A DNA stretch of 64,000 nucleotides from Methanomassiliicoccaceae archaeon (GTDB lineage Archaea; Thermoplasmatota; Thermoplasmata; Methanomassiliicoccales; Methanomethylophilaceae): the NCBI GenBank assembly GCA_016281925.1, contig JAEEJP010000010.1, positions 1 to 64,000 on the forward strand, written 5' to 3'. The position numbers and the translations under genes were made by a program. Of the stretch, positions 1 through 64,000 are shown piece after piece. The notes beneath the pieces are model-generated. The model had not been told where the DNA came from. It did no database searches and saw only the letters and a list, made by a program, of their open reading frames with translations. Every line of letters begins with the position of its first letter. Position 1 is the stretch's first letter.

Positions 1-141
1 AGAAGATTTCTGCCACATACCTATATTGTAGGTATAATATAAAAAGCCTTCCATTTATAAAGAGTATTTAAATCAGCTTTTGGAGTTTATAAATAAAAAC
101 ATACCTTCAAAGATATACCTACAAGAAACCGAGAATTTCGG

Positions 142-180
142 TTGAAAAATATGCGTAAATACACGTAAGTTTTTCAATAG
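142..180. repeat. 39-bp imperfect palindrome, upstream copy flanking the ATPase gene
   Basis: ttgaaaaatatgcgtaaatacacgtaagtttttcaatag; 37/39 identical to 1514..1552; arms TTGAAAAA/TTTTTCAA. Confidence 0.85.
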
Positions 181-221
181 AATCTTTAACCCAGACTGGA
201 TACAGATTTCCGGAGAGTCTC

Positions 222-1517
222 ATGGAGATCGAACGCCCCGATTATCTGAGCAGACTGATATCGTCAAGGAACAACGGACGCGTCAAGGTGATCACCGGGC
301 TCCGCAGATGCGGCAAAACCTATCTGGTCAGAACGCTCTTCCCCGAATGGCTCCGTGAAAACGGCGTTCCTGCCGAGAACATAATCTATCTCGCACTGGA
401 CAGGATCTCTAATGCCAAGTACCGCAACCCCATTCTGCTCGACATCTTTCTTCGCGAATCTTTGTCCGAGAAGAAAGGCAGATGCTACGTGGTGATCGAC
501 GAGATACAGTTCTCTGTGCCCGTGGACAATCCAGCGCTGCCTGAGAACGTCAGGACGGAAGAGAACCGCCTGACTTTCTATGATGTGCTCCTCGGTCTGA
601 TGGACGAATGCGACCTCTATGTGACAGGAAGCAACTCGAAGATGCTCTCCAAGGATATACTTTCAGGATTCCGCGACAGGGGCCAAGAGATACGTGTCCA
701 TCCCCTCTCATTCATGGAATACTACTCGGCAGTCGGCGGGGACATCAGAGACGCCTGGACCGAATATCTGCATCACGGGGGCATGCCGTTGGTGCTTTCG
801 TTCGAAGACCGCATTTCCAAAGACCTGTATCTCAAAGATCTCCTTTCGGAGACGTACACGAAGGACATCGCAGAGCACAGCAAAGTCGAGGATTCAGGAG
901 ATCTGATGAGACTTTTGGAAGTCATGGCTTCATGCTGCGCCTGCCTTACCAACCCTACCAACATCGCCAATACGTATCCTCCGAAAACAATATCCCGCAA
1001 TACCTTGGACAGATACATAGGGTATTTCAGAGACTCATTCCTGCTCAGCGAATCGAAGAGATACGACATCAGAGAGCGGAAAATCATCAGAGGGCAGCAG
1101 AAATACTACTTCGAAGACCTCGGGCTCATGAACTCCGTCCTCGATTTCAGAGAGATGAAAATACGTGTGCTGATAGAGAACGCCGTATACAACGAGCTCA
1201 TCCGCAGAGGATACAACGTTGATGCCGGGCGCATAGACTACCGCAAACAGATAAACGGAGTGAACACGACGGTGACCCTCGAGACGGATTTCGTGGTCAA
1301 CAGATCTTCCGAGAGAATTTACATACAAGTGGCCGAAGGCATCGATGACCCTGGAAAACTGGCGCAGGAAGAAGCCTCCCTTCTGCGCATCAGAGACGGA
1401 TTCGGAAAGATGATCCTCGTGAATACGGACACGCCGCAGCACTACACTGAAAACGGGATACGCATAATGTCCATCCTGGATTTCATGCGCGATTTTAATT
1501 GCTTGGAACGTCTTTGA
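222..1517 (+). CDS. AAA-family ATPase with DUF4143-type C-terminus
   Basis: Walker A-like GLRRCGKTYLVR, Walker B YVVIDEIQ, YVTGSNSKMLS, C-terminal nuclease-like region FVVNRSSERIYIQVAEG. Confidence 0.85.
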   Translation: MEIERPDYLSRLISSRNNGRVKVITGLRRCGKTYLVRTLFPEWLRENGVPAENIIYLALDRISNAKYRNPILLDIFLRESLSEKKGRCYVVIDEIQFSVPVDNPALPENVRTEENRLTFYDVLLGLMDECDLYVTGSNSKMLSKDILSGFRDRGQEIRVHPLSFMEYYSAVGGDIRDAWTEYLHHGGMPLVLSFEDRISKDLYLKDLLSETYTKDIAEHSKVEDSGDLMRLLEVMASCCACLTNPTNIANTYPPKTISRNTLDRYIGYFRDSFLLSESKRYDIRERKIIRGQQKYYFEDLGLMNSVLDFREMKIRVLIENAVYNELIRRGYNVDAGRIDYRKQINGVNTTVTLETDFVVNRSSERIYIQVAEGIDDPGKLAQEEASLLRIRDGFGKMILVNTDTPQHYTENGIRIMSILDFMRDFNCLERL

Positions 1518-1552
1518 AAAATATGCGTAAATGCACGTAAATTTTTCAATAG
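1514..1552. repeat. 39-bp imperfect palindrome, downstream copy
   Basis: ttgaaaaatatgcgtaaatgcacgtaaatttttcaatag; overlaps the ATPase stop codon. Confidence 0.85.
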
Positions 1553-1581
1553 CCAGATCCAATCAGCGTTTCGCAACCCGT

Positions 1582-2529
1582 TCAGAGTACGACGACTATC
1601 TTTCCGTTGGTTTTTCCTTCGTCCAGAGCGATGCAGGCCTCGCGGATGTCGGAGAATCCGAAGCGTTCGGCATACTCCGGACGGATATCGTGCTCCTTCA
1701 GGAATGCGAAGATATCGTCTACGATTTCCTGCGACGGATAGTTGCTGAAATATCCCGTGAGATATACGCCGTTGGGGATGTCCTTGACGGGATCGAAACC
1801 GTCGAGAGCGTACACTCCCCCGAGTATCCCGGTATCGCATACTATCCCTCCTTTCCTGACGCAGCGGAGAGTGTCGAGAAGGCTCTTGGGACCCACCAGA
1901 TCGAGGGCTTTGTCGGCTTCCGCCCTGCCCCGGAGATTGCCGTCATCGAGCAGCGCCTCGTCCGCCTTCTCCAGAAGAGCCAGCTTGCTTTCTCTGTGGG
2001 TGGTTGCTATGACCCTGCAGCCGGCGGCTTTCGCCAATCCGAGGGCCGCATACCCGAGTGCGCAGGTGGCCCCGCGTATCAGCAGCGTCTCCCCTTTCTT
2101 CAGATGGAGGCACTCGTACAATGACCCCCACGCCGTAAGGTATGTCTCAGGTATTGCGGCGAGTTCGTCCCACGGCAGATCGGAGTCTGTCCTGAACACA
2201 TGGTGTGCCGGAAGCGCGGCATATTCGGCGTAGCTCCCGTCGAAGCTCCTGCCCATGCCGCCCATCATGGCGATGACCCTGTCCCCCTTGGAGAAACGGC
2301 TGTCTGAGGGATCCTCTATCTCTCCGACGCATTCGATCCCCGGGATGACAGGTTTCTGGATGTAATCCTCTGCGATTTCCTCCAGACGGAGGATCTTCTC
2401 GGAATGGTTCAGCCCGAAAGCACGTACTTTCACCAATACCCATCCGGGAGCGGTCCCCGGAACGGGGACATCAGCCAGCGCTATATCCTCCGCTTTGGTG
2501 ATTCCGCCGATTTTAACTGCTTTCATCAT
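1582..2529 (-). CDS. zinc-type/medium-chain alcohol dehydrogenase or quinone oxidoreductase family protein
   Basis: GroES-like N-terminus (ALADVPVPGTAPGWVLVKVRAFGLNHSE), PGIECVGEI, Rossmann region LLIRGATCALGYAALGLAKAAG. Confidence 0.8.
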   Translation of the reverse strand: MMKAVKIGGITKAEDIALADVPVPGTAPGWVLVKVRAFGLNHSEKILRLEEIAEDYIQKPVIPGIECVGEIEDPSDSRFSKGDRVIAMMGGMGRSFDGSYAEYAALPAHHVFRTDSDLPWDELAAIPETYLTAWGSLYECLHLKKGETLLIRGATCALGYAALGLAKAAGCRVIATTHRESKLALLEKADEALLDDGNLRGRAEADKALDLVGPKSLLDTLRCVRKGGIVCDTGILGGVYALDGFDPVKDIPNGVYLTGYFSNYPSQEIVDDIFAFLKEHDIRPEYAERFGFSDIREACIALDEGKTNGKIVVVL

Positions 2530-3556
2530 CAATCCCAATCACCTTCCAGCACTGGGGGTCGGGAGCATACATGCTTCCGTGGTATCCTTTGGCGACCGCC
2601 GGGCATCCGCGGCAGAACCGCAGCAGCTCGCATCCGGAACATTTCTCGAAGTTCTCGTACACCCTGTACGCATCCATCTTTGGCCCGGTGAAGAGGTCGT
2701 AAAGATCCTCCTCCAGAGCATTGCCCACTTTGCTCTCCATCCTTCTGCAGGCGTATACGCTGCCGTCGGAAAGTATGGTCAGATGGGAATTCCCGCAGTT
2801 GCACCCGTCATATACGTATCCGTCGTCAGGATAATCATCCGGATCGAAATCCCCTGCCTCGTAACGGTACAGAGTCCATAGATGGTCCTTGAGATTGAAC
2901 GTTGTGCCGCAGTCCCCGTATTGGAGATACTTCTTCCAGCATTTGTCCATCATATCCCTGTATTCAGCGGGCGAGCATGTCGTATCCCTGTCGGCCGGAG
3001 AAGGGCAGTAGCGGGCGAAGGCGAATATATCCGCCTTGTTCCCTACGACCTCGTCCACCAGCGATGGAATCTCCGAAACATTCCATTTGGACACAGTGGA
3101 CATGATTGCCACATCTATGCCGGCCGCGCGGAGCATAGGGATGGCGGCCATGGTGGAATCGTATGAGCCGGGCTGTCTTATTCTGTCGTGGGTTTCCTTC
3201 AGACCGTCGAGCGACAGCTGATACTTCACGACGCCCAGTCCCTTCATGCGGGCGCAGACCTCAGGAGTCAGATGGAACGGATTGCCGAGCAAAGCTATGC
3301 GGATGCCGTCCTTCTTCAGCAGCTCCAGAAGATCCCAGAAACGGGGGTGCAGTATCGGGTCCCCGCCTGTTATATAGAGATACGGCTCACGGCCGGATTT
3401 GGAACAGAACGCCTTGATATTGTCGATGACCTTCGCCATATCCTCGAAGGACATCTCTCTGAATTCTGCACGGCTTCCGAGAGCGTAGATGTAGCAATGC
3501 TTGCAGCGCTGGTCGCAGGCCTCTGTGATGTGCCATTGGAATGCGAAGTATGTCAT
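2513..3556 (-). CDS. radical SAM/SPASM peptide-modifying enzyme (ACGX-like system)
   Basis: CDQRCKHCYIY radical SAM CX3CX2C motif, GGDPILH, SPASM-type cysteines CNCGNSHLTILSDGSVYACRR...CSGCELLRFCRGCP; directly downstream of a Cys-Gly repeat mini-ORF. Confidence 0.85.
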   Translation of the reverse strand: MTYFAFQWHITEACDQRCKHCYIYALGSRAEFREMSFEDMAKVIDNIKAFCSKSGREPYLYITGGDPILHPRFWDLLELLKKDGIRIALLGNPFHLTPEVCARMKGLGVVKYQLSLDGLKETHDRIRQPGSYDSTMAAIPMLRAAGIDVAIMSTVSKWNVSEIPSLVDEVVGNKADIFAFARYCPSPADRDTTCSPAEYRDMMDKCWKKYLQYGDCGTTFNLKDHLWTLYRYEAGDFDPDDYPDDGYVYDGCNCGNSHLTILSDGSVYACRRMESKVGNALEEDLYDLFTGPKMDAYRVYENFEKCSGCELLRFCRGCPAVAKGYHGSMYAPDPQCWKVIGIDDESS

Positions 3557-3566
3557 GAAAGGAACT

Positions 3567-3582
3567 GCCTCCCGAGGGAGGC
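3567..3582 (-). promoter_or_regulatory. hairpin between RiPP precursor and maturase genes
   Basis: GCCTCCC-ga-GGGAGGC perfect inverted repeat; the GGGAGG upstream of the rSAM ATG lies in one arm. Confidence 0.5.
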
Positions 3583-3589
3583 CATTGAA

Positions 3590-3703
3590 TCAGTTTTTCT
3601 TGTCTCCGGAGCCGCAGGCAGAGCCGCATGCAGATGTTTTCTTGTCTCCGGAGCCGCAGGCGGAAGATGCGCCGTTTCTTCCAAAGAGATTCTTGAGAGC
3701 CAT
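3590..3703 (-). CDS. putative RiPP precursor peptide (37 aa, ACGS repeats)
   Basis: MALKNLFGRNGASSACGSGDKKTSACGSACGSGDKKN; GGCGAGG upstream of ATG at 3703; immediately upstream of rSAM/SPASM gene. Confidence 0.8.
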   Translation of the reverse strand: MALKNLFGRNGASSACGSGDKKTSACGSACGSGDKKN

Positions 3704-3813
3704 TTTATTTCCTCGCCTTTTAAATCTAATTTTTATTATATAAATCAATAGCATATTATATATAAAGAAACAATACAAAACAGATTATATTGTCTTAATT
3801 TGGAGGGGAGCTC

Positions 3814-4416
3814 ACGGGAAGATATGTCAATGCGAGCGCGAAGACCGAACGTGCCATACAGGACGCATATTGGAACCTTTACGAAAAAGGCGAATCCGGC
3901 AGGATCACGATAGACCGCATCTGCAAGGCCGCAGGATTGCACAGATCCACGTTCTATTACCATTTCAAAAACGTCGACTCCATCCTGGAATCGATCAAAG
4001 ACACCCAGATGGACCTTCTGAAGCGCCTGTTTGACAGCACCGGCGGCAGAAACGTGGATTTTTCGAAATTCATCCCGGAATTCCAGGAATTGTTCGCCGA
4101 AAACGAAAGATATCTCGTTCCTTTGGTGATAGAATACGGCGACCGGGACTTCTCGATCCGCTACAGAACCTGCCTTGAAGATATGATGTTCGAGCACCTG
4201 AAGATAAGCTTCGATCGGCATGATGACAGGACAGCCGGCGTGCTGGCCATCGTAATTTCTGGGATGGTCGACATGTTCCTGCTGTCCCTGGCAACGCATA
4301 CAGTCACGCTGGAGGATTCCAATATCCTCTCCCACGGCATGATCAATGTGGGACTGAGGACGGTTCTGCGCGAGAACTTCGGGATACACATCGGTTTCAC
4401 GACGATGCTGCCTTGA
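3814..4416 (+). CDS. TetR-family transcriptional regulator, apparent non-ATG start
   Basis: RAIQDAYWNLYEKGESGRITIDRICKAAGLHRSTFYYHFKNVDSI is a TetR HTH; the frame is open from a stop at 3796 with no ATG/GTG/TTG before the HTH; GGAGG at 3802 precedes ACG at 3814. Confidence 0.75.
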   Translation, partial: TGRYVNASAKTERAIQDAYWNLYEKGESGRITIDRICKAAGLHRSTFYYHFKNVDSILESIKDTQMDLLKRLFDSTGGRNVDFSKFIPEFQELFAENERYLVPLVIEYGDRDFSIRYRTCLEDMMFEHLKISFDRHDDRTAGVLAIVISGMVDMFLLSLATHTVTLEDSNILSHGMINVGLRTVLRENFGIHIGFTTMLP

Positions 4417-4592
4417 TATTCCGCGCATCTCGCATTGACGGAGACGATTTCATGATGTGAAATCTAAAAATACTTCCCCGGACGGTCTGCCTGGACGCGG
4501 ATGGAACATCGGCGGTCCCGCTGCCGGGCATTCCACGGCACGGGCTGCCTTTCGGACAAAACGATATCCGCCTAAAGCTTTGACACAGGGAG

Positions 4593-5558
4593 ATGCAATT
4601 GTCGAAATACGAAGAGCTCGGCAGAGCGATCGAAGAAGCCGTAAGGAAATCCTGCGAAGGGAAAGAGGTCGCCGTAGCATTCTCAGGCGGCATGGATTCG
4701 GGGCTGCTGGCCGCGCTGGCATCGAAATACGCCAGATCGGTCACCTGCTACACCTGCGGGACTGACGGATCGTTCGACGTAGCCGCCGGAAAGGAATTGG
4801 CCGGTAAACTGGGCCTCCCCTGGGTCCAATGCAGGATCGATGAGGACAGCATAGAGGATACCATACGCGAATTCATCCTGGCCACTAAAGTGTCGGATCC
4901 CTTCACAATCTCCTACGACCTCCAGCTTTTCTGCGTCTGCCGGCGGGCGGAAGAGAAGACGGTCCTCTCCGGCCAGGGCTCTGACGAATACTTCGGGGGA
5001 TGCGCCAGCTCCGTGAACGAAGACGATTCCGAATACAGAGCAGTGATGGACTGGGGCATAGAGAGGATGATGAAGGTCTCCATGCCCTGCGAGCTGTCCA
5101 TTGCAAAGAGCTTCAGAAAGAAACTGTTCTACCCTTATCTGGACGGCAAAGTGATAGAATGCGTCGGGAAAGTGGATCCCGAAGAGCTCAGGCCGAGATC
5201 GCTGGATGACAGGAAGGCCGTCCTCAAAACCGTTGCAACCGATCTGGGATTCCCTCTGCTGGCGCACCGCACCAAGAAAGCGTCCCAATACGGCTCCGGA
5301 ACCACCGAGCTCATACGGGATGCAGCGCGCTCGAGAGGCGTCCGCTACAACCGCTTCATATCCGACATCTACGAGAGCCTGGGCCTCAGGAACGCGAATC
5401 TACTCCGCGATTCAGCGGTGGACGTCCGCATGGATCCGATACTGCTGCATGACGCCGAAGAGATCCTCGCCGGAACAGGGATGACGCATTCGGAAGCGGT
5501 CGCGGCTTTCTACCGCCGCATGGTCAGGGAAGGCGGCCTGGATTTCCTCGATAAATAA
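4593..5558 (+). CDS. asparagine synthase C-terminal domain-like / PP-loop ATPase
   Basis: VAVAFSGGMDSGLLAALASKYA PP-loop motif, GQGSDEYFGG; paralog of 22631..23446. Confidence 0.8.
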   Translation: MQLSKYEELGRAIEEAVRKSCEGKEVAVAFSGGMDSGLLAALASKYARSVTCYTCGTDGSFDVAAGKELAGKLGLPWVQCRIDEDSIEDTIREFILATKVSDPFTISYDLQLFCVCRRAEEKTVLSGQGSDEYFGGCASSVNEDDSEYRAVMDWGIERMMKVSMPCELSIAKSFRKKLFYPYLDGKVIECVGKVDPEELRPRSLDDRKAVLKTVATDLGFPLLAHRTKKASQYGSGTTELIRDAARSRGVRYNRFISDIYESLGLRNANLLRDSAVDVRMDPILLHDAEEILAGTGMTHSEAVAAFYRRMVREGGLDFLDK

Positions 5559-6130
5559 AACAGGAAATCTCTTCGGCGGGAACCGCGGAAGTGGACGTTC
5601 CCTTTTATTTCGTCCAGATCGACAGTCTTGGCGATACTTTCGACCTTGGAGATGATTTCCTCGCTTTCGGCCGCCGTCCCGCCTTCCAGGATGTACGGCA
5701 CCAGGCCGTGGTCGTAAGCGGCATAGTACGTGGCAAGAACGCAGCAGTGCGTTATCATGCCGGCGAGGACCACTCCCGAGCATCCCGCTGCCTTCACCGC
5801 CTCCTCGAGGCCGGAATCCCTGAACGAATTCATGTGCGTCTTATGCACTATGATATCCGATTTTTCGAGGGCCAGACCTTCCACCGCGGCGTCAGGATCC
5901 TCGATCCCGGCGCTGCAGTATGCCTCGCCGTCGTAGAACACCGCGATGACCGGATTCCCGGACCTCCTGAATTCGGCCGAAACCTCGTTTATGAATCCGA
6001 TCCTTTTCCCGAGCGCCGTTTCCATCTCTTCCGAAGTCTTCGCGAACTTGTTCTGGAGGTCGATCAGAACCAATGCCACCTTCCTTTCGCTGAATCTGTT
6101 CGACGGATCGGAGAGCTCGGAATCATCCAT
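5510..6130 (-). CDS. isochorismatase-family cysteine hydrolase
   Basis: VALVLIDLQNKF, HKTHMNSFRDSGLEEAVKAAGCSGVVLAGMITHCCVLATYYAAYDHG; ends at TAG inside the convergent neighbour. Confidence 0.8.
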   Translation of the reverse strand: MDDSELSDPSNRFSERKVALVLIDLQNKFAKTSEEMETALGKRIGFINEVSAEFRRSGNPVIAVFYDGEAYCSAGIEDPDAAVEGLALEKSDIIVHKTHMNSFRDSGLEEAVKAAGCSGVVLAGMITHCCVLATYYAAYDHGLVPYILEGGTAAESEEIISKVESIAKTVDLDEIKGNVHFRGSRRRDFLFYLSRKSRPPSLTMRR

Positions 6131-6191
6131 GAAAACAGAACAGTCCGCAGATATATCCAGTTTCCGCAGGCACTTTCGGGCATCCCTCCCC

Positions 6192-6209
6192 CTTATGAAC
6201 GTTCATAAG
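6192..6209. promoter_or_regulatory. 18-bp perfect palindrome in a divergent intergenic region
   Basis: CTTATGAACGTTCATAAG. Confidence 0.6.
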
Positions 6210-6231
6210 CGCGCCTGCGGTAGACCCAACC

Positions 6232-6726
6232 ATGGAGCCTGATGCGGCGGAATACCTTATCGCATGCGCCCTGGAGGAGATGGACAGCTTCTTCGGCCCC
6301 CGCAGATCGGGCGAAGCCATATCCGGGCTCTGGATCCGTGGGAGGCACAGGAGGGAGGACATCTCCTTCACCACATACAGGATACTGGTGAAGCCTTTCA
6401 TGGAGGCTTCCGGGAAGAAATACCTCGGATGCGCCACTGTCGAAGGGGAATCCAGGATAGCGCTCTCCTATGTGGCCATGAACATGCCTTTGGTGGAGGC
6501 TTCCGCGAGGATGTCCGAATCCATGAGGGAATACGGGATTCCGGCGGGGATCTCCACCGACGGCTTCAGATGGCTCTATGTCCGCGAAGAAAACGGGGGA
6601 CCGCGCTACGAGAGGGTCTTCGATCTCCGCCCTTATTATATAGAGGCGCTGGACCGCAGCAGATTCCGCGCGGCCGTCCCCGCAGACCGCAGGGATCTGA
6701 CTGAATTCTCGGCGATTATGGGGTGA
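6232..6726 (+). CDS. hypothetical protein
   Basis: 164-aa ORF with coding-like composition; stop overlaps the region upstream of the next gene. Confidence 0.6.
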   Translation: MEPDAAEYLIACALEEMDSFFGPRRSGEAISGLWIRGRHRREDISFTTYRILVKPFMEASGKKYLGCATVEGESRIALSYVAMNMPLVEASARMSESMREYGIPAGISTDGFRWLYVREENGGPRYERVFDLRPYYIEALDRSRFRAAVPADRRDLTEFSAIMG

Positions 6727-6797
6727 AATGGATGGGTTCAAAAATTCTAATATATAATAATCATGACAACAATTATAATATTCAAGCATACAATCTC

Positions 6798-7796
6798 ATG
6801 TCTATGGATTTCATGATGGAATGCTGTCCTTATTGCGGCGGCAAAACCAACAGAAACGAATCCGGAAGATGCACATGCCAAGAGTGCGGAAGGAACCTGT
6901 ACGCCGACAGATCGGATCTGCGCTCGCTGGTGGACCCCAAGACCGACGAGGGCGGAAAATACTTGAAAGTGCTGGACGCCGTCGAAGGCGGGAAGGCCAA
7001 AGAAGCCGTGGGAATGGCGTCGGCATATGTCGAGGAGAACGGCGGCGTTTTCCCGCACGTGGTTCGCGCCATGGCCTATATGTACGAGGGCGAAGACGGG
7101 AAAGCGCTCGCAGATTTAAAGGCAGGCTTTTCCGACGGAAAAAAGGGCGAGGAAGACCCGCATATCGATCCGGACACCGACGCTTACATCTGCATAATAG
7201 GGAAGAGCGCGGCGGACCTCATAATATACGATGAGCGCGAATTCATCGAGTTCGATTACGTCAGCTATCTCGACCGCATCAGCGACCTCATAGATTCCAG
7301 CCAGAAGTGCGATTGCAAAGGCCTGCTGTATGCCACCGCATTCTCCTGCTTCGCGCAGAGCTTCAGGGAGATGGACGAAAGCGACCGCAAATCCATGTAC
7401 GATGTCATGCCGCCTCTTGTCCACAGGGCGGTCGCCTACTCCAAGGAGCAGAGCATCATGAACGCGGTGATCGAAGAATACAAGAGCCTCAGCGAATACA
7501 GGCCGGATACCTACGCTGAGGACGACAACTACGGCGTCCGCGCCCTGGAGATACTGTCCGCCAGCATAATGAAGCATCTGACCGGGAAGGACGGCGCGTT
7601 CATGCACAGCCGCAGCGATTCCGAGACGAAATCCTCGCTGGAGGAATATCTGGAGAACATCCTGTCCTACAACGGCGACGACAAGGCCCTGGACAAGCTC
7701 GAGAAATACGTCAGGAAAGCGCACTTCTTCGATGAGAAGCCCGAAATCGAGGACGTCATCGAAGATTACGCCCAGAGATATCTCCAGATCAAATGA
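6798..7796 (+). CDS. zinc-ribbon/helical repeat hypothetical protein
   Basis: N-terminal CPYCGGKTNRNESGRCTCQECGRN zinc ribbon; start chosen at internal ATG. Confidence 0.65.
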   Translation: MSMDFMMECCPYCGGKTNRNESGRCTCQECGRNLYADRSDLRSLVDPKTDEGGKYLKVLDAVEGGKAKEAVGMASAYVEENGGVFPHVVRAMAYMYEGEDGKALADLKAGFSDGKKGEEDPHIDPDTDAYICIIGKSAADLIIYDEREFIEFDYVSYLDRISDLIDSSQKCDCKGLLYATAFSCFAQSFREMDESDRKSMYDVMPPLVHRAVAYSKEQSIMNAVIEEYKSLSEYRPDTYAEDDNYGVRALEILSASIMKHLTGKDGAFMHSRSDSETKSSLEEYLENILSYNGDDKALDKLEKYVRKAHFFDEKPEIEDVIEDYAQRYLQIK

Positions 7797-8349
7797 TTCC
7801 GAGGCCGTCGAGGAGGATCCTGAGCCCGATGAGGATGAGGATCGCCCCTCCGACGGCTTCGGCGCCGCTTCCGTATCTGTCGCCGAACAGGCTCCCCAAT
7901 TTTACCCCTGCGGCGGATATGGCCAGGGTCACCGCCCCTATGACGGCCGCCGGAACTAACACGTCCGCCTCTTCCATGGACAGAGAAATCCCGACGGCCA
8001 GCGCGTCTATGCTTGTGGCGACCGCAAGGGGCAGCATCGCTTTGGGGCTCATGTCAGGGTCTTTGCCCTCATCGCCGCCGGAAAGAGCCTCGCGGATCAT
8101 GTTCGCCCCGATCAGAAGCAGCAGCAGAAATGCCACCCAATGGTCGTAAGCCGAGATCAGATCGTAGAACGAGGATCCGAGGCAGAACCCTGCGATGGGC
8201 ATGGCGGCCTGGAACGCCCCGAACCACAGCCCGGCGATCAGCATCTCGCGGACGGCGACCTTCCTCAGCGCGAAGCCTTTGCACAGGGACACGGCGAAGG
8301 CGTCCATGGCCAGGCCGACCGCTATGAGGAAGACCGAAACGAAATCCAT
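7789..8349 (-). CDS. mntP: manganese efflux pump MntP family
   Basis: MDFVSVFLIAVGLAMDAFAVSLCKG...ATSIDALAVGISL duplicated helix motifs typical of MntP/DUF204. Confidence 0.9.
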   Translation of the reverse strand: MDFVSVFLIAVGLAMDAFAVSLCKGFALRKVAVREMLIAGLWFGAFQAAMPIAGFCLGSSFYDLISAYDHWVAFLLLLLIGANMIREALSGGDEGKDPDMSPKAMLPLAVATSIDALAVGISLSMEEADVLVPAAVIGAVTLAISAAGVKLGSLFGDRYGSGAEAVGGAILILIGLRILLDGLGII

Positions 8350-8373
8350 GGGGACGCCATCATGAGACGGTAA

Positions 8374-9309
8374 TTAATCCTGACGGCCGTAATCCTCCAG
8401 GCGGTACGACGTGCGCCCTCTCAGCTCCACTACGGTATCCCTAGGCATGAGGGCGCCCCACAGCATCTCGGAATCGGAGCAGCACAGCCTCGTACCTTCG
8501 TTGCCCCGGCCCTGGCTCCCCGCATAGCAATAGACGCAGCCGTGGGCGCAGGTCCCGTATTCCCCTATGTCGATGCTCTTCACGCATCTGCACCGCTCCC
8601 TGATCCTGGATTGGGCGGTCTCATACGGGATACCGAGGGAAGCGAACGTTTCCCTGTCCAGGCATCCGCGGGGATATATCCCGAATTCTGACAGGTCCCT
8701 GCGGGAGCAGCACGCAGTCAGCGATATCCCGTATTCCTCGGCGGTGCGGACGGCCATTCTTATGAACGCGTCCTCCTCCTGTCTCGATACGGCGCGGAGC
8801 ACGCCGGATCCGGACAGCGGCAGAAGCTTCCCGTACATATCCACGAAACTGAAGATGCAGCGGTCGGTCCACTGGGACGCTTCCCTGCAGAGCATCCCGA
8901 ATTTCCTCTCATGGTATGAGATGTCCTTCCCGGGCCCGAAGATCACCGGGTCGTACCTCCACGCCATCCTGTCCCTTCCTATGCGCTCCGCCAAGCTGAT
9001 GCATGCGTCGCTGATATCGGCTTTGAACGGGACCCCGGGCTCCAGATCTCTGCCATAGGGCGTCAGAGTAACCTGGAAAATGGATGTCAGCCCCATGGAG
9101 CCTATCTCCTTCATATAAGGAATCATAGGCGCAGGATTCTTCGTGACGAACACTATGCAGTCGACGTCGTCTCTCGTGAGCCCGATGCGGTATACTACAT
9201 TCCTCGAGACAGGATTGCGGACGAGAACGCTGCCGGCGCGGAGGCGGTTCATCATCCACAGGGAATGGAACGCAGGGATGTCGGTGCGGCGGCTGGCGCA
9301 TATGATCAT
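8374..9309 (-). CDS. DUF1848 family protein
   Basis: MIICASRRTDIPAFHSLWMMNRLRAGSVLVRNP; C-terminal CRCVKSIDIGEYGTCAHGCVYCYA cysteine motif. Confidence 0.85.
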   Translation of the reverse strand: MIICASRRTDIPAFHSLWMMNRLRAGSVLVRNPVSRNVVYRIGLTRDDVDCIVFVTKNPAPMIPYMKEIGSMGLTSIFQVTLTPYGRDLEPGVPFKADISDACISLAERIGRDRMAWRYDPVIFGPGKDISYHERKFGMLCREASQWTDRCIFSFVDMYGKLLPLSGSGVLRAVSRQEEDAFIRMAVRTAEEYGISLTACCSRRDLSEFGIYPRGCLDRETFASLGIPYETAQSRIRERCRCVKSIDIGEYGTCAHGCVYCYAGSQGRGNEGTRLCCSDSEMLWGALMPRDTVVELRGRTSYRLEDYGRQD

Positions 9310-9395
9310 AGCAGAGAATATGCGGCATCCGATAAATCGCATGCGATTCGGGAGACGGCGGAAATAAAAGCGGCCTATGGTGATTAAAAGGTTTG

Positions 9396-9414
9396 CGCCG
9401 GGAATAACCCGGCG
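9396..9414 (-). terminator. hairpin downstream of the surface-protein gene
   Basis: CGCCGGG-aataa-CCCGGCG followed on the minus strand by caaaccttttaa. Confidence 0.4.
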
Positions 9415-9423
9415 GTTTGAGGC

Positions 9424-11547
9424 TCAGGATTTCATGGTCAGAACCTTGCCATCGCCAGAGAATTCGTTGCCGCTCAGGTTCTCGGCGTTGGCCTTGATCT
9501 TGTTGCCGCTCACGTCCTTGAAGGTATATCCGTAGAATGCCTTGGAGTCGACGCTCGACAGATCGTCACCGAAAATTACTTCGGTCAGATTCGTTCCGGT
9601 GAACGCGCCATATCCTATGGTTTTGATGTTTGTCATCTGGACGAATTGCAGTTCCTTGCAGTTGAAGAAAGCGTGCTTGGCAATGGACGTCGCTTCTGTC
9701 AGATTGATGTCATACAGGGCATTGCATCCGCTGAACGCGCTCTCGCCTATGGAGAGGACATTGTTTTCCACCGTAGTAAGGCTCTTGCAGTTGCAGAATG
9801 CATACGATCCGATGGAATTGACCGCGGAACTGAGCTTGACTTTTGCGAGGTTCGGGCAGTCCGAGAAGGATCTGTATCCGACGTTGACCGCAGATTCGAC
9901 GGAGGTTATGGTGCTGTTGCCGGCGAAGGCCTTGGAGGCGATTCCGGTGACGGTCCATTCGAATCCGAGGTAGGTTATGGAATCGGGTATGACCAGTTCA
10001 GTAACATCATCCTTGGCGAGGCAGACCGCGGTAACGGTCATGGATTCTTCGTTGGCAGTGATCCTGTATTTCACGTCGCCATCGACGATGGTTCCGGTAA
10101 CCGGCGGAATGTAGAGGTCAAGGTGGTAGGGCTCCTTTCCGGTGAACTTGTGGCCGGCCATGGCGTCGTTGAGGGCCATTGCTGCTCCATTTTCATCGTA
10201 GAAAGCGCATCCTTCGAATATGTTATCGCCGATTTCATCGAAGACCGCGTTGAACACGATGTAGTTGAGGCCGGAGCAATTTGCAAAGGCGGAATCGCCT
10301 ATGGAGACATCGCAGCCGGAGAACTTGAGGCACTCGAGAGTACTTCCGCTGAACGCGTCGGCTCCGATGGTCTCGACATTTGCGGGGATCAGCACATAGC
10401 GGAAGTAATTGCTGCTAATATCCTCGCTCTTCAGGGCGGCTCCAGCATTCTGGAACGCTCCGGAGGCGATCTCCTTCACGGTCTCAGGTATGTTCAGCCT
10501 CTGCTTGGAAGCAGGGAACTGGATCAGAACCGCTTTGTCTTTGGTGTAGAGAACCCCACTGTCGGAAGCAAATGCCTCATTATCATCGGAGACATCTATG
10601 CTCTTGAAACACGGGGCGGCGAATGCATGGTAGCCTATCTCTGTCACATTGGCTCCGATGAAAACCTCGTCGACGATCTCGCATTCGATGAAAGCCTCTT
10701 CAGAGACGGAGATAGGGGTGCAGACGATGTCGTAATCATCGTAGTAGAAGCTGTCGGGGATATTTATGGACTGGACCTCAGGAATGAATCCGATCGCATT
10801 AACATCTCCCTGAAGGCTCAGAAGCTCGTAGACGACTCCGTTATACACTATTTCGACGGGACCCATCACGAAAGAGGCCGTAACAGTCAGGGCTTCGGTG
10901 ACCTGATACACACCCTCTTCAAGGTCCCAGCTGTCGAACGCATATGCATACTCTATGGTCATAGCTGCAGGGTCAGCGACGGCGTAATAATCTCCCGCAT
11001 ACAGGGTGTTGCCCTCGGTATAAATGGCAGAATTATAGTCGACATTGACGCTGATCCCGTTTATGGGAGTGCCCTCGGAATCGTACCACTCGACGGTTCC
11101 GTACTCGTTATTGGAAGATGCTGCTGTGACAGCATACTGCTTGGTTATTTCGTCAATCTCTCCGAATATGGTGAGATTGCTGTTGACAGTTATTTTATCA
11201 GGAGATACAGGTACTTCGACGGTTTCTCCTTCGGAATCCACATATTTCCATCCGGAGAACTCATATGTGAATTCTTCTGTGGGGTCAGGAAGCTTAGGAG
11301 GGTGTATTTTAGTGACACCGGCATGAAGAATGCCGTTGGCGTCGACGTAGACGCTGCCTCCCTCGGCCACATTATATTCATTTGATTGTGGCCCGCTGAT
11401 CTGCTCGGTGTTGACCGTGACCGTGTAGGTCGTGGCCGCATCGGATTCCAAAGACGATGCAACAGCAGCGGCCGTGACAATCATGAGGATCGCCACAGCG
11501 AGAGCTGCGATTGTCTTTGTCTCTTTATAGATTGTATTTGCATGCAT
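9424..11547 (-). CDS. BspA-like leucine-rich repeat surface protein
   Basis: signal-anchor N-terminus (TIAALAVAILMIVTAAAVAS), InlB-type repeats, IP.SV..IG..AF..C LRR_5-like units. Confidence 0.85.
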   Translation of the reverse strand: MHANTIYKETKTIAALAVAILMIVTAAAVASSLESDAATTYTVTVNTEQISGPQSNEYNVAEGGSVYVDANGILHAGVTKIHPPKLPDPTEEFTYEFSGWKYVDSEGETVEVPVSPDKITVNSNLTIFGEIDEITKQYAVTAASSNNEYGTVEWYDSEGTPINGISVNVDYNSAIYTEGNTLYAGDYYAVADPAAMTIEYAYAFDSWDLEEGVYQVTEALTVTASFVMGPVEIVYNGVVYELLSLQGDVNAIGFIPEVQSINIPDSFYYDDYDIVCTPISVSEEAFIECEIVDEVFIGANVTEIGYHAFAAPCFKSIDVSDDNEAFASDSGVLYTKDKAVLIQFPASKQRLNIPETVKEIASGAFQNAGAALKSEDISSNYFRYVLIPANVETIGADAFSGSTLECLKFSGCDVSIGDSAFANCSGLNYIVFNAVFDEIGDNIFEGCAFYDENGAAMALNDAMAGHKFTGKEPYHLDLYIPPVTGTIVDGDVKYRITANEESMTVTAVCLAKDDVTELVIPDSITYLGFEWTVTGIASKAFAGNSTITSVESAVNVGYRSFSDCPNLAKVKLSSAVNSIGSYAFCNCKSLTTVENNVLSIGESAFSGCNALYDINLTEATSIAKHAFFNCKELQFVQMTNIKTIGYGAFTGTNLTEVIFGDDLSSVDSKAFYGYTFKDVSGNKIKANAENLSGNEFSGDGKVLTMKS

Positions 11548-12003
11548 ACGAATCCGAATAGTCAATATATCTCATCGAATAAAAATATAGGCCGTGGACA
11601 GCTTCTGCCAAAAGCAACATTATAAGAGGTTTAAACGACGGAAAATATTGCCGCCGCAGAAAACGTTCTCTTCCGTTTGGAGCATATGATTCTGATGGCC
11701 TCCCGATTTCTTTCTTCTGGATAGCAAACGGCTTACGATGCCGGATCTGGCAGTACTCTAGATCTATTGGCCGCCTGATCTATACGATGCCGACACCTGC
11801 GATATGCATCATACAGATACTGAAGAACAGCAAAACAGCAGCACCATACTGTGTTGAAACTGGAATCGGCAGGCACCGAAAAAATTGCCCGGCCCGCAAG
11901 CGCCGAGGACAACGGTAGCCGCTGATGGCTGCCATCGGCTCACGATTTTGCGGACCAGGCCATGAAAGATGTTTGTGCCGGGGGATGCCAGGCGGTTCCG
12001 GGC

Positions 12004-14514
12004 TCAGGCCTCCATGACCAGGACCTTGCCCTGGCCGGAGAAGGTGTTGCCCCTGAGGTTTCCGGCGTCGGCCTTGATCTTGGTGCCGGCCGCATCCTGG
12101 AAGGTGTATCCGTAGAACGCCTTGGAATCGACCTCGGCGAGGGCGTCCCCGAAGGAGACGTCCTGCAGGCTGGTTCCGGTGAACGCGCCGTATCCGATGG
12201 TCTCGGCGGCGCTCAGATCGGCGGAGGCCAGGGCCTTGCAGCTGAAGAAGGCGTGCTTGCCTACTTCGACCACGTTCTCCAAGCTGATTGCGGAAAGGGA
12301 GACGCATCCGCTGAACGCGCTCGTGCCCAGGACGGAGGCGCCGCCGAGGTCCACGGTTTCGAGGGCCTTGCAGCTGGAGAAGGCGTACGATACGATGGCC
12401 GGAGCCCCTTCGAGGGTCACGGACTCCAGAGTCTGGCAGCCGTAGAATGCCTTGAAGGCAATCTCGGAGACGGCCCATTCGAATCCGAGGTAGCTGATGG
12501 ACTCGGGGATTACGAGATCGGACACGGCATCGGCGGCGAATCCGGCCGCGGCGACGGTCTTGGATCCCTCGTTGGCAGTGATCCTGTACTTCACGTCTCC
12601 GTCTATGATGATGCCACCGACACCCGGGATGTAGAGATCAAGATGGCAGGGCACCGTTGAGGTGAACTTGTGGCCGGCCATGGCGGCATCAAGATCCATC
12701 GGATCATCGTTCTCATCATAGAAAGTGCATCCTTCGAATATGTCCGTGCCGATTTCATCGAAGACAGCGTTGAACACGATGTAGTTGAGAGCATAGCATC
12801 CCGCGAAGACGTAATCGCCTATGGAAACTTCGCCGCCAGAGAACTTGAGGCATTCGAGCGTGCTTCCGCGGAAGGCATCATCTCCGATCGAAACGACGGT
12901 GCTCGGAATCTTCGCATAGCGGAAGTATGTGATGTCGCCGCCCGCATAATCCTGCTTCAGAGCGGCTCCGACGTTCTTGTAAGCTCCGGGAGCTATCTCG
13001 GTCACATCAGGTATCACCATCTTCTGCTTGGCGGCGGGGAACCTCAGCAGGACGCTCTGGCCCTTGTCGAAGAGGACCCCCTCTTCGGAGGAGTACGCTC
13101 CGTTGTCCGGGGAGACCTCGATGGATCCCAGATATGGGCTGTCGAAGGCTCCGAGGCCGATGTCGGCGACGGTGCTTCCGATCTCTGCGGATGTGACGGT
13201 GGCGCAATCGGCGAAGGCCCCCTCCGCTATGGACACGGGGACGAACTCAATGCCATCTCCGTACACGACATCCGGAATCGCAATGGATTCAGGCTCCCCG
13301 TCGTATCCGAAGGCGGAGACGGTGCCGCGGTCCTCCAGCACGAGATACAGTACGTTCTCGTAGACGAAGAAGCGCAGGGTCTTGGAAAACGCCGCATAAT
13401 ATGCGATGTCTCTGGTGACATTTTCAAGCTGAGATACAGGCACTCCGGCCTCTTGGTCAGCTTCGGCCGCCCATCCTGCGAAGGAATAATTGTACTGAGC
13501 GTCGCTCGGTTTCGTAGGTTCTTCAGAGTCATAAGATGGCGCGCTTCCATAGGGCACGTTCTCGTCGGTTTCCAATGCGGCAGTGCCGTCCTGAGACATC
13601 CAAGTAACAGTGCAATACTCCGGGATCTCTTCGAACAGCGCTTCGATCGTTGTTGTTTCGGTTATTGTCTGACCGTCTGATACATTGTTCCACTTATAAA
13701 ACTCGAATCCGCCATTGGCTTTTGCTTCGATGGTCTTAGCCGAGATGGTACTTCCATTTTTTACATTGGTCAGAGTGATTATATTATCGGTTATGGTCGC
13801 TGTTGTGTTCGCTTCAATGACGACCGGGGGTATGTGTTCTCCGCCGTCCTCAGGATTGACTGAAAAATGAATGATGAAGTTTATGTCGCTATCAACAACG
13901 GTATATCCGTTCTCATCGAATATGACCTCATGACCTGACATTTCACGGACGTCATTAGGATTCATCCCCTTCCAGTGAGTCTGCAGAGTGCCGTTGTCGG
14001 ATACATACATCTCCTCGATCGGACACTCATTGAAGGCACCAGCTTTTATGTTCTGGATGTCATTGGACATCGTAACCGTTCTGAGACTGACACATCCGTC
14101 AAACGCGTGTTCTCCGATGACATCGAGGTTTTCGGCATCAGAAAAGTCTACTTCTTCAAGATTTACGCAATCGGCGAAAGCATAGCTGCCTACGCAATTC
14201 TTCCAGCCCACATTTCTTTCATGGAACGTACCGGCAAAGACGGCTTTCTTTATCTGATCGCGTATGTCATACCACGGGGGGCTATCGGTCTGGCTGTAGT
14301 TTTCCATGGCAGCAACATTGCTTCCGCCCAGTATCGTCATGATGCCGCCGCCATCCAGACTGTACGTGACGTCGATGCCGCAAGACCCGGATGCAACCAC
14401 GTCGGCATCGGAATCTTCCGGTATCATCGATACCGCAATCGCCGAAACCGCCAGAAGCAGCACCACAAGCGCTATGCTTTTGGCGATTTCTTTCTCCTTT
14501 ACTATTAAATCCAT
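12004..14514 (-). CDS. BspA-like leucine-rich repeat surface protein (tandem paralog)
   Basis: 836 aa; repeats such as ALETVDLGGASVLGTSAFSGCVSL; C-terminal ~350 aa closely resembles the 9424..11547 product. Confidence 0.85.
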   Translation of the reverse strand: MDLIVKEKEIAKSIALVVLLLAVSAIAVSMIPEDSDADVVASGSCGIDVTYSLDGGGIMTILGGSNVAAMENYSQTDSPPWYDIRDQIKKAVFAGTFHERNVGWKNCVGSYAFADCVNLEEVDFSDAENLDVIGEHAFDGCVSLRTVTMSNDIQNIKAGAFNECPIEEMYVSDNGTLQTHWKGMNPNDVREMSGHEVIFDENGYTVVDSDINFIIHFSVNPEDGGEHIPPVVIEANTTATITDNIITLTNVKNGSTISAKTIEAKANGGFEFYKWNNVSDGQTITETTTIEALFEEIPEYCTVTWMSQDGTAALETDENVPYGSAPSYDSEEPTKPSDAQYNYSFAGWAAEADQEAGVPVSQLENVTRDIAYYAAFSKTLRFFVYENVLYLVLEDRGTVSAFGYDGEPESIAIPDVVYGDGIEFVPVSIAEGAFADCATVTSAEIGSTVADIGLGAFDSPYLGSIEVSPDNGAYSSEEGVLFDKGQSVLLRFPAAKQKMVIPDVTEIAPGAYKNVGAALKQDYAGGDITYFRYAKIPSTVVSIGDDAFRGSTLECLKFSGGEVSIGDYVFAGCYALNYIVFNAVFDEIGTDIFEGCTFYDENDDPMDLDAAMAGHKFTSTVPCHLDLYIPGVGGIIIDGDVKYRITANEGSKTVAAAGFAADAVSDLVIPESISYLGFEWAVSEIAFKAFYGCQTLESVTLEGAPAIVSYAFSSCKALETVDLGGASVLGTSAFSGCVSLSAISLENVVEVGKHAFFSCKALASADLSAAETIGYGAFTGTSLQDVSFGDALAEVDSKAFYGYTFQDAAGTKIKADAGNLRGNTFSGQGKVLVMEA

Positions 14515-14776
14515 AAAACAAACCTCTTTTCTCTATCATCCTACATTATTAATAACTATTCCTTGACAACCGCATCCATCATAGAAATCATAGCGCCATG
14601 CCATGCTCGATGATGCCGATCGCCGGATCAAAAATTCAATCTGATACGCACGCGCAGGCTTCTTTTTCTGCAGCACCTTTGATTGTTCGGGCGATCCGGA
14701 TAACCCCTGATGCTTTTCGGCATCCGAACATGTGCGGAATCTGCCGCGCCGGCAGGCCGCAGGCTGATTGCGGACC

Positions 14777-16996
14777 TCACCCTTGGAGCTCTTTCGTCGC
14801 GATCATGAGCTCCCTTTTCCAAGCCGGATCGCTCTTGGCCGCGGTATCTAGAAGATCGCGGGCCACGGAAAGGTCTTTGTCCGCCCCTTTGCCGTAAAGA
14901 TACGCCCTTCCGACGTATCCCATGGCCGCCGGATCCCCCATCTCGACCAGAGGCGCCGCCAGCCGGCACATCTCGGCGCAGGATTCCTGGGTCCCTCTGG
15001 CCCAGAGAAGCTTTATAAGCAGCAGCCTTGAGCCTCTGACCTTGCCCTTCAGCGCCTTCCTCAGATATATCTCGGCCCGATCATGGTTTTTTTCAATGCC
15101 TTTGCCGTTGTAAAGCGCCCTTCCCAGCCAATAGTAGGCAGCGGGATTCTCTTCCGAAGCTTCCTTCTCCGCGATCCGCACAGCCTCTCCGCAGGATTCC
15201 TCGGTGCCTTTCTCCCAGAGCAGGAACATCAGCATGCCGAAGGACTCTCTGTCCCCGGATTCCATAGCCATTCTGGCCATCCTTTCCGCCGATTCCGGAT
15301 CTTTGCTGACATAGGTGCCTTTCATAAGGGCGCCGGCCATGTAGCGCATGCACAGCGCATCCCCTTCCTCGGCGCCTTCCTCTATCAGCTTCATAGCCTT
15401 GGCCATGATGTCCGGGCGGCCGCCTTTCGGAAACAGATCGACGAGATAGCGGGCGGCATCCCTGGAACCCGCCGACATGGCCTCCTCCATGCAGTACAGG
15501 CCGGTCTCGGGATCGGCGATCCAGATGCCCTTGAACTAGCAGAGACCGTAGCGGGCCTGGCAGCCCGGCGCGCCGTTTATCGCAAGCACGCGGACGGAAT
15601 CGGCCATCGCCCTGTGGAACCTCCTGTCCCCCATGCTGTACAGGAAATCGAAATACTCCTCCCTGATCGGCGGGACCCTGTTGTTCTTGGCCACGTCCCT
15701 CATGCATATGTAGGCCTTATCGAGATCCTTCGGAACGCCTTTCCCGAACCTGTACATCCTACCCAGACGGAGCTTGGCCATCCAGTTCCCTTCCTCGGCG
15801 GGCCTTTCGACCAGAGCCAGCATCTTTCCGCAATCCTCAGGGCCTCCGTGCTCCCACAGCATATCGAAGAGGTCGTACGCGGCGGCGGAATAGCCTTCGT
15901 CCATGGCCATCCTCATCCACCTTTCGGCTTCGGCGGCATCTTTCTCACCGAAGATCCCCTCCGCATACAGCTTCCCCATCTCCGACATGGCCTGTGGGAT
16001 GCCCTGGCCGATCATCCTCTCCAGGAGCCCTATCCCTTCCTCCTCCCGGCCCTCGGACATCATCTCCGAATAGCGCTCCAAGGAGTTGTTCACGCTCAGG
16101 ATCTCGCCCGACCTTATGGATGCGAAGGAAGCGCTGTAATCCATGTACAGATCGTCCAGCCGGCGTCTGACGTCAGCGCCCGAGACTATGGCCTCTATGC
16201 AGGACAGCAGATAGCGGTAGTGCTCCTCCAGATAATGCACCGGAAGGAGTCCCCATTTGTGGAACACGTCCGCCATCTGGAACATGGGAGATTCTATGCG
16301 GTAGCATCCGGTCGCCCTCCAGAAATCCCTGTTGAACCTGGCCAGGAACGCGTTCCTGTCCGCCGTCTCCCTCCTGAGGAACTCCTTGGAGCTTCCTTCG
16401 CGGTCCAGGAAAAACTCGGCGTCGTAAGCGCAGTTGAGTATCACCCTGTCCCCATACCTCTCCTTGACGAAAGACACGAGGCCGTCCATCATCTGCCCGT
16501 ATCTGTCCTCCAGATCCTCCGCCTCTATTCTGCGCATGGTATGGGGGACGTTCTTCTCCAGCAGGATCTCGTCGATGCCGAACCTGTATGCGGATTTGGC
16601 CGAGATGTAATCGCAGGTTCTGTCCTCGTATGCTATCTCGCACAGACCGTAGGAATCGGTGCGGCCGTCGATGAGAAGCCATTCCGAGCCCGATTCCCTC
16701 AGATTGCCGAGTATAGTCTTGTTGTAATCGGCCAGCGCCGCTCTCTGGGCTATCCCGGTGGACAGGACCACGCTTTCCGCTTTCAGGAGTCCCATATCCT
16801 CCTGGGTTATTTCCGGGCCGCTGCGCCCGCAGAACTGGGACATGAACGAGCAGGCCTTGTAATAGCGCCCCACCTTCAGGCGGCCGCTTTCCCCGCAGTA
16901 ATCGCTGTAGAAACTGAATATGTCGCGGCTGACGCACACGCCCCATATATCCAATGCCACCGTTCCCTCGCTGCCGGAGGCGCCGTCGCTAGCCAT
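14777..16996 (-). CDS. DUF6270-like N-terminus plus Sel1 repeats, one reading frame with in-frame UAG at 15536..15538
   Basis: ORFs 15536..16996 and 14777..15490 are in the same frame; Sel1 motif runs across the amber codon: CQARYGLC-[UAG]-FKGIWIADPETGLYCMEEAMSAGSRDAARYL. Confidence 0.75.
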
Positions 16997-17186
16997 GCCC
17001 GGACTACTGGCGACGGGATATTAAACCGTAACCCCGGCATCGGACCTTGGACGGAATGCGGTCCGGAACCGCCTGCCCCAGGCTCTCCGGAGGGATCCCT
17101 CCGCGGCTTCTGGCTGCCATCCGGCCCCGGATCGGCCGGGCGGCGAACGGAACAAATATACGCGCGCAGACTAATCACGCTGGCAT

Positions 17187-17660
17187 ATGGATTACGGTTG
17201 CATCTTCTCTAAAATGACGCTGATCGGAACGGTGAGCATCAGCGAGGACGGGGACGGGAATCTGACGGGAGTGTATCTCCCCAACGCCAATCTTCCCAGC
17301 ATGGATGCAAAAGAATCCGAGGTCATATCAGAGGCGTTCAGACAGCTGGACGAATACCTGAGCGGCAGAAGGCGCGAGTTCGACCTCCCTCTCGACTACG
17401 GGTTCACCGGATTCCGGAGGTCGGTGCTGGAGGCGCTGGAAAAGATACCGTACGGCGAGACCCGCACCTACAAGGACATAGCCGAAGCCGTGGGGAACCC
17501 GGGGGCTTACCGCCAGGTCGGGGCCTCTTGCGCCGCGAACCCCCTGCCGATAATAATACCGTGCCACAGGGTCGTTCCGTCCTCGGGCGGGATAGGGAAT
17601 TACTCAGGCGGAGAAGCCCTCAAGAGAAAGCTCCTCAGCCTGGAGAAAAGCATGCTCTGA
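17187..17660 (+). CDS. ogt: methylated-DNA--[protein]-cysteine S-methyltransferase
   Basis: IPCHRVV active-site motif, YGETRTYKDIAEAVGNPGAYRQVGASCAANPLPIIIPCHRVVPSSG. Confidence 0.95.
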   Translation: MDYGCIFSKMTLIGTVSISEDGDGNLTGVYLPNANLPSMDAKESEVISEAFRQLDEYLSGRRREFDLPLDYGFTGFRRSVLEALEKIPYGETRTYKDIAEAVGNPGAYRQVGASCAANPLPIIIPCHRVVPSSGGIGNYSGGEALKRKLLSLEKSML

Positions 17661-17675
17661 CGATCGGGACAGAAA

Positions 17676-18242
17676 TCAGCGCCCGGCGCAGATCTCCCTG
17701 ACCAGCCTCTCGATTTCGTCGGCATTTTCCGAGCCTACGCGGGCGCCTCTGCGCTCGAGGAAAGTCCATCCGCGCTTCTCGCATTCCTCCCTGAAGTCCG
17801 GGGAGGTCACGGCTATCAGTTTGCCGTCCTCGATGGCGTCCGCCTCCAGGAACATCGCGAACATGTCCTTGGGGATGCAGAAAATGACCTTGTCGAACGG
17901 GCGGCAGAGATATGACACCTGATCAACGAAATGCTTGGCCGCGTCGACGAACTCGTATTCCCTCCGGTTCGCCATCACGCGCGGATAACTGTCTATCACG
18001 TAGTTGCCGGGGACGAAGCCGTATCTGGTCGTTATCACGCCGTAGGAGACGTCGCAGAGCTTCTTCCCTTCGCCGTCGACCGCCTGGTCAAGACGCGCTA
18101 CGAGGCTCTTCACTTCGGTGGCGCGCCCGCCGAACATATTGAACGCGCTGTCGATGCCTTTGCTTCTGAATACGGTCGAATCGTTCGTCACGACTAGTAT
18201 GCGGACGGACATCTTGGTCTCTGTGATCAATGAGGTAGCCAT
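17676..18242 (-). CDS. hypothetical protein downstream of hypD
   Basis: 188-aa ORF one base from hypD stop, same strand. Confidence 0.55.
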   Translation of the reverse strand: MATSLITETKMSVRILVVTNDSTVFRSKGIDSAFNMFGGRATEVKSLVARLDQAVDGEGKKLCDVSYGVITTRYGFVPGNYVIDSYPRVMANRREYEFVDAAKHFVDQVSYLCRPFDKVIFCIPKDMFAMFLEADAIEDGKLIAVTSPDFREECEKRGWTFLERRGARVGSENADEIERLVREICAGR

Positions 18243-18243
18243 G

Positions 18244-19326
18244 TCAAATCCTCTTGGAGCCTAGCCTGTATGATATGCTGCAGTTCCCTTCCATGGAGAC
18301 CATGCAGGGGCCCATTGGGTTGGAGGGCTTGCAGACCTTCCCGAACATGGGGCACTGCTCGGATTTTATCAGCCCTCTCAGCACGTCGCCGCACCTGCAG
18401 CCGTTGGCCTCCTCCTTGACCTCGGGAGTCTTGGCCAGGATATCCTCGTGGACCTTGGTGGCGTCGTGGTCGGCGAACTTGGGCCTAAGGGCGAGGGCGC
18501 TCTTGGGGATGTTCGGGAATCCCCTCCAGCGGCGGTCCACCGGGGTGAAGGTGTCTTCCATGAGCTTCAGCGCCCTGGGGTTGCCTTCCGGCCTCACGAG
18601 CCTTGTGTACTCGTTCTCGACCTCGGCGCGGCCGTCGCGCAGCTGCTTGCACAGCATATAGCATGCCATCAGGATATCCAGAGGCTCGAACCCTGCGATG
18701 ACCTGGGGCAGACCGTACACCTCGGATACCGGGCGGAACATCTCTTCCCCTGTTATCACCGCCACATGCCCGGGCTCGATGAAGCCGTCGATGGTGGACT
18801 CTCCGAGCGAGAGAAGAGTCTCCAATACAGGCGGGCAGATCCTGTGGCAGCTGTATACGGTGAAATTGTCCGGGCAGTCGTCCTTGCCGAGCGGGACGCA
18901 GGTGGACGGGGCGGTGGTCTCGAAACCCACGCCGACGAACGTCAGAGGCTTCTCCTGCTCCCTGGCCATCCTGACCGCGTCATCGATGGAATAGACGATC
19001 CTCACGTCGGCTCCGTCGGCCTTCGCGTCGAAAAGCGATCCTATGGTAGTGGGGACCCTCATCATGTCCCCGAAGGCGGTCACGGTGACCCCGTTGCGGG
19101 CCAGAGTGATCGCGTCGGCGATCTCGCTGCTGGTGGTGACGCATACCGGGCATCCCGGCCCCTGGGCTATCTCTATCCCGGCGTCCCTGAGCATCTCCTC
19201 GAGGCCGAAACGGACTATCGTGTCCTGATGGGTCCCGCATATGTGCATGAATTTGGCGTGGATACCCATATCTTTGATGCCGCTGAGAATCTTCTTCGCG
19301 GTCGCTTCGTCCCTGTATTTGAACAT
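18244..19326 (-). CDS. hypD: hydrogenase maturation factor HypD
   Basis: MHICGTHQDTIVRFGL, GPGCPVCVTTSSEI, YSCHRICPP, C-terminal CRCGDVLRGLIKSEQCPMFGKVC. Confidence 0.95.
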   Translation of the reverse strand: MFKYRDEATAKKILSGIKDMGIHAKFMHICGTHQDTIVRFGLEEMLRDAGIEIAQGPGCPVCVTTSSEIADAITLARNGVTVTAFGDMMRVPTTIGSLFDAKADGADVRIVYSIDDAVRMAREQEKPLTFVGVGFETTAPSTCVPLGKDDCPDNFTVYSCHRICPPVLETLLSLGESTIDGFIEPGHVAVITGEEMFRPVSEVYGLPQVIAGFEPLDILMACYMLCKQLRDGRAEVENEYTRLVRPEGNPRALKLMEDTFTPVDRRWRGFPNIPKSALALRPKFADHDATKVHEDILAKTPEVKEEANGCRCGDVLRGLIKSEQCPMFGKVCKPSNPMGPCMVSMEGNCSISYRLGSKRI

Positions 19327-19706
19327 CGTTCCTCCTCCTCAATATCCATGCATTTTATGGCGCAGGACTGGCCTTTCACCACTTTTATCGATCCCCCGCA
19401 TTCCGGGCAGGAAAGGACGGGGATCGAATGCGAAGCGAAATCCGGATCCGTCAGCGTTCTGACCGGCCCGGAATATCCGCACGAAGCGCATGAGACCTCG
19501 ATGGGCTCGTGCTCGATGATGAATTCGGAGCCTTCCAATACCGTGCCGCGGGTGACTATCTCGTACGCGAAAAGCATCTGCTCCGCGCCGAGGTTGGTCA
19601 GGTCTCCGATGACCGCCGTGACGCTGTGCACCTTGGAGACCTTGTACTTGGCCAGCTCGTCGATCACCGCATTGACGAGGCTGGAAACCACCGAAACTTC
19701 GTGCAT
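19215..19706 (-). CDS. hypA: hydrogenase maturation nickel metallochaperone HypA (C-terminus overlaps hypD)
   Basis: MHEVSVVSSLV, CASCGYSG...CPECGGSIKVVKGQ zinc site; ORF extends 111 nt past the hypD ATG and ends at TAG. Confidence 0.85.
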   Translation of the reverse strand: MHEVSVVSSLVNAVIDELAKYKVSKVHSVTAVIGDLTNLGAEQMLFAYEIVTRGTVLEGSEFIIEHEPIEVSCASCGYSGPVRTLTDPDFASHSIPVLSCPECGGSIKVVKGQSCAIKCMDIEEEERCSNTGTKRPRRRFSAASKIWVSTPNSCTYAGPIRTR

Positions 19707-19730
19707 CAGACCCCTAATGGGCCGTCCCCA

Positions 19731-20405
19731 TTAAGTAAGATTCGCGGGCCCCCTGCCCGAGCCGAAGTCGCAGAGATCCCTCACCGGACATACGGCGCAT
19801 TTCGGGCGGTTTGGGATGCATATTTCCTGCCCGTGGCGGACCAGATACCTGTTGATATCCGACCAGCGGTCCTCCGGCGCGATCTCCATCAGCGCGAACT
19901 CGGTGGCCACCGGATCGGTCGTGGACACTAGGCCCATCAGATTGGATATCCTGTGCACATGGGTGTCCACGCAGACCGACGGTATCCCCATGGCGTAAGA
20001 TCTGACGCAGGCTGCGGTCTTGCGGCCGACCATAGGAAGGGTGCACAGCTCCTCGGTATCCCGCGGGACCTCGCCGCCGTACCTGTCCAGGATCTCCCTG
20101 CAGCACCTGACGATTGCCGCGGATTTCTGCTTGGGGAATCCGGCGGGGCGTATCAGCTCAGCGACCTCCCCGGGATCGGCCTCCGCCAGGGCTTCCATCG
20201 TGGGGAACCTGGCGAAAAGATTGTCCGACGCTTTCCTCGTGTTCTCGTCTTTGGTCCTCTGGGAAAGGATCGTCGATATCAGGACATGGAACGGGTCTTT
20301 CGGCCATTCCGGATCCTCTCCGGCCGAATTGCGCCCGGGGAACACGCCTCCGACGTAGACTTCCGAGAGCCTGCTCAGGATTTCGCATATCCGCTCTGGA
20401 TCCAT
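19731..20405 (-). CDS. nth: endonuclease III
   Basis: HVLISTILSQRTKDENTRKAS, LPMVGRKTAACVRSYA (HhH), VDTHVHRISNLMGL, C-terminal FeS cysteines CIPNRPKCAVCPVRDLC; real start is internal to the track ORF. Confidence 0.92.
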   Translation of the reverse strand: MDPERICEILSRLSEVYVGGVFPGRNSAGEDPEWPKDPFHVLISTILSQRTKDENTRKASDNLFARFPTMEALAEADPGEVAELIRPAGFPKQKSAAIVRCCREILDRYGGEVPRDTEELCTLPMVGRKTAACVRSYAMGIPSVCVDTHVHRISNLMGLVSTTDPVATEFALMEIAPEDRWSDINRYLVRHGQEICIPNRPKCAVCPVRDLCDFGSGRGPANLT

Positions 20406-21640
20406 CTCAAAGCATCCTCCGCAGTGCGGAACGACCCCGTTACGAGCACGTTCTCCTCCCCTCTGGCTTCCAGGGCGGCGTCCAATGCCTCCCCCACCGT
20501 CGCGCAGAGGGTGACGTCGCCGTGGACGCGGCTCATCGCATCGTAAAGGACATCCGGGGAAGCCGCCCTCGGAGAATCCGGAGGGGCGACGAACACCTTG
20601 GTGGCGAGCCCGGAAAGGATGTTCGACACCTCCCTGATGTTCTTGTCCGAAAGCATCCCCAGCACCAGGACCACTTTGCCGTAGATCTCGGAGATGTCCT
20701 GGTAGAGGCATCTGGCTCCGGCGACGGTGTGCGTTACATCTATGATTATGGGCTCGCCGACCAGCTTCTGCATCCTGAAATCCCAGTCCACCCTGCGGAG
20801 CCCGGCGTCCACGTTGGGCGCGATTATATACTGGAACTCCGGAAGGCAGGATACGGCTTCCATCGCCAGGGCGGCGTTGCGGGCCTGCATCCTCCCGGGG
20901 ACGGAGACGGTGTACACCTCGCCCCGGTAGGACATCTCGACGCTGTCGGAGAAGCTGGCCAGAACCTCGATGTCCGATTCGCCGACCCTCTTCAGGGGGC
21001 ATCCGATCTCCTCCGCATACGCTCTGAGATGCTGGAAGACCTCGTCGCCGTTGATGGTGACGCACGGCACGCCGGGCTTCATGATCCCCGCTTTATGCCG
21101 GGCGATCTCGCCTATGGTGTTCCCAAGGGCGCCGATGTGCTCCATGCTCACGTTGCTTATGACGGAAACCTCCGGGACGATGACGTTGGTGCAGTCGTAT
21201 CTGCCGCCCATCCCGACCTCCACGACGACGATGTCCGCCTCCACCATAGAGAAGAACTCGAAGGCCACTGCCGTGAGGACTTCGAACTGGGTGCATCCCA
21301 TCCCCTCGGATTCCATCCGCTCTTCGATGGGCCTTATCTTCGAAAGGATGAACGTGAGGTCCCTGTCGGATATGCGCTCCCCGCCGATGCGGATGCATTC
21401 GTTGATCTCCAGGATCTGCGGCGACGTGAACGCCCCGACGCAGAACCCCGAAGCGTTCAGTATGGATTCGATCATCGCGCAGACAGAGCCTTTCCCGTCG
21501 CTGCCGGCCACATGCACGGCTCTCAGGCCCTCATGAGGATTCCCGAGGCGTTCCAGAAGCGTATTTATCCTGTCTAATCCGAGCTTTATGCCTTGGCCGG
21601 AAAGGCTGTCCAGCCAGGCCATATTCCCATCTGGGTCCAA
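20375..21640 (-). CDS. folC: folylpolyglutamate/dihydrofolate synthase family (Mur ligase superfamily)
   Basis: VAGSDGKGSVCAMIESILNASGFCVGAFTSP. Confidence 0.88.
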   Translation of the reverse strand: MDPDGNMAWLDSLSGQGIKLGLDRINTLLERLGNPHEGLRAVHVAGSDGKGSVCAMIESILNASGFCVGAFTSPQILEINECIRIGGERISDRDLTFILSKIRPIEERMESEGMGCTQFEVLTAVAFEFFSMVEADIVVVEVGMGGRYDCTNVIVPEVSVISNVSMEHIGALGNTIGEIARHKAGIMKPGVPCVTINGDEVFQHLRAYAEEIGCPLKRVGESDIEVLASFSDSVEMSYRGEVYTVSVPGRMQARNAALAMEAVSCLPEFQYIIAPNVDAGLRRVDWDFRMQKLVGEPIIIDVTHTVAGARCLYQDISEIYGKVVLVLGMLSDKNIREVSNILSGLATKVFVAPPDSPRAASPDVLYDAMSRVHGDVTLCATVGEALDAALEARGEENVLVTGSFRTAEDALRWIQSGYAKS

Positions 21641-21674
21641 TATGATCTCCGGCAGATGGCATGCATTACCGTGC

Positions 21675-22595
21675 TTAAAAATATGTCACAGAAGATCGCC
21701 GGCGGGCGTCATGATTGATCTGGACGACTTCGTCGGCCACATGCTCGGCGTAGAGGCGGGCGACGTTGATCCCGGTGCAGGATTCGAAAGCCTCGAAGAA
21801 GGCATTGGAATTCACTTCGCACAGAATCATCTCCCCATCCTCCGGGAAAAGCAGGTCTATGCCGCAGTAGTCTAGATCCAGGGCATCGGCTATCCTTTCC
21901 GCGTATGCCGCCGTCTCCGGGGCCAGGGCATAAGCTTCGCCGGAACCTCCGCACCCGATGTTGGACCTGAAATCGGAATCTGAACGGCGAAGCATGCCTC
22001 CCGCCGCCTTCCCTCCGACGACGATCACCCTCAGATCCCTTCCGGAGCTGCTCCCGACGAATTCCTGGAACAGATGCGGGACTGTTTTGACCTTCTCCAT
22101 GAGGGCCATGAGCTCCCCCATGCCGCGGGCGATATGCACCCCTCTGCCCATGGAGCCGTAGCATTCCTTGACTACTACCGGGAATCCCAGCTCTCCGGCG
22201 ACCTTCTCCGCGGACTCCCGCCTCACGGGCTCCCCGGGATCGTAGCACAGAAGCCCGGACAGGGTCTTCGGCATCCTGACATTATGGCCGGCCAGCCTGA
22301 GGTACGTGACCATCTTGTCGTCGCAGGCTTCCACGGCGGAATAGCGGTTGAAGACCGGGATCCCGGATCTCTCCAGGGCTTCCAGCACGTATTTGTCCTT
22401 GTCCAGATAGACGCAGAAAGAATATCCTCCGCATTCCGCCTCGATGCCGCCGCCCTCTATGCGGGCGATGAACCCGTCGTTCCTGCGGATGTCGGTCTCG
22501 ATGCCTATGGCGGCGAACTCCTCCGCCAGTCTGGAGGCCTGCACCTCGAACGCGCGCATCCTCGAATACGCGTTGATGAGGATCAATCCTTTCAT
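21675..22595 (-). CDS. ATP-grasp (RimK-like) ligase
   Basis: KMVTYLRLAGHNVRMPKT, VVVKECYGSMGRGVHIA, GIDLLFPEDGEMILCEVNSNAFFEAFE. Confidence 0.85.
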   Translation of the reverse strand: MKGLILINAYSRMRAFEVQASRLAEEFAAIGIETDIRRNDGFIARIEGGGIEAECGGYSFCVYLDKDKYVLEALERSGIPVFNRYSAVEACDDKMVTYLRLAGHNVRMPKTLSGLLCYDPGEPVRRESAEKVAGELGFPVVVKECYGSMGRGVHIARGMGELMALMEKVKTVPHLFQEFVGSSSGRDLRVIVVGGKAAGGMLRRSDSDFRSNIGCGGSGEAYALAPETAAYAERIADALDLDYCGIDLLFPEDGEMILCEVNSNAFFEAFESCTGINVARLYAEHVADEVVQINHDARRRSSVTYF

Positions 22596-22630
22596 GGATG
22601 AAGACGGAGGGGAACCCCCTCCGGAAAAAA

Positions 22631-23446
22631 TCAGTCGAATATCTCCTTGTAGATGGATTCGACCAGCTCGTGGTAGGTCATGCCCTTGGACGAGGCCACT
22701 TCGCGGACCAGATCCATCGTTCCCGATCCATACTGGGCTGCCTTCTTCCTCTTCTCCGCGATGAACGGGAATCCGAGGTTCCTGGCGACCTGCTTCAGAA
22801 GGACCTTCCTCGAATCGGCATCCTTGGGCTTCAGATCGGCGACGTCCATGGCTCCGACCTGCATGGTGACGATCGGATCGATGTACGGGTACAGGATGGT
22901 CTTGCCGAAATGGTTGGCCACCTTGGTCTCGTGGGGGATGGTGGAGGTTATGAGCTTGCCCATGTCTGACTTCATCGTCCTGACCAGCTCGTCCTCCGGC
23001 ATGCCGACGTACTTGGTGTATCCGGCGAAAAGCTCGTCGGATCCCTGCCCGCCGATGATGTACTTCTCATGGACGGTCCTGCAGACGAAGAAGAGAGGCA
23101 GCTCGAACGACAGGGTCAGAGGGCTGGAAGTCCCGGTGATGGAGATCATCTCGCGGAGCCTGGACTCGATGTTGTCCTTGGTGATGGGGATGTGGAGCCA
23201 TGGGAGGCCGAGCTTCTCGGACATCTCGCGGGCCATGACCACGTCATACGATTCGTCCTTCCCGGATGTATAGAGGGTGACCGACCTGGCATAATCCTTG
23301 GCGATGGCGGCCACCAGACCTGAGTCGAGCCCTCCGGAGAAAGCTACGGCTATGTCGCGGTCCTCGACTCCCGTCCTCACGGCGGAGACGATTGCGTTCT
23401 CCAGATTCTCGGAATTGGCTGTCATGCATCCCGAATCGCAAAGCAC
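22631..23446 (-). CDS. asparagine synthase C-terminal domain-like / PP-loop ATPase
   Basis: IAVAFSGGLDSGLVAAIAKDYA, GGQGSDELFAGYTKYVG; paralog of 4593..5558. Confidence 0.8.
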   Translation of the reverse strand: MLCDSGCMTANSENLENAIVSAVRTGVEDRDIAVAFSGGLDSGLVAAIAKDYARSVTLYTSGKDESYDVVMAREMSEKLGLPWLHIPITKDNIESRLREMISITGTSSPLTLSFELPLFFVCRTVHEKYIIGGQGSDELFAGYTKYVGMPEDELVRTMKSDMGKLITSTIPHETKVANHFGKTILYPYIDPIVTMQVGAMDVADLKPKDADSRKVLLKQVARNLGFPFIAEKRKKAAQYGSGTMDLVREVASSKGMTYHELVESIYKEIFD

Positions 23447-23549
23447 TGATAAATATGATATGCAAAAGCGCGAATGGCATAAGCAGTGTTACTTGAGGCT
23501 CCTTTTTCAGAAGAAAAGTGTTATTAAATCGCAAAATGATACAATAGGC

Positions 23550-24209
23550 ATGGAAGGCGTAACACGCATAGGCGTATCTTTGGAGCCGGAGCTCCTCGAG
23601 AAATTTGATAATTCCATAAGGGACAAAGGTTACGTCAGCAGATCGGAAGCCGTCCGCGACCTCATACGCGATTCGTTGGCAGAGAACGAATGGAAGAACA
23701 ACGACCAATGGATGGTCGGGACGGTCGTCATAGTATACGACCATACCAACAGCACCGTCGGCGAGAAGCTCACGGACATCCAGCATGCCCACATCGGCAT
23801 GGTGAACACGTCGATACACGTTCACCTCGACGACAGCAAATGCATGGAGATACTCATCTGCGAGGGGAAGCTCGGCGTCCTGAAGGATTTCGCCAACGAA
23901 ATCACATCGATAAAAGGTGTCCTGAGAGGCAGACTCACCATGGCCGCACCCTCCACAGGGAACCTCCACCACGTCGGGCACAGGAACCGACGTTTCGACG
24001 CCGTCGGTGCCGAGGATTATCGTCGATATCCCCTCGGCATCCCCCATCCCGTAATAGCGGTTTATGATGTCGGCCGTGGTCACGGAAGGGTAGAATATCC
24101 AGGGCTTCGCTGGACCGAAATCCGGGGATCCCGGGAACGGGCTGGCCCTCATGACCATATGCGGCTTGGAAGAGGAAACGGTCTAAGGATACATGACGAA
24201 ATTCTCTGA
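23550..24209 (+). CDS. nikR: nickel-responsive regulator NikR, with aberrant C-terminal extension
   Basis: MEGVTRIGVSLEPELLEKFDNSIRDKGYVSRSEAVRDLIRDSL (RHH), HTNSTVGEKLTDIQHAH, SIHVHLDDSKCMEILICEG; the conserved domain ends near 23950. Confidence 0.88.
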   Translation: MEGVTRIGVSLEPELLEKFDNSIRDKGYVSRSEAVRDLIRDSLAENEWKNNDQWMVGTVVIVYDHTNSTVGEKLTDIQHAHIGMVNTSIHVHLDDSKCMEILICEGKLGVLKDFANEITSIKGVLRGRLTMAAPSTGNLHHVGHRNRRFDAVGAEDYRRYPLGIPHPVIAVYDVGRGHGRVEYPGLRWTEIRGSRERAGPHDHMRLGRGNGLRIHDEIL

Positions 24210-24533
24210 AAGCCAGAGTATATCGTCCATCCCGCGTATCTCTTCCGCCATGCTTTCCGGGACGTCGTGGCCGAGAAGCGTCCCGTATTCGTCGACGATC
24301 TCTATGGTCACCACGTCAGGGCGCGGAAATTCTGAATTGCAGAAGACGGCTGCGACGAGATCTTTGGTTACGCATTTCCCTAGGCCGATGCTCTGAAGCT
24401 CCATGGATCCGGAGAAAACGGATATGGAGTCCTCTTCATCGACTATCCTGGAGATGAGGTCGGCGTTGAGTATTTCCGCGCGGACGACCCCGGGTCTCTC
24501 CAGAACTTTGGAAATGAACTCATCGGAGCGCAT
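23944..24533 (-). CDS. hypothetical protein with in-frame UAG at 24183..24185; true 3' end uncertain
   Basis: ORF 24183..24533 and the ORF from 24158 are in the same frame separated only by UAG; post-UAG segment (PWIFYPSVTTADIINRYYGMGDAEGISTIILGTDGVETSVPVPDVVEVPCGGCGHGE) has coding-like codons. The frame stays open to 23244 antisense to nikR; 23944 is an arbitrary limit. Confidence 0.45.
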
Positions 24534-24671
24534 ATGGATTTATCGTCCAAGTACAATATAAAACCATTCTTTAGTTTTAATGAGGCGTCAACGAATCGAT
24601 GTCGGATACGGAATCCCCGATGGCCGCGCACCGCTAACGCTTAAATAACCTTCACAAAGTTCAGGCGGGCG

Positions 24672-27068
24672 ATGAGGAAGCTAATTATCACCGAAAAAGC
24701 GAATGCCGCGAGAAGGATCTCCACGATCCTGTCCGACGGACAGTCACACTCCGCCTCCAACGGAGGAGTCACGGTGATATCTTTCGAGGCCGGAGGCGAC
24801 GAATACAAGGTCGTAAGCCTCAGAGGGCACATAATAGAGCTGGATTACTCCAAGGAATACAACGATTGGAGCGGCGTGAAGCCCGAAGACCTCGTCTATG
24901 CGGAGCAGGTCAAGACCGTCCGCGTGAAATCCATCCTCAACGCGATCAAAGCCATAGCCGGAGAGTCGGACGAGATCGTCATCGCCACCGACTACGACAG
25001 GGAAGGAGAGCTCATAGGGATAGAGACCGTCAGAGCGATCGGGCTTTATTCCGATAAAGGCGGGGACTGCACCCTGGACGGCAGGATCGCCGTGAAAAGA
25101 GCCAAATTCAGCGCCCTCACCAAAGGGGAGGTGGAAGCGGCCTTCGCGGATCTCGCGGAGCCCGACGCCAAGCTCGCCGACGCCGCCGAGACCAGGCAGA
25201 TAGTTGATCTGTCCTGGGGAGCCGTTCTCACCAGGCTCATATCGCTCTCTTCCGGCCAGGTCGGGAAGAATTTCATGTCCGTGGGAAGGGTCCAGAGCCC
25301 CACACTCAAGCTTCTGGTCGACAGGCACGAAGAAATCGAGAAATTCGTTCCGATTCCGTTCTGGGACGTCATCGGCAAATTCGGCATGCTGGCTTTCAAA
25401 GGGAGCCACGAGGGCAACCATTTCTGGGAGAAGGAGAAGGCCGATGCTGTCCTGGCGAAGGTCGAAGGCGAGAAAGAGGGGACGGTCGTGGAATACGCCG
25501 TCACCAGGAAAGAGGAGTACAAGCCCGCGCCGTTCGACACCACACAGATGCAGGTTGAGGCCAACAAGATCGGGATACCCCCGACCACAGCCATGAAGCT
25601 GGCCGAGGACCTCTACACCGGGGGATACATCTCATATCCGCGTACGGAGAACACTGAGTACCCCCGCACGCTCAACCTAAGATCCGTCCTGGAGAAGCTC
25701 AAAGAATCGGAATTCGGGCCGGAAGCCGAGGAGATACTCTCGCAGGAGAAGATCATACCCTCCAGAGGCAAGAGGAGGACCACCGACCATCCGCCCATCT
25801 ATCCCACCGCGGGCGCTTCTTCCGACAGGATGAAAGGGGACAAATGGAAGCTCTACGAGCTGATCGTGAGGAGGTTCCTGGCCACCGTCGCGCCCAACGC
25901 CGAGGCGGAAGTCACCGAATGCGCGATAGACGTCGCAGGCGAGAAGTTCCTTGCCGAAGGGTATGCCCTCAAAAAGCAGGGCTGGAAGAAATATTATAAG
26001 AAATATCTGAAAGCGGCCCCGGCGAAGCTCCCTGCTATGGAAGTGGGAGACAAAGTGGAGATCAGATCGATGTCCGCGGCCGAATCGGAGACCCAGCCCC
26101 CATACAGATACAACCAGGGGACCCTGATCCAGGAGATGGACAGGCTCCAGCTCGGGACCAAGAGCACCAGGCACGACATCATCAGCAAGCTGTTCTCCAG
26201 GAACTATGTCCAGGGGAACTACATGATACCCACCTACAGCGGCATAGCGCTCACCAAATCCCTGGAGAAGCACGGCGGAGGGATAACCGAGCCGGACATG
26301 ACCGCGAAGCTGGAAGCGGACATGATGAGCATCACCGAAGGCAAGCGCACCATGAAAGAGGTCGTGAAAGAGTCCCAGGACATGCTCCACAGCGTCGCCG
26401 TGAAGATCTCGGAGGATTCCGAAGCCATCGGCGAGGAGATCAAAGCAGCGCTCCACAACCAGCAGCACGTGGGAATCTGCCCTGAATGCGGGAACGACAT
26501 GGTCATAAAGAGGTCCAGGAACGGGAATTTCATCGGATGCAACGGATATCCAGAGTGCACCCGCGCCTATCCCATTCCGAAGGGGGCGCTGATCCAGATG
26601 ACCGAGACCGCATGCCCTGAGTGCGGGCTGCCGCAGCTCAAAGTCATCAGGAAAGGGAATCCCCCGTCCGTACAATGCATCGATCCCAAATGCAGGAGCA
26701 ACGTGGAGAAGAACGACCTCGGCGCCTGCCCCACGTGCGGCAAGGGCCGCATAAGAGTCATGTTCTCGAAGCAGGGCAAAAGGTTCGCCGGATGCTCCGA
26801 ATGGCCGGCATGCTCTCAGACCTACCCTCTGAGGCCCAGGGGAAGCGTCATGTCCGCGAAGAAACCCTGCGAGCTCTGCGGAGCGCCGATGATCATATTC
26901 GGAAGCGCCGAGGAATGCATCAACACGGACTGCCCCGGAAGGAAGAAAAGCAGCCGCGCAAAGAAGACGGCGGAAGACTCCGAGAAACCCGAGAAAACTC
27001 CCGCGAAAAAGACCGCCGCGAGAAAAACAGCGGCGAAAAAGAAGAAAGAAACGGCAGAGCCGGAATGA
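24672..27068 (+). CDS. topA: DNA topoisomerase I (type IA)
   Basis: LIITEKANAARRIS, TDYDREGELIG, SVGRVQSPTLKLLVDR, GYISYPRTENTEYP, C-terminal zinc ribbons. Confidence 0.95.
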   Translation: MRKLIITEKANAARRISTILSDGQSHSASNGGVTVISFEAGGDEYKVVSLRGHIIELDYSKEYNDWSGVKPEDLVYAEQVKTVRVKSILNAIKAIAGESDEIVIATDYDREGELIGIETVRAIGLYSDKGGDCTLDGRIAVKRAKFSALTKGEVEAAFADLAEPDAKLADAAETRQIVDLSWGAVLTRLISLSSGQVGKNFMSVGRVQSPTLKLLVDRHEEIEKFVPIPFWDVIGKFGMLAFKGSHEGNHFWEKEKADAVLAKVEGEKEGTVVEYAVTRKEEYKPAPFDTTQMQVEANKIGIPPTTAMKLAEDLYTGGYISYPRTENTEYPRTLNLRSVLEKLKESEFGPEAEEILSQEKIIPSRGKRRTTDHPPIYPTAGASSDRMKGDKWKLYELIVRRFLATVAPNAEAEVTECAIDVAGEKFLAEGYALKKQGWKKYYKKYLKAAPAKLPAMEVGDKVEIRSMSAAESETQPPYRYNQGTLIQEMDRLQLGTKSTRHDIISKLFSRNYVQGNYMIPTYSGIALTKSLEKHGGGITEPDMTAKLEADMMSITEGKRTMKEVVKESQDMLHSVAVKISEDSEAIGEEIKAALHNQQHVGICPECGNDMVIKRSRNGNFIGCNGYPECTRAYPIPKGALIQMTETACPECGLPQLKVIRKGNPPSVQCIDPKCRSNVEKNDLGACPTCGKGRIRVMFSKQGKRFAGCSEWPACSQTYPLRPRGSVMSAKKPCELCGAPMIIFGSAEECINTDCPGRKKSSRAKKTAEDSEKPEKTPAKKTAARKTAAKKKKETAEPE

Positions 27069-27213
27069 TTGCCGTCTGGCTCCGAAAATACACAGCCGCA
27101 TCAGCTGGCATCAAGCCTGCCGGAGAACAACGGAATCCCGGTCTGACATGGAGGCCGGCCGAATTGACGACCGGCCCCTGCCCGGACGCGGAGGCGACGT
27201 CCGGACTTTACGC

Positions 27214-28527
27214 TCAGATGAGCGCGAACGCCTGCTCGAGGTCGTCTATTATGTCTTTTATATGCTCCGTCCCGATGGAGAGCCTTATGGTGGAGGGATG
27301 GATTCCCTGCTCCTCGAGCTCTTCGGCGGTCAGCTGGGAATGGGTGGTGGACGCGGGATGTATCACCAGCGATTTCACGTCTGCCACGTTGGCCAGCAGC
27401 GAGAAGAGCTTGAGGCCGTCGATGAACCTCTTGGCTTCTTCCTCTCCTCCTTTGATCTCGAACGTGAAGATCGATCCTGCCCCGTCAGGGAAATAGCGCT
27501 CGTACACATCATGCGTAGGCTGGTCCGGAAGGGAAGGATGGTTGATCTTGGAGACCTTCGGGTTCTTTCTGAGGTATTCGATGACCTTCAGGGTGTTCTC
27601 CACATGCCTGTCGACGCGGAGAGACAGAGTCTCCAGGCCCTGCAGCAGCACGAATGCCGTCACCGGTGAGATCGAAGCCCCAGTGTCACGGAGCAGGATG
27701 GCCCTGATCCTCGTGACGAAGGCGGCCGGCCCCAGCGCTTTGTAGAAGCTTATCCCGTGGTAGCTGGGATCCGGCTCCGATAGGCCGGGGAACTTTCCGT
27801 TCCCGTAATCGAATTTCCCGCCTTCGACGATGACCCCTCCGAGAACAGTCCCGTGGCCTCCGATGAACTTGGTCGCGGATTCGACCACGACGTCGGCGCC
27901 GTGTTCCAGAGGTCTAAACAGATAGGGAGATGCGAACGTGTTGTCAATGACCAGGGGGATTCCGTGCCTGTGGGCGATGTCGGCCAGCTTCTCGACATCA
28001 ATGACGTTGGAGTTGGGGTTCCCCAGCGTCTCGGCGAATATCGCCTTGGTCTTTCCGTCGATCGCCTTCTCGATTCCGGAGTAGTCGTCCGGCTTCTGGA
28101 ACCTGGTAGATATCCCGTAGGTGGGAAGGGTGTGGGCCAGAAGGTTGTACGAGCCTCCGTAGATCGTGTCCACGGAGACGATGTTGTCGCCGGCCGCCGC
28201 GAGATTGAGGATCGTATACGTGATCGCGGCCGATCCCGAGGCTAGGGCCAGCGCAGCTGTCCCTCCCTCCAAGGCGGCGATACGTTTCTCGAACACTTCC
28301 TGGGTGCTGTTCGTGAGACGGCCGTATATGTTCCCGGCGTCCCTCAGGCCGAACCTGTCGGCGGCATGCTGTGAATTGTGGAACACGTAAGACGTCGTCA
28401 GATAGATCGGGACGGCCCTGGAATCCGTGACGGCGTCCGCGGTCTCCTGCCCGACATGCAGCTGGAGGGTCTCGAATCTCTGCTTCTTGCTGTTGTTTGG
28501 ACCGTTAGGTATGATTTCCGAAGTCAT
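27214..28527 (-). CDS. metY: O-acetylhomoserine aminocarboxypropyltransferase/sulfhydrylase
   Basis: RFETLQLHVGQETADAVTDSRAVPIYLTTSYVFHNSQHAADRF, PLVIDNTFASPYLFRPLEHGADVVVESATKFIGGHGT. Confidence 0.92.
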   Translation of the reverse strand: MTSEIIPNGPNNSKKQRFETLQLHVGQETADAVTDSRAVPIYLTTSYVFHNSQHAADRFGLRDAGNIYGRLTNSTQEVFEKRIAALEGGTAALALASGSAAITYTILNLAAAGDNIVSVDTIYGGSYNLLAHTLPTYGISTRFQKPDDYSGIEKAIDGKTKAIFAETLGNPNSNVIDVEKLADIAHRHGIPLVIDNTFASPYLFRPLEHGADVVVESATKFIGGHGTVLGGVIVEGGKFDYGNGKFPGLSEPDPSYHGISFYKALGPAAFVTRIRAILLRDTGASISPVTAFVLLQGLETLSLRVDRHVENTLKVIEYLRKNPKVSKINHPSLPDQPTHDVYERYFPDGAGSIFTFEIKGGEEEAKRFIDGLKLFSLLANVADVKSLVIHPASTTHSQLTAEELEEQGIHPSTIRLSIGTEHIKDIIDDLEQAFALI

Positions 28528-28638
28528 TTTTTTCACTTCCTTTTTCGAGCCATCCGCCCTTGGCATTCATTTCTGAATATTTTTCCAAGCGAACTGATAG
28601 CTTCTGAATATCGATAGCACACATCTAGTATTTATTAT

Positions 28639-28659
28639 ATTTCCTATATGAAAATAGTA
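28639..28659. promoter_or_regulatory. 21-bp motif shared with the thiI upstream region
   Basis: ATTTCCTATATGAAAATAGTA; 20/21 identical to 32840..32860. Confidence 0.6.
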
Positions 28660-28685
28660 AAATACTAAGATGCCATCCTTCACTC

Positions 28686-29942
28686 ATGAAAAACGCATCG
28701 ACCGGGAGAGAATACGCTCCCGAAACGGCATTCATCCACGCAGGGAACCAGACAGACGGCAGGACCGGGGCGGTGAACATCCCCATTTACCAGACTTCTA
28801 CCTATAGGCAGGACGGCCTGGGGAAAAACAGAGGATACGAATACAGCCGCACGGGAAACCCCACCCGGGAAGCGCTCGAGAGCCTGATCGCCGATCTCGA
28901 AGGAGGGAAACATGGATTCGCGTTCGCCTCGGGGATGGCCTCCATCGGAACAGTATTATCTTTATTCAAGAAAGGGGACCGCATCCTGGTCTCCAGGAAC
29001 GTATACGGCGGGACGTTCCGCATCCTCGATAAGGTATTCCGCAATTTCGGAATGGAATACAGCATCCTGGACAGCGACGACCCGGACGACTTCGAGAAGA
29101 GCATCGGAGACGGCGCGGCCGCTGTGCTGATCGAGAGCCCGGCCAATCCGCTCATGTCCGTCGTGGACATACGCGCGTTCTCCGACAGAGCACACAAACA
29201 CGGCGTACTGGTGATTGTAGACAACACATTCATGACCCCGTACCTCCAACGCCCTCTCGAACTGGGCGCGGACATCATCGTCCACAGCGCCACTAAATAT
29301 CTCGGCGGGCACAGCGACCTCGTTGCCGGTCTGGCCGTGGTCAACGACGACGGAATCGCAGAGAGGCTGGCCTTCCTCCAGAACGCCATAGGCGGAATCC
29401 TTCAGCCGTTCGACTCGTTCCTGCTCATCCGCGGGATAAAGACCCTGGCCGTGAGGATGGACCGGCACGTCTCGAACGCCGAGGCCATAGCCAAACATCT
29501 CAGGCAGAGCCCCGACGTCGCCGTCGTGCACTACCCCGGGCTGGAATTCGACCCGGGCTATGACATCAACATCAGGCAGGCCAAGAACGGAGGCGCCATG
29601 CTGTCGTTCGAACTGACGGAAGGCCATGACATAGGCAGGTTCTTCGAATCGCTGGAGCTCATAGCCCTGGCCGAGAGCCTCGGAGGAGTGGAGTCACTGA
29701 TCTGCCATCCTTCGAGCATGACGCATGCCTCGATCCCCGAACAGATCAGGAAATCGGTGGGGATAACCGACGGGCTGATCCGCCTGTCCCCCGGGATAGA
29801 GGCCGCAGAAGACATCATAGACGATCTGGACCAGGCTATCAGGAGGTCGAGATTCCGATGGCGCTGTACAGTTCGTACAGGGAGCTCATCGGCAACACCC
29901 CCCTCGTCGAGCTCAGGAACATGGGCGTGCCCGAAGGGGTGA
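28686..29942 (+). CDS. cystathionine gamma-synthase/lyase family PLP enzyme
   Basis: ETAFIHAGNQTDGRTGAVNIPIYQTSTYRQ, VDNTFMTPYLQRPLELGADIIVHSATKYLGGHSD; ORF overlaps the next gene by 85 nt. Confidence 0.9.
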   Translation: MKNASTGREYAPETAFIHAGNQTDGRTGAVNIPIYQTSTYRQDGLGKNRGYEYSRTGNPTREALESLIADLEGGKHGFAFASGMASIGTVLSLFKKGDRILVSRNVYGGTFRILDKVFRNFGMEYSILDSDDPDDFEKSIGDGAAAVLIESPANPLMSVVDIRAFSDRAHKHGVLVIVDNTFMTPYLQRPLELGADIIVHSATKYLGGHSDLVAGLAVVNDDGIAERLAFLQNAIGGILQPFDSFLLIRGIKTLAVRMDRHVSNAEAIAKHLRQSPDVAVVHYPGLEFDPGYDINIRQAKNGGAMLSFELTEGHDIGRFFESLELIALAESLGGVESLICHPSSMTHASIPEQIRKSVGITDGLIRLSPGIEAAEDIIDDLDQAIRRSRFRWRCTVRTGSSSATPPSSSSGTWACPKG

Positions 29943-30871
29943 GGATATTCGCCAAACTGGAGCTCTGCAACCCTGCCGGCAGCGTCAAAGACCGCATCGG
30001 GGAGTACATGATCGCCGACGCCGAGAGGAAGGGATTGCTGAGGGAGGGATCCGCCATCATAGAAGCTACGGCTGGAAACACGGGCATAGGGATAGCTCTG
30101 GCCGCCCTCGGAAGAGGATACAGAGTCATATTCACGGTCCCGACCAAGTTCTCGGAAGAGAAGCAGACGGTCATGAGGGCTCTGGGAGCAGAAATCGTCA
30201 ATACTCCCCGCGAAAAAGGCATGCTGGGCGCCGTAGCCGAGGCCGAAAGGCTGAAAACGGAGATTCCGGGAAGCATTTCCCTCGGCCAGTTCGAGAACAT
30301 GAGCAATCCCCGCTGCCATTTCGAGACCACCGGCCCCGAAATCTACAGGGACTTGGAAGGGAAGATAGACTATGCGGTCCTCGGCGCAGGGAGCGGCGGG
30401 ACATTCACCGGCGTAGTCGGATATCTGAAGAGCAGGGATCCGTCGATAAAGGGGGTGCTGGCGGATCCTGTGGGGTCAGTCATGGGAGGCGGCGAGAAGT
30501 CAGAATACGAGATCGAAGGCATCGGCAACGATTTCATAGCCGGGACGATGGACATGTCCCTCGTGGACAAGGTCATCAAAGTGAAGGACGCGGACGCTTT
30601 CGCCATGTGCCGCAGGCTGGCCCGCAGCGAGGGCATCATAGCCGGCCAGTCATCGGGAGCCGCTCTCAAGGCATCGATGGACCTGGCCGAAGAGATCGGA
30701 CACGGCAGCATAGTGACGGTCTTCCCCGACAGAGGGGACAGATACTTCAGCAAAGGCCTGTTCGGACGAGGCGGAACCTTCATGGCAAACGTCTTAACAG
30801 ATGTTCGCCATCCTGCTAGGGACGAATATCGCGCGGACCTGAGAGCAAAGGCGATGCGAGGTGAAACATGA
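29858..30871 (+). CDS. cysK: cysteine synthase family
   Basis: LIGNTPLVELRN, GSVKDRIGEYMIADAE, EATAGNTGIGIALAA, VLGAGSGGTFTGV. Confidence 0.93.
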   Translation: MALYSSYRELIGNTPLVELRNMGVPEGVRIFAKLELCNPAGSVKDRIGEYMIADAERKGLLREGSAIIEATAGNTGIGIALAALGRGYRVIFTVPTKFSEEKQTVMRALGAEIVNTPREKGMLGAVAEAERLKTEIPGSISLGQFENMSNPRCHFETTGPEIYRDLEGKIDYAVLGAGSGGTFTGVVGYLKSRDPSIKGVLADPVGSVMGGGEKSEYEIEGIGNDFIAGTMDMSLVDKVIKVKDADAFAMCRRLARSEGIIAGQSSGAALKASMDLAEEIGHGSIVTVFPDRGDRYFSKGLFGRGGTFMANVLTDVRHPARDEYRADLRAKAMRGET

Positions 30872-31323
30872 ATTTCTCGAACAAGACAAGATACGCCCTG
30901 CGCATGATGGTCGACATCGCCGCCAACCAGGAACGCGGAAAGGTGAAGATCAAAGACATCTCGGCACGCCAGGACATCTCCCAGAAGTACCTCGAACAGA
31001 TAATCACCATACTCACGAAGAACGACCTCGTCAAAGGAGAGAGAGGGCCTCAGGGAGGCTACACCCTCACGCGTCCGGCCTCCGAGATATCCGTGGCCGA
31101 AATCGTGAATGTCATCGAGGGCATTTCAGCGGTGCCTTGCATAAAGGAAAACGGCGTCGTCTGCGAAAGGAAGGACGTCTGCACCACGATAGGGATGTGG
31201 CAGCGCATAAACGAAGCCGTGAACAAAATCATGTCCGAGACCACCATCCAGGACCTCCTGGACGAGGCCAACGCCAAGGGCATCATCTTCATCGGCGACC
31301 CGATGCCGGAGTATATTATCTGA
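30868..31323 (+). CDS. Rrf2-family transcriptional regulator
   Basis: MNFSNKTRYALRMMVDIAANQ, ISQKYLEQIITIL, GPQGGYTLTRPASEISVAEIVNVIEG, three cysteines C-X7-C-X5-C. Confidence 0.92.
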   Translation: MNFSNKTRYALRMMVDIAANQERGKVKIKDISARQDISQKYLEQIITILTKNDLVKGERGPQGGYTLTRPASEISVAEIVNVIEGISAVPCIKENGVVCERKDVCTTIGMWQRINEAVNKIMSETTIQDLLDEANAKGIIFIGDPMPEYII

Positions 31324-32812
31324 CTCCGGCCGCGGATCGGCCTCGATGCACTCTCTCGATCGTTCCGAAGCACTCTTCTACGGCTCTGTCCAGATCTATG
31401 GCCTGATGCATCGACAGCACTTTATCCACTTTCGCCTCGGTGACAGGCCCTTTGGGCACCGCAGCGCAGCCCGACGTCCTGATTATGGAGATGTCGTACG
31501 TCCCGATGCGCTTGGCTATGTCGATGACCTCCAGCTTGTCAAGGCCGATAAGCGGGCGGAAGACCGGAAAATCCAGCCCGTACTGCTCCGCCCTTATGTT
31601 GAGAAGGGTCTGCGACGCGACCTGGCCGAGGGAATCCCCCATGACTATCCCCTCGGCGCCTATGCTCTGTGCCAGTTTCTTGGCCACCCTGTGCATCGTG
31701 CGCTTGCATAGCACGCACTGGTAATGGCTGTCGCAGCCTTCCTGGATTATCTTCTGGTTCCGGCCATGGTCGGCGACATATACCGGAAATTCACGCCTTG
31801 TATAGCTCTCGAGACGTTCCGCTATTCTGATGACCTTCTCCAGATCCTTGGGATCGCCGTATTCGCCGTTGCTCATATGCAGAAGGACCACGTCTGCCCC
31901 CGCCCTTGACATGAGATAGGAAGCGACCGGGGAATCGATCCCGCCTGAAATCAATGACACTGCTTTCATGATGACACCTCGCTCCGCGGCTATCTGCCTG
32001 ATCATGCTGTCGACAGCCGAATCTGTGAGCCCGATGGAGGGATAGAACACCGGCATCCCGAGCATGCTCCCGTCCGACGGCGAGACGTTCCTCAGCCTGG
32101 CGCCGACCACATATCCGAGGAAGCTGTCATCGAATCTGTCGGAGACCTCCAGATCGGGATCGTACTTGCGGAGGAGATCTATGTTGTAGTTCCCGCCGAC
32201 TGTCACCTTGCATCCGCGCTTCATCATCAGCCAGGCCGATATCAGGCCGCGGTCGTCGTCCACCTTGGCGAAGACCTTCCCCTGCGTGCCTATCGGAAAC
32301 CCGGCATGGCACCTGATGTACGACGTGAAGATGTACGCCTTCCTCTGCCTTGCCTCTATGAATATGGTCTTTGAAGGATGATCTAGATCGACTTTCACGT
32401 CTTTGGCCGAATTCGCTTTCAGCACCGCCTCCCCGGCCTTTCTTTTGAGGTCAAGGCTGGTGAACGGCTGGGTCTTGCCCGACCTTCTGGCATCGATAGC
32501 GAAGGTATCCCTGAAGAAAAGCACATCTTTGGAGATGGAAGACACCGTGGATATGATCGACTCCATATCCGGAGGGCAGGTAACGGCGACAGACATCGAT
32601 GCGATGCCGAATACCTTCCTCAGCGAGCCGACCGCCGATTCCGCATCGTCTGTCTCCACGAATAGCCTGTCATGGGAACGGATGACACGCCCGCCGACGT
32701 TGTCGCTGGCCAGCATCGCCTTCATGTTCCTCTCCAAGGCCATCTCGAAACGTTTTCTCACGGGAGTGCTCTTCAGCGCTATCTCGCTGTACCTGACGAG
32801 TATGGTCTCCAT
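31316..32812 (-). CDS. thiI: tRNA 4-thiouridine synthase ThiI
   Basis: METILVRYSEIALKS, THUMP region, SLISGGIDSPVASYLMSRAGADVVLLHMSNG. Confidence 0.93.
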   Translation of the reverse strand: METILVRYSEIALKSTPVRKRFEMALERNMKAMLASDNVGGRVIRSHDRLFVETDDAESAVGSLRKVFGIASMSVAVTCPPDMESIISTVSSISKDVLFFRDTFAIDARRSGKTQPFTSLDLKRKAGEAVLKANSAKDVKVDLDHPSKTIFIEARQRKAYIFTSYIRCHAGFPIGTQGKVFAKVDDDRGLISAWLMMKRGCKVTVGGNYNIDLLRKYDPDLEVSDRFDDSFLGYVVGARLRNVSPSDGSMLGMPVFYPSIGLTDSAVDSMIRQIAAERGVIMKAVSLISGGIDSPVASYLMSRAGADVVLLHMSNGEYGDPKDLEKVIRIAERLESYTRREFPVYVADHGRNQKIIQEGCDSHYQCVLCKRTMHRVAKKLAQSIGAEGIVMGDSLGQVASQTLLNIRAEQYGLDFPVFRPLIGLDKLEVIDIAKRIGTYDISIIRTSGCAAVPKGPVTEAKVDKVLSMHQAIDLDRAVEECFGTIERVHRGRSAAGVR

Positions 32813-32839
32813 GGCTTTTCCTTCCAAAAACTTTGTATT

Positions 32840-32860
32840 ATTTCCTATATGAAATTAGTA
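32840..32860. promoter_or_regulatory. 21-bp motif shared with the metY/metB-like intergenic region
   Basis: ATTTCCTATATGAAATTAGTA, 28 bp upstream of the thiI start. Confidence 0.6.
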
Positions 32861-33101
32861 TAATAATTTTGTCAAAACAATGCGCGAACATGAGACCGCA
32901 GGAAAGCAAAAATACGTCCGATTCAAGAAGAATGACGGCCGCCGGAATAGTTCTGGTGCATGAACCGTCCACAAGACCGGGCCGATATGCCTGCAGGATG
33001 GATCGAAAAGGAATACCGACAAATGCTGAAGGATTGGACTCGAGGCCAGAGCCCAATGAAACTGTATTTTGCGGAACTGATTTTTGATTCTGGGTCCTTG
33101 A

Positions 33102-33362
33102 TCAGAATCCGAATTCGAGAAGGCCTTGGACCTCGCCCTCTTTCTGGCCGGAAAAGATTGAGTTCAGCTCGTCTATCTCGCGCCCGATGCGCTGGTTGCG
33201 GCATGAGCTGCATTCCAGTTCTTTTCCCAGGCTCAATTTGAATTCCATCTCATCCCTGTCCAGAACTGTGATGCGGCCGCAGTTGCAATAGATGCTTTTT
33301 CCGCTGTCCATGGATTCCAGCATCTGAATGCACCCATTTGGTTGGCTTTCCCAGTAGCTCAT
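33102..33362 (-). CDS. small zinc-ribbon-like hypothetical protein
   Basis: CNCGRITVLDRDEMEFKLSLGKELECSSC paired CxC/CxxC. Confidence 0.5.
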   Translation of the reverse strand: MSYWESQPNGCIQMLESMDSGKSIYCNCGRITVLDRDEMEFKLSLGKELECSSCRNQRIGREIDELNSIFSGQKEGEVQGLLEFGF

Positions 33363-33440
33363 CCTATCCCCTTGCCTTTGGGTCCCGGACAGTTTTCCCC
33401 GTCCATCCGAAGCCCAATATCATGCCGTATTTTCCCCTTC

Positions 33441-33578
33441 TTACGGCAGGATTTCGCGCAGAATTACCCTATGCTTACGCCTGATATAAGCCTTGTCTAA
33501 ATCAGGGCAGATGTCCCTGATCGTGTCTCTGATCGGCAGAAAACCGGGCCTTAAAGTGTTTGGAAGCATAAGCGACAT
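33441..33578 (-). CDS. possible 45-aa small protein
   Basis: MSLMLPNTLRPGFLPIRDTIRDICPDLDKAYIRRKHRVILREILP; AT-rich upstream region; below the ORF-track cutoff. Confidence 0.35.
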   Translation of the reverse strand: MSLMLPNTLRPGFLPIRDTIRDICPDLDKAYIRRKHRVILREILP

Positions 33579-33763
33579 TTTATATCTTCACTATAAAACC
33601 AAGACTTTGTTTTGCTTTTGAGAATGCCCTGACGTCTTTCCCGGACCGAAATGAATGCCACAGGACATGATTTGCCGTGGCAGCCAGATATTTCGTGACC
33701 TCGCAGCCGGATCTTCTCCATGCGGCACGACAAGAATAAAGTGGAGGGCAAATACCCCCCGTT

Positions 33764-34543
33764 TCACTCTTCCTTGATGGCGGAATTCAGGATCACATGC
33801 GGCCTTCCGTTGACTTCTATGACATCCGCATCCACGCCGTACACGATGCGGATGTTCTCCTTCGTCAGAACCTCGGCGGGAGTGCCCACAGCATAGATGT
33901 TGCCTCCGTTCAGCATTATTATCCTGTCGGCATATTTTGCCGTGATGTTGATGTCATGGCTGATCATCAGGATGATCATGTTCCTCTGCTTGGGAAGCTC
34001 GCTCAGTATCCTGGTAACCTCCAGCTGATGGCGGATGTCCAGATTGGAGGTGGGCTCATCTAAGATGACCATCTCAGGCATCCTCACGATGCCTCTCGCC
34101 AGCACGACCTTCTGGTGCTGCCCTGCCGACAGCTCGTTGAAATTGCGCATGGCGAGATGCTCTATGCTCATCAGATTCAGGACATCGTAGACTTTCTGGA
34201 GATCGTCCTCCGACGTCGTGAACTTTGTGTCGTTCTGAAGCCCGACCATGATCGTATCGACGACGGTCAGCGGGAAAGAGTCCTCGGAAGAAGCGGGGAC
34301 ATAGCCCATATGGGATGCCAGCTCCTTCAGCTTCATGTCTCTGTTGTCCTTGCCGTTCACCAGGACGCATCCGCCGGTGGGCTTCAGGATTTTGTTGATG
34401 CAATGGACAAGCGTGGATTTGCCCACTCCGTTCGGGCCCATTATGCAGATGAATTCCGGCTTCTCGAACGTGTAGTTGACATCTTTGAGGACGGGTCTGC
34501 TGGGATCGTACCCGAAATCCAGATCTTTCAGCTCTACTTTCAT
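33764..34543 (-). CDS. iron/cobalamin-type ABC transporter ATP-binding protein
   Basis: CIMGPNGVGKSTLVHCINKIL, LSAGQHQKVVLARGIVRMPEMVILDEPTSNLD. Confidence 0.92.
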   Translation of the reverse strand: MKVELKDLDFGYDPSRPVLKDVNYTFEKPEFICIMGPNGVGKSTLVHCINKILKPTGGCVLVNGKDNRDMKLKELASHMGYVPASSEDSFPLTVVDTIMVGLQNDTKFTTSEDDLQKVYDVLNLMSIEHLAMRNFNELSAGQHQKVVLARGIVRMPEMVILDEPTSNLDIRHQLEVTRILSELPKQRNMIILMISHDINITAKYADRIIMLNGGNIYAVGTPAEVLTKENIRIVYGVDADVIEVNGRPHVILNSAIKEE

Positions 34544-34547
34544 AGGA

Positions 34548-35666
34548 TCACCATACGCTCTTCCTCTGCTTGATCAGCAGGTACAGGAAAATCGGCCCGC
34601 CTATGAATGACGTGATGACACCCACAGGCAGGAACGTCGGCGCTATTATCACCCTTGCGATCAGATCCGATACCATCAGAAGGACCGCTCCGAACGCGGC
34701 GGACGCCGGTATCAGATAGCGGTTGTCGGATCCCAGGAACATCCTTATGATGTGCGGCGACACAAGCCCTATGAAACCTATGATCCCAGTGAAGCAGACG
34801 ACGGATGCCGCCATCAGGGAGATAAGAACCAGCAGGATGAGCCTCAGCTTATGGGCATCGAGGCCCAGAGCGGTGGCGTTCTTGTCGCCGGTGATCAGGA
34901 TATTGAGCTTTTTGGACATCATTATCAGGATCAGAGTCCCAACGACAGTGAAGCAGGCCATTATCTCGCATCCTGTCCACGTGACCGAGCTCAGATCCCC
35001 TGCGGACCATTGGAATACGGCCGAAAGGCTCGAATCCGACAGTCCGAGCTTGATTAACGTCGTGCATGCGTTGAACAGATACATCACGGCTATTCCGGCC
35101 AGGATCATGGTGGCGGCGGACGTGCTTCTCATGGACGAGACGAGTATGATGACCGCCGCGGGAACCAGGGAGAATACGAAAGCGAACAGAACCAGCCCGA
35201 GGCTCCCGCCTATCCCGGCGAAAGTGATGCCCAGCCCCAAGGCCAATGTGGCTCCGAAGGATGCTCCGGACGAGATTCCTGTGGTATACGGGTCCGCCAG
35301 AGGGTTCTTCATCATGCTCTGCATCGCGGCCCCGGCGACGCCCAGGCTCATTCCGGCGATCAGCCCTCCCAAAACCCTGGGCATGCGTATAGTGAATATT
35401 GCCCAGTCGTAATCCGGATTGACCGCATCCGGATTGAAGAAATGGTTGAAAATAGTCTGGTACACCTCGACGAAGCTTATGTTCGAGGAGCCTATGGTCA
35501 AAGCGAAACCCATCACCAGGAACATCGATATGGTGCATCCCACGATGAATATCAGCTTTCTGACGGTGTATCTGTGGTATTCACCCATCATCGCTTTGCT
35601 ATGTGTTTCATTCGTATTATCGCCCCGTGCCGCGGAATCTGTAGAATTGATGGATGCATGATCCAT
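34548..35666 (-). CDS. FecCD-type ABC transporter permease
   Basis: RMPRVLGGLIAGMSLGVAGAAMQSMMKNPLADPYTTGISSGASFGA, FIGLVSPHIIRMFLGSDNRYLIP. Confidence 0.93.
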   Translation of the reverse strand: MDHASINSTDSAARGDNTNETHSKAMMGEYHRYTVRKLIFIVGCTISMFLVMGFALTIGSSNISFVEVYQTIFNHFFNPDAVNPDYDWAIFTIRMPRVLGGLIAGMSLGVAGAAMQSMMKNPLADPYTTGISSGASFGATLALGLGITFAGIGGSLGLVLFAFVFSLVPAAVIILVSSMRSTSAATMILAGIAVMYLFNACTTLIKLGLSDSSLSAVFQWSAGDLSSVTWTGCEIMACFTVVGTLILIMMSKKLNILITGDKNATALGLDAHKLRLILLVLISLMAASVVCFTGIIGFIGLVSPHIIRMFLGSDNRYLIPASAAFGAVLLMVSDLIARVIIAPTFLPVGVITSFIGGPIFLYLLIKQRKSVW

Positions 35667-35706
35667 TAAGGGTCGATGGGGCTGCCCCCATCGATGTTCA
35701 AAAGGA

Positions 35707-37109
35707 TCAGCCCATCAATTCGGCGCGCTTCTTCTCCGCGAAAGCAAGATCGAAGTACGTGTAGTCGAACCACTGGTCTGCATTGACCCCGGGATGGTAT
35801 TCCTTCATGTACGTGTCATACAGATTCTTCACATCGAAATTGAAGACGCCGGGATAGATGTGGTTGGCGATGTAGGCGGTCAGAATGAAGGATGCCGCTC
35901 CGAGACGGACTCCCTGGGTGTTCATGATGACCTTTCCGTCCTTGTAGGCCTGGGTATGGTCGATCGCCTGGATTCCCTTCTTGTCGGTGTTGTAGAGGTT
36001 GTTCAGATCCCACTTGAAGGTATCTGTGACGGAATTGTTGTCTGTCTGCTCCAGAATTCCATGCCAAGGCTGCAGCAGAATCCACTGCGGGTTCATGTCT
36101 TTGATCGCTTCGGCGTCCACGTTCCCTTTGGCGTATCCAAGATCGATGGCCGTAGCCGCTCCAGCAAGGACCACCGGCTCGATGTATCCGTCTCCGTAGC
36201 CTACGACGGCCGAGGCATTGTGGCTGGCGAACACGAACGGACGGTCGACCATAGGTATGTTCTGGATGTGTTTGGCTATCGGGGCATAGACAGAATCGGC
36301 CATCTTCACGTACTTGGCGGCGTTGGCCTCGTTGTCGGTCAGGTATCCGAGCATCAGCATGCCGGGAATCGCCCATCCGCCCTCGTACGCAGGCAGCCTG
36401 ATGATGTCCACTCCGCGCTCTCCGAGGACCTCTTCGGCCGTCTTGAGATAGTACCTCTTGGTGCCGGTGATAAGGCAGCTGGGGAGATCGCCGTTCATGG
36501 ATTCATAGTCGGGGGTCGCCCTGTTTCCGAAGCATTTGGCATCATGGAACTGCGGGTACCACTGCCTGAGCTCTCCCTTTCCGGGAACGTTGCCCACGGA
36601 ATCGCAGACCCACTTCACCTCTTTCGAGGTCAGCCCCGCAGCCGCGGCAAGCTCATAAGTGGTCTTGTATGCGATGCCTATGGATGTCAGAGGGTAAGTG
36701 CATTTGGAGAGGACATTGTCTGTGTTCTTGTACGATATGGTGATGCCGTGCTTGCGGGCCACCATGTCTTTGACCAGCTGAAGATCCTTGCTGTCTACGA
36801 CGCCGTCAGCGTTCGCGTCTGCCATCGAGATCGTTGCCGGATTCCGGTCTCATAATTCCTGTCGACGGTCAGAACGGCGGCCGTAGCCTTTCCCGCTATG
36901 ACGTCCTCGACGAATTTGATGTCGTCAGCATTTATGTAATCGTCATTGTTGGCGTTGCCGAAGATCGGCAGCCTGCCCTCGAACTGGTAGATATCGGAGT
37001 CTTTCTTGTCTTTGTCTCCTTTATCTCCGTTCGTGAGAATCACGGCCGCAGCTATCGCGATTATAACGGCAGCTATCACCGCGATGATTGCAATCATTTT
37101 CTTATCCAT
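35707..37109 (-). pseudogene. dockerin-domain ABC substrate-binding protein, split by a frameshift near 36837..36847
   Basis: N-terminal ORF 36795..37109 (anchor + GRLPIFGNANNDDYINADDIKFVEDVIAG) and ORF 35707..36825 (MADANADGVVDSKDLQLVKDMV + binding domain) together match the layout of 52230..55958. Confidence 0.75.
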
Positions 37110-37405
37110 AATCTCACTTGGATGTATAATCCACTTATAAAAATAAAATGCATACTATAAGATAATTGTTAGAGCGTCATTTTTCCTCGCTGCGCCCAAG
37201 GCTGGACTGCCGGCTCGATTCATCTTTGCGGATAATATGGCACAAATACCGTAGATCGATCGGCATTCGCAATCCAGGTTTGATTATTTTTTAATAATTC
37301 AAATATTATTGTTATGTTTTTTACAAAACTTTTGCCAGAAACAGTTTATATTTTCATATTCGAATATATCTCATATTATCAGCGACATCCGGAGGAGAAA
37401 AGCAG

Positions 37406-38605
37406 ATGAATGTGCAGAAAAGTCACGCGATCATCATCGCCGTTGCTGCCGTAGCGATACTGGCGGCATTGGTATTCGCCATGGAAACGGAAAAACATGA
37501 CGCCGGCGGCGGTCTCCCTGATTTCAAAATCTCCGGCAGCACGGATCTGGACGGGAATATCTTCGTGTCGTTCGTCTACACCAAGAACATCATGATGCTG
37601 GACGGAAAAGGCAATGTTGTCTGGCATAAGCATGAGGATCTCCCCGCCGATGTCCATGCGGGATACTGGGATTTCAAGAAGCATACGATCGACGGGAAAA
37701 CCTTCTACAGCTATCATGATCAGAACATCAGCGCCGACCATTACGGGCTTCCGGGCTATGCTCCCGGAGAAAGGGTCATCCTGGATTCGGATTTCAGGGA
37801 GATCAAGCGCATAACCTTCGGGCAGTCCGGCACCGTCGACAAAGGGCACCTTCTGGACGGCCACGACTTCCTCATGATCGACCTCGACCATTACATAATG
37901 TCGGGCTACATCAAAGACACCGTGGATAACGTGCCTGGCTACGAGGAATCGTCCGTCGTATACTCCTATCTTCAGGAGGTGGATGACGGCGAAGTCGTAT
38001 GGGATTGGAGAAGCGTGGATTATCCCGAGCTGTACTCCCTGACAGTCACCGATGCTGTCGAAACTGCCGGCGATTTCGGCAATCTGCAGACGGATGCCCC
38101 CGATTACGTGCACTTCAACGCCATGCGCCTGAACGATGGCGGCGACCTCGTCTGTTCGTTCCGCCATCTGAACACCATTCTGTGCCTTGACCGCACCAAG
38201 GACGCGGACCAGATCAAATGGAAGCTCTCCGGCAATGCCGACGACTTCGGCCTGGCCGCGGATCAGAAGACCTCAAGCCAGCATTATGTGACCGTGGACG
38301 GCGATACCATAATGGCGTTCGACAACCACAACATCTCCGAGAGAACCCGCCTGGTTTCGTACACGGTAGATATAGACGGCAAAACGCTGAAAGAGTTCAA
38401 GGAGAGAGTCGTCCCGGGCAAATTCTCCTCCGCGTGCGGCTCCCAGCAGCAGATAGAGGGCGAACTGTTCATGATCGGATGGGGCGATGCCGAGAACGAC
38501 GCCGTATGTTTCTCTGTATACGACTTCGATTCGGGAAAGGAGCTGATGTCCATGGAGCTGGCGCAGCCAAGCAACTTCACCTACCGCTGCGTATATTACG
38601 GTTGA
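37406..38605 (+). CDS. membrane-anchored arylsulfotransferase (ASST)-like protein
   Basis: N-terminal anchor; GNVVWHKHEDLPADVHAGYWDF, GHLLDGHDFLMIDLDHYI, DAPDYVHFNAMRLNDGGDLVCSFRHLNTILCLDR. Confidence 0.75.
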   Translation: MNVQKSHAIIIAVAAVAILAALVFAMETEKHDAGGGLPDFKISGSTDLDGNIFVSFVYTKNIMMLDGKGNVVWHKHEDLPADVHAGYWDFKKHTIDGKTFYSYHDQNISADHYGLPGYAPGERVILDSDFREIKRITFGQSGTVDKGHLLDGHDFLMIDLDHYIMSGYIKDTVDNVPGYEESSVVYSYLQEVDDGEVVWDWRSVDYPELYSLTVTDAVETAGDFGNLQTDAPDYVHFNAMRLNDGGDLVCSFRHLNTILCLDRTKDADQIKWKLSGNADDFGLAADQKTSSQHYVTVDGDTIMAFDNHNISERTRLVSYTVDIDGKTLKEFKERVVPGKFSSACGSQQQIEGELFMIGWGDAENDAVCFSVYDFDSGKELMSMELAQPSNFTYRCVYYG

Positions 38606-38785
38606 GCATCCGGGAGCCCGGATTCCGCTGCCAAATTCCCGGCGGCAGGGATCCGGTTCCGCATCCCCTCAGCATTCAACGCGCAACGGATCATCACGCA
38701 AGAGAATGTCTGCGTTCCCGCGACAGAAATGCCCGCTGCTGAAGCAGAGATGATTTCACAGATCGGAGCTGAAGATCGAAGGATA

Positions 38786-38806
38786 GGCCCGGCATTAAAC
38801 CGGGCC
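38786..38806. terminator. GC-rich hairpin 3' of the LRR gene
   Basis: GGCCCGG-cattaaa-CCGGGCC; followed by a second inverted repeat CCCGGGG-agcct-CCCCCGGG. Confidence 0.4.
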
Positions 38807-38839
38807 CCCGGGGAGCCTCCCCCGGGATCAGAAGTTTGT

Positions 38840-40503
38840 TTAAGGATATCGGCGGGATCTCTTCCAAATAATAAGGCCGACGATCGCACCCAAAATCGCA
38901 AGGGCTATGACGGCGATCGCCCAGAGAGGGAATCCTCCGTCGGATTTGCCTTCATCTATAAACATATGAGTGGCATCTTCACCGGCAAAGGTGTGGCCTC
39001 TGAGATTATCGGCCGTCTGCAGAATCTCTTTTCCGTCCTTGGTGAGGAATACATGGGCTATGAACGGATGTTCCCCGGTGATCGTCGTCAGCTCTTTGCC
39101 GAAGGAGATCCTCAGCAGGGGCTCCTTCAGGTAGGAGGGGTGGGTGCAGGCGCCGTCGCTGATGGTGGTGACGGAATCGGGGAAAGTCAGCGACTCCAGG
39201 ACCGTAAGGTTGGAGAATGCGTTGACGTCGATCTTCTTCACGGTGGAAGGAACGGTGAAACTGGTCTTTTTGCAGCCGCCGGGGAACTGCATCAGGGTCT
39301 CGACCTTCTTGTCGTAGAGAATGCCGTCCACCGTTGCGTAGTGTTCGTTAGAAGAATCGATGGATATGGTTTCCAATGTGCTGCATGCCGCGAAAACTCT
39401 CTCTCCCAAGGATTCGACGCAAGCAGGTATCTCCACGGTCTTGAGCTTTATATTGTCCAGGAATGCGCCGTTGCCGATGGACTTCAGGACGGTCGTCCCG
39501 GAGAAATCTATGGTTTCGATGTGCTCGCAGGAATTGAATGCGAACTTCCCTATGCTGGTCACGGTATTGGGTATCTTGATGGAGGTCAGACCTTCGCATT
39601 TCTCGAAAGCGTTGTCGCTGATGGCCGTGACCGAATCGGGAATGGTGACCGCACCTATCTTAAAGCCCGTGGCGAACGCGGCAGGACCTATGCTGGTCAC
39701 GGTATTGGGTATCTCATACAAGGAAACTGCTTTTGCAGGAGGGTAATGGAGGACAGTCTTCATATCGATGTCATAGACCACTCCGTCGACGTCGACATAT
39801 TTCGGATTGTCAGGATCCACATCGATGGATTGGAGGCTGTAGCACTCTACGAATGCGCCTGTGCCCAATGAGGTCACCGTAGCAGGCACGTAGAAGCTTC
39901 CGATCGAGCTGGCCACGAAGGCACTTCTGCCGATCGTGGCGAGCGACGTGGCTCCTCTTGTGTCCACGCTCGCCAGGGATATGCAAAGATCGAATGCGTA
40001 ATCCCCGATGGTCTCCACTGTGGAAGGTATTACGACGCCCGTGAGTTTTTTGTTCTCATAGAATGCGCCTTTGCCTATAGTGACCACGTTCTTGAGATCC
40101 ACGGCAGTGATATCGTTGCCCTGGACCGAGAATTCTCCGATCTCTTCCACCGTGCTCGAAAGCGTGATGCTGTTTATTTTGAAGTCGCAAAATGCAACTT
40201 TTCCTATGTATGTTACGCCCTCGCCGATGACGACGTTGTTTATGCTCTCCCATAAGGAAGCGTAACCGGATTCCGTAGGCTGGTCATGATCGTCCATCCT
40301 TCCGGTTCCGGTGCCTGTATATGTTATGGACAGAGTATCGCCTTCGAAGCTCCAGGCGACTCCGTCCCCGCATGATCCGCTGGTTGCCGCGTCGGCTTTT
40401 TCCGCAGGGATCGAACCTGCCACCGCCACGAACGCTAAAGCGATCGCGAATGCTGGCAGAAACCTTGCATATCTTCCATAACGCTGTGATTCGTTTTTGA
40501 CAT
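38840..40503 (-). CDS. BspA-like leucine-rich repeat surface protein with C-terminal TM anchor; apparent frameshift at start
   Basis: LRR_5-like repeats; C-terminal FPLWAIAVIALAILGAIVGLIIWKRSRR; signal peptide (RFLPAFAIALAFVAVAGSIPAEKADA) lies upstream of the called start, out of frame with ATG at 40503. Confidence 0.75.
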
Positions 40504-40766
40504 CGTATCACTCCGTCAGACTTTAGATGGACGTATTCATTTAAAATCATAATTCATAATTTGACAGTTTATAACAAAACTTGTACTCATCAGATTATTA
40601 TTCCGTGCCGAAGAGCGAAACTGGCAGGCATATGCTGGGCCATGGCCGCAATCGAAATCAGAGCCCGATTCCGGCTCATAACTGCGGAATACTTCCACTG
40701 CCGCTCAAGAATCGCGGCTGGGAACATGCATGGATGCGCAAAACAGGGATGGACCGATGGAGGCGG

Positions 40767-42548
40767 TCAGTCGCAGAACTGGAACTGGCTGTCGTAGAGG
40801 CTGCGATAGAAGCCGCCTTTCGACAGCAGCTCCTCGTGGGTTCCGCGCTCGATTATCTCTCCTTTCCTGATGACGATTATGTGGTCCGCGTTCCTGATCG
40901 TCGAAAGGCGGTGCGCTATGATGAAGGACGTACGCCCCTCCATCAGCCTGTCCATGGCATCCTGGATCGCCCTTTCGGTTCTGGTGTCCACCGAGCTCGT
41001 AGCCTCGTCCATTATGAGCATAGGCGCATCCTTGATGACCGCCCTTGCGATGGATATCTGCTGTTTCTGCCCTGAAGACAGCGAATCAGGGTTGATGGGC
41101 ATGTTCAGCCCATCTTTGTGGGACGAGATGAAATGCTCCAGCCCGACCGCTCTGCAGGCCTCCGCTATCTTCTCGTCGGGAACGCTTTCCGAACCGAATA
41201 CCAGATTCTGGCGAAGCGTCCCTCTGAACAGCCACACATCCTGAAGAACCACTCCGAACTGCTTTCTGACCTCTTCGCGCTTGAGATCGATCAGTTCGGC
41301 GCCGTCCAGCGTTATCGAACCGGAATCGGGATCGTAATATCTCAGCAGGAGATTGGATATCGTGGTCTTTCCGGCGCCCGTAGGGCCGACTATGGCCACC
41401 TTCATCCCCGGGGACACGTCCAGATTCAGGTCATGGATGACCTCTGCGCCCGGCTCGTAAGAGAAGCATACGTTTCTGAAAATCACCTTCCCTTCGACCG
41501 GCCAGTCGATGGCTCCCTTATCCGTCTCGTCCTCCATCTCCTGGGTATCCAGGAACTCGAATATCCTTTCGGAGGCGGCGGCTACCTCCTGGAGGCCTCC
41601 GAAGGAATTGGACAGGCTCATCATAGGGCGGTTGCATATCTTCACGTATGCCAAAAAAGCGACCAGCGTTCCGAAAGTGGCTGAGCCGTCCAATATCAGA
41701 AGCGACGCGGCTATGCAGACCGCCACATAGCCCAGATTATTGACCAGGCCTGAGATGCTCGGCATGAGCTCCCCCATCATGCGGGAGCGGAACGATACCC
41801 GGTACAGGTCCCTGTTCACGCCCATGAACTTGGCCTTCGAGCCGTCCAGACCGTTGTAGAGGCTGATCACGCTCAGCCCCCGGTAGGTCTCCTCGACGAT
41901 GGTGTTCATCCTCCCCAGATTCCTGGACTGGGCGCGGTAATACTTCTGCGAGACCTTCACCACGGCCCTCATCGCGATGAATCCGAGCAGCACCGGGCAC
42001 ATGGCGGCCAGCATCAGCCTCCAATCCAGGATGGACATCATTATCACGCATCCGGCCAGCATTATGGCGGATTCCACGGTCCTCGTTATGCTCTCGACGC
42101 TCCTCAGACGGATAGTATCGATGTCGTTCACGAAACGGCTGATGACGTCTCCTTTGTGCATCCTGTCCAGGGATCCCACCGGTATGCGGGACACCTTGCC
42201 GGACTGCTCTTTCCTGAGCATGTTGCCCAGCTTCTCCTCGGTATTCCATTCCGCGAGGGTCCGCACCCTCTCCAGGATCATGGACGATGCGTAGATCGCC
42301 AGAAGGATGAGCGCGGTCGGCAGTATTTCGCCTGGATCTATCGCCCCGCCCTGTTCGATGCGGTCCGCGGCGTAATCGGCTATCGATCCCAGAAGGGTCG
42401 GGCCTACCATGGCCAGAACGGTAAGGATCAGATTCAGAGCTATGATGAGCGCGAATATCCGATGGAAAGGCCTGGAATATGCGATGAATCTCCGGAGGAA
42501 CGGCCATATCCTCTTCTTTTCCGGCTTCCCGGAGTCTTCGGAGCTCAT
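40767..42548 (-). CDS. ABC transporter, fused permease/ATP-binding (exporter half)
   Basis: GPTGAGKTTISNLLLRYY, SSGQKQQISIARAVIKDAPMLIMDEATSSVDTRTE. Confidence 0.93.
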   Translation of the reverse strand: MSSEDSGKPEKKRIWPFLRRFIAYSRPFHRIFALIIALNLILTVLAMVGPTLLGSIADYAADRIEQGGAIDPGEILPTALILLAIYASSMILERVRTLAEWNTEEKLGNMLRKEQSGKVSRIPVGSLDRMHKGDVISRFVNDIDTIRLRSVESITRTVESAIMLAGCVIMMSILDWRLMLAAMCPVLLGFIAMRAVVKVSQKYYRAQSRNLGRMNTIVEETYRGLSVISLYNGLDGSKAKFMGVNRDLYRVSFRSRMMGELMPSISGLVNNLGYVAVCIAASLLILDGSATFGTLVAFLAYVKICNRPMMSLSNSFGGLQEVAAASERIFEFLDTQEMEDETDKGAIDWPVEGKVIFRNVCFSYEPGAEVIHDLNLDVSPGMKVAIVGPTGAGKTTISNLLLRYYDPDSGSITLDGAELIDLKREEVRKQFGVVLQDVWLFRGTLRQNLVFGSESVPDEKIAEACRAVGLEHFISSHKDGLNMPINPDSLSSGQKQQISIARAVIKDAPMLIMDEATSSVDTRTERAIQDAMDRLMEGRTSFIIAHRLSTIRNADHIIVIRKGEIIERGTHEELLSKGGFYRSLYDSQFQFCD

Positions 42549-44287
42549 CTCTGCGCCTCCGAAAGCTGGGATTCGGCCGTCTCGCGGTAGAGCCTGCAGC
42601 TCTCCATCAGCTCCTCGTGGCTGCCGATGCCTGCTATGCGGCCTCCGTCCAGCACGATGATCTTATCGGAATCCATCACGGTGCTCACTCTCTGGGCCAC
42701 GAACACCTTGGTGGGCGCCTCGCGGTACTCCCTGATGGCCGAGCGCAGCCTGCTGTCCGTTATGAAATCCAGCGCCGAGAACGGGTCGTCCAGGATCCAT
42801 ATGGGAGCGTCCTTGCAGACGGCGCGGGCGATGGATATCCTCTGCCTCTGCCCTCCGGACAGGTTGCGCCCCTCCTCCGTGAGCTCGAACGATTCGTTCC
42901 CTTCCAGATCGTCGATGAATTCGCTGGCCTGGGCTATGGATTCGGCGACGTGAATGTCGTCCATGTCCCTTTCCGGCGCGGTCGAGCCGTAGTTGATGTT
43001 GAACTCTATTGTCCCGGTGAATATCGTGTTGGCCTGCGGGACATAGCTTATCTGCGAGTTCAGAGCCTTGCGGTCGTATTCGCGCACATCCGTCCCGCTG
43101 ACCAGCACCTCCCCTTCGGTGCATAGGTAAAGACGCATCATGAGGTTCACCAGAGTCGTCTTCCCGGCACCCGTGGCGCCCATGATAGCCACGGTCTCCC
43201 CGCGTTCTATCCTGAATGAGATGTCATGGAGGACCTCGGCGTCGGTCCCGGGATAGGTGAAGGACACGTTCCGGAACTCTATCGTCCCGATTTCGCCGCC
43301 CTTGCCGTCGTAGGTCCCGTTGGGGATCGCCGGGCCGTAGCCGAGAAGCTCTTCCACGCGCCCGATGGATGCGAACGCCCTGGAGGAGAACTGTATCATC
43401 ATCCCCAGCCTCATGAACGCGTTCAGGATCTGGATCGCATAGGCGGAGAAGACTATCATATCGGAGAACAGGAGCGTCTGATGGCCGTGATCCGCGGTCC
43501 CGGACAGGAGGATTATGCCCAGCCAATATATGGCCAGCATGAGGAAGTTGCTGATGCTGGACGACAGCACAGGCGTGATCGAGCTGGTTTTCCATATCCT
43601 GAGGGAGTTCTCCATCATGTCGTCGCTGGATTCCTCGAATTTCTGCTGCTGGAACTTCTCTGCGTTGTATGCCCTTACCACCCTCAGCCCGGTCAGATGC
43701 TCCAGAGCATGGCGGTTGATGCGGTCTGTGAGCACCGGTATGCGCCTGTATCCCGGGCGCGTCTTCCACACGACCAGGGCGATGGAGAGGACGGTTACTA
43801 TGACTCCGATGACGGTGACGGCCGTCCATTCCCACTCCGATCCGGAGATCTTCATCAGAGCCCAGACCGTTATCACCGGCACCAGGATCAGCGTCTGCAT
43901 CGATCTGGTCAGGAACTGCTGTATCTGGCTGACGTCGTTGGTGCTGCGGGTGATCAGGGAATCGACGGAGAACCTGTCCACATCCCCCGGGGTGAACTCG
44001 CTGACCTTGTCGAAAAGCTTCTCCCTCAGAAGATAGCACAGTGACGTGGCGGCTCTGACGGCCATCATCGTGCCCAGAAGGGATGCGATTATGCTGAGGA
44101 CGGAGCACAGGATCATCTCCGCCCCGTATCCGGTGATGACCGACGGATCCTCGTTCCCCATGATCGCATCCGTGATCACGGTCATATACTCCGGGATGCG
44201 GAGGTCGAGGTATGCCTGGAGGATGACGAATACGACGCAGAGGGCGGTGAATCCCCATTCCTTCCATGTGAAATATCTTATGATCAT
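42545..44287 (-). CDS. ABC transporter, fused permease/ATP-binding (partner half)
   Basis: GATGAGKTTLVNLMMRLY, LSGGQRQRISIARAVCKDAPIWILDDPFSALD. Confidence 0.93.
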   Translation of the reverse strand: MIIRYFTWKEWGFTALCVVFVILQAYLDLRIPEYMTVITDAIMGNEDPSVITGYGAEMILCSVLSIIASLLGTMMAVRAATSLCYLLREKLFDKVSEFTPGDVDRFSVDSLITRSTNDVSQIQQFLTRSMQTLILVPVITVWALMKISGSEWEWTAVTVIGVIVTVLSIALVVWKTRPGYRRIPVLTDRINRHALEHLTGLRVVRAYNAEKFQQQKFEESSDDMMENSLRIWKTSSITPVLSSSISNFLMLAIYWLGIILLSGTADHGHQTLLFSDMIVFSAYAIQILNAFMRLGMMIQFSSRAFASIGRVEELLGYGPAIPNGTYDGKGGEIGTIEFRNVSFTYPGTDAEVLHDISFRIERGETVAIMGATGAGKTTLVNLMMRLYLCTEGEVLVSGTDVREYDRKALNSQISYVPQANTIFTGTIEFNINYGSTAPERDMDDIHVAESIAQASEFIDDLEGNESFELTEEGRNLSGGQRQRISIARAVCKDAPIWILDDPFSALDFITDSRLRSAIREYREAPTKVFVAQRVSTVMDSDKIIVLDGGRIAGIGSHEELMESCRLYRETAESQLSEAQR

Positions 44288-44323
44288 GCCACTGCCCCGT
44301 CTGATGCCTCTGGCCCCGTTTTT

Positions 44324-45187
44324 TCATCGCACAAGAAGCATCAGCGTGCCGGCGACTATGCCTGCCAGCCCCGCTGCGCTCTTCTTGGACAGCCTCTCCC
44401 TGAACACGATATACGAGAATGCGATTGTCACCAGGATGCTCAGCTTGTCGATGGGGATGACGATGCTGGCTGGCCCCGTCTGGAGCGCTCCGAAGAAGAA
44501 CAGCCAGGACAGCCCGGTAGCCAGCCCAGAAAGCACTATGAACATCATGTCCCTGCGGCCGATGCCGCGGATCTTATCCTGCTTGCGGGACACGAAGACC
44601 ATTATCCAGGACATCGCCAGCACCACCGCCGTGCGGATGGCCGTCCCCAGGTTGGAATCGATGTCCGCCATGCCGACCTTGCCCAAAATGGACGTCATCG
44701 CTGCGAATACGGCGGACCCTATCGCGAACAGCAGCCAGCTGGATCCTCCGCCGTCCATCTCCTTGACGTCCTTCTTCTCGATCATCAGCATCGTACCGGC
44801 CAGTATGAGGACGACCCCCGCAGCCCCCAGGACGGTCAGGGATTCGCCGAGGAAGATGACGGCCAGCATTATGCCCAGGACTGTGCTGGACTTGTCCACC
44901 GGAACGACTTTGTTCACGTCGCCGATCTGCAGCGCTCTGAAATAGCAGAGCCAGGAAGCCCCCGTAGCCAATCCGGATAGGACAAGGAACATACAGGTGC
45001 CGGAATCTATGGAGCCCATCTGGGCGTATGTTCCGCTGACCATGACGATCGCCCATGCGAAGAGCATCGCCACGACCGTGCGGTATGCTGTGGCCACGGT
45101 CGAATCCACCTTCTGAAGGCCGCACTTGGCCAGGATGGACGTCGCCCCTGCGAAAACGGCGGAACAGACCGCGAAAATCAGCCACAT
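44324..45187 (-). CDS. EamA/DMT-family transporter
   Basis: two internally similar 5-helix halves (AVCSAVFAGATSILAKCGL / AIGSAVFAAMTSILGKVGM). Confidence 0.88.
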   Translation of the reverse strand: MWLIFAVCSAVFAGATSILAKCGLQKVDSTVATAYRTVVAMLFAWAIVMVSGTYAQMGSIDSGTCMFLVLSGLATGASWLCYFRALQIGDVNKVVPVDKSSTVLGIMLAVIFLGESLTVLGAAGVVLILAGTMLMIEKKDVKEMDGGGSSWLLFAIGSAVFAAMTSILGKVGMADIDSNLGTAIRTAVVLAMSWIMVFVSRKQDKIRGIGRRDMMFIVLSGLATGLSWLFFFGALQTGPASIVIPIDKLSILVTIAFSYIVFRERLSKKSAAGLAGIVAGTLMLLVR

Positions 45188-45503
45188 CGGAACCCACTCC
45201 CATTCGATGACAACCGGATGGAGGTCTTGGATGTATATGCTTGCTTAAGCCTTATGCCTCAGACATTGCGTCCTCTGCAGGAAGGAATCATGATGCCCCC
45301 GTTCTGTTGTTCCCCGCACATGCTGCATGATTTCGTCGTCCGATGCCTGATCGCCAGATTATTTGCAAGCAGTTTAAACAGTCGCTTTCATTGCGGACTC
45401 CTTTTAAAAAAGCATGCATGACCCGTGCCAATGATGATGCATATAAATTCAGCTTTCACGGATCGAATGTAATTAAGGATTAACTAAATATAAATATTAA
45501 AAT

Positions 45504-45519
45504 TTTAGATATTCCTAAA
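45504..45519. promoter_or_regulatory. TTTAG-N6-CTAAA box upstream of flavodoxin
   Basis: TTTAGATATTCCTAAA, ends 2 nt before the ATG. Confidence 0.45.
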
Positions 45520-45521
45520 TC

Positions 45522-46046
45522 ATGTGCAATTCAGATCCGGCGCAGGAACTGTGCTGCGTTGTTTTCTTCTCGGTTCCCGGCGAGACTTATGTCAACGGCA
45601 GATACGAGGAACGGGACCCGGGAAACACGAAAGTGGCCGCCACGATTCTGTCCGAAGCCTTAGGATGCCCTGCCATGGAGATAGTTCCGAAAGATCCGTA
45701 CCCGAGGAAATACAGAGGCCAGGTCGAAAGGGCCAAAAAAGAATGGGTGGAATCCAAGCGCCCGGCCCTCAGTTTCTGTCCGGACATATCGGATTATCCT
45801 GACGTTTATCTATGCTATCCGAACTGGTGCGGAACCATCCCCATGCCTGTTGCCACTTTTCTTGACGCCAACATCTGGGAAGGAAAGACGATCCATCCCC
45901 TGTGCACCAACGAAGGCAGCGGCATGGGCACGAGCATCGAGATGATAGGCCGCTGCGCTTCGGGGGCTTTGATCGGCGCGGGGCTTCCGATCCGCGGCAC
46001 TGATGCGGGATCCTGCCAGGGCCTCATCGAGAAATGGATTGGATGA
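45522..46046 (+). CDS. flavodoxin-like protein
   Basis: VVFFSVPGETYVNG...GNTKVAATILSEALG, YPDVYLCYPNWCGTIPMPVATFL, CTNEGSGMGTSIEMI. Confidence 0.85.
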   Translation: MCNSDPAQELCCVVFFSVPGETYVNGRYEERDPGNTKVAATILSEALGCPAMEIVPKDPYPRKYRGQVERAKKEWVESKRPALSFCPDISDYPDVYLCYPNWCGTIPMPVATFLDANIWEGKTIHPLCTNEGSGMGTSIEMIGRCASGALIGAGLPIRGTDAGSCQGLIEKWIG

Positions 46047-46223
46047 AAACCATGGATGGATGTATTGTCGCCAGCCTCAAACCTTTTATATTATAACTTT
46101 TAAATTATTATTGAAAAATAATAAATTTTCATCAAATCATTCTATTTAATTCTTAAATCATATATTTAGTAAGACCTATCAATCATTTATCAAAAAACTA
46201 CTCCCTAAACGGCCCATCCGGCG

Positions 46224-46265
46224 CCTAAATTATATTAGGTTAATCTAAAAAAATTTAGTCTAACC
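46224..46265. promoter_or_regulatory. cluster of overlapping DtxR/IdeR-like inverted repeats upstream of the NifHD-like fusion
   Basis: CCTAAATTATATTAGGTTAATCTAAAAAAATTTAGTCTAACC; contains CCTAA-N6-TTAGG and TTAG-N6-CTAA. Confidence 0.5.
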
Positions 46266-46301
46266 AAAATTTAAATATCAACTTGGTTTCACGCAGAACA
46301 G

Positions 46302-48647
46302 ATGTTGCAAGTCGCAGTATACGGTAAAGGCGGAATCGGAAAATCCACAACGTCTTCGAATCTGTCGTTCACGCTTGCTAAAAAAGGGATGAAAGTTCTT
46401 CAGATCGGATGCGACCCAAAGCACGATTCGACAAAATATCTGATTAACGGCAAAGAACAGACGACAGTCCTGGATTACATCAGGAGCACTCCCCCTTCCC
46501 AGAGAAAGCTCGGGGACATCATGCTCGAAGGATCCGGCGGAGTCATGTGCGTCGAAGCCGGAGGGCCTGAGCCCGGTATAGGATGCGCCGGAAGAGGGAT
46601 CCTCACGACGTTCGACGCCATCGAAAAAATGGGCATAAACGATGTCGGGAAGGACGTCACCCTGTACGATGTCCTCGGAGATGTCGTCTGCGGCGGATTC
46701 GCTGTCCCCATGAGGAACGAATACGCCGATGCGGTCTACATCGTCACTTCCGGCGAGTTCATGGCCATATATGCGGCCAACAATATTCTCCGCGGGCTCC
46801 TCAACTTCGGAACTGCCCGTCCCAGGGTGGCAGGGATTGTCCTGAACAGGAGGAATGTCGAGAACGAGCGCGAGATAGTGGAGAGATTCTCCGACGGGGT
46901 CGGCCTCCCCATCGTCGTGGACATCCCCCGCTCTGGGGAGTTCATCGAGGCTGAAAGGCTGGGGAAGACCGTTTCCGAAGCATTCCCGGATTCGATCCCC
47001 GCTTCCATCTACGGTCAGCTGGCCAACGACGTCATCGCCATAAGCGCGGGAGTCAGGAGGCTCTATGATCCGCATCCGCTGAGCGATGCGCAGCTCAACG
47101 ATCTGGCCGCAGGGAAGGCCATAACCGTTCTCGGCAGTTTCAAACGAGAGGCCTGCCACTGCAGCAAGGTCCGCAGAGGAACGGGTTCCTGCGCCAGCCG
47201 CGGAGCGGTCTTCGCCGCAGGAAGGGTCAACGACCTCCCCATCATCATCCACGGACCTGCCAGCTGTGGCTACGTCATGTCCCACACCCAGGACGTCCAT
47301 TTCCTTACCGAGATGGGAACCAATCCCAGCACCGCAGGGATGCTCAGGAACAACATCCGGTCCACACGCATGAGCAACGACTCATCCATCTTCGGAGGGC
47401 ACGAGGACCTCATGAACATAATACGCGATGAAGCCGGCAAAGGAAAGAAGACCGTCATGGTCATCACCACCTGCGTCCCCGGGATGATAGGGGACAACCT
47501 CGACCTGATCAAAAAGAGGGCAGAGCAGGAGTTCCCCGGCCTCAATCTGGTGGTCGTCAAAGCCGACGGAAACCTTGCCGGAGGCTCCGAAGAGGGACGC
47601 CTGATGGCCATGCAGGCGATCATTGACTTCATCGATGAGAGCCGCGAACCCTCGGACATGGAATGCAACCTCATCGACGACAACTTCATCGTTTATTCTT
47701 CGGGAAGGAACAGCGAATGGACGCAGAAGCTGCTGAGGGACCTCGGATTCTCCAAAGTCCACAAGATCATCGACAACGTGTTCCTGGACGAGGTCGTCGG
47801 ATGCAGGAAGAACATCCTTAACGTAAAGACCTTCGACGATCCCACGGTCAACGGAATGGCGGACGCCATGGCCGGAAAGAAGGGAATGAGGATCTTCTCC
47901 GAGCCTCTCCCCAAAGGATACTCTGAAACTTTGTCATGGGTGGAAAAAATCGGCAGGGAATACGGCGTCGAGGAGCGCGCCCGGGACGTCTCGGCCGAAA
48001 TCAGGCGGCAGTATGCGGACGCCCTCGAGAAACACAGGCCTTTCTTCGAAGGGAAGACCGCAGACATCATATCTGGGATCCTGGGGGACGACGACTGGAT
48101 CATAGAGGTCCTTCTCGACGCAGGCGTCAGGATCGGCAGCTACTATGTCTTGAGGATGAGGATGGGCGGAGGCAGCGGGCCCAGACCCGTCTTCAGATCA
48201 CGCTACAGAGACATGCTCAACGTCCGCGAGATGTCGAACCCTATGGAGATAAAGATGGCCGTCCAGGAAAGCGGCCCCGACATGGTCATCGGAGGGGTCA
48301 TGATAGGCTGGCATGGGCAGCAGTTCAAAGAGTTCAGCCGCGACTACCAGTGCTTCACCCATTACGCTTCGATCGAATATCTGGACTATATGCACAAGAT
48401 GATGACCAGCGCCCCTACGATGGGATGGAGGAGCTGGGAAGGCGGATCCGTACCGCAGCCGGATGCGGCCGTATCGGAGTCTGCCGGAATCACCCGGCAG
48501 CAGATCGATGCCGTCAGGGCGATGATGGGCGGCCGCATGCCGCCGGAAATGGAAGCGGCTCTCGGCCGGATGAAGGAGGGGAAGACGCCCGAAGGAATTC
48601 CTCCTGACATGCTGCGGATGATCAGATCCATGGCGGGAGGCCGCTGA
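46302..48647 (+). CDS. nitrogenase-superfamily fusion: NifH-like Fe protein + NifD-like component
   Basis: NifH part: [47 protein letters not shown]; component part: [53 protein letters not shown]. Confidence 0.92.
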
Positions 48648-48648
48648 T

Positions 48649-49944
48649 ATGATGGTGAAACCGGACGGATTCTTCGGAGTCACTATGGCCATAGAAGGCA
48701 TCAGCGACTCTACCGTGCTGATGCACGGGCCGGAGGGATGCAGAAAGAACCTATGGGCCCTTACGAACAAGGTCTATCCGCGCGCGGACAGATCCGTCAG
48801 CAGGATGACCCCGTACTATATGGGCAGCGCCAGGATCCCATGCACAGACCTGGAATCAAGCGACTACATATACGGCGCGTACGACCGCGTATTCGACGCT
48901 CTGCGGTACATCAAGGAGCGCGATCCCCAGTTCGTCGCCGTAGTCTGCTCTCCCGGGGCATCCCTCATCGGAGACGACTGCGGCAAGGCGATAGAGGAGG
49001 CCGGCCTATCCGACAGAGCGATCGTGCTGGACGCCGACCTGAGCTCCAAGCCCATCAACGTCGGGATAGACCTGACTCTGACCGGAGTGCTGGAGAAGCT
49101 GGGCCAGCCCAAGGGCAGAACCAGGAAGGGCACCGCCGTGCTTCTGGGGAACCATGTTCTCCAGAAGGACTGGGAGTCCGTCAACGAGGAGATGTCGCGC
49201 ATCCTGGGGCTGATGGGCATAGAAGTCATATGCTGCCTGGGAGCGGGCTCTTCCGTGAAGGAGATAAGGGATTCCGTGGAAGCGGAATTCGCCATCGCGG
49301 TATGTCCCGAATACGCTCTGATCACGGCCGACTACTACAGAGAGTCATACGGTACGGTCCCGGTCGTCCCCGACTGCTCTCCGGTGGGATTCGAGGCTAC
49401 GGACGACTGGATCAGGCTAGTGGCGGAGAAGACCGGGCACGATCCGTCCAAGGCTCTGGGATACGTGGACAGCATACGCAGGAAGGCCTACCGCCGCATG
49501 ATGGCGGCAAGATTCGACACCGATGCCTTCTCGTTTTCGATAGACGCCGAGCCCTCGATATGCTATCCCCTGTCCAAATTCTTCTACGACAACCTCCAGA
49601 TGGTGCCGAAGTGCCTGAAGTACGACGGCATCTCATACGGGCCGTCGGAAGCCCTGATGGAGAAGTTCCTGGACAGCATAGGGTGGTCCGGCGCCCTGGA
49701 TGCCGATGTTCCGGATTATACGGAGATCCTGTGCGCCGACGGGAACACCGCCGATATGTACGCCAGATCCGGCCGCTGCCTCCGCGGGGTGGATCTGAGA
49801 TTCCCTTCGATGATGAACGTGGAATTCCTGCCGCAGCCCCTGTTCGGAGCGGCTGGAACCCTGTACATCCTCGAGAGAGTGATCAACCGCTTCCGAGGCA
49901 GAACCATGGGATCGCAGACGGACGGAAGGAGCGTGAGAGGTTGA
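48649..49944 (+). CDS. nitrogenase component 1-like protein (NifD/K-like subunit)
   Basis: STVLMHGPEGCRKNLW, VAVVCSPGASLIGDDC; begins immediately after the fusion gene. Confidence 0.85.
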   Translation: MMVKPDGFFGVTMAIEGISDSTVLMHGPEGCRKNLWALTNKVYPRADRSVSRMTPYYMGSARIPCTDLESSDYIYGAYDRVFDALRYIKERDPQFVAVVCSPGASLIGDDCGKAIEEAGLSDRAIVLDADLSSKPINVGIDLTLTGVLEKLGQPKGRTRKGTAVLLGNHVLQKDWESVNEEMSRILGLMGIEVICCLGAGSSVKEIRDSVEAEFAIAVCPEYALITADYYRESYGTVPVVPDCSPVGFEATDDWIRLVAEKTGHDPSKALGYVDSIRRKAYRRMMAARFDTDAFSFSIDAEPSICYPLSKFFYDNLQMVPKCLKYDGISYGPSEALMEKFLDSIGWSGALDADVPDYTEILCADGNTADMYARSGRCLRGVDLRFPSMMNVEFLPQPLFGAAGTLYILERVINRFRGRTMGSQTDGRSVRG

Positions 49945-51113
49945 GCCCGCTGAAGCATCGGCCCGCGCCCCAACCAGACACCGACGAAGGCTTCCGCGCG
50001 GAATACAGAAGCTACATTTGGCGCAAGGTGCTGTTCATAGCATTCCTGGCGGCCGCCATGTTCATCCTTCTGGGATACTCTGTGACCGTAAGCGGAAGGG
50101 ACATGACGTTCTGGGACGGAATCATGGCGATCGCCGACCGCATCATGGGCGTGACCTATGACAGGGCAGAGGAGCCGGTCAAGTTCTGGAACGACTATAT
50201 CGTATGGAACAGCACCATGCCACGCGTCCTCGGAGCTGTCGTATGCGGAGCCGGCCTGGCGGTGTGCGGCGCGGCCATGCAGGTGGTTCTGAACAACCCC
50301 CTGGCCGAGCCTTACACGCTGGGAGTGTCCTCTGGAGCGGTGTTCGGCGCATGCCTGGCCATAATACTGGGATTCTCCTTCGGAAGCATCGGCACATACG
50401 GCATAATCGGCAACGCTTTCATCTTCGCCCTGGTTCCGTGCGCGGTCGTCATCGTTCTGGTCGGGGTGATGAAAGGGATATCCCCGGTCACTATGATCCT
50501 CGCAGGGACGGCCATATCGTACTTCTTCAGCGGCCTGACCACGCTCATGATGGTAAGAACCGACGACGACACCCTTACATCGTCCTTCCGCTGGCAGATC
50601 GGCAGCCTTGCGGACATCGGCTGGAACAGCATCTGGGTGATCTTCGCCGGAACGGCGGTCTGCACGGCCGTGCTCATGATGACGACGAAGTACCTCAACG
50701 CGCTGGCCCTCGGAGATAGATCCGCAACGAGCCTGGGTGTCGATGTGAACAAAGTACGCTACACGATTCTGATCGTCTCCTCGCTGATGGTCGCCGTCAT
50801 CCTTTCGTTCACGGGGATCATAGGGTTCATCGGACTGCTGGCCCCTCATATGGTCAGATCCATCCTGGGCGCGGACAACAGGTACGTGATCCCGGCGTCC
50901 ATGCTCCTGGGACCGGTGATTCTCCTGTTCGCCGATACGATATCGAGATTCCTGGCAGAGGTGGATCTGCCCGTGGGGATCGTCATGATGTTCGTCGGTT
51001 CGCCGATATTCCTGTACATACTCCTCGGAAGGCGCGGAAGGAGGGTGATGTACCGATGCTCAGATATGCCGGATCGGACGGCGGCGTCAAGGCCTGCTAC
51101 CGCTCATTCCTGA
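49941..51113 (+). CDS. FecCD-type ABC transporter permease (TTG start)
   Basis: STMPRVLGAVVCGAGLAVCGAAMQVVLNNPLAEPYTLGVSSGAVFGA; true start inside track ORF 48738..51113. Confidence 0.9.
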   Translation: MSPLKHRPAPQPDTDEGFRAEYRSYIWRKVLFIAFLAAAMFILLGYSVTVSGRDMTFWDGIMAIADRIMGVTYDRAEEPVKFWNDYIVWNSTMPRVLGAVVCGAGLAVCGAAMQVVLNNPLAEPYTLGVSSGAVFGACLAIILGFSFGSIGTYGIIGNAFIFALVPCAVVIVLVGVMKGISPVTMILAGTAISYFFSGLTTLMMVRTDDDTLTSSFRWQIGSLADIGWNSIWVIFAGTAVCTAVLMMTTKYLNALALGDRSATSLGVDVNKVRYTILIVSSLMVAVILSFTGIIGFIGLLAPHMVRSILGADNRYVIPASMLLGPVILLFADTISRFLAEVDLPVGIVMMFVGSPIFLYILLGRRGRRVMYRCSDMPDRTAASRPATAHS

Positions 51114-52132
51114 GAAGGCAGAAGCTTATCTGCATCGGGTTCCTGGTGCTGGCCGCCCTGTGCGTCATAGTGCTGTACGGTTTCAGCAACAATGCGAGCC
51201 AATCATATTGGACATCCTATTCCGTGCTGGGGCACCACCTGTTCGGGACGGAGGCGCCTCCGGGGAAGTTCACGGACATGATCTTCTGGGACAGGCTTCT
51301 TCCCAGGGCCATCAACGCCGCTTTCGTGGGCGGGGCCCTCGCCATCGGCGGATGCGTGATGCAGATAGTGTTCCGCAACCCTCTGGCCGACCCTTACACG
51401 ACTGGGATTTCCTCCGGAGCGGGGTTCGGAGCTACCATAGCCATAGCTATGGGGATCTCTCTGGTCCCCGGCCTGACCGGAGACTGGGCCGTCATAGCCA
51501 ACGCGTTCATTCTGTCCCTGGTGCCGGCGGCCGCCATGGTAGCGGTCATGATGTTCAGGAAAACCTCCCCTGCGGAGCTGATCCTGGTCGGAATAGGCAT
51601 CATGTACTTCTTCGGAGCGGCTTCGACGGTATTCATGCTCTGGGCGAATCCTTCGGATCTGTCCGGAGCGTTCAGATGGGGGCTCGGACACCTTGAAAGC
51701 GTAGGATGGGACAACATGCCAGCGATCGTGGGGACGACGGTGATAGGCAGCGCCCTCATCCTGCTTATGTCCGACAGGCTCAGCATAATGAATTCGGGGG
51801 ACAGGGGAGCGTTCACCATGGGGGAAGACCCCGACAGGGTCCGTTTCGTCTGCCTTCTGCTAACCTCGATGATGGTGGCCGTGGTGGTCGCCTTCACCGG
51901 AACCATCGGATTCGTCGGGATCGTGGCGCCCCATCTGGTGCGCCTCACGATGGGGACCAACACCCGCTACATGCTCCTGGGATCGTTCGCGGTCGGAGCC
52001 GTCCTTCTGGTGGCTTCGGATGCGCTCGCAAAGGTGCTGGCGCTCCCGGTCGGAGTGATAATGTCGGTGGTCGGAGGGCCGCTGTTCCTGTTCATACTGG
52101 TCAAACAGTACAAACGCGAGCATTTCGTCTGA
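51056..52132 (+). CDS. FecCD-type ABC transporter permease (second)
   Basis: LPRAINAAFVGGALAIGGCVMQIVFRNPLADPYTTGISSGAGFGA. Confidence 0.92.
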   Translation: MLRYAGSDGGVKACYRSFLRRQKLICIGFLVLAALCVIVLYGFSNNASQSYWTSYSVLGHHLFGTEAPPGKFTDMIFWDRLLPRAINAAFVGGALAIGGCVMQIVFRNPLADPYTTGISSGAGFGATIAIAMGISLVPGLTGDWAVIANAFILSLVPAAAMVAVMMFRKTSPAELILVGIGIMYFFGAASTVFMLWANPSDLSGAFRWGLGHLESVGWDNMPAIVGTTVIGSALILLMSDRLSIMNSGDRGAFTMGEDPDRVRFVCLLLTSMMVAVVVAFTGTIGFVGIVAPHLVRLTMGTNTRYMLLGSFAVGAVLLVASDALAKVLALPVGVIMSVVGGPLFLFILVKQYKREHFV

Positions 52133-52194
52133 ACAGATCCCACAGTCTCTCATGACATCAGCCTGCGCTCTGAGCAAAAACTGATTTCGGTATT

Positions 52195-52208
52195 CCTAAA
52201 CTTTTTAG
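52195..52208. promoter_or_regulatory. CTAAA-N3-TTTAG box upstream of the giant binding protein
   Basis: CCTAAACTTTTTAG; TATTCCTAAA 10-mer also present upstream of flavodoxin. Confidence 0.35.
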
Positions 52209-52229
52209 AAACCAGAAAGGTGAGATCAA

Positions 52230-55200
52230 ATGAATGCGAAAATAATAGCGGTCGCTGCGGCCGCCATAATAGCCGTGGCGGCCATAGGAGCGTTCCTGCT
52301 CCTTCAGAACAGCGACAGCAAGGAGGCTGCCGAGTCTGCCGATGGACGCCTCCATATCTTCGGCAACGCGAACAACGACGATTATCTGAACGCGGATGAC
52401 ATGGCCTTCATCAAGGACATCATCAGCAAAAACAGCGACGGCGACAGCTCCAACGATGTCGGCTGGAAGACAGAATATCCTTATGCTGACGCCAACCACG
52501 ACGGGAAGCTGGATTCGAGCGATGCCGCCGCGGCACAGGCTCTGGCCGACCGCAGAGAAGGCACGACCGTCTACTTCGTCGACGGCAACGACGAGGTCAA
52601 GAGCATAGAATATCCCGTAAAGAGCATATGCGTCCTCGGAACCGCGACGTTCACCGCGGCCCAGTCCCTCGGACTCTCCGACATGGTGCACGGACGCAGC
52701 GGCACCTCCCAGACCAACGACGTCATCTACAAGGACATCTGGGCAAAGCCGGCTGTCAGCTCTACTATGGTGGACTTCGATCTGTCCCTTTTCTCCAACG
52801 TCGCGGATAAGGTCCCCGGCGGCATCGACGCCATAATCCAGAACAACGGCGGTATGGGCGCGCCAATAGACGCCGAGACCGCCGCAGAGCTGGAAAAGCT
52901 CGGCACCCGGACCATCACCATGAAATTCGACGTGAAAGGCGAAGAAGACAGCTACCTCACCCTCGGATTCCTCTGCGGCGCCGACAGCAGGGCAAAGAAA
53001 GTGGTCGGAATCATGGACGACGTCTACTCCAATGTGGGCAAAGCCGTCAGCAGTGCGGGATCTAAGCCTTCCGTGCTCTGCTGCTGGGTAACCGGAAGCA
53101 TGGGGACCGGATTCTACGCATCCTCCCAGGCATCAGTGTCCGCTTTCATCCCTGCCGCAGGCGGAAATCTTATAGAGATCCCCGACGGAAGCATGGACAT
53201 CACATCCGGAACCGTAGGAATCCTGGACGACAGATACAACGGCGACTACATCCTCGCTCCTGTGAGAACTTCCGTCAGCTATCTCGACGGCAGGGATGGC
53301 TGGAAGTCCGTCTGGGAGAACACCACCGGAAGCGCCAGCACCCTGTCCCTGATGGACGCCTGCCCCGACAGGACTTTCCTGTTCATGTACGGGATGCCGT
53401 TCATCTGCAAGGTCGCGTACGCGCTCGAATCTATGTACGGAAGCTACGTGGTTTCCGGATACGGCGACAGCGTCAACCAGAAATGGGTCGAGATGTGCTA
53501 CATCCAGAACCTCGGGAGCGGCTATAAGGTCTCCGAACATGGATTCTGCATCGGGAAGAAGGATTTCGGCGGGCAGTCCGGCGATGCCGTGACCGCCGCA
53601 TCCATATCCATGTATTCCGGCGATGCCGAAATCAGGGTCGGCGACTCCAAGCTCCTCTCGTATGTGACCTCCCCGGCAGGCTCCAAGGCCGCCGGAAGCA
53701 CTGTGTGGACATCCAGCGACACCTCGGTGGCCACGGTCGACGCGGGAACCGTCACGGGGATATCGGCAGGAACCGCGACAATAACCCTCACCATCGGGAG
53801 CCTCAGCACCGAATGCACCGTAACAGTCGTCGGCGACAGCATCAAGGACTACTCCAAAACCGTCTGCGATGCCGATGCCGACAAGATCGCATCCGCGTTC
53901 GCGAACAGCTACAGAGGCGTCTTCGGAACCTATGCTCTGGATCCGGGAGCCACCTCCAAGCATGCCAGCGTCTCCGCCGCCAGCGGAACCAGGACTTTCA
54001 CCATCGTCTTCGACGGCAATGCCGAGGCCGCATCCATGTACAGGGATGCCGTGGACAGCGGCGCCATAGAAGCTCCCCTGGGGATGCCCGGGGAATCCGT
54101 GAGCGAATGCCCCTACAGCGGATTCTTCGACGGATTCTGCGGATACAAGCATGAAGCATCCTCTATGTCGGCTTTCACCGCCCTCAAATTCGCCGCTTAC
54201 GTCGGCAACGTATTCATCAACGGTTATGACTCCTGGCAGTACCGCCCCTCCGCGCTGGCTACCGGCTCCGAGATCGACGAGTTCCTCGGCGCCATATCCA
54301 AGGCTGTCGCGGATCCAGAAGGCTCCGGCACCATCTCTCCCGGGAACAGCGCCAAGGACATCGCTTCCGCTTTCGTTTCCGGGTACGGTTCAGGAGCCTT
54401 CGGAACCTATGCCACCGACGAAACATCGACCGATTCCAGAGCCACTGTAAGCGCTACCGTCGGAAAGAGGATCGTCACCATGGCGTTCAGCATCAATCCC
54501 GCGGCCGATGTGCTGTATCGGAAGGCGGTCTCATCCGGCGAGATCGAAGCCCCTCTGGGAATGCCCGGAGAAGTCTCTTCAGAATTCGCCTACGGCGGCG
54601 CTTTCGACGGATTCTGCGGATACAAGCACGAAGCCTCCGCGATGGCCAAATTCACTGCGTTCAAATTCGCCGCATATAGAGGCGACGTATTCGTGGACGG
54701 ATACACAGCATGGCAGTACCGTGCCGGCGGCATCGCATCCGATGCCGAGATAGCCGAGCTGCTCGGCTCGGTGGCCAAGGCTGTCGGCGCTGCCGGTTCG
54801 GGAGGCGGTTCAGAACCTGCGGCGATCGCAATATCAGACGCGTCCGTGGACCTGGTCGCCGGAGATTCCGCAGAAATCACAGCATCGGCCAGCGACGGCT
54901 CCGCCATCTCCTGGTCCTCCAGCGACGAAACTGTAGCGACCGTTTCCGGAGGGATGGTCACTGCTGTCGCATACGGCTCGGCAGTCATCACGGCCTTTTC
55001 CGGAAACCTCAAGGCCGAATGCGCCGTGAACGTCATGCCTGACACCGCCGTCGATGCCGGAGCGGACAAGGTCGCAAAATCCTTCGCGGATTCATACGGG
55101 ACCGGCCTCTTCGGGACCTACGCAGCCGGATCCGGCTCCGACGGAAAATTCGCCACCGTCACCGATGGATCCCACTATTTCCGCATCCTCGGAGACAGCG

Positions 55201-55958
55201 ATCCGGACGGTCTTTACGAAATCCTCTCTTCGGCCGTCGGCGACAAGCCGGATACGTACGGAAACGGGCCCAAAACCGATCTCGACCTCTCCGGATACGG
55301 GTTCGACAATTCCTGCGCCTGCGTCTACGCAGTCAACATGGGAGGGGCAATGACCTGGATGTACTTCGCAGTGACCCAGGGGTGCATAGCTGTCGACGGA
55401 ACCCTGAAGATCCAGTCGTACCGCGGAGCCCCTTCTGAGGCTCTGTTCGACGGATTCTTTACCGCTCTGAAGTCCGCCATGGATTCCCAGACAGCCGCGG
55501 ACGCAGATGCGGACGGCGCCGCTGCCGCGTTCATCTCCGCATACTCGGCATCATCCGCCTTCGGAAAGATGTCGGCGGACAGCAGAAACAACGGCGTGTT
55601 CGCGGCGGCCTTGTTCGAGACCGGTTCCAGAGTGGCTCCGACGACCGCAGTGACTTTCTGCGGATGCACCGACGCTTCCGAACGCTTCGAAAAGGCGAAA
55701 TCTGCGATAGATTCAATGATCACGGAGATGGGGATGCCGGCTGCCGAAGTCTCCACGGAAGCCTCCTTCGACGGGTTCTGCGGGAAGGCGGTCAACATGC
55801 CTATGGGAACCTCCCCGTTCACCATGCTGTTCTTCGCGGCCTGGGAAGGGGATCTGTTCGTGGACGGGTACAGCTCCTACCAGCTCCACAGAAATGCCGC
55901 GGCTGATTCCGATGAGATAGACGCGATGATATGCGCCTTGGCCTCCGCTTTGAACTGA
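52230..55958 (+). CDS. membrane-anchored ABC substrate-binding protein with dockerin-like, Big2-like and four C-terminal repeat modules
   Basis: GRLHIFGNANNDDYLNADDMAFIKDII...YADANHDGKLDSSDAAAAQ; YPVKSICVLGT; two Ig-like VTGISAGTATITLT/VTAVAYGSAVITAF; repeats with FDGFCGYKHEAS. Confidence 0.85.
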   Translation: MNAKIIAVAAAAIIAVAAIGAFLLLQNSDSKEAAESADGRLHIFGNANNDDYLNADDMAFIKDIISKNSDGDSSNDVGWKTEYPYADANHDGKLDSSDAAAAQALADRREGTTVYFVDGNDEVKSIEYPVKSICVLGTATFTAAQSLGLSDMVHGRSGTSQTNDVIYKDIWAKPAVSSTMVDFDLSLFSNVADKVPGGIDAIIQNNGGMGAPIDAETAAELEKLGTRTITMKFDVKGEEDSYLTLGFLCGADSRAKKVVGIMDDVYSNVGKAVSSAGSKPSVLCCWVTGSMGTGFYASSQASVSAFIPAAGGNLIEIPDGSMDITSGTVGILDDRYNGDYILAPVRTSVSYLDGRDGWKSVWENTTGSASTLSLMDACPDRTFLFMYGMPFICKVAYALESMYGSYVVSGYGDSVNQKWVEMCYIQNLGSGYKVSEHGFCIGKKDFGGQSGDAVTAASISMYSGDAEIRVGDSKLLSYVTSPAGSKAAGSTVWTSSDTSVATVDAGTVTGISAGTATITLTIGSLSTECTVTVVGDSIKDYSKTVCDADADKIASAFANSYRGVFGTYALDPGATSKHASVSAASGTRTFTIVFDGNAEAASMYRDAVDSGAIEAPLGMPGESVSECPYSGFFDGFCGYKHEASSMSAFTALKFAAYVGNVFINGYDSWQYRPSALATGSEIDEFLGAISKAVADPEGSGTISPGNSAKDIASAFVSGYGSGAFGTYATDETSTDSRATVSATVGKRIVTMAFSINPAADVLYRKAVSSGEIEAPLGMPGEVSSEFAYGGAFDGFCGYKHEASAMAKFTAFKFAAYRGDVFVDGYTAWQYRAGGIASDAEIAELLGSVAKAVGAAGSGGGSEPAAIAISDASVDLVAGDSAEITASASDGSAISWSSSDETVATVSGGMVTAVAYGSAVITAFSGNLKAECAVNVMPDTAVDAGADKVAKSFADSYGTGLFGTYAAGSGSDGKFATVTDGSHYFRILGDSDPDGLYEILSSAVGDKPDTYGNGPKTDLDLSGYGFDNSCACVYAVNMGGAMTWMYFAVTQGCIAVDGTLKIQSYRGAPSEALFDGFFTALKSAMDSQTAADADADGAAAAFISAYSASSAFGKMSADSRNNGVFAAALFETGSRVAPTTAVTFCGCTDASERFEKAKSAIDSMITEMGMPAAEVSTEASFDGFCGKAVNMPMGTSPFTMLFFAAWEGDLFVDGYSSYQLHRNAAADSDEIDAMICALASALN

Positions 55959-56039
55959 GACTTCCAAAAACCTCTTTATAAACTCTTTACCCGTCTGTTC
56001 CGGCGGGAACCACACGCCAGGCAGGCATACGGTGATAAA

Positions 56040-56822
56040 ATGCGCATAATGATAAACGGCATAGATTTCGCATACGGAAGCGTCCCGGTTCTGCATAACA
56101 TAACTGCGGACCTTACAGGGCCCAGATTCGTGTCCATATTGGGCCCCAACGGCGTAGGGAAGTCCACTCTGATCCACTGCATCAACAAGATACTCTCCCC
56201 GACCGCCGGGACCGTCATGCTGGACGGCAGGGATGTCTCCGGCATAAGCATCAAAGAAATGGCTAAACTGGTCGGTTATGTGCCGTATTCTGCCAACGAT
56301 ACATTCCCTCTGAGCGTGGTGGACACCGTTCTGATGGGGAGGCACCCCTACAGCAAATGGGGCACTCTGGATAAGGACCTGGACATCGTCCACGATACCC
56401 TGAACATGCTGGGGATATCTCATCTGGCTATGCGTTCGTTCAGCGAGCTCTCCGCCGGGCAGCATCAGAAGGTCATGCTCGCAAGGGGCCTCGTGCAGGA
56501 GCCGGAGGTCCTGCTCCTGGACGAGCCCACCTCCAATCTGGATGTGAGGCACCAGCTGGACGTCACCAAGATGCTCAAGAAGCTCACCGAGGAGAAGAAC
56601 ATCCTTGTGATCATGATAAGCCACGACATAAACATCGCTGCGAAATACTCCGACGAGATAATCATGCTCCACGGGGGCTCCATCTACGCTGTAGGGACTC
56701 CGGAAGAAGTGATCAACGAGGAAAACCTGAGGGTGGTTTATCAGGTGGAGTCCAAAGTCATCGTGGACGACGGGCGTCCGCATGTCATACTCAGGGACGC
56801 CGTCCCGATGTGCGGCGATTGA
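56040..56822 (+). CDS. iron/cobalamin-type ABC transporter ATP-binding protein
   Basis: SILGPNGVGKSTLIHCINKIL, LSAGQHQKVMLARGLVQEPEVLLLDEPTSNLD. Confidence 0.93.
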   Translation: MRIMINGIDFAYGSVPVLHNITADLTGPRFVSILGPNGVGKSTLIHCINKILSPTAGTVMLDGRDVSGISIKEMAKLVGYVPYSANDTFPLSVVDTVLMGRHPYSKWGTLDKDLDIVHDTLNMLGISHLAMRSFSELSAGQHQKVMLARGLVQEPEVLLLDEPTSNLDVRHQLDVTKMLKKLTEEKNILVIMISHDINIAAKYSDEIIMLHGGSIYAVGTPEEVINEENLRVVYQVESKVIVDDGRPHVILRDAVPMCGD

Positions 56823-57024
56823 AACACGGATGCCGCATGGAAACGCTTTGCCGATGCCGCTTCTCCGAGACATAGCTGAAGCGGCTGCGGCGCGGCGCGC
56901 TTCATAGACATTCCGAGTGCCGCCGGAGACTCCGCGGAACCGATCCCGGCGAAGACTGCCTGCCTCTTCCGGCGGGAATCTCCGGAAATGGCCGGCGCCG
57001 GAAAACCTGGAAGCACCTGCCTGT

Positions 57025-58353
57025 TCAGACAGGGAAAAACCCGCCTCTTCGGCGGGAAGAATTTTGGCTGCTCCGGACTGATCGGAGGCGGAATTTGGAT
57101 ATGCCGGGGAACACAGCCTTCGAACCGAGATCCTCCTCTATCCTGAGGAGGCGGTTGTATTTGGCGGTCCTCTCCCCGCGGGCCGGAGCCCCGGTCTTGA
57201 TCTCTCCCGAGCCCCATCCGACCGAAAGGTCTGCGATGGTGGTGTCTTCCGATTCCCCGGACCTGTGGGAGACGACGACGTTGTAGCCGTTCCTGAAGCT
57301 GAGCTCCGCCGCATCCTGGGATTCGGTGACCGTGCCGATCTGGTTGACCTTGAGCAGAAGAGCGTTGGCCGCGCCCATTTCGATTCCGCGGGCGAGACGC
57401 CTGCTGTTGGTGACGAAAAGATCGTCCCCCACGATCTGGACGTGCTTCCCGACCTTCTTCGTGAACTCGGCTGTGGTCTCGAAATCGTCCTCCTGGAACG
57501 GATCCTCGATGCTGACGAGAGGATGGTCCCCGACAAGGCCCTCGTAATGGTCGAGAAGCTCCCCGGGGGACAGATCCATCCCGTCCACGGAATAGACGCC
57601 GTCATGATGGAACTCGGAGGACGCCGCGTCGATGGCGAGGAAAACCTCCTTCCCAGGGACATATCCCGCATCTGATACGGCTTCGACTATTGTGGAGAGG
57701 GCTTCGTCCACGGTGCCGACCGGCGGGGCGAAGCCTCCCTCGTCCCCGACGTTTATGGATCCTGCGCCGTACTTCGACTTCAGGATTGATTTCAGATGCA
57801 TGTATACCTCGGAGGACATCCTGAGGCATTCGGAGAAGGACTTGGCCCCGGCGGGGATGATCATGCACTCCTGGATCTTCAGATTCCCTCCGGCGTGCTT
57901 ACCGCCGTTGATGATGTTGAGCATGGGCACCGGAAGGGTGACGTGGTTGCCGCCGATGTGCTCGTAGACGGGGATGCCTTCGCAGGCGGCCCCGGCCTTC
58001 GCCGCGGCGAGAGAGACCGCGACGGTGGCGTTTCCGCCGAGCCTCGACTTGTTCTCCGTGCCGTCGAGCTCTATCATGGCTTCGTCTATGGCCCTCTGGT
58101 CAGCGGGATCCATCCCTACGATGCGCCTCGCGATCTCGCCGCGGACGTTCTTGACGGCTTTGGAAACGCCTCTTCCGCCGTATCTGGAACCTCCGTCGCG
58201 CAGTTCCAGGGCCTCCCACGAACCTGTGGAAGCGCCCGACGGCGCTATCGCGGATATTCTGCGGCCAGCGACTGTGATCTCCGCTTCGACGGTAGGGTTT
58301 CCCCTGGAATCGAGGACTTCCCTTGCCCATACTTTCTCAATCTGCATAATCAA
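57025..58353 (-). CDS. eno: enolase
   Basis: WAREVLDSRGNPTVEAEI, SGASTGSWEALELRDG, GDDLFVTN, VVSHRSGESEDTTIADL. Confidence 0.95.
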   Translation of the reverse strand: MIMQIEKVWAREVLDSRGNPTVEAEITVAGRRISAIAPSGASTGSWEALELRDGGSRYGGRGVSKAVKNVRGEIARRIVGMDPADQRAIDEAMIELDGTENKSRLGGNATVAVSLAAAKAGAACEGIPVYEHIGGNHVTLPVPMLNIINGGKHAGGNLKIQECMIIPAGAKSFSECLRMSSEVYMHLKSILKSKYGAGSINVGDEGGFAPPVGTVDEALSTIVEAVSDAGYVPGKEVFLAIDAASSEFHHDGVYSVDGMDLSPGELLDHYEGLVGDHPLVSIEDPFQEDDFETTAEFTKKVGKHVQIVGDDLFVTNSRRLARGIEMGAANALLLKVNQIGTVTESQDAAELSFRNGYNVVVSHRSGESEDTTIADLSVGWGSGEIKTGAPARGERTAKYNRLLRIEEDLGSKAVFPGISKFRLRSVRSSQNSSRRRGGFFPV

Positions 58354-58362
58354 CCCTCTTAG

Positions 58363-59304
58363 TCAATCCTTATATTCGTTCATGCCGCGCATCAGAACGC
58401 GGCGGTCGTTCTTGGAAATGGAATTCTCATCGACGGATATTGCCAGGGTGCGCTCGATCCCATCGGTCCTCTTCAGAAGAAGGTCGATCATCCTCAGCGT
58501 TTTCCCCATGCCGTTGACTTTGACCATCTCGTTGAAGTTGTCAAACACTACCACCGGATTGGTGGATTCGCATATGAATCCGTGCAGCTCGCTTATGAGC
58601 GTGCCGTATCCCTGGCTGCTGAAGCCGTCTTCCTTCGGCTTCGGCACCATGGCCTTCACATCTATCTTCCCGTAGCCCAGCTCGTCCCTGACCGTTTTCG
58701 TCTTCCCCGACGTTATTACTAGGACCGAATATGACTCGGGATCGAACATCTTAGCGAATTCGTAGATTTTTTCGGGAGCAGTCTCGAATACGATATATGA
58801 CAGCCCGAAACGGACGCCGTGCTCGGAAGGGTTCTCCCGAATCGGATCCGGAATTTTCTTTCTTCTGAAAAACGAAAAGCCTCCGCTGGGCTTCGGTTTC
58901 TTGGGCTCAGCCTTCTTCTGCTTCCGCCCGGACTGTTCGGCGGCCGCCGGAGAGCTGGAGGAGACGCTGTAGAGCGCGCTCAGAAGATGCTCGGTGTCGA
59001 AGGGCTTGCGAACGCATCCCTTGACCTCCGGTATGTCCGTGGGTATCTCCTCCGCTATGGATGCAAGAAGGATCACTTTGAGCTTCACGTCAGGATGGGT
59101 CTTTCTGACCTGCTCTATGAAACCGAGGCTGCTTTCGCCCTGGAGGACCGTGTCCAAGAAAACGATGTCCGGGCGGAAATCGACCGCGCTGGAAACCGCT
59201 TCCTGCAGGGTGCCGCAGATGCGTATCTCGCATCCCTGCTCCCTGAGGATGTTCTCGACGGCTCTTCTCATCCCGCCTTCGTCATCTATGACCAAAGCCC
59301 TCAT
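58363..59304 (-). CDS. response regulator receiver domain fused to DUF835-like domain
   Basis: MRALVIDDEGGMRRAVENIL, DIVFLDTVLQG, RKPFDTEHLLSAL; C-terminal FGLSYIVFETAPEKIYEFAKMF. Confidence 0.8.
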   Translation of the reverse strand: MRALVIDDEGGMRRAVENILREQGCEIRICGTLQEAVSSAVDFRPDIVFLDTVLQGESSLGFIEQVRKTHPDVKLKVILLASIAEEIPTDIPEVKGCVRKPFDTEHLLSALYSVSSSSPAAAEQSGRKQKKAEPKKPKPSGGFSFFRRKKIPDPIRENPSEHGVRFGLSYIVFETAPEKIYEFAKMFDPESYSVLVITSGKTKTVRDELGYGKIDVKAMVPKPKEDGFSSQGYGTLISELHGFICESTNPVVVFDNFNEMVKVNGMGKTLRMIDLLLKRTDGIERTLAISVDENSISKNDRRVLMRGMNEYKD

Positions 59305-59449
59305 AACTGAACCCAGCCCTCAATACAGATATTTATATTTAATCAAACCGAGAACCATGGAAGGAACCGCCGGGGAACCCAGCCCCAGCATGATTCTTTC
59401 TGATGACCGGCCGCGACGGCCGTAAATAGATGCGGAAGAGGAGGGATCC

Positions 59450-59599
59450 TCACTGCTTCCTGCTTTCCTTTGCTTTGGGCCTGAGGTTGCTGTAGCCGCA
59501 CTTCCTGCACTTGGTAGCCTTGGGGGCGTTGGTGGCGTAGCAGTTCATGCAGACAGACTTGTCAAGGAGCCTTTTCTCAGCTTCTTTGAAGCGTGCCAT
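59450..59599 (-). CDS. rpl40e: 50S ribosomal protein L40e
   Basis: [53 protein letters not shown]-like TTTTTATATG at about 59633..59643. Confidence 0.9.
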
Positions 59600-60628
59600 C
59601 TTTATTCCTCTGAAGATTCGCATTATGCAGGTCATATAAAAAGGTTCTATGGCAGACCGTCCGGACGGATGCCGCGGCCGCGGGTCCGATCGCGGAAGCA
59701 GAGACCTCTGCTTGATGAAATCTTCGATGGGCCCGGACTCGGATCCCGGCATCTCGTGGGTGACGTATTCGGGATCCAGGATGTCCAGCAGCTCCCTGCA
59801 TGACGGATCCGAGAACGGCATGTGCATGTCGATGTTCTTCACGTGATGATATACGCCGGGGATGAAATCCTTCAGCGGGCCGTCGCCGGGAACCACGTCC
59901 TCGAAGCTCTCGCGGTAATCGGAGGACGCGCTCCAATGGAAATGGACGGTCTCCACCTTGTCCGTGATATCGCCGCCGTATCCGGCGAAGATGTCTGCGA
60001 GGGCGTCTATCCCGTCCTTCTCCGTGCGTATGCCCGGAAGGCAGCTCATGAGATGCCCAGTGTCGATGCAGAGGCCCCAGTTCGAGAATTCCAGCTTCCT
60101 GTCCAGAAGCCTGAATCCGGAGCCGTCGACCATCCTGAGCCCGGGCCACCAGAGGTTCTCGAAAAGGATCCGGAACGGAGGCTCGCCTCCCATGCCTGCG
60201 GCGACGCGGTTCATGACCTCGGCGAATTCGGATATGACATGATCGTCGGAATGGGGGAAATGGTGCGTGCGTATGCTGGGTATGTGCGCGTTTCCCAGAT
60301 GGAGGACGCCGTAGGGCGGGCGGACCGCATCCGCGCGTCTGATGGCCAGCGAGATGTTGGATACCACATCCTCCGGGGAACGGCCGTACATGTAGTAGAT
60401 AGATGAGAGATCGTCCAGATCGTACGGCTTCCCTTCCCAGGCCGCCAGCCAATCCGTGGCATAAGGGAGGTGGACCGATGCGCTCAGCGGCATATGGGAT
60501 GCCGGAACGTCATCGTAAGACGTCAGCATCTCCAGGCCGTCGCAGCCGATGGCATCCAGGAGGGCGGGAGGCTTCCTCCCGAAGAATCCCATCTCCTGGT
60601 ATACCGAATAGCTCAGGTAATGCTTCAT
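59450..60628 (-). CDS. sugar phosphate isomerase/epimerase-like TIM barrel, ORF continuous with L40e
   Basis: [62 protein letters not shown]; no stop before L40e. Confidence 0.75.
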
Positions 60629-60632
60629 GAAC

Positions 60633-61223
60633 TCAGAACAGCTCCAGAGCGGCGGAGACGGCGGCCTCCACGGCGTTGCTGATGTTGTCCGCGCCTCCGA
60701 TGATCAGGACGTCGTTCTGGGTGAGCCCGGTATCGCGGATGCTCTTGGCCACGGCAGGAGATTTCTCGTCCAGATTCCAATCCGGAGGGACCATCAGCTT
60801 GCCGTCCCTTATTAGGATGGTGGTGCATCCCTGGGCGCCCATCTTGACCCCCACGTCCCTCTGCTCCATGCCGTTCTTGACTTTATCGGCCACTCCGAGG
60901 ACGATTACGGCCTGCTGGAAGTCCCCCATGACGCTTTCGGGGACTTTGATGTCGACAGGCCTTATCGGAATCTGCTTCAGGAACTCGAGGCCGGCGGCGG
61001 TGATGGTGATCCCGGTCTGCTTGATGAAGATGAAATCCCACTCCTTCAGCGTATCGATGATCCTGCGCATGCTGCCCTCGCCGATGCCGACTTCCTGGGC
61101 CAGTCTCTTCCTGCCCATGCTTTTGCCGTTGGATAGCACATAGAGCGACCAGTATACGTTCGCATCGTTGAATCTGAACATCGGTCCGAATTGAGGCTCA
61201 TCGATAATCTTCAACCGTACCAC
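60633..61223 (-). CDS. DUF4443-like winged-helix protein
   Basis: [69 protein letters not shown]. Confidence 0.75.
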
Positions 61224-61364
61224 CTGAGTAGGATGATATCTGCCTACTCATTATTAATGATGTTGGATGGGATTGAAAGCCATCATGCAACTGTAAGTCA
61301 CATTTCGTGTATGGCCCAATCCGCATCCGCGATTGAAAGGAGAAAGGGGTTTCAGGGATTGCCG

Positions 61365-62600
61365 TCAGAATGTTCTGACCTTTCCGTCGATGATCATGTC
61401 GGAGACTTTGTCCACGTTGTCGAGCCAGTACTCCGCGACGGATTCCGCATCGGATTTCCATGCGGACAGGTGGGGGTCGCTTTCCGCGTTGGGCAGGACG
61501 ATCTGGACGGAAGCGTTGAGAGGCTCGGAAACGGGCTTCCCGATCTGGGAAAGGAGCCTGACCCTGATCTCGGCCTCGTTGGTTACTTTCTCGGCGATCT
61601 CGTCCGCGATGATCTTCGACATGACGTTGTAGATCTTTCCGATGTGGGTGATCGGGTTCTTTCCGGAGGTGGCCTCCATGGACATCGGCCTGTAAGGCGT
61701 GATGAGCCCGTTGCACCTGTTGCCCCTTCCGACGGATCCGTCGTCTCCCATCTCCTGGGAAAGCCCGGTGCAGGTCAGATAATAGTTCCCGCGGGCGTAA
61801 TCGTCGCCGGTGTTGATCTCGAGCTTGTAATTGATGTCTTCGCCGCCTATGATCTTGAGGGCGTTGTCGGTGACGCAGTCATACATCTGCTCGATTGCGG
61901 ACTTGTAATGGTCAGCATCGGGGATATATTTGTCCACCATGGCGCAGGCGATGGTCATCGTGACCTCGTTTCCGACCCTGGAGCACATGACTTTGACGTC
62001 CTGGCCGGTCTCGGGGAGCTTCTTCTTCATCTTTCCGTTGATGAACTCCTCGGTCTGGAGGGTCAGCCTGTCGGTGACGGAATAAGGCGCGTACCCGACT
62101 CCGAATGATGTGTCGTTGGCGAGGGTCTTTCCCGCGCTGTAGATCCCGGTAAGGTCGTCGGATCCCATGCCAAGCTTGGCGTCGAGGATCACCTGGGAAT
62201 CGACGTCGAGGTTGGGGAAAGTCTTCTGGAGATAATCGTGGGCGGCCTTGAGGGCGGTGGGCTTGCAGGGAAGGTCCTTGCGGCTCGCGCCTTCTCCGGC
62301 ATAGGTAGTCGCGCGACCCACGAGAAGGATGTAGACGGGGTCGATGATGTATCCTCCGCCGAACTTGGGGGCCGCCTCTCCCGCGGCGATCTGGGTCTCA
62401 TCGGTGTTGTGGTGCAGAACGTGCCCGAATTCCTTCCTGTACATCCTGCAGAGGGCTTTGCTGACCTCTTCTGCCAGGGCATCGGAAACGCTGTCCGGAT
62501 GCCCGATCCCTTTTCTCTCGACAATCTCGATTTTCTTCATCGGCGTAGGGATCTCATTGAGCCCTTCTGCGTGGATATTCTTCGAAGTCATTGGAAACAA
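61365..62600 (-). CDS. metK: archaeal S-adenosylmethionine synthetase
   Basis: VERKGIGHPDSVSDALAEEVSKAL, HHNTDETQIAAGEAAPKFGGG, GRGNRCNGLITPYRPMSMEATSGKNPITHIGKIYN. Confidence 0.95.
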   Translation of the reverse strand: MFPMTSKNIHAEGLNEIPTPMKKIEIVERKGIGHPDSVSDALAEEVSKALCRMYRKEFGHVLHHNTDETQIAAGEAAPKFGGGYIIDPVYILLVGRATTYAGEGASRKDLPCKPTALKAAHDYLQKTFPNLDVDSQVILDAKLGMGSDDLTGIYSAGKTLANDTSFGVGYAPYSVTDRLTLQTEEFINGKMKKKLPETGQDVKVMCSRVGNEVTMTIACAMVDKYIPDADHYKSAIEQMYDCVTDNALKIIGGEDINYKLEINTGDDYARGNYYLTCTGLSQEMGDDGSVGRGNRCNGLITPYRPMSMEATSGKNPITHIGKIYNVMSKIIADEIAEKVTNEAEIRVRLLSQIGKPVSEPLNASVQIVLPNAESDPHLSAWKSDAESVAEYWLDNVDKVSDMIIDGKVRTF

Positions 62601-62659
62601 TCCCTTTCTGAGTTTAGGAATAGAAAATAGTCGTCATAGATAAACAATACGGAAGACAA

Positions 62660-62675
62660 TATTCAAATAAGAATA
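62660..62675. promoter_or_regulatory. inverted repeat between metK and HTH-CBS regulator
   Basis: TATTC-aaataa-GAATA. Confidence 0.35.
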
Positions 62676-62691
62676 TAATAATTACATATGC

Positions 62692-63255
62692 ATGAAATTC
62701 CCGCCGGCAACGGACATCCGCAGGATCAGGAAAAACTTGGATGTCACACAGATGCGCCTTTCAGAGCTGTCAGGCGTGAGCCAAAGCACCATCGCCAAAA
62801 TAGAGCAGGGCAAAATCTCGGCCAGCTATGCCACCGTGGTGAAGCTGTTCGAGACGCTGGATGAGATCAGGGAATCCGGGAGGAAGGATCCCACCGCGAT
62901 CGAGGTGGCATCCAAGGGCGTCATGAGCGTCCAGAGCACTGAAAGCATCATGAACGTCTCCGAGATGCTCAAAATGACCGGCTATTCCCAGCTTCCGGTC
63001 ATGGAGGGGGAGATCCCGGTGGGAAGCATATCCGAAAGGGATATCTTCGACGCAATGAGGCAGAGCCATTCCGCGGATCAGATGAAATCAACCAGCATAT
63101 CGAAGATCATGAAGGAATCCTATCCCATAGTCTCCGACAACGCCCCGATGTCGTCCGTGACGATGCTCATGACAGACAGCAACGCTGTCCTCGTAGCCAA
63201 AAAGGGGAAGATAGTCGGCATCATAACCAACGCCGACATGCTCAAGCTGATCTGA
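62692..63255 (+). CDS. XRE-type HTH plus tandem CBS-domain regulator
   Basis: IRRIRKNLDVTQMRLSELSGVSQSTIAKIEQGKISASYATVVKLFETL; MKMTGYSQLPVMEGEIPVGSISERDI; NAVLVAKKGKIVGIITNADML. Confidence 0.88.
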   Translation: MKFPPATDIRRIRKNLDVTQMRLSELSGVSQSTIAKIEQGKISASYATVVKLFETLDEIRESGRKDPTAIEVASKGVMSVQSTESIMNVSEMLKMTGYSQLPVMEGEIPVGSISERDIFDAMRQSHSADQMKSTSISKIMKESYPIVSDNAPMSSVTMLMTDSNAVLVAKKGKIVGIITNADMLKLI

Positions 63256-63951
63256 TCGCTGGCTTCCGATAGCTCTGACCGAACGGCGGGTTATCTCGTA
63301 ATAACCGAAGTCCTCGGCCAGAACCGTCTCCGGGAAGGCCGCCTTGGCCTCCTCCAGAACGGCATCCCTGCAATCGTCGTAGCGGTTGCTGATGTGAGTG
63401 AGGAACAGGCAGCGCACGCCCGCTTTCCTGGCGGTCTCCGCGGCCTGAAGCGCAGTGGAATGCAGATGGCTCTCCGCCAGGGGCTCCTCCGATGACGAAT
63501 ACGTGGATTCGTGTATGAGGGCGTCGGCGCCTTTCACGGCTTCGGCTATCGCAGGGACGGATCTCGTGTCGCCGGTGTACGCGACGCGGACGCCTTTCCT
63601 GACGGGGCCGACCACCTGCTCGGGACGCACGCCTCCGACGGTCTCGCCTCTTTTCAGGCGGGCCATGTCAGGGCCGTCCTTTATCCCCAGGGACAGCGCC
63701 TTCTCCCTATTCAGCTTCCCCGGGACGTCGGGCTCGGACACGATGAAGCCGACCGATGGAAGGCCGTGGTCCGTCCCGAAAACCGTTATCCTCATCCTGC
63801 AGACCGAGAATTCGCTGCCATGGCCGACCTCGACGACTTCCACAGGATATTCCGTCTCGCCTTCGGTGGCGTCCATGATCGCCTTCAGAGGGGCGGCGAA
63901 CCCTTCCGGGCCGTATACGGCGAGCGGCTCCTTCCTTCCCAGAAGCCCCAT
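63088..63951 (-). CDS. rnz: ribonuclease Z-like metallo-beta-lactamase fold protein, N-terminus beyond the window
   Basis: VAYTGDTRSVPAIAEAVKGADALIHESTYSSSEEPLAESHLHSTALQAAETARKAGVRCLFLTHISNRYDD; ORF tail overlaps the regulator gene. Confidence 0.85.
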   Translation of the reverse strand: MGLLGRKEPLAVYGPEGFAAPLKAIMDATEGETEYPVEVVEVGHGSEFSVCRMRITVFGTDHGLPSVGFIVSEPDVPGKLNREKALSLGIKDGPDMARLKRGETVGGVRPEQVVGPVRKGVRVAYTGDTRSVPAIAEAVKGADALIHESTYSSSEEPLAESHLHSTALQAAETARKAGVRCLFLTHISNRYDDCRDAVLEEAKAAFPETVLAEDFGYYEITRRSVRAIGSQRSDQLEHVGVGYDADYLPLFGYEDSVAVCHEHRHGRHRGVVGDYGIGFLHDLRYAG

Positions 63952-64000
63952 CGTCTGGAGCAGCCCGGGAAGGCCGAGGATGTGGTCGCCGTGCGCGTGC

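Follow-up and report, generated by a model that had tools for sequence, protein, structure and literature searches.

Pyrrolysine (Pyl) in proteins other than the methylamine methyltransferases has largely been viewed as a tolerated accident. Heinemann reportedly described it in 2009 in the tRNAHis guanylyltransferase of Methanosarcina, where it was put down to neutral evolution, and Kivenson and colleagues are said to have described in 2025 an archaeal code in which all TAG codons stand for Pyl, so that, in lineages of that sort, any TAG within a frame would encode Pyl.

One of the nearest known systems is that of Candidatus Methanomethylophilus alvus, of the same archaeal family as the organism studied here, for which 16 non-methyltransferase Pyl proteins have been predicted, one of them a Sel-1 protein of 389 aa (AGI86303.1), and in which 1.6% of stops are TAG (Borrel 2014, PMC4153887, Table 7). 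The rumen isolate ISO4-H5 is described as having a complete pyl operon and 46 amber-containing genes, many of them housekeeping or hypothetical, in the main text of its report (PMC5011839). The gene presented below shares with the first system the family, an in-frame TAG outside MtmB, MtbB and MttB, a Sel1-type product and low use of TAG as a stop, and with the second, so far as that main text goes, a place among the rumen Methanomassiliicoccales, the full set of pyl genes and the occurrence of amber codons in a number of genes (PMC5011839). It is set apart from AGI86303.1, by description rather than by sequence, in encoding 739 aa with a DUF6270 domain, and its TAG position is conserved across species, whereas half of the Ca. 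M. alvus cases have amber-free homologs (PMC4153887); the main text on ISO4-H5 names no Sel1 protein and does not appear to give site-by-site conservation across species (PMC5011839). The sequence-only reading that drew attention to this locus had pointed to a codon outside the methylamine methyltransferases; to call it unusual there is too strong for this archaeal order (PMC4153887, PMC5011839). The kind is already known, and what the locus adds is one more such protein, with an amber codon strictly conserved in four species.

The gene lies in the window, by which we mean the whole stretch of 64,000 nucleotides analysed (G000:C29:1-64000, G000 being the host genome, of 1.96 Mb in 122 contigs and 86% complete). 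Read on the minus strand, 15536-15538 spells TAG, which stands as codon 487 in a single frame of 739 codons (Table 1), with Sel1 sequence on either side. The two open reading frames listed at 15536..16996 and 14777..15490 had been taken to share one frame, with the UAG alone between them and inside a Sel1-repeat protein, and reading of the frame confirms this; the listed start of the second is only its first ATG, 16 codons past the TAG, and the frame is already open directly after that codon. The 252 codons that follow without TAA or TGA have a chance of about 0.007 at the TAA/TGA frequency of the window, the Sel1 match not yet being counted. The adjacent gene on the same strand (window 12004-14514, minus, 836 aa), in which no in-frame TAG was flagged, looks like that of a surface protein, its product opening with a hydrophobic stretch that may be a signal or an anchor.

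Table 1. Features of the amber-interrupted DUF6270-Sel1 gene, in window positions
Feature	Position	Strand	Description
Full gene including the TAG	14777..16996	minus	739 residues, from ATG at 16996 to TGA at 14777-14779; DUF6270 and Sel1 repeats; length and architecture shared by the orthologs
In-frame TAG, codon 487	15536..15538	minus	Tyr-equivalent site of a Sel1-type repeat; proposed Pyl codon
Part 5' of the TAG, residues 1-486	15539..16996	minus	DUF6270 at 17-255, Sel1-type repeats from about 302
Part 3' of the TAG, residues 488-739	14780..15535	minus	More Sel1-type repeats; without a conserved restart codon
ARYGLC codons directly before the TAG	15539..15556	minus	ARYGL unchanged in 4/4 orthologs

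DUF6270 (PF19786, 58.2 bits against a cutoff of 27.5) and Sel1 (PF08238) are the only domains found in the 739-residue protein, and the MtmB domain (PF05369) was not found in it. Sel1 scores 80.5 bits over the whole protein (Pfam cutoff 30.7), and 39.7 and 55.9 bits when the parts upstream and downstream of the TAG are scored separately, the downstream part alone giving a match at 4.8e-15. Both sides thus pass the cutoff independently, which bears out the suggestion that the Sel1 consensus runs on past the UAG. The amber also stands, as had been proposed, for the usual Tyr of the repeat: the LGxxY-type units are spaced by about 71 residues, with Y344, Y415, the TAG at 487, L628 and Y699 at equivalent sites, and with L558 assigned to the series from this spacing and not by motif search. 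A structure model, built on a three-sequence alignment, gives a continuous solenoid of repeats that starts near residue 302 and reaches the C-terminal end, with block confidences mostly of 75-94, and a predicted helix at 477-489 that runs through residue 487; the DUF6270 portion is modelled at low confidence.

Among 102 genomes of the family, full-length orthologs were found in three besides G000, all of the same genus: G068, G069 and G057, at 69%, 47% and 46% identity, respectively. The ortholog in G069 corresponds to public record JAFYAH010000048.1, from sheep rumen, and that in G057 to SUSZ01000017.1, and these two, already known, were the only ones matched in a search of public contigs. 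TAG occupies the identical codon and alignment column in 4/4 species, the junctions being CQARYGLC-TAG-FKG, CQARYGLC-TAG-IKG, PQARYGLA-TAG-VLG and SKARYGLA-TAG-YLG. Tyr or Phe had been expected at this site in the orthologs; all three have TAG, Tyr being confined to the corresponding position in other repeats. The background against which this codon has been kept is one of extensive change, with all four agreeing at only 77 of 735 aligned codons (8 of 39 for Met and 7 of 12 for Trp) and at 13 of 101 fourfold sites, a neutral tree length of 2.67 substitutions per fourfold site and synonymous sites near saturation. The chance that three neutral bases would be kept in all four is about 0.13 cubed, or about 0.002, on the presumption of even neutral rates along the gene. 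Retention of the TAG by selection is thus supported statistically by the alignment; what is selected may be Pyl chemistry, packing at the site or avoidance of the one-step substitutions available to the codon. Conservation alone would fit Pyl or another residue inserted at UAG, and full or partial readthrough alike. The G069 ortholog has a second in-frame TAG where the other three have Phe or Tyr codons, and the DUF6270-Sel1 paralogs of that genome (loci L011, L020 and L031, the ortholog included) hold two or three further in-frame TAGs.

The means of decoding UAG are at hand in the same genome, where all of pylTSBCD are present, so that an objection from missing pyl genes falls away. One contig (C94) carries pylT (tRNA-Pyl with a CUA anticodon, CTA in DNA), pylS and the N-terminal half of pylB, a gene cut off by the end of this contig, and another (C8) opens with the C-terminal half of pylB, followed by pylC and pylD. 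PylS, PylC and PylD score 255.8, 306.8 and 198.5 bits, against NCBIfam cutoffs of 178, 248 and 150, respectively; the two parts of pylB align with positions 6-177 and 193-347 of a profile of 347, each scoring below the cutoff for the full length. MtmB served as a positive control: it occurs twice in every one of six genomes from the genus, each copy with one internal TAG, and the two of G000, which lie elsewhere in the genome, have the internal TAG expected of them.

Use of TAG was also surveyed over part of two genomes, about 654 kb of G000 being compared with 1.11 Mb of G068 to give 322 ortholog pairs and 110,892 aligned codons; frames were chosen by a coding-score filter, the unfiltered comparison of all frames being swamped by antisense shadow frames. 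Internal TAGs common to both include those of two MtmB, citrate synthase, a HAD-type hydrolase, an 834-residue Sel1 protein and the DUF6270-Sel1 gene, which is one of several in-frame-TAG genes in G000 and not unique. Other internal TAGs face sense codons, among them GAA (in a tetrapyrrole methylase), CAG, GAT (in an ABC transporter) and TAT (in another Sel1 protein). Terminal TAG is rare: of the ortholog-supported genes, about 308 in each genome, no more than 11 in G000 and 4 in G068 could have it (upper bounds, any TAG near or past the end of an alignment being included, drawn from roughly one third of the first genome and one half of the second). The others close with TGA or TAA, TGA being found in 257 and 264, respectively. 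Internal TAGs that are conserved or aligned with sense codons, together with the rarity of terminal ones, indicate that TAG behaves as a sense codon in G000.

From the sequences at hand, the UAG is very probably read as a sense codon by tRNA-Pyl, giving a full 739-residue protein with Pyl at position 487. The earlier suggestion that UAG is sense here and that the complete protein may be made gains support from the pyl genes and from TAG in 4/4 orthologs. In the mechanism that we propose, tRNA-Pyl (CUA), charged by PylS, would decode the UAG at codon 487, and routine decoding of this kind would yield the full DUF6270-Sel1 protein with Pyl at that position. The ancestral residue would have been a Tyr closing the first helix of the Sel1 repeat, an origin suggested by the repeat consensus and by the occurrence of TAG opposite TAT in a different Sel1 protein. 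A single-base change of TAC or TAT to TAG could then have arisen in a lineage that reads UAG efficiently and seldom needs it as a stop, and purifying selection would later have preserved the residue in four species or more.

It is quite improbable that the UAG acts instead as a partial stop, with a 486-residue form (DUF6270 and the first repeats) made alongside the full Pyl form in a ratio set by Pyl supply, so as to report methylamine status. Such an arrangement would fit the retention of the TAG by selection in four species and the dependence of Pyl supply on the pyl operon, the source of the biosynthesis genes. Its short product, however, would break off in mid-repeat, the TAG lying within a predicted helix, and in-frame TAGs in many unrelated genes here point to routine decoding. 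No dedicated RNA signal was found: RNAalifold, run on the four sequences, revealed no conserved PYLIS-like element 3' of the UAG, its fold having 26 pairs and a covariation term that was unfavourable. A downstream RNA element is not strictly needed for UAG decoding (PMC4153887, citing Longstaff 2007).

Standard gene calling splits the gene, and with an ATG 16 codons past the TAG the codon might be taken for a true stop, the downstream part being a separate gene, or the dead remnant of a split gene or pseudogene. We consider this very improbable in view of the identical arrangement in four species and of purifying selection on the downstream half (dN 0.14 and dS 0.69 against G068, the closest pair). 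A second gene would moreover start in mid-repeat, the first ATG lies at 16, 44, 17 and 8 codons after the TAG in the four orthologs, and no start codon common to all four was found within 40 codons 3' of it. An independent stop or pseudogene was rejected as largely refuted by the orthologs, and so was a recent nonsense mutation, the TAG being at the same codon in orthologs of such divergent identity.

Reading of the UAG by another suppressor or a near-cognate tRNA, with insertion of a standard residue such as Tyr or Gln, would suit the Tyr found at the equivalent site of several other repeats, but tRNA-Pyl is the only tRNA with a CUA anticodon found in the genome. The genome gave 43 tRNA-family matches, with CUA in none of the 42 whose anticodon was called (the remaining one contains an intron, and its anticodon is uncertain), which makes this reading extremely improbable. 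The chance of a sequencing or assembly error at 15536-15538, which the fragmented state of the G000 assembly might suggest and which orthologs with TAC or TAT would have betrayed, is negligible, the same TAG being present in assemblies of four different species, two of them public (SUSZ01000017.1 and JAFYAH010000048.1); its recurrence at one codon in three orthologs, despite near-saturated synonymous sites, rules out error, recent nonsense mutation and pseudogenisation alike.

Decoding by tRNA-Pyl would place the DUF6270-Sel1 protein beside MtmB, MtbB and MttB, for which the genome uses this same machinery to decode UAG as Pyl. In those enzymes Pyl is catalytic, whereas the present protein lacks a methyltransferase domain and residue 487 is a repeat-packing position; a catalytic role is therefore unlikely, and the residue would be structural. 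We see a small chance that Pyl itself has a selected role at the site, for instance in reaction or binding, or as a switch tying the full-length protein to Pyl supply, in a protein that needs Pyl and does not merely tolerate it. The Methanosarcina tRNAHis guanylyltransferase is likewise said to be a Pyl protein unrelated to methylamine use; unlike the codon in that case, the one described here has been kept over a distance that makes chance retention unlikely. Its persistence in four species, despite identities of 46-69% and synonymous sites near saturation, is evidence that such Pyl residues can become entrenched, and the DUF6270-Sel1 protein offers a concrete test case of whether Pyl is merely tolerated or actually needed.

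In these gut methanogens, standard gene calling cuts short the present protein and others, citrate synthase among them. The citrate synthase gene (L074:4284-5693, contig C16 of G000; NF010635, 687.9 bits against a cutoff of 426) has an in-frame TAG at codon 81, which is TAG in 5/6 genomes tested, the sixth having AGG. A HAD-IIA family hydrolase (L066:113-1036, contig C7) has its TAG in the motif GDRLYTDM-TAG-MADCAG, again at the same codon in 5/6 genomes tested with AGG in the sixth, and more distant relatives have GAG, GAA, CAG, AAG, AGG, ATG, GCG or GCC there. TAG has a narrower distribution in the 834-residue Sel1 protein (L079:3072-5573, contig C56), where codon 623 is TAG in G000 and G068, whereas a paralog and other relatives have GAC, CAG or TAC. 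In a further Sel1 protein (L144:6607-8265, contig C21) the TAG stands at the Tyr of LGLLY, and its match in G068, at 42% identity, has TAT. Finally, a TAG common to G000 and G068 at L060:17257-18849 (contig C1) lies about 10 codons ahead of homology to RNA polymerase subunit A'', with high identity on both sides, and may encode Pyl in an N-terminal extension or mark the end of an upstream frame.
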